This document shows, piece by piece, positions 1 to 41,148 of a stretch of DNA of 41,148 nt. The position numbers were made by a program, and so were the translations under genes. The stretch's first letter is position 1. Each line of letters opens with the position of its first letter. The stretch lies in NCBI GenBank assembly GCA_025350145.1, contig JANXYH010000070.1, forward strand, positions 1 to 41,148, given 5' to 3'. The notes below the pieces were generated by a model. It saw nothing but the letters and a program-made list of their open reading frames with translations, ran no database searches and was not told the origin of the DNA. This DNA is from Burkholderiales bacterium. Its GTDB lineage: Bacteria > Pseudomonadota > Gammaproteobacteria > Burkholderiales > Burkholderiaceae_C.

Positions 1-8
1 GTCAGGGC

Positions 9-605
9 TCAGCGCGGACGCGACAACTGGAAGTCGAGGTGGCTGCGCACCGTCGGCCACTCGTCGGCGGTGATGCTGTAGACCACGGTGTCGCGCAACG
101 TGCCGTTGCTGGCGCGCTGGTGGTTGCGCAGGATGCCGTCCTGCTGCGCGCCCAGGCGCTCGATCGCACGCCGGCTCTGTTGGTTGAAGCGGTGGGTGCG
201 AAATTCGACCGCGATGCACTCCAGCGCCTCAAAGGCATGGGCCAGCAGCATGCGCTTGCACTCGGTGTTGAGCGGGCCGCGCTGGGCGCTGCTGGCGTAC
301 CAGGTCGAGCCGATCTCGAGCCGCTGCTGGGCGTTGTCGACGTTCATGTAGGTGGTCATGCCGACCACCCGGCCGGCGGCGTCAAAGACCGTGAACGGCA
401 GCATCGCGGCGGCGCGGTGCAGCCCCAGGCGGCGCTCGATCTCGGCGGCCATGCCCTCGGGTGATGGGATGGCGGTGTACCAGAGCTTCCAAAGCTCGCC
501 GTCACGGCTGGCCTCGCACAGCGCCTGGGCATGCTCGCTGCGCAGCAGTTCCAGCCGGGCATGCTGGCCCTGCAGGACGACGGGTTCGGTGATCTTGGCG
601 GGCAT
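9..605 (-). CDS. GNAT-family N-acetyltransferase (RimJ/RimL-like)
   Basis: The 198-residue protein resembles the RimJ/RimL type of GNAT acetyltransferase, which moves an acetyl group from acetyl-CoA to an amine. Typical features are the N-terminal 'VLQGQHARLELL' strand, a 'FTVFDAAGRVVGMTTYMNV' segment with the IGS(T)W strand near residue 98, and a C-terminal 'RFNQQSRRAIERLGAQQDGILRNH' stretch that matches the acyl-CoA-binding N-x-x-S-x-x-A-x-E-x-x-G region. The substrate cannot be read from sequence; it could be a small molecule, antibiotic or protein N-terminus. The gene is the last of a minus-strand run, 9 bp behind the small membrane protein, so it is probably co-transcribed with moxR. Its stop lies at the window edge, and the next gene is not visible. 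Confidence 0.85.
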   Translation of the reverse strand: MPAKITEPVVLQGQHARLELLRSEHAQALCEASRDGELWKLWYTAIPSPEGMAAEIERRLGLHRAAAMLPFTVFDAAGRVVGMTTYMNVDNAQQRLEIGSTWYASSAQRGPLNTECKRMLLAHAFEALECIAVEFRTHRFNQQSRRAIERLGAQQDGILRNHQRASNGTLRDTVVYSITADEWPTVRSHLDFQLSRPR

Positions 606-614
606 GGTTTGAGC

Positions 615-881
615 TCAGCGCGGCTGGCGCTGGCCGGCGCGCATGCGCTTGTAACGTTGGTCGGCGCGCATGCGCTTGTAACGCTGGGCGGCGAGCTTGC
701 CCAGCCCCAGACCAGCCAGGATGAACAGCAGGCCGAGCAGCGCCTGGCTGTCCCAGGCCGAGGCGGCGATGGCATCGAAGCCGCAGGCCTTGCCCAGTTG
801 CCAGCCGCCCAGCCCACCAGCGACGAAGGCCAGCGCGTCGGCCAGACCGGCCTCGAACTCAGCGCCCAAGTCCTGCGCCAT
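615..881 (-). CDS. small hypothetical membrane protein with a C-terminal nonapeptide duplication
   Basis: This 88-residue protein does not match a family I recognise. It has one clear hydrophobic stretch (about residues 47-62, 'ALLGLLFILAGLGLGKLAA') and a weaker glycine/alanine-rich one (about 14-30), followed by a strongly basic tail. The tail holds two consecutive copies of QRYKRMRA(D/G), produced by a 27-bp direct repeat (22 identical bases starting at 635 and 662). The basic end should stay in the cytoplasm. It lies 8 bp after moxR and 9 bp before the acetyltransferase gene, so an operon is likely. MoxR genes are usually followed by a von Willebrand A-domain gene; this small protein occupies that place instead. 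Coding status is supported by tight spacing, not by homology. Confidence 0.6.
   Translation of the reverse strand: MAQDLGAEFEAGLADALAFVAGGLGGWQLGKACGFDAIAASAWDSQALLGLLFILAGLGLGKLAAQRYKRMRADQRYKRMRAGQRQPR
635..683. repeat. 27-bp-period tandem duplication
   Basis: The 22-base unit beginning CGGCGCGCATGCG occurs at 635-656 and again at 662-683. It lies inside the small membrane protein gene and duplicates nine codons (QRYKRMRA plus D or G) without changing frame. The repeats are identical over 22 bases, which suggests a recent slippage duplication. Confidence 0.85.
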
Positions 882-889
882 CGTCGGCT

Positions 890-1732
890 TCAGCGGTTGT
901 GCCGCTGCATGAACACCAGCTTCTCGAACAGCGTCACGTCCTGCTCGTTCTTCAGCAGCGCGCCGACCAGCGGCGGCACCGCGACCTTGTCGTCCTTGCT
1001 CTGCAGCACTTCGAGCGGAATGTCCTCGGCCAGCAGCAGCTTCAGCCAGTCCAGCAACTCACTGGTGCTGGGCTTTTTTTTCAGGCCGGGCAGGTTGCGC
1101 ACGTCGTAGAAAGTCTTCATCGCCGCGGCCAGCAGCTCCTTCTTCAGCCCCGGGAAATGCACATCGACGATCTGCCGCATCGTCTCGGCGTCGGGGAACT
1201 TGATGTAGTGGAAGAAGCAGCGGCGCAGGAACGCGTCGGGCAGCTCTTTCTCGTTGTTCGAGGTGATGAACACCACCGGCCGGTGCCTGGCCTTGACCAG
1301 TTCATGGGTCTCGTAGACGTAGAACTCCATCCGGTCGAGCTCGCGCAGCAGGTCGTTGGGAAACTCGATGTCGGCCTTGTCGATCTCGTCGATCAGCAGC
1401 GCCAGCGGCTGGTCGGAGGTGAAGGCCTGCCAGAGCACGCCCTTGACGATGTAGTTGTGGATGTCTTTGACCCGTTCGTCGCCGAGCTGGCTGTCGCGCA
1501 GGCGGCTGACCGCGTCGTACTCGTACAGGCCCTGCTGCGCCTTGGTCGTGCTCTTGACATGCCACTGCAGCAGCGGCAGGTCCAGGGCCGCTGCAACTTC
1601 CTCGGCCAGCATGGTTTTGCCGGTGCCGGGCTCGCCCTTGACCAGCAGCGGGCGCTTCAAGGTGATGGCGGCATTGACCGCCAGCTTCAGGTCCTGGGTG
1701 GCGACGTAGTTGTCTGAACCTTGAAATTTCAT
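890..1732 (-). CDS. MoxR-family AAA+ ATPase
   Basis: The 280-residue protein is a MoxR-type AAA+ ATPase, a family that acts as a chaperone in metal-cofactor insertion and complex maturation. The Walker A motif GEPGTGKT is at residues 33-40, Walker B is in 'LALLIDEIDKAD' near residue 117, and sensor 1 is in 'VFITSNNEKELPDAFLRRCFFHYIKFP' with the arginine-finger pair. The open frame continues far upstream, but the conserved family start is MKFQGSDNY, so I use the ATG at 1732. The gene is divergent from the cytochrome c gene, a pairing that is common in Burkholderiales. The VWA/CoxE-like partner gene normally found next to it is not seen; a small membrane protein and a GNAT gene follow instead. 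Confidence 0.9.
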   Translation of the reverse strand: MKFQGSDNYVATQDLKLAVNAAITLKRPLLVKGEPGTGKTMLAEEVAAALDLPLLQWHVKSTTKAQQGLYEYDAVSRLRDSQLGDERVKDIHNYIVKGVLWQAFTSDQPLALLIDEIDKADIEFPNDLLRELDRMEFYVYETHELVKARHRPVVFITSNNEKELPDAFLRRCFFHYIKFPDAETMRQIVDVHFPGLKKELLAAAMKTFYDVRNLPGLKKKPSTSELLDWLKLLLAEDIPLEVLQSKDDKVAVPPLVGALLKNEQDVTLFEKLVFMQRHNR

Positions 1733-1836
1733 GGCGTTTGCGGGCGCTTGACCCGAGGCGGCAGGCCGATGGTCGGCCGGGGTTGAACGGCGGTCAAAGC
1801 AGGCCAATCGGGCGCTGCCAGCCGGGGCCGAGCCAG

Positions 1837-1857
1837 TATAAGGGTCGGTCCTATAAT
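1837..1857 (+). promoter_or_regulatory. putative promoter of the cytochrome c gene
   Basis: A perfect -10 hexamer TATAAT lies at 1852-1857 in the 207-bp gap between the divergent moxR and cytochrome c genes, with a second AT-rich box (TATAAG) at 1837-1842. No good TTGACA-like -35 is seen at 16-18 bp, so an activator or extended contacts may be needed. The 5' leader to the ATG at 1940 would be about 75 nt. This is motif reading only. Confidence 0.4.
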
Positions 1858-1939
1858 TGCGGTTTGCCCTGGACGGCGCTGCCCTGCACAGCCGCCCTGC
1901 ACCGCCGGGGCAGCCAAATCCACTACCTATCCCGTCACG

Positions 1940-2629
1940 ATGAAGACTGCTCTCACCCTGTTGCTGGCGATGGCCGGCGCATGTTCGGCCAGTTGGGCCG
2001 AGGACATCAAAGGCGACGCGGCACAAGGCGCGGGCAAGGCGGCGATGTGCATAGGCTGCCACGGCATCGTCGGCTACCAGGCCAGCTTTCCCGAGGTCTA
2101 CAAGGTGCCCAAGATCGCCGGCCAGGGCAGCAAGTACATCGCCTCGGCGCTGAACGCCTACGCCAAGGGCGACCGCAAGCACCCGACCATGCGCAGCATC
2201 GCCGGCTCCCTGAGCGAGCAAGACGTGGCCGACCTGTCGGCCTACTACGAGCAGCAGGGCAAGTCCGCCGCTGGCGAGGTGGCACCGGCGACGCTGGCCA
2301 TGCCGGTCCCCGACGTGCTGAAGGACCGCATGGCAGCCTGCGTGGCCTGCCACGGTGCCAACTTCTCGACCCCGCCGGACCCGAGCTTCCCGCGCCTGGC
2401 GGGCCAGCATGCCGACTACCTCTACGCCGCCTTGCGGGCCTACGAGACCGACGGCAACCCGCATGTCGGGCGCGCCAACGCCACCATGCGCGGGCAGTTG
2501 CTGCAAGAGGGCGACGCCAAGGCCAAGAAGAAGCTCAATTTCAGCAATGCCGAACTCAAGCAGGTGGCCAGCTACCTCAGCGAACTGCCTGGTGAGCTGA
2601 GGGTGGTGCCGCAATCGCGCTTTCGCTGA
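1940..2629 (+). CDS. dihaem cytochrome c, c4-like, periplasmic
   Basis: This 229-residue protein has a cleavable signal peptide ([20 protein letters not shown], cut near residue 20) and two class I haem-attachment motifs: CIGCH at 37-41 and CVACH near 134-138. The two halves each carry downstream methionines that could be axial ligands ('HPTMRSIAG' and 'NATMRGQL'), as in cytochrome c4. Such proteins shuttle electrons in the periplasm, for example from the bc1 complex to terminal oxidases. It is transcribed away from moxR and ends before a strong terminator, so it looks monocistronic. The cysteine at residue 15 lies in the signal sequence; a lipoprotein is less likely because there is no clear lipobox. 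Confidence 0.9.
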
Positions 2630-2669
2630 GCCTGCTGGCGCGGCCTGCGGGTCGCTGCGCACCGCCCAC

Positions 2670-2697
2670 CGCCGCTGTACACCAGCGGCGTTTTTTT
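2670..2697 (+). terminator. rho-independent terminator after cytochrome c
   Basis: An 8-bp perfect stem (CGCCGCTG / CAGCGGCG) with a 5-base loop is followed by seven T residues. It ends the cytochrome c transcript and insulates the promoter-like site that starts 12 bp further on. Confidence 0.9.
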
Positions 2698-2708
2698 GCC
2701 TGACGAAC

Positions 2709-2736
2709 TCAAGCCTGTGGTGGCGGGCGCCGATAT
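2709..2736 (+). promoter_or_regulatory. sigma-28 (FliA)-like promoter of the HD-GYP gene
   Basis: TCAAGCCT at 2709-2716 and GCCGATAT at 2729-2736 are separated by 12 bp. The same arrangement is found before the first flagellin (8500-8527) and fliD (10939-10966), with a close variant before fliS. It resembles the FliA consensus (TAAA, 15-16 bp, GCCGATAA). The ATG of the HD-GYP gene starts only 12 bases after the end of the -10 box, so the 5' leader would be just a few bases and no Shine-Dalgarno sequence is visible. The mRNA may be almost leaderless. Confidence 0.65.
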
Positions 2737-2747
2737 CGTCGGACACC

Positions 2748-4064
2748 ATGGCCGCGCGTGACCCCCAGCTCAAGAAGGTTCCGGTCGGCGATGTTCGCCT
2801 GGGCATGCACATCCACGCGCTTGAGGGTCCGTGGCTGGATCACCCGTTCTGGAAGACCCGTTTTGTGCTCACCGATACGGCCGATCTGGACAAATTGCGG
2901 CGCAGCCGCGTGACCGGTTGCTGGATCGATCTGGCGCGCGGGCTGGACGTGGCCGGCAGGTTTGTCGATGGCGGCAACTGCGGCGCCGCCAGCGGCTTGG
3001 CTGGGCCCGCTGTCAGCAGCAGCCAGGACACGGTCCATTCGCATTTGCAGCCGCTGCTGCCCAGGGCAGAGTCGCCAGCCGCAGCCGCAGCCGCTGCAGC
3101 GCCCAGGGTGTCGATGCGGGAGGAATTGCTGCAGGCCGCAGTGCTGTGCAATCAGGGCCGCGAGGCGGTGATTGAGATGTTTTCCCAGGCCCGCCTGGGC
3201 AAGGCGCTGGAGGCCGAGCGCTGCATGCCGCTGGTCAATGAGATCACACGCTCGGTCTACCGCAACCCGGGCGCGCTGGTCAGCCTGGCGCGGCTCAAGA
3301 CTGCCGACGACTACACCTACATGCACTCGGTGGCGGTCTGCGCCTTGATGGTTGCGCTGGGCCAGCAGATGGGCCTGGACGACGCCGAATGCCGCGACGC
3401 CGGCCTGGCCGGACTGCTGCACGACATGGGCAAGGCCGCGCTGCCGCTGGAGCTGTTGAACAAGCCCGGCAAGCTGACCGACGCCGAGTTCGCCATCGTC
3501 CGTACCCACCCGCAACGCGGCCACGAGATGCTGACCCAGGCCAAGGGCGTGAGCCAGCAGGTGCTGGACGTGGTGCTGCACCACCATGAGCGGATCGACG
3601 GCAAGGGCTATCCGGCTGGCCTGTCCGACGCCGCTCTGGCGCGCCACGTGCGCATGGCTGCGGTCTGCGATGTCTACGATGCGATCACCTCCAACCGGCC
3701 CTACAAGGCGGGCTGGGACCCGGCCGAATCGGTGGCCCGGATGGCCTCCTGGAAGGGCCACTTCTGCCCGGCGGTGTTCCGCGACTTCGTGCGCAGCGTG
3801 GGCATCTACCCGACCGGATCGCTGGTGCGGCTGGCGTCCGCGCGGCTGGCGGTGGTGCTGGAGCAAAATCCAGGTGCGCTGACCGCGCCCATCGTCAAGG
3901 TTTTTTACTCCATCAAGACCGGGCTGCCGATCTCGGCCCAGGTGCTGGACCTGTCGCGCCAGGGCGTTGACCGCATCGTCGACCGCGAGCCGCCCGGAAA
4001 TTGGAACTTTCCGCAGCTCGACAGCCTGTGGGCCGGCGACGCCGTGCCGCGCAAGCGCAGCTGA
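2748..4064 (+). CDS. HD-GYP domain protein (DUF3391 + HD-GYP), probable c-di-GMP phosphodiesterase
   Basis: The N-terminal ~110 residues are a DUF3391-type region ('[34 protein letters not shown]'), common in front of HD-GYP domains. An alanine-rich linker (about 105-120) follows, then a complete HD-GYP domain. The metal and catalytic signatures are intact: HDMGK at 225-229, and HHE at 278-280 followed by RIDGKGYP, the GYP motif. HD-GYP proteins hydrolyse c-di-GMP to pGpG or GMP in the cytoplasm. No membrane segment is visible. A sigma-28-like promoter directly in front suggests expression with late flagellar genes, where lowering c-di-GMP would favour swimming. The start is the first ATG after that promoter; it lacks an obvious ribosome binding site. 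Enzymatic activity is inferred from intact motifs. Confidence 0.88.
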
Positions 4065-4089
4065 GCGCCTGGCCCCGGGCGCGGCGCGC

Positions 4090-6396
4090 TCAGACCGGCA
4101 TCGGCTTCAGCCGTGCCAGCCACAAAGCGCTGGCGATCACGCTGACCGAGGACAGCGCCATCGCCATGCCGGCAAGCACCGGGCTGAGCAGGCCGAATGC
4201 CGCGAGCGCAATGCCGACGGTGTTGTAGGCAAAGGCCCAGAACAAGGTCTGGTGGATGCGCCTGAGGGTGGCGCGCGACAGCAGGATCGCCTGGACCAGG
4301 CCCATCGGATCGGCGCGCAGCAGGGTCAAGCCGGCGGCGTTGATGGCGATGTCGGTGCCGCCGCCCGCGTGCGCAATCGCGATGCCGACATCGGCCGCAG
4401 CCAGAGCTGGCGCGTCGTTGACGCCGTCGCCGACCATCGCCACCGGCCCGCCTGGATGCCGATCGTCGCCAGCGCGCAAGGCCGCGATCAGCCGCGCCTT
4501 GTCGGCCGGCAACACCTGGGCATGGACTTCGCGGATGCCGACTTGGTCGGCCAGCGCCTGGGCCGCACCTGGGTTGTCGCCGCTGACCAGCGCGACCCGC
4601 AGGCCCTGCTGCTGCAACCAGACCACCGCCTGCGCCGCGCCGGGCTTGACGGTGTCGCCAAAGGCCAGCAGGCCCAATGCCCTGCCTTGGTCGTCGGCCA
4701 GCCAGGAGACGCTGCGGCCGGCGGCCTGCCAGGCCTGCGCCTGGGGCAGGAAAGGCCCCAAGTCGACGCCCAGCTCGGCCATCCAGACCTGGCTGCCCAG
4801 GCGCAAGTGCCGAGCGCCGACCTGGCCCTCGATGCCGCGTCCGGGCACGGCGCGAAGGCCGCTGGCGCTGGGCAGGGCCAAGCCCGCCGCAGCCTGGGTC
4901 ACCGCCCGACCCAGCGGATGCTCACTGCCGCTCTGCAGCGCGGCGGCCAGCGCCAGCATGGCCTGTGAGCGCCCCCAGACCTGCCGCTTCGCGTCAGGCC
5001 CCCCCGAGGGGGCAAGGAAACTCGGGAGCGGCCCTTCGTTTCCTTGAGACCCCAGCGCGGGCGCTGCGACCTGGCCCAGCAGTTGCGGCTGGCCGCGGGT
5101 GAGCGTGCCGGTTTTGTCGAACGCCACGCTGCGCACGCCGCACAGGGCCACCAGGGCTTGCACATCGCGCACCAGGATGCCGCGCCGTGCCGCCATGCCA
5201 GTGGCGACCATCAGCGTCGCCGGGGTGGCCAGGCCAAGCGCGCAGGGGCAGGCGATCACCAGCACCGAGACGGCGTGGATCCAGGCCAGGGGCCATTCGC
5301 CCAGCCGCCAGGCCCAGACCAGCAGGGTCAACAGCGCCAGCAGCACAACCGCCGGGACGAAGATCTCGGCAACGCGGTCGACGGCGCGCTGGATGGCCGG
5401 CTTGCCGGCCTGGGCCGACTCGACCAGGGTCACGATCTGCGACAGCAGGCTGGTGTCGGCCAGCGCGGTGACGCGCAGCACCAGCAGGCCCTCGCCGTTG
5501 ACCGAGCCACCGACCACGGCCTGGCCCGCGCTGCGCGCCACCGGCAGGCTCTCGCCCGTCAGCAGCGATTCGTCGATCTGGCTGGCGCCCTCGACCACCA
5601 CGCCGTCGGCGGCCAGGCGCTCACCCGGGCGCACCACCACAAGGTCGCCCAGGCGCAGCGCGGCGCTGGGCAGGCGCGACTCGACGCCATCCCGGCGCAC
5701 GCTGGCGGTGTCTGGCCGCAAGGCCTGCAGCCCGCTCAGCGCCGCCAGGGTGCGCTGCTTGGCCCGCGCCTCCAGCCATTTGCCCAGCCGCACCAGGGTG
5801 ATGACCACCGCCGCGCTCTCGAAGTACAGCGCTGGCATGGCCGCGCTCTCGGCCGTCGGCGCTGGCATCGCCACCATGGCCGCACTGCGCCACCACAGGA
5901 CAACGCTCAGCCCATAGGCCGCCGCCGTGCCCAGCGCCACCAGAAGATCCATATTGCCGGCACCGGCCAGCACCGCCCTGGCACCGGCGCGGAAGAAGCG
6001 GCTGCCGAACCCCAGCATCACCGCCGTGGCCAGCAGCCACTGCCAGAGGGGCGGCAGCATCGGCAGTGGCAGGCCCAGACTTGCGCCGACCATCGGCACC
6101 AGCAGCGGCGCAGACAGCAGCGCCGCCAGTGCCACCTGCCAGCCGGGGTCGGTGTCGGCCGGCACCGCGCGTGGCTGGGCCGGCGTCTGGATCTCGGCGT
6201 GGTAGCCGGCCTTGCGCACCGCCTCGGTCAAGGCCTGCGGGTCGGGTTGGCCACCGACACTGGCCTGCGCCGTCGCCAGGTTGACATTGGCCTCGACTAC
6301 CCCCGGAACCTTGCGCAACACCCGCTCGACCCGGGCCACGCAACTGGCACAGGTCATGCCGTCGATGTTCAGCAGCAGCTTGGGGGTGGATGTCAT
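4090..6396 (-). CDS. copA: copper-translocating P1B-type ATPase
   Basis: The 768-residue protein is a Cu(I)-type P1B ATPase that exports copper across the inner membrane. It has one N-terminal heavy-metal domain (GMTCASC near residue 10), a TGES actuator motif, the membrane CPC motif at 383-385, the phosphorylation motif DKTGTLT with D427, the nucleotide-binding HP motif (SEHPLG, H493) and GDGVNDAP near 655. The longer open frame upstream is ignored: MTSTPKLLLNIDGMTC fits the family start. Between D427 and H493, about residues 450-474 ('GNEGPLPSFLAPSGGPDAKRQVWG') look foreign. They coincide with a palindromic, repeat-like DNA element that keeps the frame. The gene is divergent from a CopZ-like gene. 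A CueR-type regulator is not visible here. Confidence 0.92.
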   Translation of the reverse strand: MTSTPKLLLNIDGMTCASCVARVERVLRKVPGVVEANVNLATAQASVGGQPDPQALTEAVRKAGYHAEIQTPAQPRAVPADTDPGWQVALAALLSAPLLVPMVGASLGLPLPMLPPLWQWLLATAVMLGFGSRFFRAGARAVLAGAGNMDLLVALGTAAAYGLSVVLWWRSAAMVAMPAPTAESAAMPALYFESAAVVITLVRLGKWLEARAKQRTLAALSGLQALRPDTASVRRDGVESRLPSAALRLGDLVVVRPGERLAADGVVVEGASQIDESLLTGESLPVARSAGQAVVGGSVNGEGLLVLRVTALADTSLLSQIVTLVESAQAGKPAIQRAVDRVAEIFVPAVVLLALLTLLVWAWRLGEWPLAWIHAVSVLVIACPCALGLATPATLMVATGMAARRGILVRDVQALVALCGVRSVAFDKTGTLTRGQPQLLGQVAAPALGSQGNEGPLPSFLAPSGGPDAKRQVWGRSQAMLALAAALQSGSEHPLGRAVTQAAAGLALPSASGLRAVPGRGIEGQVGARHLRLGSQVWMAELGVDLGPFLPQAQAWQAAGRSVSWLADDQGRALGLLAFGDTVKPGAAQAVVWLQQQGLRVALVSGDNPGAAQALADQVGIREVHAQVLPADKARLIAALRAGDDRHPGGPVAMVGDGVNDAPALAAADVGIAIAHAGGGTDIAINAAGLTLLRADPMGLVQAILLSRATLRRIHQTLFWAFAYNTVGIALAAFGLLSPVLAGMAMALSSVSVIASALWLARLKPMPV
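4990..5047. repeat. palindromic repeat-like element inserted in frame within copA
   Basis: This segment contains a C-run/G-run palindrome (CCCCC at 5001-5005, GGGGG at 5008-5012) and a perfect 9-bp inverted repeat, CAAGGAAAC (5013-5021) with GTTTCCTTG (5038-5046). Similar C/G-palindrome elements are common between genes in Burkholderiales; this assignment is from memory, not a search. Here it is translated as about 20 residues in the nucleotide-binding region of CopA, in a loop before the HP motif. Confidence 0.6.
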
Positions 6397-6420
6397 GGTG
6401 GGGGGGATGCGGCCGTCTGG

Positions 6421-6478
6421 CCGGCAAGTGTGGCTTGGCACGCGATACTTCAAGGCCGATTCAAGCCTGACTTGCCGG
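6421..6478. promoter_or_regulatory. inverted repeat in the copA / copZ divergent intergenic region
   Basis: The 88-bp gap between copA and the CopZ-like gene holds a perfect 9-bp inverted repeat, CCGGCAAGT at 6421-6429 and ACTTGCCGG at 6470-6478, with 40 bp between the arms. The arms resemble halves of copper-responsive MerR-family (CueR) sites, but the spacing is far larger than the usual single CueR operator. It could be two half-operators for divergent promoters, or chance. No clear -35/-10 pair was found on either strand. Confidence 0.35.
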
Positions 6479-6484
6479 AGCGCC

Positions 6485-6679
6485 ATGATGATCGAGTTGA
6501 CCCTGCCGACGATGACCTGCGGCCACTGTGTGCGAACCGTGACCGAGACCATACAGCGGGTCGACAGTGCGGCCAGGCTGGTGGTGGATCTGCCCCACCA
6601 GCGCGTGCAGATCGAGTCGCTGCAACCCGTCCAGGTCTTTGCCCAGGCACTGGCCGACGAGGGCTACGCTGCGGCTTGA
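6485..6679 (+). CDS. copZ: CopZ-like heavy-metal-associated (HMA) metallochaperone
   Basis: This 64-residue protein is a single ferredoxin-like HMA domain with the metal-binding motif MTCGHC at residues 10-15. Proteins of this kind bind Cu(I) through the two cysteines and pass it to CopA. The beta-alpha-beta pattern is complete ('IELTLPTMTCGHCVRTVTETIQ', 'ARLVVDLPHQRVQIES', 'VFAQALADEGYAAA'). It is divergent from copA with 88 bp between starts, the typical context. Two consecutive ATG codons (6485 and 6488) could serve as start. Confidence 0.85.
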   Translation: MMIELTLPTMTCGHCVRTVTETIQRVDSAARLVVDLPHQRVQIESLQPVQVFAQALADEGYAAA

Positions 6680-6761
6680 GCCCAGCGGCGGGAATTCCCG
6701 CAGACCGGTGCAAGCCAGCGCTGCCTAAACTTTGCCGGTCCAAGCCCAACCGGCAACGCCC

Positions 6762-8342
6762 ATGACCGATCTGCTGACCCGCGCGCTGATCCTGCTGGCG
6801 GCGCTGTGCCTGGGGCCATCAGCCCTGGCCCAGACCTTGCGCTGGGCCAGCCAGGGCGACCCGCAGACCATGGACCCGCACTCGCAGAACGAGTCCCTGA
6901 CCAACATGATGAACGGTCAGGTCTACGAGCGCCTGACGATGCGCGACCGCAAGCTCAACATCGTGCCCAGTCTGGCCCTGAGCTGGCAGCAGCTCAGCCC
7001 CTTGGTCTGGCGCTACAAGCTGCGCCCAGGTGTCAAGTTCCATGAGGGCCAGCCGTTCACGGCCGACGACGTGGTCTTTTCGATCAAGCGCGGCCAGGAG
7101 CCGAACTCGCAGATCAACAATTACGCCCTGGCCGTGGGCGAGCCGGTCAAGATCGACGAGTTGACGGTGGAGTTCAGGCTCAAGGCCGTCAACCCGATCT
7201 TTACCGAGCACCTGGACGGCCTGTGGATCATGAGCAAGTCCTGGTCCGAGGAGCACAAGGTCACCAGGCCGCTGGACTTCAAGGCCAAGGAGGAGACCTG
7301 GGCGGCAATGCACAGCAACGGCACCGGCCCCTACCTGCTGGCCAGCCGCCAGCCCGGCATCAAGACCAGCTACAAGCGCAACCCCAACTGGTGGGGCAAG
7401 TTCGAGGGCAATGTCCAGGACGTTGTCTTCACCCCGATAGGCAACGACGCGACCCGGCTGGCGGCGCTGGTCTCGGGCGAGATCGACTTCGTGCTCGACC
7501 CCGCGCCGCGTGACGTGCCGCGGCTGCGCAACACCGCTGGCGTCAAGGTGGTCGACGGGCCGGAGAACCGCATCGTCTTCATCGGCATGGACCAAAGCCG
7601 CGACGAACTGCTGTACAGCAGCGTCAAGGGCAAGAACCCGTTCAAGGACATCCGGGTGCGGCGCGCGCTCTACCAGGCGATCGACATAGAGACGCTGAAG
7701 ACCAAGCTGATGAACGGCCTGTCGGCCCCGACCGGGGCGATGACGCCGTCGCCGCTGGCCTACAACGGCGATCCCGAGTTCGACAAGCGCCTGCCCTACG
7801 ACGTCGCTGCGGCGCGCAGGCTGATGGCCGAGGCCGGCTATGCCGATGGCTTCGAGGTGACCATCGATTGCCCCAACAACCGCTACATCAACGACGAGGA
7901 AATCTGCGTCGCGCTGGCCTCGATGTGGGCCCAGCTCAAGGTCAAGCTCAAGGTCAACGCGATGCCGCGGGTGACCTATTTCCCGCGCCTGGAAAAGCAG
8001 GACACCAGCCTGTACATGCTCGGCTGGGGCGGTGCGGTCACCGACGCCGAGACCACGCTGACGCCGGTGATGCGCAACCGCGCCGACAAGGGCGTGGGCT
8101 TCTACAACTACGGCGCCAGCCGCAACGACAAGTTCGACGCCCTGGCCGCAGCCAGCAGCAACGAGGCCGACCCGAGGAAGCGCGAGGCGCTGATCAAGGC
8201 GGCGCTGCGCGAGTGGCAGGAGCAGGTCCACACCATCCCGCTGCACCGCCAGGTGATTCCCTGGGCGTCGCGGGCCAACGTCAGTGTCGTGCACCGTGCG
8301 GACAACTGGTTGGAAGTGGCCTGGGTGAACGTAGGCCGATAA
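6762..8342 (+). CDS. ABC transporter substrate-binding protein, family 5 (peptide/nickel type)
   Basis: The 526-residue protein has a signal peptide (to about residue 24, 'LGPSALAQ') and the SBP_bac_5 fold signatures. These are 'LRWASQGDPQTMDPHSQNE' at the mature N-terminus, 'LSPLVWRYKLRPGVKFHEGQPFTADDVVFSIKR', and the late 'ADNWLEVAWVNVG'. Such lipid-free periplasmic proteins deliver peptides, nickel, haem precursors or similar ligands to an ABC permease. No permease or ATPase genes are adjacent: copZ lies before it and flagellin after. It may therefore be an orphan binding protein that uses a permease coded elsewhere. A longer frame starting with TTG at 6732 exists, but the ATG at 6762 places the signal peptide correctly. 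Ligand unknown. Confidence 0.88.
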   Translation: MTDLLTRALILLAALCLGPSALAQTLRWASQGDPQTMDPHSQNESLTNMMNGQVYERLTMRDRKLNIVPSLALSWQQLSPLVWRYKLRPGVKFHEGQPFTADDVVFSIKRGQEPNSQINNYALAVGEPVKIDELTVEFRLKAVNPIFTEHLDGLWIMSKSWSEEHKVTRPLDFKAKEETWAAMHSNGTGPYLLASRQPGIKTSYKRNPNWWGKFEGNVQDVVFTPIGNDATRLAALVSGEIDFVLDPAPRDVPRLRNTAGVKVVDGPENRIVFIGMDQSRDELLYSSVKGKNPFKDIRVRRALYQAIDIETLKTKLMNGLSAPTGAMTPSPLAYNGDPEFDKRLPYDVAAARRLMAEAGYADGFEVTIDCPNNRYINDEEICVALASMWAQLKVKLKVNAMPRVTYFPRLEKQDTSLYMLGWGGAVTDAETTLTPVMRNRADKGVGFYNYGASRNDKFDALAAASSNEADPRKREALIKAALREWQEQVHTIPLHRQVIPWASRANVSVVHRADNWLEVAWVNVGR

Positions 8343-8752
8343 ACGGCTCGAAAAATCGGCCGGATGGGCGCCTTCTCGGCGCCGGCTTGAGGGTCTGGCC
8401 GGCGCTGGCTGCGTTTTGCCCCGGATTTGCGTGACCGAGTGCACGGCAGCGGCGGCCCTGGCCGGTTGACAGCTCAAGAAAGAGTTTGCGAATCCCCCCT
8501 CAAGTCGCCCGAGAGCGTGGCCGATACCCAACCAACGGACGGTTCCTGAGCCCCCGTGGTCCGGTTAGCCGGCCAATGGCACACGGCCAGAGTGATGGCC
8601 TTGAGCAGCATGGGCGACTGGTGCGGACGTGTCCAGTCTGGTGTTGAGCCAGGCTGGACGAGCGAGGGAAGTTGGTCGGGCGCAAGCCTGATCGGCGACC
8701 CGAACGACGTCGGCGCTTTCTGCCGGGATTTTTTCAACCCAAGGAGTTCATC
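8343..8752. other. 410-bp intergenic region before the first flagellin
   Basis: I see no convincing gene here. It holds a GC-only hairpin at 8367-8383 (GGCGCC, 5-base loop, GGCGCC) that lacks a T tract, and the sigma-28-like promoter at 8500-8527. The flagellin leader from that promoter would be about 220 nt, which is long. A strong Shine-Dalgarno AAGGAG at 8741-8746 lies 6 bases before the GTG start. Confidence 0.6.
8500..8527 (+). promoter_or_regulatory. sigma-28 (FliA)-like promoter of the first flagellin
   Basis: TCAAGTCG at 8500-8507 and GCCGATAC at 8520-8527 are 12 bp apart, the same layout as before fliD and the HD-GYP gene. Flagellin genes are classic FliA targets. Start of transcription is expected near 8534, leaving a long untranslated leader to 8753. 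Confidence 0.65.
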
Positions 8753-9616
8753 GTGCCTCTGACCATCAACACCAACCTCTCCTCGCTGAATGCGCAGCAC
8801 AACTTGACCATGTCGCAATCGGCCTTGTCAACCTCGATGCAGCGCCTGTCCTCAGGCCTGCGCGTCAACTCGGCCAAGGACGACGCCGCTGGCCTGGCCA
8901 TCGCCTCCCGCATGGACGCCCAGGTCCGTGGCATGACGGTGGCGGTGCGCAATGCCAACGACGGCATCTCGCTGTCGCAGACCGCTGAAGGCGCGCTGGG
9001 CAAGATCAGCGACTCGCTGCAGCGCATGCGTGAATTGGCCGTGCAGTCGGCCAACGCCACCAACAGCAGCAGCGACAAGGATTCGCTGGACAAGGAGTTC
9101 GGTGAACTGGCCAAGGAAATCCAGCGTGTCGCCGGCGGCACCACCTTCAACGGTCTGCACATCCTGGGCAGCAACGCCGGTGCGCAATCGTTCCAGGTTG
9201 GGGCCGGAACCACCAGCAACGACAACGTCGACATCACCACCACCGACATGACCACCGACAGCACCATCACGGCCGTGGCCGGTACCGACAACACCGGGGC
9301 CGGCCGGGCGCTGATCGACAACACCGCCACCGCAGCGGCGATCCACACCGTGATCGACAACCTCGACACGTCGATCAACACGGTCAACACCCAGCGTTCG
9401 GCAATGGGTGCCTCGCAGTCGCGCTTTGACTCGGTGATCGGCAACCTGAACACCTCGGTCCAGAACCAGACCGCCGCGCGCAGCCGCATCATGGACGCCG
9501 ACTTCGCGGCCGAGACCGCCAACCTCAGCCGCGCCAACATCCTGCAGCAGGCCGGAAACGCGATGATTGCCCAAGCCAACCAGTTGCCGCAGCAAGTGCT
9601 GCAGTTGCTTCGATGA
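8753..9616 (+). CDS. fliC: flagellin (copy 1)
   Basis: The 287-residue protein is a short flagellin with the conserved D0/D1 N-terminus ('[11 protein letters not shown]', '[23 protein letters not shown]') and C-terminus ('[28 protein letters not shown]', ending QVLQLLR). The central variable part is small (about residues 155-215, rich in T, D and N), so outer D2/D3 domains are largely absent. It is exported by the flagellar type III apparatus and polymerises into the filament. The start is a GTG at 8753: it directly follows AAGGAG and gives the standard VPLTINTN beginning. An in-frame upstream ATG would add a non-flagellin leader. It is followed by a terminator and a second flagellin gene of very similar sequence. 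Confidence 0.95.
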
Positions 9617-9961
9617 CCATGCGCTCGCCGCGCTAGCGGGTGGCTCGGCCGAAGCCGGCGGACCCAGCGCGCGCGGCCCGCCGGCGGAATCTGCCATTGC
9701 CCGCTAAAAACGCCCTCGATCTTCCGGATCGAGGGCGTTTTCGCGTGCGCGACGGGTCTGAACGGGCGCACTCCTGGGGCCCAACATCGCCGCAATCAGC
9801 ACTGCAAACGGTGTGCATTTCGGTGCTTCGGGTCGAAGCGGATTGCTCAGAATCGCTTTCATGCCGGCCCCTTTGCAGGGTTGGCGTGGACCGGAACCAC
9901 TGCCGCCAGGTTTGGCCAGGCAAGTACGCCGGGAGTCTTCGATTCTTGAGGGGTGCTCTCC
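9617..9961. other. 345-bp gap between the two flagellin genes
   Basis: The gap contains the strong terminator at 9707-9741 and the leader of the second flagellin. Unlike the other late flagellar genes in this window, I could not find a TCAAG / CCGATA pair here. The second flagellin may use a different promoter, a degenerate one, or read-through past the terminator. I see no coding sequence. Confidence 0.55.
9707..9741 (+). terminator. bidirectional-looking terminator after flagellin 1
   Basis: A perfect 15-bp stem, AAAACGCCCTCGATC with GATCGAGGGCGTTTT, closes a 5-base loop (TTCCG). The A-run before and T-run after would let it work in both directions. It separates the two flagellin genes. 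Confidence 0.92.
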
Positions 9962-10828
9962 ATGCCGCAGACGATCAATACCAACCTGGCTTCGCTGAAC
10001 GCACAGCGAAACCTCAGCATGTCGCAGTCATCGCTGTCGACAGCGATGCAACGCCTTTCCTCGGGCCTGCGGGTCAATTCGGCCAAGGACGACGCCGCCG
10101 GCCTGGCCATCGCCGAGCGCATGAATGCCCAGGTTCGCGGCATGAATGTGGCGGTGCGCAATGCCAACGACGGCATCTCGCTGGCGCAGACCGCAGAAGG
10201 CGGCCTGGGCAAGGTCACCGACGCGCTGCAGCGCATGCGAGAGCTGGCGGTGCAGTCGGCCAACGCCACCAACAGCAACAGCGACAAGGATTCGCTGGAC
10301 AAGGAGTTCGGCGAACTGGCCAAGGAGGTGCAGCGGGTGCTGGGCGGCACGACCTTCAACGGCAAGGCCATCCTCGGCACCAACGCCGGGGTGCAGACCT
10401 TCCAGATCGGCGCCAACACCACGACCAACGACACCATCGACGTGACCACGGTCGATCTGACCGTCGACGCCACCGTCACCGCCGTGGCCGGCACCGACAA
10501 CACCGGCGCAGGCCGGGCAGTGATCGACAACACCGCCACGGTGGCCGCGATCCACACCGTGATCGACAACATCGATGCGGCCCTGAACACCGCCAACGCC
10601 CAGCGCGCGACCATGGGTGCGTCGCAATCGCGCTTCGACGCGGTGATCACGAACCTGCATACCTCGGTCGAAAACCAGACCGCCGCACGCAGCCGGATCA
10701 TGGACGCCGACTTCGCCGCCGAGACCGCCAACTTGAGCCGCGCCAACATCCTGCAGCAGGCTGGCAACGCGATGGTGGCGCAGGCCAACCAATTGCCGCA
10801 ACAGGTGCTGCGATTGCTGCAGAACTGA
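9962..10828 (+). CDS. fliC: flagellin (copy 2)
   Basis: The 288-residue product is a near twin of the upstream flagellin. It has the same conserved ends ('[43 protein letters not shown]' and '[28 protein letters not shown]'), and the short variable region shares the block [14 protein letters not shown](L/V)IDNTAT. Long stretches are identical at DNA level too, which points to tandem duplication and perhaps gene conversion. The ATG at 9962 (MPQTINTN) is preceded by GAGGGG. The in-frame ATG three codons earlier would spoil the normal start. Bacteria with two flagellins often place them in different filament zones or express them at different times; which applies here is unknown. Confidence 0.94.
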
Positions 10829-10860
10829 CGCGCCGCAGCCGGCGCGCCCGACGCCAGCCC

Positions 10861-10903
10861 CCAGGCCGCGACCGCCCGATCGGGTGGCGCGGCCTTGGTT
10901 TTT
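10861..10903 (+). terminator. terminator after flagellin 2
   Basis: A long imperfect stem runs from CCAGGCCGCG to CGCGGCCTTGG around a GCCCGATCGGGT core and is followed by five T residues (10899-10903). Confidence 0.8.
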
Positions 10904-10938
10904 GCCGGCGCCGGCATGGTGCGGCAGATCGGCGGTAC

Positions 10939-10966
10939 TCAAGCCAACGCCACTGGCCGCCGATAT
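10939..10966 (+). promoter_or_regulatory. sigma-28 (FliA)-like promoter of fliD
   Basis: TCAAGCCA at 10939-10946 and GCCGATAT at 10959-10966 are separated by 12 bp, matching the site before the first flagellin and the HD-GYP gene. The fliD ATG is 27 bases after the -10 box. Confidence 0.65.
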
Positions 10967-10992
10967 AGCCGACAACCCGGAGTCACCCGCCC

Positions 10993-12465
10993 ATGGCCAC
11001 CAGTTCCATCTCCAACGTCGGCAGCATCAGCTCGGCAGGCCTGGGCAGCGGCCTGGACGTCAATTCCATCGTCAGCCAGTTGATGGCGGTGGAGAGCCGG
11101 CCGCTGACCCTGCTGCAGACCCAGGCCGGCTCGCTGCAGTCCAAGTTGTCCACCTTCGGCAGTCTGCAAAGCCAGTTCGCGACCCTGCGCGACAAGTCCA
11201 ACGCGCTGCTTGCACCCAGCCTGTGGAGCGCGACCACCGCCACCTCGGACGACGCCTCGGCGGTCAAGGTGGCGACCGCCAGCAATGCCCAGGTCGGGGC
11301 CTACACCATCAGCGTCGCTGCCCTGGCCAGCACCCAGACCTTGACTTCGTCGGCACTGGGTGGATCGTCGGCCACGCTCAATCCGGGCAGCCTGACGATA
11401 GCGCTGGGCAGTTGGAGCGCCGGCCCGCCGCCGGGTTTCACCGCCAAGAGCGGTGCCAGTGCGGTGACGGTGGACATCGCCAGTGGCGCGACCAGCCTGG
11501 CCAGCATCCGCGACAAGATCAACGCGGCCGGCGCGGGCGTCACCGCCACCATCATCAGCGACGCCAGCGGGGCGCGGCTGTCACTGCGCTCGCAGGCCAG
11601 CGGTGCGGAGAACGGCTTTCGCGTCAGCGTCAGCGAGACCAGCGACGACGGCGTCGCCGGCAGCGGCCTGTCGATGCTGGCCTACGACCCGTCCAACCCT
11701 GTGGCTGGCAGCTCCAACCTGGCCTTGAGCCAGGCTGCGGGCAACGCCAGCGCAACCATCAACGGCATCCCGGTCAGCTCGGCCAGCAACACCCTGAGCA
11801 ACGTCGTCGACGGCCTGACCCTGAGCCTGCTCAAGACCACCGCCAGCGCGGTCAACCTCACGGTCGCGACCGACAACGCGGCGATCCAGAAGTCGATCAC
11901 TGACTTTGTCGTCGCGTTCAACAGTCTGGCCGGCTACATCCACACCCAGACCGCCTACGACGCCGGCAGCAAGACCGGCGGCCTGCTGCAGGGCGACCAG
12001 TCGACGATCGCGCTGCAAAACCGGCTGCGCGGCGTCATCAACCAGTCCAGCAGCGCCAGTTCGAGCTGGTCCACCCTGTCGGGCATCGGCATCACGATGC
12101 AGGCCGATGGCAGCCTGGTCACGGACAGCACCAAGCTCGGCAATGCCGTGGGCCAGCTTGACGAGCTCAAGAAGCTGCTCTTCACCAACGGTGCGGACAG
12201 CGCCAGCTCGGGCTTCGTGCGGCGCTTTCAGCAACTCGCCGACACCGCCCTGTCGTCCGGCGGCGTGTTCGACAGCCGGACCGCCGGCCTGCATGCCAGC
12301 CTGCTGCTCAACAGCAAGTCGCAGGACGCGATGCAGAACCGGCTGGATGCGACACAGGCCCGTCTGCGCGCGCAGTACAGCGCGCTGGACACAAAGATGA
12401 GCCAGCTCAACGGCCTGAGCGCCTACATCACCCAGCAATTGGCGGTCAACAACAGGACCGCCTGA
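10993..12465 (+). CDS. fliD: flagellar hook-associated protein 2 (filament cap)
   Basis: The 490-residue protein is FliD, the pentameric cap that folds flagellin subunits at the filament tip. The N-terminus 'SISSAGLGSGLDVNSIVSQLMAVESRPLTLLQTQ' is diagnostic. The middle holds the usual S/T/A/N-rich sheet domains, and the C-terminus ('QNRLDATQARLRAQYSALDTKMSQLNGLSAYITQQL') is the heptad-type helix of FliD_C. It follows the two flagellins, has its own sigma-28-like promoter and precedes fliS, the standard late-class order. The length is normal for the family. Confidence 0.95.
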   Translation: MATSSISNVGSISSAGLGSGLDVNSIVSQLMAVESRPLTLLQTQAGSLQSKLSTFGSLQSQFATLRDKSNALLAPSLWSATTATSDDASAVKVATASNAQVGAYTISVAALASTQTLTSSALGGSSATLNPGSLTIALGSWSAGPPPGFTAKSGASAVTVDIASGATSLASIRDKINAAGAGVTATIISDASGARLSLRSQASGAENGFRVSVSETSDDGVAGSGLSMLAYDPSNPVAGSSNLALSQAAGNASATINGIPVSSASNTLSNVVDGLTLSLLKTTASAVNLTVATDNAAIQKSITDFVVAFNSLAGYIHTQTAYDAGSKTGGLLQGDQSTIALQNRLRGVINQSSSASSSWSTLSGIGITMQADGSLVTDSTKLGNAVGQLDELKKLLFTNGADSASSGFVRRFQQLADTALSSGGVFDSRTAGLHASLLLNSKSQDAMQNRLDATQARLRAQYSALDTKMSQLNGLSAYITQQLAVNNRTA

Positions 12466-12775
12466 TCCGGGCTGCGCCGCCCGGCGCGGCAGCGCTGCTG
12501 GGCGGGCGGACCAGCGCACGCGCGCTGCATTTCGGCTGGCGTCGTGGCAACCATGACCCGCTGTTGCGGCAGGCTTTCGCGACGCACAGCCGGCAAATTC
12601 ATGCCACGCCTGCGCCGCAGTTGCAGTTCCGCCCTCCGGGGCTTTGGGCAGGCTCAAGTGCCCAGGTCGTTGACCGATATCCCAAACACACCCGCCGCAG
12701 CCCGCTGGCCCGACGTCAGGCCAAGGCGCTGTCAGCCCCAGCCACCCGCGAGATACCCACCCGCCACGCCCGAAC
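12466..12775. other. 310-bp gap between fliD and fliS
   Basis: No convincing reading frame is present. Behind fliD there is a GC-rich imperfect hairpin without a T tract, and the sigma-28-like site for fliS lies at 12654-12680. The leader from that promoter to the fliS ATG would be about 90 nt. Confidence 0.5.
12654..12680 (+). promoter_or_regulatory. sigma-28 (FliA)-like promoter of fliS
   Basis: TCAAGTGC at 12654-12661 and ACCGATAT at 12673-12680 are 11 bp apart, one base less than at the other three sites and with A in place of the first G of the -10 box. It is a slightly weaker match. Confidence 0.5.
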
Positions 12776-13216
12776 ATGTTCAATGCGCCCTACGCTCCCT
12801 CTGCCACGCGCAGTCAGCAGTTTGCCGGGTCCTATCACCAGTTCGGCAACCTCGGCAAGGTCGCGCAGGCATCGCCGCATGGGCTGGTGGCGCTGTTGTT
12901 CGAGGGCTACTTCGCGGCCTTGAATCGGGCTCGCGGGGCGATGCGTGCCGGCGAGATCGGCGCCAAGGGCTCGGCCATCGGCCACGCCGTGCGGATCGTC
13001 GACGAGGGTCTGCGTGCGGCCTTGAACCTCAGCCAGGGCGGCAACCTGGCGGCCGATCTGGACGATCTCTACGCCTACGTCTGCCTGCGCATGACACAGG
13101 CCAACCTGCAGAACGACGAGGCCGCGCTGGACGAGTGCATGCGCCTGATGACGCCGCTGCGCGAGGCCTGGGCGGGCATCGCGGGCAGTGCCGACCATGC
13201 CGGCCGGCGCAACTGA
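12776..13216 (+). CDS. fliS: flagellin export chaperone FliS
   Basis: The 146-residue protein matches FliS, the cytoplasmic chaperone that binds the flagellin C-terminus and stops premature polymerisation. Family hallmarks are the N-terminal Y-x-x-V/F segment ('AGSYHQFGNLGKVAQASPHGLVALLFEGYFAALNRARGAM'), the 'GSAIGHAVRIVDEGLRAALNLSQGGNLAADLDDLYAYVCLRM' helices and the 'ANLQNDEAALDECMRLMTPLREAW' end. It lies between fliD and fliT and is probably transcribed from its own late promoter together with fliT and ycgR. Confidence 0.93.
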   Translation: MFNAPYAPSATRSQQFAGSYHQFGNLGKVAQASPHGLVALLFEGYFAALNRARGAMRAGEIGAKGSAIGHAVRIVDEGLRAALNLSQGGNLAADLDDLYAYVCLRMTQANLQNDEAALDECMRLMTPLREAWAGIAGSADHAGRRN

Positions 13217-13300
13217 TCCCCCTTCGTGCGAAAGCCATGACATGAACGCATGGACCGGTCTCACAACGCACACCGTGGCCCTGGGCGCAGAGGTTGATCG

Positions 13301-13600
13301 ATGAGCAAACTGCTGAACTATTACGAAGCCATCGAGAAGGCCAGCGCCGACATGCTCTGCGCCGCCCGCGACGGCAACTGGGACCATGTGATCAAGCTCG
13401 AAGGCGCTTGCGTGCTGCTGATCAGCCAGCTCAAGAATGCCGCCCGCAACACCGCCCTGAGCAGCGAGGAGAGCCAGCTCAAGTCGCGCATCATGCGCCG
13501 CGTGCTGGTCAACGACGCCGAGATCCGCCACCTGGCCGAACCCTGGCTGGAGGACCTCGACGAGATGATCCACCAGTCCCAGCGCAAGACGCTGCACTGA
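13301..13600 (+). CDS. fliT: FliT-like flagellar chaperone
   Basis: This 99-residue, mostly helical protein begins 'SKLLNYYEAIEKASADMLCAARDGNWDHVIKLEGAC', the usual FliT pattern of a first helix with a W at the end of the repeat. FliT chaperones the cap protein FliD and, in enterics, also modulates FlhDC. Position after fliS and before ycgR supports the call; sequence alone is only moderately diagnostic for this short family. The start is preceded by AGAGG. It lies 84 bp after fliS and 7 bp before the PilZ gene. Confidence 0.8.
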   Translation: MSKLLNYYEAIEKASADMLCAARDGNWDHVIKLEGACVLLISQLKNAARNTALSSEESQLKSRIMRRVLVNDAEIRHLAEPWLEDLDEMIHQSQRKTLH

Positions 13601-13607
13601 GCCCGCC

Positions 13608-14405
13608 GTGGTCGACCCCCAGCCAACAGACGCGGCGCCGGCAGACGCGGGCCGCAACGACGCTGCCGAGGCATCGCTGGCGCCCTACGCCATCGAGCAG
13701 CCGGCCGAACTGCTGGGCTGCCTGCGCCGGCTGCTGGCGGCCAACGCCGTGCTCAGCCTGACTGCGCCCGGCGGCACGGCGTTGTCCACCCAACTCTGTT
13801 CGGTCGACGAAGTGCATGGCCGGATCGGCTTCGACGCGGCGGGTCTGGGTGCGGTGCTGCCCGAGCTGGCCGAGCGCAACGAGGTCACGGTGGTGGCTTA
13901 CCTGGACGAGGTCAGGCTGCAGTTCGAACTGCACGATCTGTTGATCGTCCACGGCGCGCGTACTTCGGCCCTGCAGGCCGGCCTGCCGCAGCGCATTTAC
14001 CGCTTCCAGCGCCGCAATGCTTTTCGGGTGCGGGCGCAGGGCCGGATCGCACCGATGGCCGAGTTTCGCCACCCCGCCATGCCCGAGATGCGGATCGCGC
14101 TGCGGGTGCTGGACATCAGCATTGGCGGCTGTGCCCTGCTGCTGCCGGCCGACGTGCCCGCCCTGGCGCCCGGTGTGGCGATCGCCGGTGCGCGGCTGCG
14201 CCTGGACGCCGAGACCCGGCTGGACGTGACGCTGCAGGTGCACCACGTCACCTCGATCCAGCCCGGGCCGCCGGGCACCCGGCTGGGTTGTTCGCTGGTC
14301 GGGCTGGCCCCGTCAGCCAGCCGCACCTTGCAGTGCCACATCGACCAGATCCAGAGGCGCCAGCGCCTGGTGGTCTCGGCCGCGCGAACCGAAGGCGCGG
14401 CGTGA
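13608..14405 (+). CDS. ycgR: YcgR-type PilZ protein (c-di-GMP flagellar brake)
   Basis: The 265-residue protein has an N-terminal YcgR/PilZN-like domain (about residues 25-125) and a C-terminal PilZ domain. The PilZ c-di-GMP signature is present: RRNAFR (about 137-142, the RxxxR arm) and DISIGG (about 167-172, the D/NxSxxG turn). YcgR proteins bind c-di-GMP and slow or bias the flagellar motor. The start is a GTG at 13608, 7 bp after fliT; the stop overlaps the next gene's GTG start in a GTGA junction. Placement in the late flagellar operon supports a motility role. Confidence 0.88.
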   Translation: MVDPQPTDAAPADAGRNDAAEASLAPYAIEQPAELLGCLRRLLAANAVLSLTAPGGTALSTQLCSVDEVHGRIGFDAAGLGAVLPELAERNEVTVVAYLDEVRLQFELHDLLIVHGARTSALQAGLPQRIYRFQRRNAFRVRAQGRIAPMAEFRHPAMPEMRIALRVLDISIGGCALLLPADVPALAPGVAIAGARLRLDAETRLDVTLQVHHVTSIQPGPPGTRLGCSLVGLAPSASRTLQCHIDQIQRRQRLVVSAARTEGAA

Positions 14406-14845
14406 ACGCAAACCGCCCGGCGCCGAGCTTGGCCTGTGGCGTGGCCGGTCTTGGCCTGGTCGAATTGACGGTGGTGCTGGCGCTGCTGGCGATCCTGGTC
14501 GCAGCGGCCTTGCCGAGCTGGCAGTCGCAGTTGCAGCGCAACCGCAGGCTGGACGCCACCGGCGCCTTGCTGCGGGTGCAGCGGGCACAGGCCGGCTACC
14601 ACCAGCGTTTTGGCCGCTATGCCAGCGCGCTGGGCCAGTTGCGCGACAACTTTGGCGCGATCGGCGACACCAGCCGCGCCGGCCACTACCGCCTGAGCCT
14701 GCAGGTCGACGGCGGGCAGAACTACTTGGCGGTGGCCCAGGCGCAGGCCGGCCAGGCGGGCGACCGCGACTGCGCCCAGATCGTGCTGAGCGTTCGCGGC
14801 ATGGTCAGCGAGCAGCAACCCAGTGCCCGCTGCTGGTTGCCATGA
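14402..14845 (+). CDS. type IV pilin-like / minor pilin (PilE-like)
   Basis: The 147-residue product carries a prepilin N-terminus with a leader ending in glycine, then 'LGLVELTVVLALLAILVAAALPSW'. The conserved Glu at mature position 5 and the long hydrophobic helix are intact, so it should be a prepilin-peptidase substrate assembled at the inner membrane. The globular part contains Y-x-x-F-G-R-Y-x-S-x-L ('YHQRFGRYASALGQL'), common in PilE-like minor pilins, and two cysteines near the end for a disulfide. The GTG start overlaps the ycgR stop by 4 bases, so the genes are translationally coupled. The longer frame upstream overlaps ycgR and is rejected. Confidence 0.82.
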   Translation: MNANRPAPSLACGVAGLGLVELTVVLALLAILVAAALPSWQSQLQRNRRLDATGALLRVQRAQAGYHQRFGRYASALGQLRDNFGAIGDTSRAGHYRLSLQVDGGQNYLAVAQAQAGQAGDRDCAQIVLSVRGMVSEQQPSARCWLP

Positions 14846-15417
14846 CCGCTGCCTTGACCGCGCCATTGCCGAGGCCACGCAGGTCTGGATTGACGCTGCT
14901 GGAGGTGATGATCGGCCTGGCGATCCTGGTGATCCTGGGCAGCATGGCCGTGCCGTCGTTCAGCGCCATGGTCCAACACCGCCGCCTGGTGGCGGTGGCG
15001 CGGCACCTCGCCGCCGATCTGCGCGAGACCCGCGAGGAGGCCATCCGCCTCGGTCAGACCGTGCAACTGGTGTTCGGTGCCGAGACCGCCGCCGAGCGTT
15101 GGTGCTACGCCGTGGTGGCCGGCGCGGAGGATCTCGCGCCCGGCTTCTGCGCCGCTTCCGTTTCCTACTCCGCTTCCGCGCCGCGCCCAGCGCGTCTGCT
15201 CAAGCGCGTCTCTGGCGTCGACCATCCCGGCGTGTCGGTGCTCAAGTCGCAGAACATTGCGGTCGCCGCCGATGGCGTGTATGCCGGACGGCAGGCGCCC
15301 TCGGTGGCGTTTGCCAACCTTGCGGGCGAACAATTGCAGGTGCGCCTGAACCGCATGGGCAGGGCCACGGTCTGCGTCGCCTCTGGAGTGGCAGATGAGC
15401 TTGCGCGCTGCCAATAG
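14842..15417 (+). CDS. GspH/FimT-family pseudopilin
   Basis: This 191-residue protein has the prepilin signature 'SGLTLLEVMIGLAILVILGSMAVPSF' (cleavage after G, Glu at +5) and the FimT/GspH follow-on 'LAADLRETREEAIRLGQTVQL'. It is probably a minor pseudopilin that primes pilus or pseudopilus assembly. The ATG overlaps the preceding stop in ATGA, and its own 3' end overlaps the ATPase gene by 23 bp, so the three pilus-type genes form a coupled set. Two C-terminal cysteines (residues ~180 and 190) could form a disulfide loop. Confidence 0.85.
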   Translation: MTAALTAPLPRPRRSGLTLLEVMIGLAILVILGSMAVPSFSAMVQHRRLVAVARHLAADLRETREEAIRLGQTVQLVFGAETAAERWCYAVVAGAEDLAPGFCAASVSYSASAPRPARLLKRVSGVDHPGVSVLKSQNIAVAADGVYAGRQAPSVAFANLAGEQLQVRLNRMGRATVCVASGVADELARCQ

Positions 15418-17464
15418 CCCCACTAGGCCCAATAGGCCGGCCGTCGCCGGCCCGCCGTCGCGAACCGCGCCGGCACCGGACTCGGCGCCGGACTCGACCT
15501 TGCTGGTGCCGCTGGACATGGCGCACCCGAGCAAGCCGCTGCCAGCCGCCGTGGTGGCGGCCCAGGCCAACCCTGTCGCTGCGCCACCGCCCGTTGTGCC
15601 TGGCGACGAAGCGGCCCCAGCCTTGCAGCGGCCAGCGGACGGCATGCCCGAGCGCACAGCACGCACAGCACGCCCGGCACGCCCCGCACCGCCTGCACCA
15701 CCGAAAGGGCGCCTGGATTGGCGCTACCTGGTCGACTGTTTGCACAGCGACGGCCTGGTCGACGATGCCGCTGCCGCCGTCCTGCTCAAGCGCCTGGGCG
15801 CGGGTGCATCCAGCCTGCACGCGCTGGTGCGCCTGGGCGGCGCGGGGCTGAGCCACGCCGGACGCGCGCTGAACACCGAGGCGCTGACCGAATGGCTGGC
15901 GCGGCACCTGGGCATGCCCTACCTGCGGATCGATCCGCTCAAGGTCGAGGTCGGTCGGATTGCCGAAGTCATGGGCCACCAGTACGCCCAGACCCGCGGC
16001 CTGCTGCCGGTGGCCCTGGGTTCGACCGAGGTCACCGTGGCCACGGCCGAGCCCCTTGACACCGCCTGGGTGGCCGAGATCGAGTCGCACAGCCGCCGCC
16101 GGGTGCGGCTGGTGCTGGCCAACCCGGACGACATCGCCCGTTACACGACCGAGTTCTACAGCCTGGCGCGCTCGGTGCGTGCGGCCCACAAGGTCGGCGA
16201 GGTCGCGGCCGGCGCAAGCTTCGAGCAATTGGTCGAGCTCGGTCAGGCCAGCAAGCAACTCGACGCCAATGACCAGGGCGTGGTCCAGGTGGTCGATTGG
16301 TTGTGGCAGTACGCCTTCGACCAGCGCGCCAGCGACATCCATCTGGAGCCGCGGCGCGAGATCGGCGCGATCCGCTTTCGCATCGACGGCGTGCTGCACA
16401 CCGTCTACCAGGTGCCGTTGACGGTAATGAACGCGATGACCGCGCGGATCAAGCTGCTCGGGCGGATGGACGTGGTCGAGCGCCGCCGGCCGCAGGATGG
16501 GCGGATCAAGACCCGCAGACCGGACACCCTGGAGTTGCCCGGGGCCGAGGTCGAGATGCGCCTGTCGACGCTGCCTACGGCCTTTGGCGAGAAGCTGGTG
16601 ATGCGGGTGTTCGACCCCGAGACCGGCAAGAAATCGGTCGAGGGTCTGGGCTTCTCGCCGCACGATGCCCAGCGCTGGCAGGAACTGATCGGCCAGCCGC
16701 ACGGCATCATCTTGGTGACCGGCCCGACCGGCAGCGGCAAGACCTCGACGCTCTACGCCACCTTGCGCCAACTGGCCACCGACGAGGTCAACATCTGCAC
16801 CGTCGAAGACCCGATCGAGATGATCGAGCCGGCCTTCAACCAGACCCAGGTTCAGGCGGCGCTCGAGATGGGCTTTGCCGAGGGCCTGCGGGCGCTGATG
16901 CGGCAGGACCCGGACATCATCATGGTCGGCGAGATCCGCGATCTGGCCACGGCCGAGATGGCGATCCAGGCCGCGCTGACCGGGCACCTGGTGTTCAGCA
17001 CCTTGCACACCAACGATGCGGCCAGCGCGATCACCCGGCTGGCCGACCTGGGGGTGCCGGGCTACCTGATCTCGGCGACCGTGATCGGGGTGCTGGCGCA
17101 GCGCCTGGCGCGCACCCTGTGCAGCGAATGCAAGGTGCGCGACGACAGCGTGCACCGACAGAACCTGGACGAATTGGCCGCGCCCTGGCGGATGTCGGGC
17201 GGGGTCAGGCCGTACAAGCCGGTCGGCTGCCCTGCCTGCCGCCAGACCGGCTTTCGCGGCCGTACCGGCCTGTACGAGTTGATGGTGATGAGCGACGCCG
17301 CGCGCCGCGCCGTCCACCCGGTGCTGGACATGACCGCGCTGCGCCGCAACGCCGTCACCCAGGGCATGCAGCCGCTGCGCCTGGCCGGCACAATGAAGGT
17401 GGCCGAGGGCCTGACCACGGTCGACGAGGTGCTGCGCGGCACACCGGCCTGGTCCGAGCATTGA
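15395..17464 (+). CDS. GspE/PilB-type secretion or pilus assembly ATPase
   Basis: The 689-residue protein is a hexameric traffic ATPase. It starts with a low-complexity Pro/Ala/Arg segment (to about residue 105), followed by an MshEN/GspE_N region ('GRALNTEALTEWLARHLGMPYLRIDPLKVEVGRIAEVMGHQYAQ'). The motor comes next: Walker A GPTGSGKT near 442-449, Walker B 'DPDIIMVGEIRD', the Asp/His boxes ('TVEDPIE', 'TGHLVFSTLHTNDA') and a zinc site (CSEC near 576, CPAC near 612). It could drive a type IV pilus or a type II-like pseudopilus. The true start could be later, since the first 100 residues are poorly conserved. The frame starts inside the FimT-like gene. Confidence 0.88.
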   Translation: MSLRAANSPTRPNRPAVAGPPSRTAPAPDSAPDSTLLVPLDMAHPSKPLPAAVVAAQANPVAAPPPVVPGDEAAPALQRPADGMPERTARTARPARPAPPAPPKGRLDWRYLVDCLHSDGLVDDAAAAVLLKRLGAGASSLHALVRLGGAGLSHAGRALNTEALTEWLARHLGMPYLRIDPLKVEVGRIAEVMGHQYAQTRGLLPVALGSTEVTVATAEPLDTAWVAEIESHSRRRVRLVLANPDDIARYTTEFYSLARSVRAAHKVGEVAAGASFEQLVELGQASKQLDANDQGVVQVVDWLWQYAFDQRASDIHLEPRREIGAIRFRIDGVLHTVYQVPLTVMNAMTARIKLLGRMDVVERRRPQDGRIKTRRPDTLELPGAEVEMRLSTLPTAFGEKLVMRVFDPETGKKSVEGLGFSPHDAQRWQELIGQPHGIILVTGPTGSGKTSTLYATLRQLATDEVNICTVEDPIEMIEPAFNQTQVQAALEMGFAEGLRALMRQDPDIIMVGEIRDLATAEMAIQAALTGHLVFSTLHTNDAASAITRLADLGVPGYLISATVIGVLAQRLARTLCSECKVRDDSVHRQNLDELAAPWRMSGGVRPYKPVGCPACRQTGFRGRTGLYELMVMSDAARRAVHPVLDMTALRRNAVTQGMQPLRLAGTMKVAEGLTTVDEVLRGTPAWSEH

Positions 17465-17575
17465 GGGGCACGGGCACCGTACGTGTAAACCCATGGCCGG
17501 GGCCAGCCAGCCGCTTCCTAGAATCCTTGCGAGATCGGGCCAACATCGGCCGCAGGGGTTCGAGGAGTTAAGCGC

Positions 17576-18040
17576 GTGAAGGTCAAAAGCCAGAAAGATT
17601 TTTGGTCCGGGGTGATGTTTGTCGTCATGGGCGTGGCATTCGCCTGGGGCGCGACGCACTACAACTTCGGCTCGTCGGCCCGCCCCGGTCCCGGCTACTT
17701 CCCGTTCGGCCTGGGCGTCCTGCAGGCCCTGCTCGGCGCGTTCATCCTGTTCGAATCGCTGGTGGTCGAGACCGAAGACGGCGAGCCAATTGGCAAGTGG
17801 GCCTGGAAGCCGCTGCTGACGATCTCGGGCTCTGTCGCGGTCTTTGCCTGGGCCCTGCCGCTGCTGGGCATGGCGGTGGCCCTGCCGCTGCTGATCACCA
17901 TCTCCAGCCTGGCCGGTGACGAGTTCCACTGGAAGGATGTGCTGCTGAACTGCGTGGTGCTGACGGTAGGCTCCTGGGCGGTGTTCATCCTCGGCCTGAA
18001 GCTGGTGATCCCGCTCTGGCCCAGCTTCATCACCGGTTGA
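17576..18040 (+). CDS. tctB: tripartite tricarboxylate transporter small membrane subunit TctB
   Basis: The 154-residue protein with four hydrophobic segments matches TctB ('FWSGVMFVVMGVAFAWGATHYNFGSSARPGPGYFPFGLGVLQALLGAFILFESL'). The RPGPGYFP motif is characteristic. With TctA it forms the membrane part of a secondary, binding-protein-dependent carboxylate transporter. Translation likely begins at GTG 17576 with GAGGAG upstream. A TAGAAT box at 17519-17524 may be its -10 element. The binding protein gene tctC, often the first gene of such operons, is not next to it. Confidence 0.92.
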   Translation: MKVKSQKDFWSGVMFVVMGVAFAWGATHYNFGSSARPGPGYFPFGLGVLQALLGAFILFESLVVETEDGEPIGKWAWKPLLTISGSVAVFAWALPLLGMAVALPLLITISSLAGDEFHWKDVLLNCVVLTVGSWAVFILGLKLVIPLWPSFITG

Positions 18041-18055
18041 GGAGGACACAGAGCC

Positions 18056-19567
18056 ATGGAACTGCTTTCCAACCTGGCGCTGGGCTTCGGCGTTGCGTTC
18101 ACGCTTCAAAACGTCCTGTATGCGCTGTTCGGCGCGATCCTGGGCACGCTGATCGGCGTGCTGCCGGGCATCGGCCCGGTGGCCACAATCGCCATGTTGC
18201 TGCCCAGCATCTACGCGTTGGACGCCACCCCGGCACTGATCATGCTGGCCGGCATCTACTACGGTGCCCAGTACGGCGGCTCGACCACCGCGATCCTGAT
18301 CAACGTCCCCGGCGAGTCCAGCTCGGTCGTGACCTGCATCGACGGCTACCAGATGGCCCGTCAGGGCCGCGCCGGCCCGGCATTGGCTGCGGCCGGCCTG
18401 GGCTCGTTCTTCGCCGGCTGTGTCGGCACGGTCATCATCGCGGCGTTTGCCCCGCCGCTGACCGAGCTGGCCTTCAAGTTTGGTCCGGCCGAGTACTTCA
18501 GCCTGATGGTGCTGGGCCTGATCGGCGCGGTGGTGCTGGCCTCGGGTTCGCTGATCAAGGCGATCTCGATGGTGATCCTGGGTCTGCTGCTGGGCCAGGT
18601 CAATACCGACGTGATCTCGGGCGTGCCACGCTACAGCTTCGACATCCCCGAGTTGACCGACGGGATCGGCTTCGTCGTGATCGCGATGGGCGTGTTCGGC
18701 TTCGGCGAGATCATCGTCAACCTGGGTCAGCCGGCCGAGCACCGCGAGGTCTTCACCCGCGATGTCAAGGGGCTGTGGCCGACCAAGCAAGACTTCATCG
18801 ATGCCTGGCCGGCTGTGGTGCGTGGCACGGCGCTGGGCTCGATCCTGGGCGTGCTGCCGGGCGGGGGCGCGCTGCTGGCCTCATTCGCCTCGTACACGAT
18901 GGAAAAGAAGTACCCGAGGAAGCCGCACGAGCTGGAGTTCGGCAAGGGCAACATCCGCGGTGTGGCCGGGCCCGAGTCGGCCAACAACGCCGGTGCGCAG
19001 ACCAGCTTCATTCCGATGCTCACGCTGGGCATTCCGCCCAACGCGGTGATGGCGCTGATGGTCGGGGCGATGACGATCAAGGGCATACAGCCCGGCCCGC
19101 AGGTGATGAGCAGCAACCCGCAGTTGTTCTGGGGCCTGATCGCCTCGATGTGGGTCGGCAACCTGATGCTGATCATCCTGAACCTGCCGATGATCGGCAT
19201 CTGGATCAAGCTGCTGACGGTGCCCTACCGCTTTCTCTTTCCGGCCATCGTGGTTTTCTGTGGCATCGGCTGCTACACGCTCAACAACAGCTCGTTCGAC
19301 GTGTTCATGACGGCCGGCTTCTGCCTCGTCGGCTACACCTTCTACAAGCTCGGCTGCGAGCCTGCGCCGCTGCTGCTGGGCTTCATCCTCGGGCCGATGA
19401 TGGAAGAGAACCTGCGCCGCGCCTTGTTGCTGTCGCGCGGCGACTGGACGACGTTCGCCACCCGGCCGCTGTCGGCTGGCCTGCTGCTGGCCGCGCTGCT
19501 GATGGTGGTGGTGGTGATGCTGCCGTCGATCAAGAGCAAGCGCGAGGTAGCGTTCCAGGAAGACTGA
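18056..19567 (+). CDS. tctA: tripartite tricarboxylate transporter large permease TctA
   Basis: The 503-residue multi-spanning protein matches TctA. Typical stretches are 'ALFGAILGTLIGVLPGIGPVATIAMLLP', 'GIYYGAQYGGSTTAILINVPGESSSVVTCIDGYQMARQGRAGPAL', and 'LGVLPGGGALLASFASYTMEKKYPRKPHELEFGKGNIRGVAGPESANNAGAQTSFIPMLTLGIPPNAVMALMVGAM'. It is the permease that moves the carboxylate with Na+ or H+. It follows tctB by 15 bp with GAGGA before the ATG, and ends before a hairpin. The substrate depends on the unlinked TctC protein and cannot be told here. Confidence 0.94.
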   Translation: MELLSNLALGFGVAFTLQNVLYALFGAILGTLIGVLPGIGPVATIAMLLPSIYALDATPALIMLAGIYYGAQYGGSTTAILINVPGESSSVVTCIDGYQMARQGRAGPALAAAGLGSFFAGCVGTVIIAAFAPPLTELAFKFGPAEYFSLMVLGLIGAVVLASGSLIKAISMVILGLLLGQVNTDVISGVPRYSFDIPELTDGIGFVVIAMGVFGFGEIIVNLGQPAEHREVFTRDVKGLWPTKQDFIDAWPAVVRGTALGSILGVLPGGGALLASFASYTMEKKYPRKPHELEFGKGNIRGVAGPESANNAGAQTSFIPMLTLGIPPNAVMALMVGAMTIKGIQPGPQVMSSNPQLFWGLIASMWVGNLMLIILNLPMIGIWIKLLTVPYRFLFPAIVVFCGIGCYTLNNSSFDVFMTAGFCLVGYTFYKLGCEPAPLLLGFILGPMMEENLRRALLLSRGDWTTFATRPLSAGLLLAALLMVVVVMLPSIKSKREVAFQED

Positions 19568-19601
19568 GGCCGGCGCCGGGATTGCCCGGCCAAGCCCGGC
19601 A

Positions 19602-19632
19602 GAAGGCCCCGCATGCGGGGCCTTCGTGTTTC
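19602..19632 (+). terminator. terminator after tctA
   Basis: A 24-base perfect palindrome (GAAGGCCCCGCA and its complement, 19602-19625) forms a very strong hairpin followed by only a short T-containing tail. It ends the tctBA transcript just upstream of the MFS gene. Confidence 0.7.
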
Positions 19633-19660
19633 TGCACCCCGGCGTGGCACCATCCCCGCA

Positions 19661-21274
19661 ATGCCTGACCAAGCCCCGACACCCGCCGCCGTCGACCAGG
19701 ACAGCGGTGCGCTCGCACCGCTGCGCGGGCCGGTGTTCCGCATGCTCTGGTTGACCTGGTTGACGGCCAACCTGACGATGTGGATGAACGACGTCGCCGC
19801 CGCCTGGCTGATGACGACCTTGACCGACAGCCCGGGCATGGTCGCACTGGTCGCCACCGCGTCGACCTTGCCGGTGTTCGTGCTCGGCCTGGGCAGTGGT
19901 GCCCTGGCCGACATCCTCGACCGGCGGCTGTACTTCGCCAGTACCCAGATCTGGGTCTCGGTCAACGCCATGGTGTTGGCCGCTGCCTCCTTGGCCGGTG
20001 TGCTCAACGCGCCGCTGCTGCTGGCGCTGACCTTTTCCAATGGCATCGGTCTGGCGATGCGCTGGCCGGTGTTCGCGGCGATCGTGCCCGAGGTCGTCAG
20101 CAAGCCGCATCTGCACGCGGCATTGGCCTTGAACGGGGTGGCGATGAACCTGTCGCGGGTGGTCGGACCGATGCTGGCCGGGGCGCTCTTGGCCAGCCTG
20201 GGCAGCGCGGCGGTGTTCGTGCTGAACGCCTTGCTGGCGGCCGGCGCGTCGGTCGCGATCCTGCGCTGGCGGGCGCCGCAGCACCACAGCACCTTGCCGG
20301 GTGAGCGTTTCGTCGGCGCGGTGCGGGTGGGGGTGCAGCATGTCTGGCAATCGCCGCGGATGCGGGTCGTGCTGCTGCGCGTGTTCCTCTTTTTCTTGCA
20401 GGCCAGCGCTTTGATGGCCCTGATGCCGCTGGTGGCCAAGCACCTGCATGCCGGTGGGCCAGGGCTGTACACCGCCATGCTGGCCAGCGTCGGCTGCGGC
20501 GCGATCTATGCGGCGCTGTCGTTCCCGCGCTGGCGGGCACATGTCGGTCGCGATGCCTTCGTACGCTGGGGCACCCTCACCCATGCCGCCGCCTCCTGTG
20601 TCGTGGTGCTGGCGACCACGCCCTGGCTGGCGCTGCCTGCGCTGGCGGTGATCGGCATGGCCTGGATCGCGACCGCCAACACCCTGACCGTGTCGGCCCA
20701 GATGGCCCTGCCCAACTGGGTCAGGGCGCGCGGCATGTCGATCTACCAGATGGGATTGATGGGTGGCTCGGCCGTCGGCGCGATGCTGTGGGGCCAGGTG
20801 GCGGGCGCATTCAGCGTCACGACCGCCGTGGTCGGCGCCGCCGGCATGGGCCTGGTGTTGCTGGTGTTGCTGCGCAACCGGTCGGTCGAAGGTGGCGAGG
20901 ACGAGGACCACTCGCCGGCACCGGCCGCAGGCACCGAGCCCGGCATCGATTTCGAGCCCGACGCCGGCCCGATCATGGTCACCGTCGAGTACCAGATCGA
21001 CCCCGCCCGTGCCGCCGAGTTCAGCGAGGTCATGCGCCTGACCCGCCGCGCCCGGCTGCGCCAGGGCGTGTTGTCCTGGGGCCTGTTCCGCGACACCGCC
21101 CAGGCCGGCCGCTACCTCGAATATTTCGTCGATGAAAGCTGGACCGAGCACCTGCGCCGGCTCGAACGCTTCACCGCCGCCGACGAGGGCCTGCGCGAGC
21201 GCCGGCTGTCATTTCACAGCGGGCCGAACTTGCCCAAGGTGCAGCGACTCCTGGCTGATCGCCTGGGTCGTTGA
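19661..21274 (+). CDS. MFS permease (MFS_3 type) with C-terminal monooxygenase-like (ABM) domain
   Basis: The first ~410 residues are a 12-segment major facilitator of the MFS_3/EntS type ('FRMLWLTWLTANLTMWMNDVAAAWLMTTLTDSPGMVALVATASTLPVFVLGLGSGALADILDRR'). After an acidic linker ('VEGGEDEDHSPAPAAGTEP'), the last ~115 residues ('ITVEYQIDPARAAEFSEVMRLTRR' type, then 'GVLSWGLFRDTAQAGRYLEYFVDESWTEHLRRLERFTAADE') resemble a dimeric alpha/beta ABM/heme-degrading-like ferredoxin fold. The permease part is usually linked to export of siderophores or drugs. The role of the tail is not known to me. The start is the ATG at 19661; an in-frame ATG at 19613 lies in the hairpin. Confidence 0.82.
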   Translation: MPDQAPTPAAVDQDSGALAPLRGPVFRMLWLTWLTANLTMWMNDVAAAWLMTTLTDSPGMVALVATASTLPVFVLGLGSGALADILDRRLYFASTQIWVSVNAMVLAAASLAGVLNAPLLLALTFSNGIGLAMRWPVFAAIVPEVVSKPHLHAALALNGVAMNLSRVVGPMLAGALLASLGSAAVFVLNALLAAGASVAILRWRAPQHHSTLPGERFVGAVRVGVQHVWQSPRMRVVLLRVFLFFLQASALMALMPLVAKHLHAGGPGLYTAMLASVGCGAIYAALSFPRWRAHVGRDAFVRWGTLTHAAASCVVVLATTPWLALPALAVIGMAWIATANTLTVSAQMALPNWVRARGMSIYQMGLMGGSAVGAMLWGQVAGAFSVTTAVVGAAGMGLVLLVLLRNRSVEGGEDEDHSPAPAAGTEPGIDFEPDAGPIMVTVEYQIDPARAAEFSEVMRLTRRARLRQGVLSWGLFRDTAQAGRYLEYFVDESWTEHLRRLERFTAADEGLRERRLSFHSGPNLPKVQRLLADRLGR

Positions 21275-21330
21275 GGGCCGTTGAGGGCCACTGAGGGCCG
21301 CTGCTGGGTTTCCAAAGCGGCCACGCGGCT

Positions 21331-24300
21331 TCAGCCCTGCAGGCCTTCGTCCACCGCACGCTGCAACTGCATGGCGTCGACGGGTTTGGTCAGGTAGTGC
21401 TGCGCGCCCAACTCAAAGCACTCGTCGATGCGCTCGGGGGAGGCGTCGGCGCTGATCATGATGACTGGAACGCCGCGGGTGTGCGAATCGGCCTTGAGCC
21501 TGCGCAGCAGTTCGATGCCGGCGCTGTCGGGCTGCTGCAGGTCGACGATCACCAGGTCGGCCTCGGCCACCGCCAGCAGGCCTTCGGCGGCACTGGTGGC
21601 ACTGCGCAGGTCGACGCCGGGCCGCTGTTGCAGGCAGTCGCGGACGAACTGCAGGTCGGTGGCCTGGTCGGCAATGCAGACGACCCGGCCGATGCTGACC
21701 GCCGGGCCAATGCCGCTGGGCACCACAGCCGAGCCCATGGCGCGCTCCGGCGCGACCGAGGTCAGCAGGCTGGATTCGGCGCGCGGCAGGCGGATGGCAA
21801 AGGTCGAGCCTTCACCCGGGTGGCTGCGGACCAGCATTTCGCCGCCCATCAGTTCGACCAGATGGCGGCTCAAGGCCAGGCCGATGCCGCCGCCTTGGCG
21901 CGCCTGAGGTCCGTCTGCCTGCGCTTCTGGCGCGGTGGCGCGGTGGAATGGCGTGAACAGCTCGCTGAGCTGGACCGCGCTCATGCCGATGCCATCGTCC
22001 ACCACCTCCAGCAGCAACATGCCCGGGGCGTCGGGGGCCACCCGCAGTTCGACCTGACCACCGCGCCGGTTGAACTTCACGGCGTTGCCGAGCAGGTTGA
22101 CCAGCACCTGGCGCAGCCGCAGCGGATCGGCCTGCACCGCCAGCCCAGGGTCGTGCAGGCTCAGGCGCAGCCCGACCTGGGCGCGCATCGCGATCGGCTC
22201 GATCGACATCAGGGTTTCCTGCAGCAAATCGGCCAGCGGCACGGGCTGTGGCGACAAATGCAACTCGCCGGCTTCGATCCGCGACAGGTCCAGCACGTCG
22301 TTGACCATGTCCGAGAGCTGCCAACCGGTCTGGCGGATCTGTGCCAACGCCCGCTGTTGGGCGACCGGGTCGGCGGGACTGCCTTCGGTGCCCGACAGGA
22401 CCTGGGCAAAGCCGACGATGGCGTCCAGCGGCGCCCGCAATTCATGCGACAGCCGGGCCAGGAAATGGGTCTTGGCGCGGTTGGCGGCGACCGCAACTTC
22501 GCGCTCGCGCTCGGCCTGGCGCAAGCGCAGCATGTCGGTCAGGTCCTGCAGGGCGCCGACCGTGGCCACCGCCTGGCCGCTGCTGTCGGTCAGGGTGTGG
22601 ACGCTGGCGGCAACTTGCAGTACCCGGCCGTCATGGGTCAGGTAGCGCTGGCGGCGGGCCTGGTCGCCGGCCAGGGCGGCGGCGGTGCCGTCGTCCTCGG
22701 CCACATCGGGCAGGCGAATTTCGGACAAAGGGCGGTGCAGCAGGTCCTGCTGGGCGTAACCGGTCATCTTGCAGAAGGCCGGGTTGGCCATGGCGATGCG
22801 GCCGTCCATGTCGATCAGCGTCAGGCCGATGTTGACGCTGTCGAAGATGGTGCGAAAGCGCGCCTCGCTCTCGCTCTGCGCGTGCTGGGCGTGGCGGCGC
22901 CCGTCCATCTCAGCCTGCAAGGCCTGCGTGCGCTCGCGCACCCGCTCCTCGATCCGTCGCAGCTTGCCGCTCAAGGCCAGCAGCAGGGCCGACAGCATCG
23001 CAATGCCGATCACCGTCGGCAAGGCCAGCAGCCAGACTGCGCTGATCAGCCGGCTGTCGGCGCCGGCGGCCTGCGTGATCACCAGGTCCAGCCGCTTGTC
23101 GCCGAAGCTGATCCGGCTGGGGTGGGCGCGGTCGTTGACCGCCAAGGTGCCACTGTCACAGCCTGCCGGTCCGGCCAGGCGGTGCAACGGGCCCTTGGCC
23201 TGGCCATCGGTCAGGCAGGCGCTGACGAATTCGTCGCCCTCGGGCAAGGCTTTGCTGACCAGCATGTCCAGGTCGACCAGCACGTAGACCACCGTCGTCG
23301 CGCCCGCGCCGGTGGCGGGCAGGGCCTGGGTCAGCAGCATGCCGACCTGGCCCTGGTCGTCCAGAGCCATCGTGGTCATGGCCACGCCCTGGTTGGCGGC
23401 GAACGCCTTTTGCAGGGCCTGGCGCAAGGCCGGCACGGCCATCGCGTTGACGCCAGCGCTGTCAGCCTGACCCAGCGCCATCAAGGCACCCCGCCGCGGA
23501 CCGAAGCCATGGCGCAGGGCCATCGCTGGCGGCGATTCGGTCGAGGCAAGGCCGGCCGCCTCGCTTGCGCCCTGAGCGCCCAGCCACCGGGCCTCGGGCT
23601 GGCGCAGCGTGTCCTTGTGCGCAGGCTCAAACCAGCCCAGGCTGGTGAGGCCGGGGCGCTGGTCGGTCCAGGGCTTGGCCAGGTCGTCGAACAGGCTCGG
23701 ACTGAGCGCACCACCGCCGGCAGACAGGGCGCCGCGCAAGGCCCGCAAGGCGTCCAAGGGCCCGGCCATCTGCGCCTGTATCCGGACCAGCCTGGCCGCG
23801 GCTTCGCGCTCGAAGCGCACCGCCAGCCGCGCCTCGTCGCGGCGCGCAACTTCGGTGAAGCCGATCAGCATCATCGCCGCCAGCGCCACCAGCGGCGGCA
23901 CCAGCGTGCGCTGGCGGTGGCGCCAGGCCTGCGGCGGCTGCGCCAGCCAGCACAGCAACACCGGCGCGGTGACGACGATGCCGGTCCAGTCGGCGACCAG
24001 GCGGGCCGCGCCGCCGATCAGCACCAGGGTCAGCGGGGCGGCGCTGGCCGAGGCCAGGATCGCGGTATGCAGCACCGCCCCGAGTGCGGCAGTCGATGGC
24101 GCGACCAGCAGCAGGAAGCGGCGCAAGCGGGGGAAGGTGTCCAGGCTCAGCAACTCCGTGTCGCGGTCGTGGCGCAGCAGCCAGCCGGCCAGCGTCGCCT
24201 GGGCGCCGACCACGGCGGTCTCGACCACGATCTGGCGCCACGCGGCACCCATTGCGGCCTCGGCCAGCGCCACCCCCAGCAGCGCTGCGGGCACGGTCCA

Positions 24301-24549
24301 GCGGCCGCGTGTGGCGGCCGCTGCCACCGCCAGCCCGAGCACGACCGACAGCGGGCCGAGGTTGTCGGCGCCGACCTCGTAGCGCGGCAGCAGCACCTCA
24401 AAGACGCCGCACAACAGCGCCACCAAGATCAGCCGCAAGGCAACCCGCCAGGGTCTGGGCGCAGCGGTTGCCGGGGGGGCGGCATCCGGCGGCCACCCCG
24501 GGGGCCTCAGGTCGGCGAGGGGCAGAGGCGGCTGCAGATGTTCGTTCAT
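21331..24549 (-). CDS. membrane hybrid histidine kinase (MASE1-like, CHASE, PAS, HisKA, HATPase, receiver)
   Basis: The 1072-residue protein begins with a multi-spanning MASE1-like sensor (about 35-215). A periplasmic CHASE-like domain (about 225-500), another membrane helix ('[23 protein letters not shown]') and a PAS domain (about 555-680) follow. HisKA has H702 in SHELRAPL, and the HATPase has N box 'LVNLLGNAVKFN' and G boxes 'DDGIGMS' and 'GGGIGLAL'. The receiver has phospho-acceptor D1003 and 'LTKP' (K near 1055). The receiver's usual N-terminal acidic pair reads 'CIADQ', so one of the two acids may be missing. It probably autophosphorylates and passes phosphate onward through its receiver. 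No response regulator or Hpt gene is adjacent. Signal unknown. Confidence 0.88.
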   Translation of the reverse strand: MNEHLQPPLPLADLRPPGWPPDAAPPATAAPRPWRVALRLILVALLCGVFEVLLPRYEVGADNLGPLSVVLGLAVAAAATRGRWTVPAALLGVALAEAAMGAAWRQIVVETAVVGAQATLAGWLLRHDRDTELLSLDTFPRLRRFLLLVAPSTAALGAVLHTAILASASAAPLTLVLIGGAARLVADWTGIVVTAPVLLCWLAQPPQAWRHRQRTLVPPLVALAAMMLIGFTEVARRDEARLAVRFEREAAARLVRIQAQMAGPLDALRALRGALSAGGGALSPSLFDDLAKPWTDQRPGLTSLGWFEPAHKDTLRQPEARWLGAQGASEAAGLASTESPPAMALRHGFGPRRGALMALGQADSAGVNAMAVPALRQALQKAFAANQGVAMTTMALDDQGQVGMLLTQALPATGAGATTVVYVLVDLDMLVSKALPEGDEFVSACLTDGQAKGPLHRLAGPAGCDSGTLAVNDRAHPSRISFGDKRLDLVITQAAGADSRLISAVWLLALPTVIGIAMLSALLLALSGKLRRIEERVRERTQALQAEMDGRRHAQHAQSESEARFRTIFDSVNIGLTLIDMDGRIAMANPAFCKMTGYAQQDLLHRPLSEIRLPDVAEDDGTAAALAGDQARRQRYLTHDGRVLQVAASVHTLTDSSGQAVATVGALQDLTDMLRLRQAEREREVAVAANRAKTHFLARLSHELRAPLDAIVGFAQVLSGTEGSPADPVAQQRALAQIRQTGWQLSDMVNDVLDLSRIEAGELHLSPQPVPLADLLQETLMSIEPIAMRAQVGLRLSLHDPGLAVQADPLRLRQVLVNLLGNAVKFNRRGGQVELRVAPDAPGMLLLEVVDDGIGMSAVQLSELFTPFHRATAPEAQADGPQARQGGGIGLALSRHLVELMGGEMLVRSHPGEGSTFAIRLPRAESSLLTSVAPERAMGSAVVPSGIGPAVSIGRVVCIADQATDLQFVRDCLQQRPGVDLRSATSAAEGLLAVAEADLVIVDLQQPDSAGIELLRRLKADSHTRGVPVIMISADASPERIDECFELGAQHYLTKPVDAMQLQRAVDEGLQG

Positions 24550-24648
24550 GGCTGGTCGAATGCAGTATCACTCAGCCGGACCTTGGCCTTGGCGCGCAGC
24601 GGCTGCGGTGAAGCGGCCTGCCGCCGCCGCAAGCCTGTTCCGACTTTC

Positions 24649-24654
24649 TACAAT
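24649..24654 (+). promoter_or_regulatory. -10 element close to the DMT permease start
   Basis: TACAAT at 24649-24654 ends only 5 bases before the ATG at 24660, so that ATG would be nearly leaderless. The GTG at 24681 has GAGG 5-6 bases upstream and would give a normal short leader. No clear -35 box is seen. Confidence 0.4.
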
Positions 24655-24659
24655 CGTTG

Positions 24660-25622
24660 ATGCTCAAAGATGAGGTTGTGGTGGCCCTGCTTGTTGCGCG
24701 GCCGACGCCTAGGCCGACCAGCCGCTGGCCGGCGCTGCTGTTGGCCCTGGGCGGCGCGGTGGCGTTCTCGGGCAAGTCCATCATCATCAAGCTGGCCTAC
24801 CGCCACGGCGTCGACCCGGCCACCCTGATCATGCTGCGGATGGTCTGCGCGCTGCCCTTGTTCGTGCTGATGGCGGCCTGGGCCGGGCGGGGCAAGTCGG
24901 CCTTGGCGGCTGCCGACTTGCGGGCCGTCGGCTTGCTGGGATTCTGTGGCTACTACCTGTCGAGCATGCTGGACTTCTTGGGCCTGCAATACGTCAGTGC
25001 CGGCCTGGAGCGGCTGATCTTGTACCTCGCACCCAGCCTGGTCATGCTGCTGGGTTGGGCGGTGTTTGGCCGGCGCGCCAGCCGGCGCCAGATCGTCGCT
25101 GCGGCGCTGGGCTATGGCGGCTTGGCGATCGTGTTTGGCCGCGAATTGCAGGTCGAAGGCCCGCAGGTGGCGCTGGGCACCGCGCTGGTGATGGCCAGCA
25201 CGCTGTGCTACGCGGTGTACCTGCTGTACAGCGGCGAGGTGGTGCGGCGGATCGGTGCCCTGCGTCTGGCGGGCTGGGCCAGCATCGTCGCAAGTGGGCT
25301 GTGCATCGTCCAGTTCGCGCTGCTGCGACCGCTGGCCAGCGCCCTGGCCCAGGACGCCACGGTCTGGTGGCTGTCGCTGCTCAACGGCCTGGTCTGCACC
25401 GCCGCGCCAATCTTGATGGTGATGATGGCCATCGAGCGCATCGGCCCGGCGTTGACGGCGCAGCTTGGCATGATCGGCCCTGTCAGTACCATCGCGCTCG
25501 GTGTGCTGCTGCTGGGTGAGCCGTTCACCGCCTGGGTCGCCGCCGGATCGGTCTGCGTGCTTGGCGCGGTCTGGCTGCTGACCTGGCAGGGCCCGGCGTC
25601 GCGGCCTGCCAAGGCCGCTTGA
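24660..25622 (+). CDS. EamA-family (DMT superfamily) permease
   Basis: The 320-residue protein has about ten hydrophobic helices in two EamA repeats ('LALGGAVAFSGKSIIIKLAYRHGVDPATLIMLRMVCALPLFVLMAAW' and 'LAGWASIVASGLCIVQFALL ... IAIGVLLLGEPFTAW' type). Drug/metabolite transporters of this group export amino acids, nucleosides or toxic metabolites. The substrate is not predictable. The start is uncertain: ATG at 24660 gives the longest likely form, while GTG at 24681 has a better ribosome binding site. The gene is divergent from the hybrid kinase and 54 bp before the SDR gene. Confidence 0.85.
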   Translation: MLKDEVVVALLVARPTPRPTSRWPALLLALGGAVAFSGKSIIIKLAYRHGVDPATLIMLRMVCALPLFVLMAAWAGRGKSALAAADLRAVGLLGFCGYYLSSMLDFLGLQYVSAGLERLILYLAPSLVMLLGWAVFGRRASRRQIVAAALGYGGLAIVFGRELQVEGPQVALGTALVMASTLCYAVYLLYSGEVVRRIGALRLAGWASIVASGLCIVQFALLRPLASALAQDATVWWLSLLNGLVCTAAPILMVMMAIERIGPALTAQLGMIGPVSTIALGVLLLGEPFTAWVAAGSVCVLGAVWLLTWQGPASRPAKAA

Positions 25623-25676
25623 GGCCAACCGGCCGGCCACGCATTCCACCTCCAACCCAACAAACAGGACTCGAAC

Positions 25677-26465
25677 ATGGACATGGGCATCGCAGGCAAA
25701 TGGGCGCTGGTGTGCGCCGCCAGCAAAGGGCTGGGCAAGGGCTGCGCGCAGGCGCTGGGACGCGAAGGGGTGAACCTGGTCATCACCGCCCGTGGCGAGG
25801 CCGCGCTGCTGGCCACGGCCGAGGCCTTGCGCGCGGCCAACCCGTCGATCAGCGTGCGCAGCGTGGTCGGGGACATCACCACGGCGCAAGGTCGGCTCGA
25901 CGCCTTGGCCGCGTGCCCGCAGGTCGACATCCTCGTGACCAATGCCGGCGGCCCGCCGCCAGGCGACTTCCGCACTTGGGAGCGTGAGGCCTGGATCAAG
26001 GCCATAGACGCCAACATGCTGACGCCGATCGAGCTGATCCGGGCGACGGTGGACGGCATGGCCGGGCGTGACTTTGGCCGCATCGTCAACATCACCTCCA
26101 GCGCGGTCAAGGCGCCGCTGGACATCCTAGGCCTGTCCAACGGCGCGCGCAGTGGCCTGACCGGCTTTGTCGCCGGCCTGGCCCGCCAGCACAAGCTGGC
26201 CGGGCGCAATGTGACGATCAACAACATCCTGCCCGGCGCCTTTGACACCGACCGCCTGAAGCTGACGATGAAGACGGTGGGTGCCAACACTGGCATCAGC
26301 GCCGAGGCCGCAGCCGATGTCCGCCGGGTCCAGATCCCGGCCCAGCGCTTTGGCCAGCCCGAGGAATTTGGTGCGCTCTGCGCCTTTGTCTGCAGCGTCT
26401 ATGGTGGCTACATCACCGGCCAGAACCTGCTGGTCGATGGCGGCGCGTACCCGGGAACCTATTGA
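25677..26465 (+). CDS. SDR-fold oxidoreductase lacking the canonical Tyr-x3-Lys
   Basis: The 262-residue protein has the classic SDR layout. It has a nucleotide-binding glycine motif ('CAASKGLGKGCAQALG', residues 14-29), the NAG motif ('LVTNAGGPPPGDF'), 'IVNITSSAVKAP' with the catalytic-type Ser, and the C-terminal 'TGQNLLVDGGAYPGTY'. Where YxxxK is expected, the sequence reads LSNGAR, so Tyr becomes Ser (or Leu) and Lys becomes Arg. This 'SVK.P...LSN..R' pattern occurs in a known divergent SDR group, so it is not damage. Whether it still reduces carbonyls is uncertain. The ATG follows AGGA. It ends convergently with ihfB. Confidence 0.85.
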   Translation: MDMGIAGKWALVCAASKGLGKGCAQALGREGVNLVITARGEAALLATAEALRAANPSISVRSVVGDITTAQGRLDALAACPQVDILVTNAGGPPPGDFRTWEREAWIKAIDANMLTPIELIRATVDGMAGRDFGRIVNITSSAVKAPLDILGLSNGARSGLTGFVAGLARQHKLAGRNVTINNILPGAFDTDRLKLTMKTVGANTGISAEAAADVRRVQIPAQRFGQPEEFGALCAFVCSVYGGYITGQNLLVDGGAYPGTY

Positions 26466-26519
26466 TCCCGAGCGAGCGCTGGGCCGACAACTTCGGACCG
26501 GGCCTGCACCGGCACGGGG

Positions 26520-26553
26520 GATAAAAGCATCGGGGCCCCTGCGGGCCCCGGTG
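26520..26553 (-). terminator. terminator of the rpsA-ihfB transcript
   Basis: An 11-bp stem (CATCGGGGCCC / GGGCCCCGGTG, one G-T pair) with a 4-base loop is followed, in the minus direction, by GCTTTTATC. The T-rich side points toward the end of ihfB transcription. It sits between convergent ihfB and the SDR gene. Confidence 0.8.
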
Positions 26554-26576
26554 CGAGCATGCTTCGGCGCTGCCGA

Positions 26577-26900
26577 TCAACCGATGCGCAGTGGCACGTG
26601 TTTGTCGTCCAGCACCGGCAATTGGTCGTCGACCGATTCGCGCAGCGCCTTGCCCGGCTTGAAATGTGGCACCAGCTTTTCCGGGATCACCACCTTCTCG
26701 CCGCTGCGCGGATTGCGTCCCTGCCGCGGTGGTCGGCGGTTGAGCGAGAAGCTGCCGAAGCCGCGAATCTCGATCCTGTGGCCGCGCGCCAGGGCGTCGC
26801 TCATCGCATCAAGAATCGTCTTGACCGCGAACTCGGTGTCGCGCTGGGTCAACTGGCCGAACCGATCTGCCAGTCGGGTGACAAGGTCACTGCGGGTCAT
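26577..26900 (-). CDS. ihfB: integration host factor subunit beta
   Basis: The 107-residue protein is an IHF-beta/HU-fold DNA-bending protein. The start '[70 protein letters not shown]' has the GFGSF and the RNPRSG arm with the intercalating proline. IHF forms a heterodimer with IhfA and bends DNA at specific sites, which also serve phage-type integrases. It lies 127 bp after rpsA, the usual rpsA-ihfB order, and ends before a terminator. The last ~15 residues ('[17 protein letters not shown]') go slightly beyond the common length. Confidence 0.97.
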
Positions 26901-27027
26901 GGTGTGAAGTCAACGGTGGGCGAATCGGTGGCCGGCATTCTTCCCTGAAGCGACCAGGGCAGCGGCGTGGCCCAGACGACGGCCCGAGGCGATCCAGGAT
27001 CTCGGGTCGCGTCGGGCCGGCCCACAC

Positions 27028-28743
27028 TCACTCGCGGTTGTCGAGCTTGGCGCGCAGCAAGGCGCCCAGGCTGGTCGTGCCGGCGTTCTCACGTTCGCTG
27101 GTCTGCGACAGACGCTGCATGGCCTCTTGCTGGTCGGCGCTGTCCTTGGCCTTGACCGACAACTGGATCGAGCGCGCCTTGCGGTCGACGTTGATGATCA
27201 TGGCGTTGACTTCGTCACCTTCCTTGAGCACGTTGCGCGCGTCCTCGACCCGGTCGCGGCCAATCTCGCTGGCGCGCAGGTAGCCGGTCACGTCGTCGGT
27301 GAGCTGGATTTCAGCGCCGCGCGCGTCAACCGTCTTGACTTTGCCGGTGACCATCGCACCACGGTCGTTGATGGTGGTGTAGGTGGCAAACGGGTCGCCG
27401 TCCAACTGCTTGATGCCCAGGCTGATGCGCTCACGCTCGACATCGATCGCCAGCACGATGGCCTCGACCTCCTGGCCCTTCTTGAAGTTGCGCACCGCCA
27501 CTTCGCCGGTCTCGTGCCAGGACAGGTCGGACAAATGCACCAGACCGTCGATGCCCGAGGCCAGGCCAACGAACACGCCGAAGTCGGTGATCGACTTGAT
27601 CGGGCCCTTGACGCGGTCGCCACGGTGGACCGTGCCGCTGAACTCTTCCCAGGGGTTGGCCTTGCACTGCTTCATGCCCAGGCTGATGCGGCGCTTGCCT
27701 TCGTCAATCTCGAGCACCATGACCTCGACTTCGTCGCCGAGCGCGACGATCTTGGCCGGGGCGACGTTCTTGTTGGTCCAGTCCATCTCGGAGACGTGAA
27801 CCAGGCCTTCGATGCCGGGCTCGATCTCGACGAACGCGCCGTAGTCGGCGATGTTGGTGACCTTGCCGAACAGTCGGGTGCCGCTGGGGTAGCGGCGTGA
27901 CACGCCGTGCCAGGGGTCGTCGCCGAGTTGCTTGATGCCCAGCGATACGCGGTTCTTTTCGGCGTCGAACTTCAACACCTTGGCCGACAGCTCCTGGCCG
28001 ACGGTGACCACCTCGCTGGGGTGGCGCACGCGGCGCCAGGCCATGTCGGTGATGTGCAGCAAGCCGTCGATACCGCCCAGGTCGACGAAGGCGCCGTACT
28101 CGGTGATGTTCTTGACCACGCCGTGGACGATCGCGCCCTCGGTCAGGGTCTGCAGCAGCTTGGCGCGCTCTTCGCCCATCGAGGCTTCGACCACCGCGCG
28201 GCGCGACAGCACCACGTTGTTGCGCTTGCGGTCGAGCTTGATGACCTTGAACTCCATGGTCTTGCCCTCGTACGGGGACAAGTCCTTGACCGGACGGGTG
28301 TCGATCAGCGAGCCCGGCAGGAAGGCGCGGATGCCATTGGCCAGCACGGTCAGGCCGCCCTTGACCTTGCCCGAGACCGTGCCGGTGACGAAGTCGCCCG
28401 ACTCCAGCGCGTTCTCCAGCGACATCCAGGACGCCAGGCGCTTGGCCTTGTCGCGCGACAGGATGGTGTCGCCGTAGCCGTTTTCGATCGCGTCGATGGC
28501 CACCGAGACGAAGTCGCCGACCTGGACTTCGATCTCGCCCTGGTCGTTCTTGAACTCGGCAATCGGGACGTAGGCCTCGCTCTTCAGGCCGGCGTTGACG
28601 ACAACATGGTTGAAGTCGATGCGCACCACCTCGGCGGAGATGACTTCGCCGGCACGCAGGTCGCTGCGTTGCAGGCTTTCTTCGAACATGGCGGCAAAAG
28701 ATTCGCCACCGCCGGTGGAGGACGCGGTTTGGGTATCAAGCAT
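27028..28743 (-). CDS. rpsA: 30S ribosomal protein S1
   Basis: The 571-residue protein contains six S1 RNA-binding repeats, the standard architecture of the proteobacterial S1 that unwinds and recruits mRNA to the 30S subunit. Repeat ends such as '[21 protein letters not shown]', '[22 protein letters not shown]' and '[22 protein letters not shown]' are clear. The frame extends further upstream, but the family start is near '[12 protein letters not shown]'; ATG at 28743 (MLDTQTASS) is the best fit. It follows aroA::cmk by 136 bp and precedes ihfB. The intergenic DNA includes a T-run on the minus strand right after the cmk stop. Confidence 0.97.
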
Positions 28744-28879
28744 GGGGGATGGTTTCCTTGGTGCCGGCGGATGCCAAGGGGTCAATGCCGGCTGGGGTTG
28801 CGGTTGGGTGGATGAAAACACCTGTTGGCGGCGGTGTCTGGCGACACTGCAACCGCCAAAGGTGCGGCGAAAAAAAATC

Positions 28880-30946
28880 TCAGAGGTCCGGCGAGCCGGT
28901 CAACGGTCCCTGCTGTGGCCCCCGCTGTTGCCCCCGCTGTTGCCCAAATTGCGGCCCCAGCTTCGCCCACCAAGCCAGAACCTGTTCCACCGATTGCTCG
29001 ATGCTCAGGCCCGAGTTGTCGAGCAGCAGCGCGTCTTCAGCGGCTTTCAAGGGTGCGACCGGGCGGCTTTTGTCACGCCGGTCACGCGCCTCTAGGTCGG
29101 CGAAAAGGTCTGCGATGCTAGCTGAAATCCCCTTCTGAATCAACTGCTTATGGCGCCTCTGGGCACGCATTGCGGCGCTCGCGGTGAGGAATACCTTGAG
29201 CCCGGCGGCAGGGAACAGCACCGTGCCCATGTCGCGGCCGTCGGCCACCAGCCCCGGCGCCTGGGCGAATGACAACTGCAGTGCGTGCAAGGCGCTGCGC
29301 ACCTGGGCCAGCGCCGCGATGCGCGAGGCCATCTGGCCGACCGCCTCGTCTCGCAGCGCCTGCGCCACATCTTCGCCGTCCAGCAGCACCTGCTCGCCGG
29401 CAAAGCGCAGCCTCAGCCCGGCGGCCAGCCCAGCCAGCGCCTGCTCGTCGTCGGCCGCCACGCCCTGGCGGATGGCCTGCAGGGCGGTGGCGCGGTAGAG
29501 CAGCCCAGAGTCGAGTTGGTGCCAGCCCAGGCGGGCCGCCACATGTGCTGCCAGCGTGCCCTTGCCCGAGGCGGTCGGGCCGTCGATGGTGATCACGGGC
29601 ACGGCGCCTGGCTCGGTCTGGGTCACGCTGAACAGCGCCTCGAAGTAGTCGGGAAAGGTCTTGCCGACACAGCGCGGATCGAGGATGCGCAGCGGCAGCC
29701 TGGCCGGGTTGAATGCCGCCAGCGACAGGCACATCGCGATCCGGTGGTCGTCGTAGGTGTGGATCGCGGCGGCCTGCCAACGCTGTGGCGGCGTGATGCG
29801 GATCCAGTCGCTGCCTTCCCGCACCTCTGCGCCGAGTTTGCGCAATTCAGCAGCCATCGCGGCGATGCGGTCGGTCTCCTTGACCCGCCAACTGCCAATG
29901 TCGGTGAGCGTGGTCGGGCCGTCGGCATACAGCGCCATCGCCGCCAGCGTCATCGCGGCATCGGGCATGTGGTTGCAATTGAGCGTGATCGCGCGCAGCG
30001 GCCAGGCGCCGCGCCAGACCCGCAGCCGACCGGGCTGGCCCTCGACCCGCGCGCCCATCGCGCGCGCGGCCTCGACAAAGCGGATGTCGCCCTGGATCGA
30101 GTCCAGGCCCAGGCCCTCGACGACCAGCGGGGCGTCGACCGCAGCCAGCGCGCCGAGCGCGATGAAGTACGAGGCCGACGAGGCATCGGCCTCGACATGC
30201 AGGCTGCCGGGCGAGCGGTAGGCGTTGCCCTGGGGCAGGGTGAAGCGGGCATAGCCGTCGCGTTGCACCGCAATGCCAAAACGGGCCAGCAGGTTCAGGG
30301 TGATCTCGACATAGGGCTTGCTGATCAGATCGCCGTCGACCACCACCGACACCGGCCTGGCGGCAGTGGCCAGCGGCAAGGCCAGCAGCAGGGCACTCAG
30401 AAACTGGCTGGACACGTCACCACGGACGTGGATGGGTTCGGCGCAGGCCAGGCTGCCACCGGCCCGGCCATGCACGCGCAAGGGCGGATAGCCGGGCTGA
30501 CCCAGGTCGTCGACGGCACAGCCGAGTTGGCGCAGCGCATCGACCAGATCGCCGATCGGCCGTTCGTGCATCCGTGCCACGCCCGAGAGCGTGAAGCTGC
30601 CGCCCTGCAGGCTGGCCAGCACGGCCAGCGCCGCCGTCAGGGGCCGCATCGCCGTGCCGGCATTGCCCAAGTGCAGCGCCGCCTGGTGGACGGTCAGCCG
30701 ACCTGCCAGGCCGGTGATTGCGGTGCTGCCGTCGGCCGCTTGGGCGACACCGCAGCCCAGCGCCCGCAGCGCGGTCAGCATCACCCGCGTGTCGTCGGAG
30801 TCCAGCAGGTCATGCAGCAGCGTGGTGCCTGCAGCCAGCCCGGCCAGCAGCAGAACCCGGTTGGAGATGGACTTGGACCCCGGCAGACGAACGTTGCCGG
30901 CGGCGCCGCTCAGGGCGGGAAGGTCAAGAAAGGGGATGTCGTACAT
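28880..30946 (-). CDS. aroA-cmk: fused 5-enolpyruvylshikimate-3-phosphate synthase and cytidylate kinase
   Basis: One 688-residue frame codes two enzymes. Residues 1 to ~440 are AroA (EPSP synthase, shikimate pathway) with '[22 protein letters not shown]', '[15 protein letters not shown]' and '[18 protein letters not shown]'. Residues ~450 to 670 are Cmk (CMP to CDP) with the P-loop '[11 protein letters not shown]' and '[34 protein letters not shown]'. No stop or start separates them; the junction is '[19 protein letters not shown]'. The C-terminus is a low-complexity GQQR repeat tail (2x12 bp, 28919-28942). Both activities look intact. Similar bifunctional annotations are known, so this is unusual but probably real rather than an assembly artefact. 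Confidence 0.93.
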
Positions 30947-30986
30947 GTCTCAGGGCCCAGCCCTCCAGGCTGCGCCGCTCGCGCTG

Positions 30987-31874
30987 TCAGGTGCCGCCGC
31001 GCCCGCCGTTGCCGCTGCCGATCTGCCAGCCGGCGCGGGCGTCGGAGGCGTTCTTGATCAGGTCTTCCAGCGCCTGGGAATTGCCCGCATGCATCACATG
31101 CTCAAGCGCGTCCAGGGCGTAGCGAAAGCGCTGGGCCTGCTTGATCACTTCTTCGCGGTTGGCCAGCAGGATGTCGCGCCACATGGTCGGGTCGCTGGCC
31201 GCGATGCGGGTGAAATCGCGGAACCCCGGCCCGGCCAGCGACAGGTAGTCGCGCCCGGCCGGCTGGTTGGAGATCGCAGAGTAGTAGGCGAAGGCCAGCA
31301 GGTGGGGCAGGTGGCTGACGGCGGCAAAGGCAGCGTCGTGGTTCTCGGCCGACATGCGCCGCACATGCGCGCCCACTGCCGACCAGACATCGATGGCCTG
31401 CTGCACCACTTCGGGCGCGGTCTGCGGCAGCGGTGTCAGGATCACTTGCTTGCCGTTGTACAGCGTCGCGTCGGCATGCTGCACGCCAGACACTTCTTTG
31501 CCCGTGATCGGATGGGCCGGCACGAAATTGCCGGCCTTCTCCTTGAGCACCCGGCGCGCGGTATCGACCACATCGCGCTTGGTCGAACCCACATCCATGA
31601 ACAGCACGCCGGGCTCGACCAGGTGGCGGATCGCCTTGAAGGTGGTTTCGGTGGCGGACACGGGCACCGCGATCAGCACGATGTCAGAGCCCGAGACCGC
31701 CAGCAGCGCCGATTCGGCGGCGGTGTCGATGACGCCCAGGCGCTTGGCCAGTTCCGTGGTGGAGGGCGATTTGCTGTAGCCCACCACCCGTTTGACCAGG
31801 CCGCCACGCTTGAGCGCCAGGGCAAACGAGCCGCCCATCAGGCCGCAGCCGATCACGCCGAGTTGGTTGAACAT
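30987..31874 (-). CDS. tyrA: prephenate dehydrogenase
   Basis: The 295-residue protein is TyrA, which oxidises prephenate to 4-hydroxyphenylpyruvate with NAD(P)+ in tyrosine synthesis. The Rossmann motif is IGCGLMGG near the N-terminus. Family signatures include 'MDVGSTKRDVVDTARRVL', 'PAHPITGKEVSGVQHADATLYNGKQVILTP' and 'AAVSHLPHLLAFAYY'. It lies 27 bp after pheA and 40 bp before aroA::cmk, consistent with one operon. The ATG at 31874 and an in-frame GTG two codons earlier are equally possible starts; neither has an obvious ribosome binding site. Confidence 0.95.
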   Translation of the reverse strand: MFNQLGVIGCGLMGGSFALALKRGGLVKRVVGYSKSPSTTELAKRLGVIDTAAESALLAVSGSDIVLIAVPVSATETTFKAIRHLVEPGVLFMDVGSTKRDVVDTARRVLKEKAGNFVPAHPITGKEVSGVQHADATLYNGKQVILTPLPQTAPEVVQQAIDVWSAVGAHVRRMSAENHDAAFAAVSHLPHLLAFAYYSAISNQPAGRDYLSLAGPGFRDFTRIAASDPTMWRDILLANREEVIKQAQRFRYALDALEHVMHAGNSQALEDLIKNASDARAGWQIGSGNGGRGGT

Positions 31875-31901
31875 GGTCACGGTGACGTCAGGGCGCAGTG
31901 G

Positions 31902-33005
31902 TCAGTGGGCGTCGACCGGGTAGGTCCCGAGGACCTTGAAGAACGCGCAGTTCTGGCGCAATGCCGCCAGCGCGGTGCCGACCTTGGCCTCGTCGGGGTG
32001 GCCGACGATGTCGAGGTAGAAGTAGTACTCCCATTGGCCCGACCGTGCCGGGCGCGACTCGAACCGGCTCATCGACACGCCATGCTCCTTCAGCGGCATC
32101 AGCATGTCGTGGACCGCGCCTGGCCGGTTGGGAACCGACAACACCAGGCTGGTGCAGTCATGGCCCGAGGGCTTGGGTGCCGGATGGCGATCAGGATGCG
32201 TGACGATCGCAAACCGGGTCCGGTTGTGGGCGTCATCCTGGATCGCCGGGGCCAGCACATGCAGGCCAAATTCACTGGCCGCACGGTCGCTGGCGATCGC
32301 CCCCAGGCCAGCATCCAGGGACGCCAGCCGCGCACCTTCGGCGTTGCTGGCGACTGGGCGGCGCTCGACCTCGGGCAGGTGCTGGCTGAGCCAACCGTGG
32401 CATTGGGCCAAGGCCTGCGGATGGGCGCAGATCGCCCGCATCGGCTCGGCCGCAAGCGTCTTGCGCAGCAGGTGGTGGCGAACGACCAGGCTGGTCTCGC
32501 CGATGATGAACAAGGGCGTGGTCAGGAACAGGTCGAGCGAGCGTGTCACCACGCCCTCGCTCGAGTTCTCCACCGGTACCACGCCAAAGTCGGCGGCACC
32601 GGCGGTGGTGGTGCGAAACACCTCGTCAAAACTGGCACACGGCACGCGCACCACCGAGCTGCCGAAAAACCCCAGCGCAGCTTCTTCGCTGAAGGTGCCT
32701 GCCGGACCGAGATAGGCCACCCGGGTCGGGGTTTCCAGCGCCCGGCAGGCCGACATGATCTCGCGCCAGATCGGCGCCACGCTGTCGGTCTTGAGCGGCC
32801 CCGGATTGACCGCCTTCAGGCCGTCGATCACCTGAGCCTCGCGCTCCGGCCGGAAAGCGACCGAGCCCTCGCGCTTCTTGAGCTCGCCCACCTCCAGAGC
32901 CAGGTTGGCACGCTGGTTCAGCAGGCGCAGCAACTCGCGGTCGAGTGCGTCTATCTGCACCCGCAGCGACTGCAATCCGGACGCTGCGGCGGTCGGCTCA
33001 GGCAT
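31902..33005 (-). CDS. pheA: bifunctional chorismate mutase / prephenate dehydratase (P-protein)
   Basis: The 367-residue P-protein converts chorismate to prephenate and then phenylpyruvate. An AroQ-type chorismate mutase domain (about 12-95, 'LRVQIDALDRELLRLLNQRANLALEVGELK') is followed by a prephenate dehydratase domain ('AYLGPAGTFSEEAALGFFG', ..., 'NSSEGVVTRSLDLFL'). A C-terminal ACT domain with the Phe-sensing 'ESRP' motif ('MSRFESRPARSGQWEYYFYLDIVGH') completes it. I place the start at ATG 33005; the longer frame would begin with TTG. In many Burkholderiales serC lies directly before pheA, but here a DUF2059 gene and gyrA occupy that place. Confidence 0.95.
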   Translation of the reverse strand: MPEPTAAASGLQSLRVQIDALDRELLRLLNQRANLALEVGELKKREGSVAFRPEREAQVIDGLKAVNPGPLKTDSVAPIWREIMSACRALETPTRVAYLGPAGTFSEEAALGFFGSSVVRVPCASFDEVFRTTTAGAADFGVVPVENSSEGVVTRSLDLFLTTPLFIIGETSLVVRHHLLRKTLAAEPMRAICAHPQALAQCHGWLSQHLPEVERRPVASNAEGARLASLDAGLGAIASDRAASEFGLHVLAPAIQDDAHNRTRFAIVTHPDRHPAPKPSGHDCTSLVLSVPNRPGAVHDMLMPLKEHGVSMSRFESRPARSGQWEYYFYLDIVGHPDEAKVGTALAALRQNCAFFKVLGTYPVDAH

Positions 33006-33050
33006 GGCGTGGTTGCGCGCGGTGGGCAATGTGCAGTGGGCTGGGCAGGG

Positions 33051-33667
33051 TCACTTCTTGGCGCCGGAGGCTGCGGGTTTGGCCGCCGGTGCGGCGGCTG
33101 CAGCCGGCGCCGATCCGGCAGGCGCGGGCGTCAGGCCGAGTTTGCGGCTGATCGAGGCTTCGATGGCCTTGAGTTTGGGTTCGATGCTCGGCGAGGTTTC
33201 CGCGATCAGCTTCTGCGTCAGGATCTGCGAGCTCTCGGCGGCGATTTGCTGGTACTTCTTGCTGACCGGCGACTCCAGCCAGGCCAGCAGTGTCTTCAGC
33301 TCATCCTCGGACATGCGCTCGTCCAGGGCGGTGCCGACGATGGCTGGCGCAAGCTTGACCGCCGCCCCGCGCAGGGTCGGGCCGATGTCCTCGTAGAACT
33401 TGCGCACCTCGGCCTGGATCTCGCCGCCAATCGACTCGCGCTTGTCGGCCGGAACCCGGCCCATGGCCTGTCCGGCACTGCCCAGCAACTGCTGCGAGGC
33501 CTGCACCGCGAGCTGATTGCCGATGCCTTCGACGCCACTTTGCTGCAATTGCAAGGCCTTGGCGACCAGTTCCTTCTTGCTCGCCGAGCTGGTCGATGGC
33601 CCGGTCTGGGCCAGTCCAAGGGTGGCCGCGCCGGCCAGCGCCAGCACGGCGCCAATGCGAATCATGT

Positions 33668-33671
<4 letters not shown>
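33051..33671 (-). CDS. DUF2059-type exported protein
   Basis: The 206-residue protein has a signal peptide ('[22 protein letters not shown]', cut near residue 22) and a helical body ('[32 protein letters not shown]', '[28 protein letters not shown]') of the DUF2059 kind. It ends in an Ala/Pro/Lys-rich tail. The function is unknown; family members are predicted periplasmic helical proteins. Its ATG overlaps the gyrA stop (ATGA), so it is translationally coupled to gyrA. It lies 45 bp before pheA. Confidence 0.8.
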
Positions 33672-36325
<2,654 letters not shown>

Positions 36326-36622
36326 TCAGCGGCTTTTGCGGGTTCTGTGAGGTGCTGGCCAGGGCGATCCGGCACCTGGCGCGCCGCGCTGGCAGGCCGG
36401 CGCGCGCAAACCGCTGATTCTAGTCGGCGCTGCGTGTCGCACTGGCGCAACAGCAGGGCCACAGCTTGACCGGGCGAGCCGCAAAATGAGGCCGGCCCTG
36501 GACCCTATGGCACAATCAGTCGTCGGTGGCAGATGCCCAGGCTATGTGGTGTTTGCCGGCTTTTTTTTGCTTCCGATTTTCACATTTCGCCGAACCCTGC
36601 GGCTTTCCCCGAGAGGAGAATC
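36326..36622. promoter_or_regulatory. divergent gyrA / ompA intergenic region
   Basis: This 297-bp gap must hold promoters for gyrA (minus) and ompA (plus). On the minus strand TAGAAT (36417-36422) could be a -10 box for gyrA. On the plus strand GGCACAATC near 36509-36517 could serve ompA. In neither case is a convincing -35 box at the right distance. A good Shine-Dalgarno GAGGAGAA stands just before the ompA ATG. I see no further gene. Confidence 0.4.
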
Positions 36623-37336
36623 ATGAAGAATCTGAATAAGGTGGCGATGCTGTTTGCGTCGGCCGTACTGGTTGCGCCCGTGGCGTTCGCCCAAACCAAT
36701 GACAACTGGCGCAATGGCACCAACGAGATGGTGTGGAAGAACGGCACCAACGAGTTGTGCTGGCGCGATGGCACCTGGACGCCGGCCACGGCTGACAAGT
36801 CCTGCGACGGCGCACCTGCTCCGGCGCCGGCCCCGGCTCCTGCCGCCAGGCCCGCTCCCGCCCCGGCACCTGCCCCGGCACCCGCCCCAGCCCCGGCTCC
36901 TGCGCCAGCCGCTGCGCCGGCAGCAGCCCCTGCACCGGCCCCTGCCGCTGCGCCCGCCGCCGCCGCCGCCCCGGTCAGCGAGAAGGTCACCTTCGCCACC
37001 GATACCTTCTTTGACTTCGACAAGGCTGTGCTCAAGCCCGAAGCCAAGGCTAAGCTGGATGACCTGGTTGGCAAGACCGGCGGCATCAGCCTGGAAGTCA
37101 TCATCGCCGTCGGCCACACCGATTCGGTCGGCGTTGACGGCTACAACCAGAAGCTGTCGGTGACCCGCGCCGACGCGGTCAAGGCCTACCTGACCAGCAA
37201 GGGTGTCGAGAAGAACCGCGTCTACACCGAAGGCAAGGGCCAGAAGCAGCCGGTGGCCGACAACAAGACCGCCGAAGGTCGCGCCAAGAACCGCCGCGTC
37301 GAGATCGAAGTGGTCGGTACCCGCACCAAGAAGTGA
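36623..37336 (+). CDS. ompA: OmpA-family outer membrane / peptidoglycan-associated protein
   Basis: The 237-residue protein has a signal peptide ('MKNLNKVAMLFASAVLVAPVAFAQ'). A short N-terminal segment with three W-x-x-GT units ('WRNGTNEMVWKNGTNELCWRDGTWTP') follows, then a long Ala/Pro linker (about residues 68-117, codons such as GCTCCGGCGCCG). The OmpA C-terminal peptidoglycan-binding domain ends it ('FDFDKAVLKPEAKAKLDDL', 'VGHTDSVGVDGYNQKLSVTRADAVKAYL', 'EGRAKNRRVEIEV'). There is no eight-strand OmpA barrel, so it is better described as a peptidoglycan-anchoring lipid-free outer-membrane-associated protein. Two cysteines flank the linker side. The ATG at 36623 has GAGGAGAA in front; an earlier ATG in frame lacks this. 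Confidence 0.92.
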   Translation: MKNLNKVAMLFASAVLVAPVAFAQTNDNWRNGTNEMVWKNGTNELCWRDGTWTPATADKSCDGAPAPAPAPAPAARPAPAPAPAPAPAPAPAPAPAAAPAAAPAPAPAAAPAAAAAPVSEKVTFATDTFFDFDKAVLKPEAKAKLDDLVGKTGGISLEVIIAVGHTDSVGVDGYNQKLSVTRADAVKAYLTSKGVEKNRVYTEGKGQKQPVADNKTAEGRAKNRRVEIEVVGTRTKK

Positions 37337-37376
37337 TCGCCTGAACCAGCAGCCGGCCTGCATTTGTCGCGCTGTC

Positions 37377-37402
37377 AAAAGCCCCGCCTTGGCGGGGCTT
37401 TT
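37377..37402 (+). terminator. rho-independent terminator after ompA
   Basis: AAAAGCCCCGCC, a TT loop and GGCGGGGCTTTT form a perfect 12-bp inverted repeat ending in T residues. It separates ompA from ubiG. Confidence 0.92.
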
Positions 37403-37461
37403 GCGTTGTGCCGGCGTGCCCCTGGGCGACTGCTGCCGCAGCTCAACCGACCCCTGTGCCC

Positions 37462-38163
37462 ATGACCAACGCCGACCCTGTCGAGCTTGAGAAGTTTGGT
37501 GACCTCGCCCACCGCTGGTGGGATCTGGAGGGCGAGTTCAAGCCGCTGCACATGATCAATCCGCTGCGCCTGGATTGGATCGACGGCCAGGCCGGCCTGT
37601 CCGGCAAGGTGGTGGTGGACGTTGGCTGCGGCGGCGGAATCCTGGCCGAAGCGATGGCTGCGCGCGGCGCCGAGGTGCTGGGCATAGACCTGTCAGTCAA
37701 GCCCCTGCGTGTGGCAGAGCTGCACGCCCTCGAGGCCGGTGCGGCACGACTGCGATACCGCGAGATCTCGGCCGAGGCCCTGGCCGGCGAAACACCGGGC
37801 GCAGCAGACGTGGTCACTTGCATGGAGATGCTCGAGCACGTGCCTGACCCGGCCTCGGTCGTGGCCGCTTGCGCCGCCTTGGTCAAGCCTGGCGGCTGGG
37901 TCTTCTTCTCCACCATCCATCGCAACGCCAAGGCCTTTGCGCTGGCCATCGTTGCCGCCGAGCATGTGCTCAAACTCCTGCCCAAGGGCACCCATGAATA
38001 CGCCAAGCTGATCCGTCCCAGCGAGTTGGCCCGCTGGGCGCGTGACGCTGGCTTGGGCGTGGCTGGCTTCAGGGGCCTGGAATTCAACCCGCTGACCCAG
38101 CGCTATGCGCTCTCGACCGACACCTCGGTCAACTATCTTATGGCGTGCCGGTGTCCAGGTTGA
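37462..38163 (+). CDS. ubiG: ubiquinone biosynthesis O-methyltransferase
   Basis: The 233-residue protein is UbiG, the SAM-dependent methyltransferase that acts twice in ubiquinone synthesis. Signatures are '[29 protein letters not shown]', the SAM site '[28 protein letters not shown]' (about 51-78) and '[21 protein letters not shown]'. The start is ATG 37462, not the upstream in-frame codon in the leader. The gene follows ompA and overlaps gph by 19 bases, the common Burkholderiales arrangement. Confidence 0.96.
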
Positions 38164-38840
38164 CGGGCCAGCCGGTTTCGGCCGATTGCCGCCTGGTGCT
38201 GTTCGACCTGGACGGCACGCTGGTCGACAGCGCACCGGATTTGGCCGGTACCGCCAACGATCTTCGTGCCGCACATGGCCTGCCGCCGCTGCCCTACGAG
38301 GCGCTGCGGCCGATGGTCGGCTCGGGTGCGCGCGGCATGGTGGGCGTGGCATTCGGACTGGGGCCGCAAGACCCTGGCTTTGGACCCCTGCGTGACGCCT
38401 TTCTGGATCGCTACGCCCAGCGCCTGCTGGAAAGCACCCGCGTGTTCGACGCGGTGGCCTGCACATTGGACAGGCTTGACGCTGCCGGCATGCGCTGGGG
38501 CATCGTCACCAACAAGGCCATGCGCTTCACCGCGCCTATCGTCGCCGGGTTGGGCTTGTCGGCCCGCGCCTGCGCCGTGGTCGGTGGTGACTCCACGGCC
38601 ATGTCCAAACCCCATCCCATGCCACTGCTGGAGGCGGCGCGACGGGCAGAGGTCGAGCCGCAGCATTGCGTCTATGTCGGCGACGACCTGCGCGACGTAC
38701 AGGCCGGGCACGCTGCCGGCATGGCAGCGCTGGTCGCCGCCTGGGGCTATCTTGGCCTCGGCGAGCCTATCGAGGCCTGGGGCGCCGACGCAGTCCTGCG
38801 CCATCCCGAACAGCTCTTGGATTGGTTGCATTTGGCTTAA
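38145..38840 (+). CDS. gph: phosphoglycolate phosphatase (HAD family)
   Basis: The 231-residue HAD hydrolase has motif I '[17 protein letters not shown]', motif II 'IVTNKA', and motif III/IV '[35 protein letters not shown]'. It removes phosphate from 2-phosphoglycolate, a by-product of DNA repair and carbon metabolism. A GTG at 38145 is used; it overlaps the ubiG stop, and the GTG two codons later is an alternative. The gene ends 13 bp before ssrA. Confidence 0.93.
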
Positions 38841-38853
38841 ACTCAGCGGTTCT

Positions 38854-39227
38854 GGGGCCGACCTGGCTTCGACGTGGGTTCGGAGTCGGTTCAGGGCATG
38901 CCGAGCACCAGTTCGCTCGTAAATCCACTGGAAACAAAGTAACTGCGAACGACTCTACGTACGCCCTCGCCGCTTAAAACCGGTGAGCCTCGCAACGGTT
39001 GGCCGATGGGCCGGGCCTGAAGCCGCAAGGCCAAGGGCTGCGAGGTAATTCACATTGGCTGGTGCCATGCCGCGTCATTCGGCCTGGGACGAGACCCAAT
39101 TGACTGGTGGACCCGGTAGCGTGCTGCTGCGCGACCGGAGCCGCGAGACACAAATCAGACAGCTACGCATGTAGAACTGGCCGGCAAAGGCTTGCGGACG
39201 GGGGTTCGATTCCCCCCGGCTCCACCA
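38854..39227 (+). ncRNA. ssrA: transfer-messenger RNA (tmRNA)
   Basis: The 374-nt RNA has a tRNA-like end: the 5' GGGGCCG pairs with the 3' CGGCTCC (7 bp, one G-U), followed by the encoded ACCA. The T arm lies near 39196-39216 ('GGGGTTCGATTCCCCC'). The tag frame begins with GCG at 38945 and reads ANDSTYALAA, ending in TAA at 38975-38977. The -LAA end is the usual protease signal. With SmpB it rescues stalled ribosomes. The core pseudoknots were not folded by hand. A terminator follows at 39259-39294. Confidence 0.95.
39200..39227 (+). other. likely integrase attachment site (ssrA 3' end)
   Basis: The last ~28 bases of ssrA (T arm to CCA) are a classic target for tyrosine recombinases, and an integrase gene starts just behind. 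The element preserved a complete tmRNA end. The second copy of the core expected at the other end of the element is outside this window, so the exact att core is unproven. Confidence 0.5.
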
Positions 39228-39258
39228 GATGAAGGTTCGCGGAAGTTCGCGAAAGTCC

Positions 39259-39294
39259 AAAAGGCCCAAGCAAATCAACAGCTTGGGCCTTTTT
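39259..39294 (+). terminator. rho-independent terminator after ssrA
   Basis: A 13-bp perfect stem (AAAAGGCCCAAGC / GCTTGGGCCTTTT) with a 9-base loop ends in T residues, 31 bases beyond the tmRNA CCA. It stands between ssrA and the integrase start. Confidence 0.92.
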
Positions 39295-39309
39295 CTTGGT
39301 CCGCCGAAG

Positions 39310-39400
39310 TGCAGGAACTTTCGCCGGCTTCCGGCCCCGCCATGCAGGAACTTCAGCAGGAACTGCAAAATGCAGGCTCTGCACTCAAAAGGTTCCTGCA
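39310..39400. repeat. four TGCAGGAAC-type short repeats before the integrase
   Basis: TGCAGGAACTT occurs at 39310-39320 and 39343-39353, GCAGGAACT at 39356-39364, and an inverted copy (GTTCCTGCA) at 39392-39400. The last lies inside the integrase start region. Their density in 91 bp between ssrA and the int gene suits arm-type integrase sites, excisionase sites or a repressor operator. This is inference from position and repetition. Confidence 0.55.
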
Positions 39401-40697
39401 TAGCACGCGACCTGATAACCGGCGATTCGGCGATCCGCACCATCAAGCCAGGTGACACGCGCAAGCGGCTGAGCGATGGCGCGGGGCTGTACCTGCGGCT
39501 GTTTGTGAAGGGCGGCGCCCATGGTTGGCGCCTGGACTACACCATCAACGGGGTTCGCAAGAATCTGAGCCTGGGCACCTACCCCGATACCGGCCTGGCG
39601 CTGGCCAGGAAGAAGGCCGACCAAGCGCGGCGCCTGGTGAGCGAGGGCACAGACCCGAGCGACACCCGCAAGGCGGTCAAGGTGCAAGCGCTGCGCCAGC
39701 GAGAAGCCAAGCGCCTGGCGGATGCCGGCTTGCCGCCGGCCAACTCGTTTGAGGCCGTAGCCCGTGAGTGGCTGGGAACGGTGCATGGCGCGAAGGTGAG
39801 CGATGGGCACGCCGAGAGAACACGCATTCGCTTGGAGCAAGGCGTTTTCCCTTGGCTGGGCCGGCAACCGGTCAACGCGATCAAGCCGGCCGAGCTGCTG
39901 TCCTGCCTGCGCCGGATTGAGGCGCGCGGCGCGATAGAAACCGCGCACCGTGTAAAACAGGCATGCGGCCAGGTGTTTCGCTACGCCATCGCCACCGACC
40001 GATGCGAGCGTGACCCGTCGGCCGATCTGCGCGAGGCGCTGACGCCGGTTCAGGCCCGCCACCATGCGGCGATCACCGATCCCAAGCGGGTGGGCGAGCT
40101 GCTGCGGGCCTGCGACGGCTACAGGGGGCACGCTGTCACACGGGCCGCACTGGCCATGGCGCCGCTAGTGTTCCAGCGGCCGGGCGAGCTGCGGCATGCC
40201 GAAAGGGCGGAAATCGACCTGGAAGAGAGCTTGTGGACGATTCCGGGCGACCGCATGAAGCGTAGCAAGCAAGGCAAGGCCACCGGCCCGGCCCACTTGG
40301 TGCCCTTGAGCCGCCAGGCCGTAGCCATCATGACCGAACTGCACCCGCTGACGGGGCATGGCCGCTATGTGTTCCCAAGCCTTCGCACCAAGGATCGGCC
40401 CATGTCGGAAGCGGCGGTGTTGGCTGCGCTGCGGCGCATGGGCTTTCCCAAGGATGAGATGACCGGTCATGGCTGGCGAGCCACGGCCCGCACCATGCTG
40501 GCTGAGCGCCTGGGCGTTGACGTGGCAGTCATTGAAGCGCGCAGTTGGCCCACAGCGTGCCCGACAGCCTGGGGCGGGCCTACAACCGAACCGAGTTCGC
40601 CGAACAGCGGCGCATCATGATGCAGACCTGGGCCGACTACCTGGACAGGCTGCGCAAGGGCGCCGAGGTGGTGCCGCTGCCGCAGCGCCACGGCTGA
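39370..40697 (+). pseudogene. int: P4-type tyrosine recombinase (integrase), frameshifted near the 3' end
   Basis: The product matches P4-type integrases. It has the N-terminal arm-binding domain ('SAIRTIKPGDTRKRLSDGAGLYLRLFVKGGAHGWRLDYTINGVRKNLSLGTYPDTGLALARKKADQARRLV'), a core-binding domain ('SFEAVAREWL'), and a catalytic domain with the first Arg in 'FQRPGELRHAE' and the H-x-x-R box 'GHGWRATARTML'. After 'GVDVAVIEA' at ~40539 the frame is lost within GCGCGC; the expected continuation 'QLAHSVPDSLGRAYNRTEFAEQRRIMMQTWADYLDRL' lies two bases over and ends at the TGA 40695-40697. The unshifted frame stops at 40620 without the catalytic tyrosine of 'RAYNR'. Start is uncertain: ATG 39370 or the ATG at 39229. 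Confidence 0.85.
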
Positions 40698-40748
40698 GCC
40701 CGGCCCCAGCTTGTTGCCGCAGCGTGCGGCGCCAGTAGCACGCACCGC

Positions 40749-40777
40749 CGCCCGGCCTTGTGCCGGGCGTTGTCGTT
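40749..40777 (+). terminator. hairpin terminator after the integrase
   Basis: CGCCCGGC, a 5-base loop and GCCGGGCG form an 8-bp perfect stem followed by TTGTCGTT. It lies about 50 bp after the repaired integrase stop. Confidence 0.65.
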
Positions 40778-40856
40778 CTGGCTTTGTGGGCCTGGCCAGT
40801 GCGCAGGGCTGGCGCACATGGTCGGGTACTGCCTTGCAGGCCTGACTGCCTGGCGT

Positions 40857-40893
40857 CAACTATCCTGAGCTGTCAGCGACAACTATCGTGAGC
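40857..40893. repeat. direct repeats at the IS21-family end
   Basis: CAACTATCCTGAGC (40857-40870) and CAACTATCGTGAGC (40880-40893) match at 13 of 14 bases with a 23-bp period. IS21-family ends typically carry several copies of such transposase-binding sequences. Confidence 0.7.
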
Positions 40894-40911
40894 GGTGCGG
40901 TCGGGCGTTGA

Positions 40912-41148
40912 TCATTGGGGTGGGGTTGCGCTGCGTTTCCGGCGAGCCGGCAACGCAGCGGGGCGACGGTAGCTGTCCACGTTCATCTCCAGGATGGTCG
41001 AGTGATGGACGAGACGGTCCACGGCGGCCACCGTCATGGCCTTGTTCGGGAACACCTCGTCCCACGCCGAGAACGGCGCGTTGGCGGTGATGGCGATGCT
41101 CTTGCGGTCGTAGCGCTCGGCGATCAACTCGAACAACACCGAGGTCTC
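40912..41148 (-). CDS. istB: IS21-family helper ATPase IstB, C-terminal part (partial)
   Basis: The visible 78 codons encode the C-terminal part of IstB ('SVLFELIAERYDRKSIAITANAPFSAWDEVFPNKAMTVAAVDRLVHHSTILEMNVDSYRR'). IstB is the AAA+ helper that assists the IstA transposase in target selection. The N-terminus with the Walker motifs is outside the window, so the frame enters at the edge (codons GAG ACC TCG precede the GTG at 41139). The stop at 40912 fits the usual length of the tail, so this copy is not truncated at the 3' side. Confidence 0.88.
   Translation of the reverse strand, partial: ETSVLFELIAERYDRKSIAITANAPFSAWDEVFPNKAMTVAAVDRLVHHSTILEMNVDSYRRPAALPARRKRSATPPQ

Follow-up and report, generated by a model that had tools for sequence, protein, structure and literature searches.

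The HD-GYP gene and its surroundings

The window, that is, the whole 41,148-nucleotide stretch of DNA analysed here, carries on its plus strand a gene (2748–4064) for a 438-residue protein with an N-terminal DUF3391 domain followed by an HD-GYP domain (Pfam: DUF3391, 103 bits; HD_5, 108 bits). Its Pfam domains, motifs and kin in the PDB (4mcw and 4r8z) mark the product as a predicted c-di-GMP phosphodiesterase. Upstream lies a gene for a two-domain cytochrome c (1940–2629, plus strand; Pfam Cytochrom_C / CBB3), which is followed by an intrinsic terminator (2670–2697, plus strand) consisting of an 8-pair stem (2670–2690) and seven T residues; one terminator was found in this search, compared to 0.2 on average in shuffled sequences. 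Downstream, a P-type ATPase gene (Pfam) and further frames set the HD-GYP gene apart from a flagellar cluster that comprises, all on the plus strand, flagellin 1 (8753–9616; Pfam Flagellin_N/C), fliD (10993–12465; FliD_N/FliD_C), fliS (12776–13216; FliS) and fliT (13301–13600; FliT). Directly after fliT follows a gene for a YcgR-type c-di-GMP flagellar brake (13608–14405, plus strand; PilZN 59.8 bits, PilZ 29.1 bits), in line with the claim of an earlier note on this DNA that a YcgR-type gene belongs to the late flagellar cluster.

A second flagellin-like gene was recognized by eye at 9962–10828 (plus strand); the 340 bases before it hold no FliA-type match with up to two mismatches. The minus-strand frames 6819–8531, 8852–9697 and 9859–10917 gave no Pfam match. 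Near the end of the window, a tmRNA gene (38743–39227, plus strand; ARAGORN) is directly followed by an integrase-like frame (39229–40620, plus strand; by eye), an arrangement that probably reflects an element integrated at the 3' end of the tmRNA gene.

Direct reading of the region in front of the HD-GYP gene gives TCAAGCCT (2709–2716), 12 bases, GCCGATAT (2729–2736) and a further 11 bases up to the ATG at 2748, so that both the motif pair and its distance from the start codon are as the earlier note had described them. The region contains an exact FliA-type TCAAG-N15-GCCGATA (2709–2735), with TCAAG as the -35 box (2709–2713, plus strand) and GCCGATAT as the -10 box (2729–2736, plus strand), both located by motif scan and both kept in relatives; 12 bases separate GCCGATA from the ATG. 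Exact copies of this pattern occur three times in the window and nowhere else in it, all on the plus strand, at 2709, at 8500 in front of flagellin 1 and at 10939 in front of fliD. The latter two, again from the motif scan, share the 27-base layout (8500–8526 and 10939–10965), as had also been claimed. With up to two mismatches, TCAAG-N15-GCCGATA matched 10 times in the 41 kb window, compared to 1.47 matches expected from shuffles, and TCAAG-N14-GCCGATA matched nine times, compared to 1.39 expected. There is no exact N14 copy in the window; N14 matches with one mismatch are a 26-base site with ACCGATA in front of fliS-fliT-ycgR (12654–12679, plus strand; motif scan) and a minus-strand match at 32769–32794. 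The spacing in the window exceeds the classical TAAAGTTT-N11-GCCGATAA, as given in the accessible part of PMC4866697, by one base, which counts against FliA control as the best explanation; both spacing lengths are found in the window's own genome.

As the terminator ends at 2697, 50 bases at most are left for a promoter before the ATG, and the FliA-type site occupies the middle of this gap. A simple consensus scan of 2560–2830 gave no sigma-70 match, and the sequence offers little space for a second promoter nearby. Given the terminator at 2670–2697 (by consensus scan), transcripts running on from the cytochrome gene were rejected as the main source of transcription. We consider it improbable that FliA merely acts on top of a basal promoter, with expression also in non-flagellate cells. 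Homologues without a site (see below) show that the HD-GYP gene can live without one, and BifA of Pseudomonas putida is only partly FliA-controlled, according to excerpts of PMC5300878; the shortness of the gap and the outcome of the sigma-70 scan speak against such dual control.

The HD-GYP protein carries His225-Asp226 and the HHExxDGxGYP motif at residues 279–289. An alignment of 17 sequences shows no variation at these residues, and the predicted catalytic motifs are intact. A glutamate of 4mcw, which we take to be the ligand of a third metal, aligns with position 189, where the window protein has a tyrosine; the metal site may therefore differ. Because this glutamate marks the trinuclear HD-GYP subclass rather than the whole family, Tyr189 places the protein outside the 4mcw-like subclass only. 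Pfam detected no EAL domain; the protein may work like PdeH, yet it is not a member of the PdeH (EAL) family.

HD-GYP proteins can act locally, and the site might be used by FliA while the protein's main job is something other than PdeH-like clearing of c-di-GMP, be it that of a local or degenerate enzyme or another late-flagellar function. Tyr189 and the N-terminal DUF3391 domain, which has no assigned function, would be compatible with such a role. However, the invariance of the HD and HHExxDGxGYP residues argues for catalysis, and FliA-type sites also precede other phosphodiesterase-type genes in relatives (see below); we thus regard a different main function as unlikely.

Conservation of the site in the genus and the family

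Among 21 genomes of the genus searched (E up to 1e-100), 14 contain an orthologue of the HD-GYP gene. The cytochrome gene lies upstream in 14/14 first copies, providing a conserved neighbourhood marker, and 11/14 first copies, window included, bear a perfect site. Sites scoring 10/12 (L200) and 9/12 (L199) align at the same place as the perfect ones, while no FliA site precedes the remaining orthologue, L025. In two genus members the HD-GYP gene is duplicated in tandem (L204/L208 and L206/L209), with the promoter at the first copy only, as expected for operon partners.

In the genus alignment, where the surroundings align poorly, the two boxes are conspicuous, as is the start codon in most rows. 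Eight of the perfect sites have a 15-base spacer, with 34% identity among these spacers; in the remaining three, whose spacer is 14 bases long, identity is 50%. Both values are near the expectation from the very high G+C content by our estimate, while the boxes are identical; since these sites were picked for perfect boxes, the fair count of conservation is 11/14. FliA was found in 17 of the 21 genus genomes, 13 of which also have the HD-GYP orthologue and four of which do not; one genome has the orthologue only and three have neither. Given how many of them are incomplete, no inference is drawn from the co-occurrence counts. No FliA gene was found in two genomes with a perfect site, G159 (94% complete) and G043 (80% complete).

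The family-wide search covered 150 genomes, including the window's own, of which 82 contain a homologue (E up to 1e-60). From 94 places by our count, 89 loci were examined, window included; G033, G140, G118 and G046, together with the second place in G013, lie outside this set, as do loci L054–L133, from a contig scan whose listed matches were mostly distant homologues, and G143 is counted once. Scoring used the 12 positions of the two boxes and covered the 140 bases that precede the conserved LKK codons. A score of at least 11/12 was reached by 12 of the 88 other loci, eight of them perfect. By comparison, of 4004 control tiles taken from these same loci, three reached 11 and none reached 12, and 1 of 1760 shuffles reached 11.

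In a protein tree, the smallest well-supported group containing the window comprises 20 rows (SH-aLRT 97). The site (at least 11/12) is present in 12 of these, window included, as opposed to 1 of the 69 other rows (L174). The clade rows below this score are L025 and seven others, among them L170 with a score of 10. A neighbouring group of 17 rows (support 99) has no site in any row, with the cytochrome gene upstream in 15; an ATACT element, counted by eye, is found in the corresponding region of 15 of the 17. The tree is a quick one with many weak forks, so that the order of the window clade and the neighbouring group stays weak. Missing FliA was rejected as the explanation for a missing site, as a search of 79 genomes of the family found FliA in 76. 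The comparison of upstream regions in Burkholderiales that the earlier note had proposed thus finds the TCAAG/GCCGATA pair at the same place far beyond controls.

That the motif arose by chance and an ordinary promoter drives the HD-GYP gene might be suggested by the single 11/12 matches among the control tiles and by the ATACT element in neighbouring-clade homologues, but is rejected as highly improbable given that no tile matched perfectly, that the genus orthologues keep the site despite diverged spacers, that the site is concentrated in the window clade and that the window has three exact sites.

The distance between the site and the start codon bears on the leader. As the earlier note had observed, no Shine-Dalgarno sequence is seen by eye before the ATG of the HD-GYP gene. 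In seven of the 11 genus sites with perfect boxes, 12–13 bases separate GCCGATA from the start, and in the other four 18–25 bases (start codons chosen by us); the predicted short leader is thus not a start-codon error peculiar to the window's genome. It is mainly a genus trait, because nine of the 10 clade members that bear the site in other genera have 28–47 bases between the two; the tenth, L035, has 9 bases if the start is taken just before LKK. If transcription starts some 7 nt downstream of the -10 box, as it does as a rule, the leader is probably only about 5–6 nt in most genus members.

FliA-type sites elsewhere and possible turnover of the phosphodiesterase gene

The window's own genome encodes one FliA (G000, contig C83, 8465–9130; 276.8 bits against a cut-off of 189.6). 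A looser pattern, TCAA-N15..18-CCGATA, matches 23 times in this genome, compared to four times for the reversed control; some of these matches, inside long frames, have probably arisen by chance. By our reading, seven of the 23 are strict TCAAG-N14/15-GCCGATA sites, preceding the HD-GYP gene, flagellin 1, fliD and four further genes, which code for a type IV pilin-like protein, a ComFB protein, a small lipoprotein-like product and a response regulator. Looser sites precede motA and a gene for a HAMP-containing receptor-like protein.

Upstream of the ComFB-family protein (L002:1501–1837 on contig C12; Pfam PF10719), an exact TCAAG-N14-GCCGATA stands 29 bases from the ATG, and three genus members (L294, L311 and L318, the first by sequence likeness only) encode ComFB-like proteins behind exact sites. 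Cyanobacterial ComFB relatives bind c-di-AMP and c-di-GMP, according to the available portion of PMC12313861. In the small lipoprotein-like frame (L011:1501–1942, contig C109), which has no Pfam match, an exact site lies 7 bases before the ATG; the start was chosen by the look of the signal peptide and by kin, as the frame stays open upstream. Proteins resembling it by eye follow FliA-type sites in L291, L296, L322 and L329, and the frame is possibly a second gene with a very short leader and an unknown member of the FliA regulon. An MSHA-like pilin (by eye) with an N_methyl motif has an exact site 83–88 bases upstream in L006 (contig C57) and L325.

Among 300 genomes searched across the order, 36 have a homologue of the HD-GYP protein (E up to 1e-120) at 37 places; 28 new loci were scored (L219 being the same place as L135), and seven places yielded no locus. 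In a single genus belonging to another family, 6/6 loci (L212–L217) show TCAAG-N14 at the same place before the HD-GYP homologue, with GCCGTAA after it in five and ACCGTAA in L215; a seventh homologue, for which there was no locus, is outside this count. Three genomes of this genus were scanned with a degenerate pattern, and 30 of 48 places became loci. In one genome a GCCGTAA-type site lies 193 bases before a flagellin gene, so that GCCGTAA may be a FliA variant, although the background of the pattern is high (for example, 18 versus 7). In two genomes of the same genus, TCAAG-N14-GCCGATA is found upstream of an EAL gene (L240 and L247).

A further pattern scan included G011 and G007; here, 60 of 83 listed places became loci, three of them without a frame of at least 80 residues. 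Across both scans, matches (forward plus reverse) compared to the reversed control numbered 24 versus 0 in G011, 20 versus 2 in G160 and 25 versus 1 in G152. In G007 (5 versus 2), G030 (9 versus 3), G179 (18 versus 7), G226 (18 versus 3) and G269 (12 versus 4), single sites are weak evidence. In G011, a REC-HD-GYP gene and a second HD-domain gene have exact sites 8 and 43 bases before their respective starts (L278/L288 pair of loci), and possibly replace the siteless DUF3391 HD-GYP gene (L025) of that genome. Taken from a few genomes, these observations point to turnover in which phosphodiesterase gene stands under FliA.

Exact sites were also seen upstream of a CHASE8-HAMP-GGDEF protein (L279) in G007, a diguanylate cyclase that possibly belongs to the FliA regulon, though a weak case given 5 matches versus 2 in the control, and of a DUF1631 protein in two genus members (L286 by Pfam; L307 alike by eye).

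A broader reading, toward which we lean slightly less than against, is that FliA drives a whole c-di-GMP module in this Burkholderiales lineage, in which the phosphodiesterase slot is interchangeable. The slot would be filled by the DUF3391 HD-GYP protein here, by a response-regulator HD-GYP protein in G011 and by an EAL protein in another family of the order, where the HD-GYP gene also has a variant site in front; the same promoter type would serve YcgR, the MSHA-like pilin and ComFB, a protein of the cyclic-dinucleotide receptor type. If so, selection would keep some phosphodiesterase under FliA rather than any particular gene, and hook completion would be tied to c-di-GMP clearance and surface pili.

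A candidate FliA-dependent phosphodiesterase and known systems

Direct control of the HD-GYP gene by FliA is very likely on the sequence evidence; RNA polymerase with FliA (sigma-28) would transcribe the gene from the promoter at 2709–2736. As the promoter was kept in relatives while the surrounding DNA changed, the predicted enzyme is probably switched on at flagellum completion. FliA becomes available once the hook is complete and FlgM is exported, and YcgR acts with c-di-GMP as a brake on the motor, as stated in excerpts of PMC13432727. In the sequence of events we propose, FliA set free at hook completion would cause flagellin, cap, stators and the predicted phosphodiesterase to be made together; the phosphodiesterase would hydrolyse c-di-GMP, the co-regulated YcgR-type brake would be unloaded and the new flagella would turn. 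We consider it likely that the HD-GYP gene is a class-III flagellar gene in this sense, its FliA-made product clearing c-di-GMP and unloading the YcgR-type brake. Points against this reading, besides the spacing, are the clade rows and the neighbouring group that lack the site, the two genomes with a perfect site but no FliA found, Tyr189, and the second flagellin-like gene with no match in front. A PdeH-like role with a YcgR partner would fit the domains and the known pathway. Sequence comparison shows the site, its conservation and the intact catalytic motifs; that FliA drives the gene in living cells, that the enzyme is active and that it affects YcgR and swimming is inferred.

In swimming E. 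coli, c-di-GMP is kept low by a FliA-driven EAL enzyme. We know of no conserved FliA promoter for DUF3391-type HD-GYP phosphodiesterases (PA4108-like), whose Pfam domain order we expect to be the same as in the window protein and its kin, the proteins that the Pfam scan covered; PA4108 and PA4781 are presumably HD-GYP proteins, and the EAL and HD-GYP catalytic folds are unrelated. Small changes for PA4108 (-1.40) and PA4781 (+1.85) are given in the accessible part of PMC4866697. Titles and abstract openings from the HD-GYP, FliA, c-di-GMP and Burkholderiales literature, a partial coverage, mention no FliA promoter before an HD-GYP gene, and the FliA-linked phosphodiesterases found in print, PdeH/YhjH and BifA, are EAL enzymes (PMC5300878 and PMC4866697, in part). 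B. cenocepacia lacks a solitary EAL protein like PdeH, according to excerpts of PMC6335245, which raises the question of how Burkholderiales lower c-di-GMP in swimming cells.

The E. coli FliA targets include yhjH and ycgR, and a ChIP-seq site, TCAAG-N14-GCCGATAA, is reported at flgKL (PMC4183435, in excerpts). The window resembles the PdeH (YhjH)-YcgR system of E. coli and Salmonella in that a phosphodiesterase gene and a gene for a YcgR brake lie behind FliA-type promoters (E. coli sites, PMC4183435). Unlike in E. coli, ycgR follows fliS-fliT in the window, and, while PdeH is a stand-alone EAL domain (PMC6335245, as far as the excerpts go), the window protein combines DUF3391 with HD-GYP. 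BifA of Pseudomonas putida and P. aeruginosa is similar in that expression of a phosphodiesterase is partly FliA-dependent (PMC5300878 and PMC4866697, both in excerpts); it differs in being an EAL enzyme, for which the same excerpts give no canonical site in P. aeruginosa and a moderate effect. For Burkholderiales, placing an HD-GYP enzyme under FliA would be one way to lower c-di-GMP in swimming cells, and one that relies on an unrelated enzyme.
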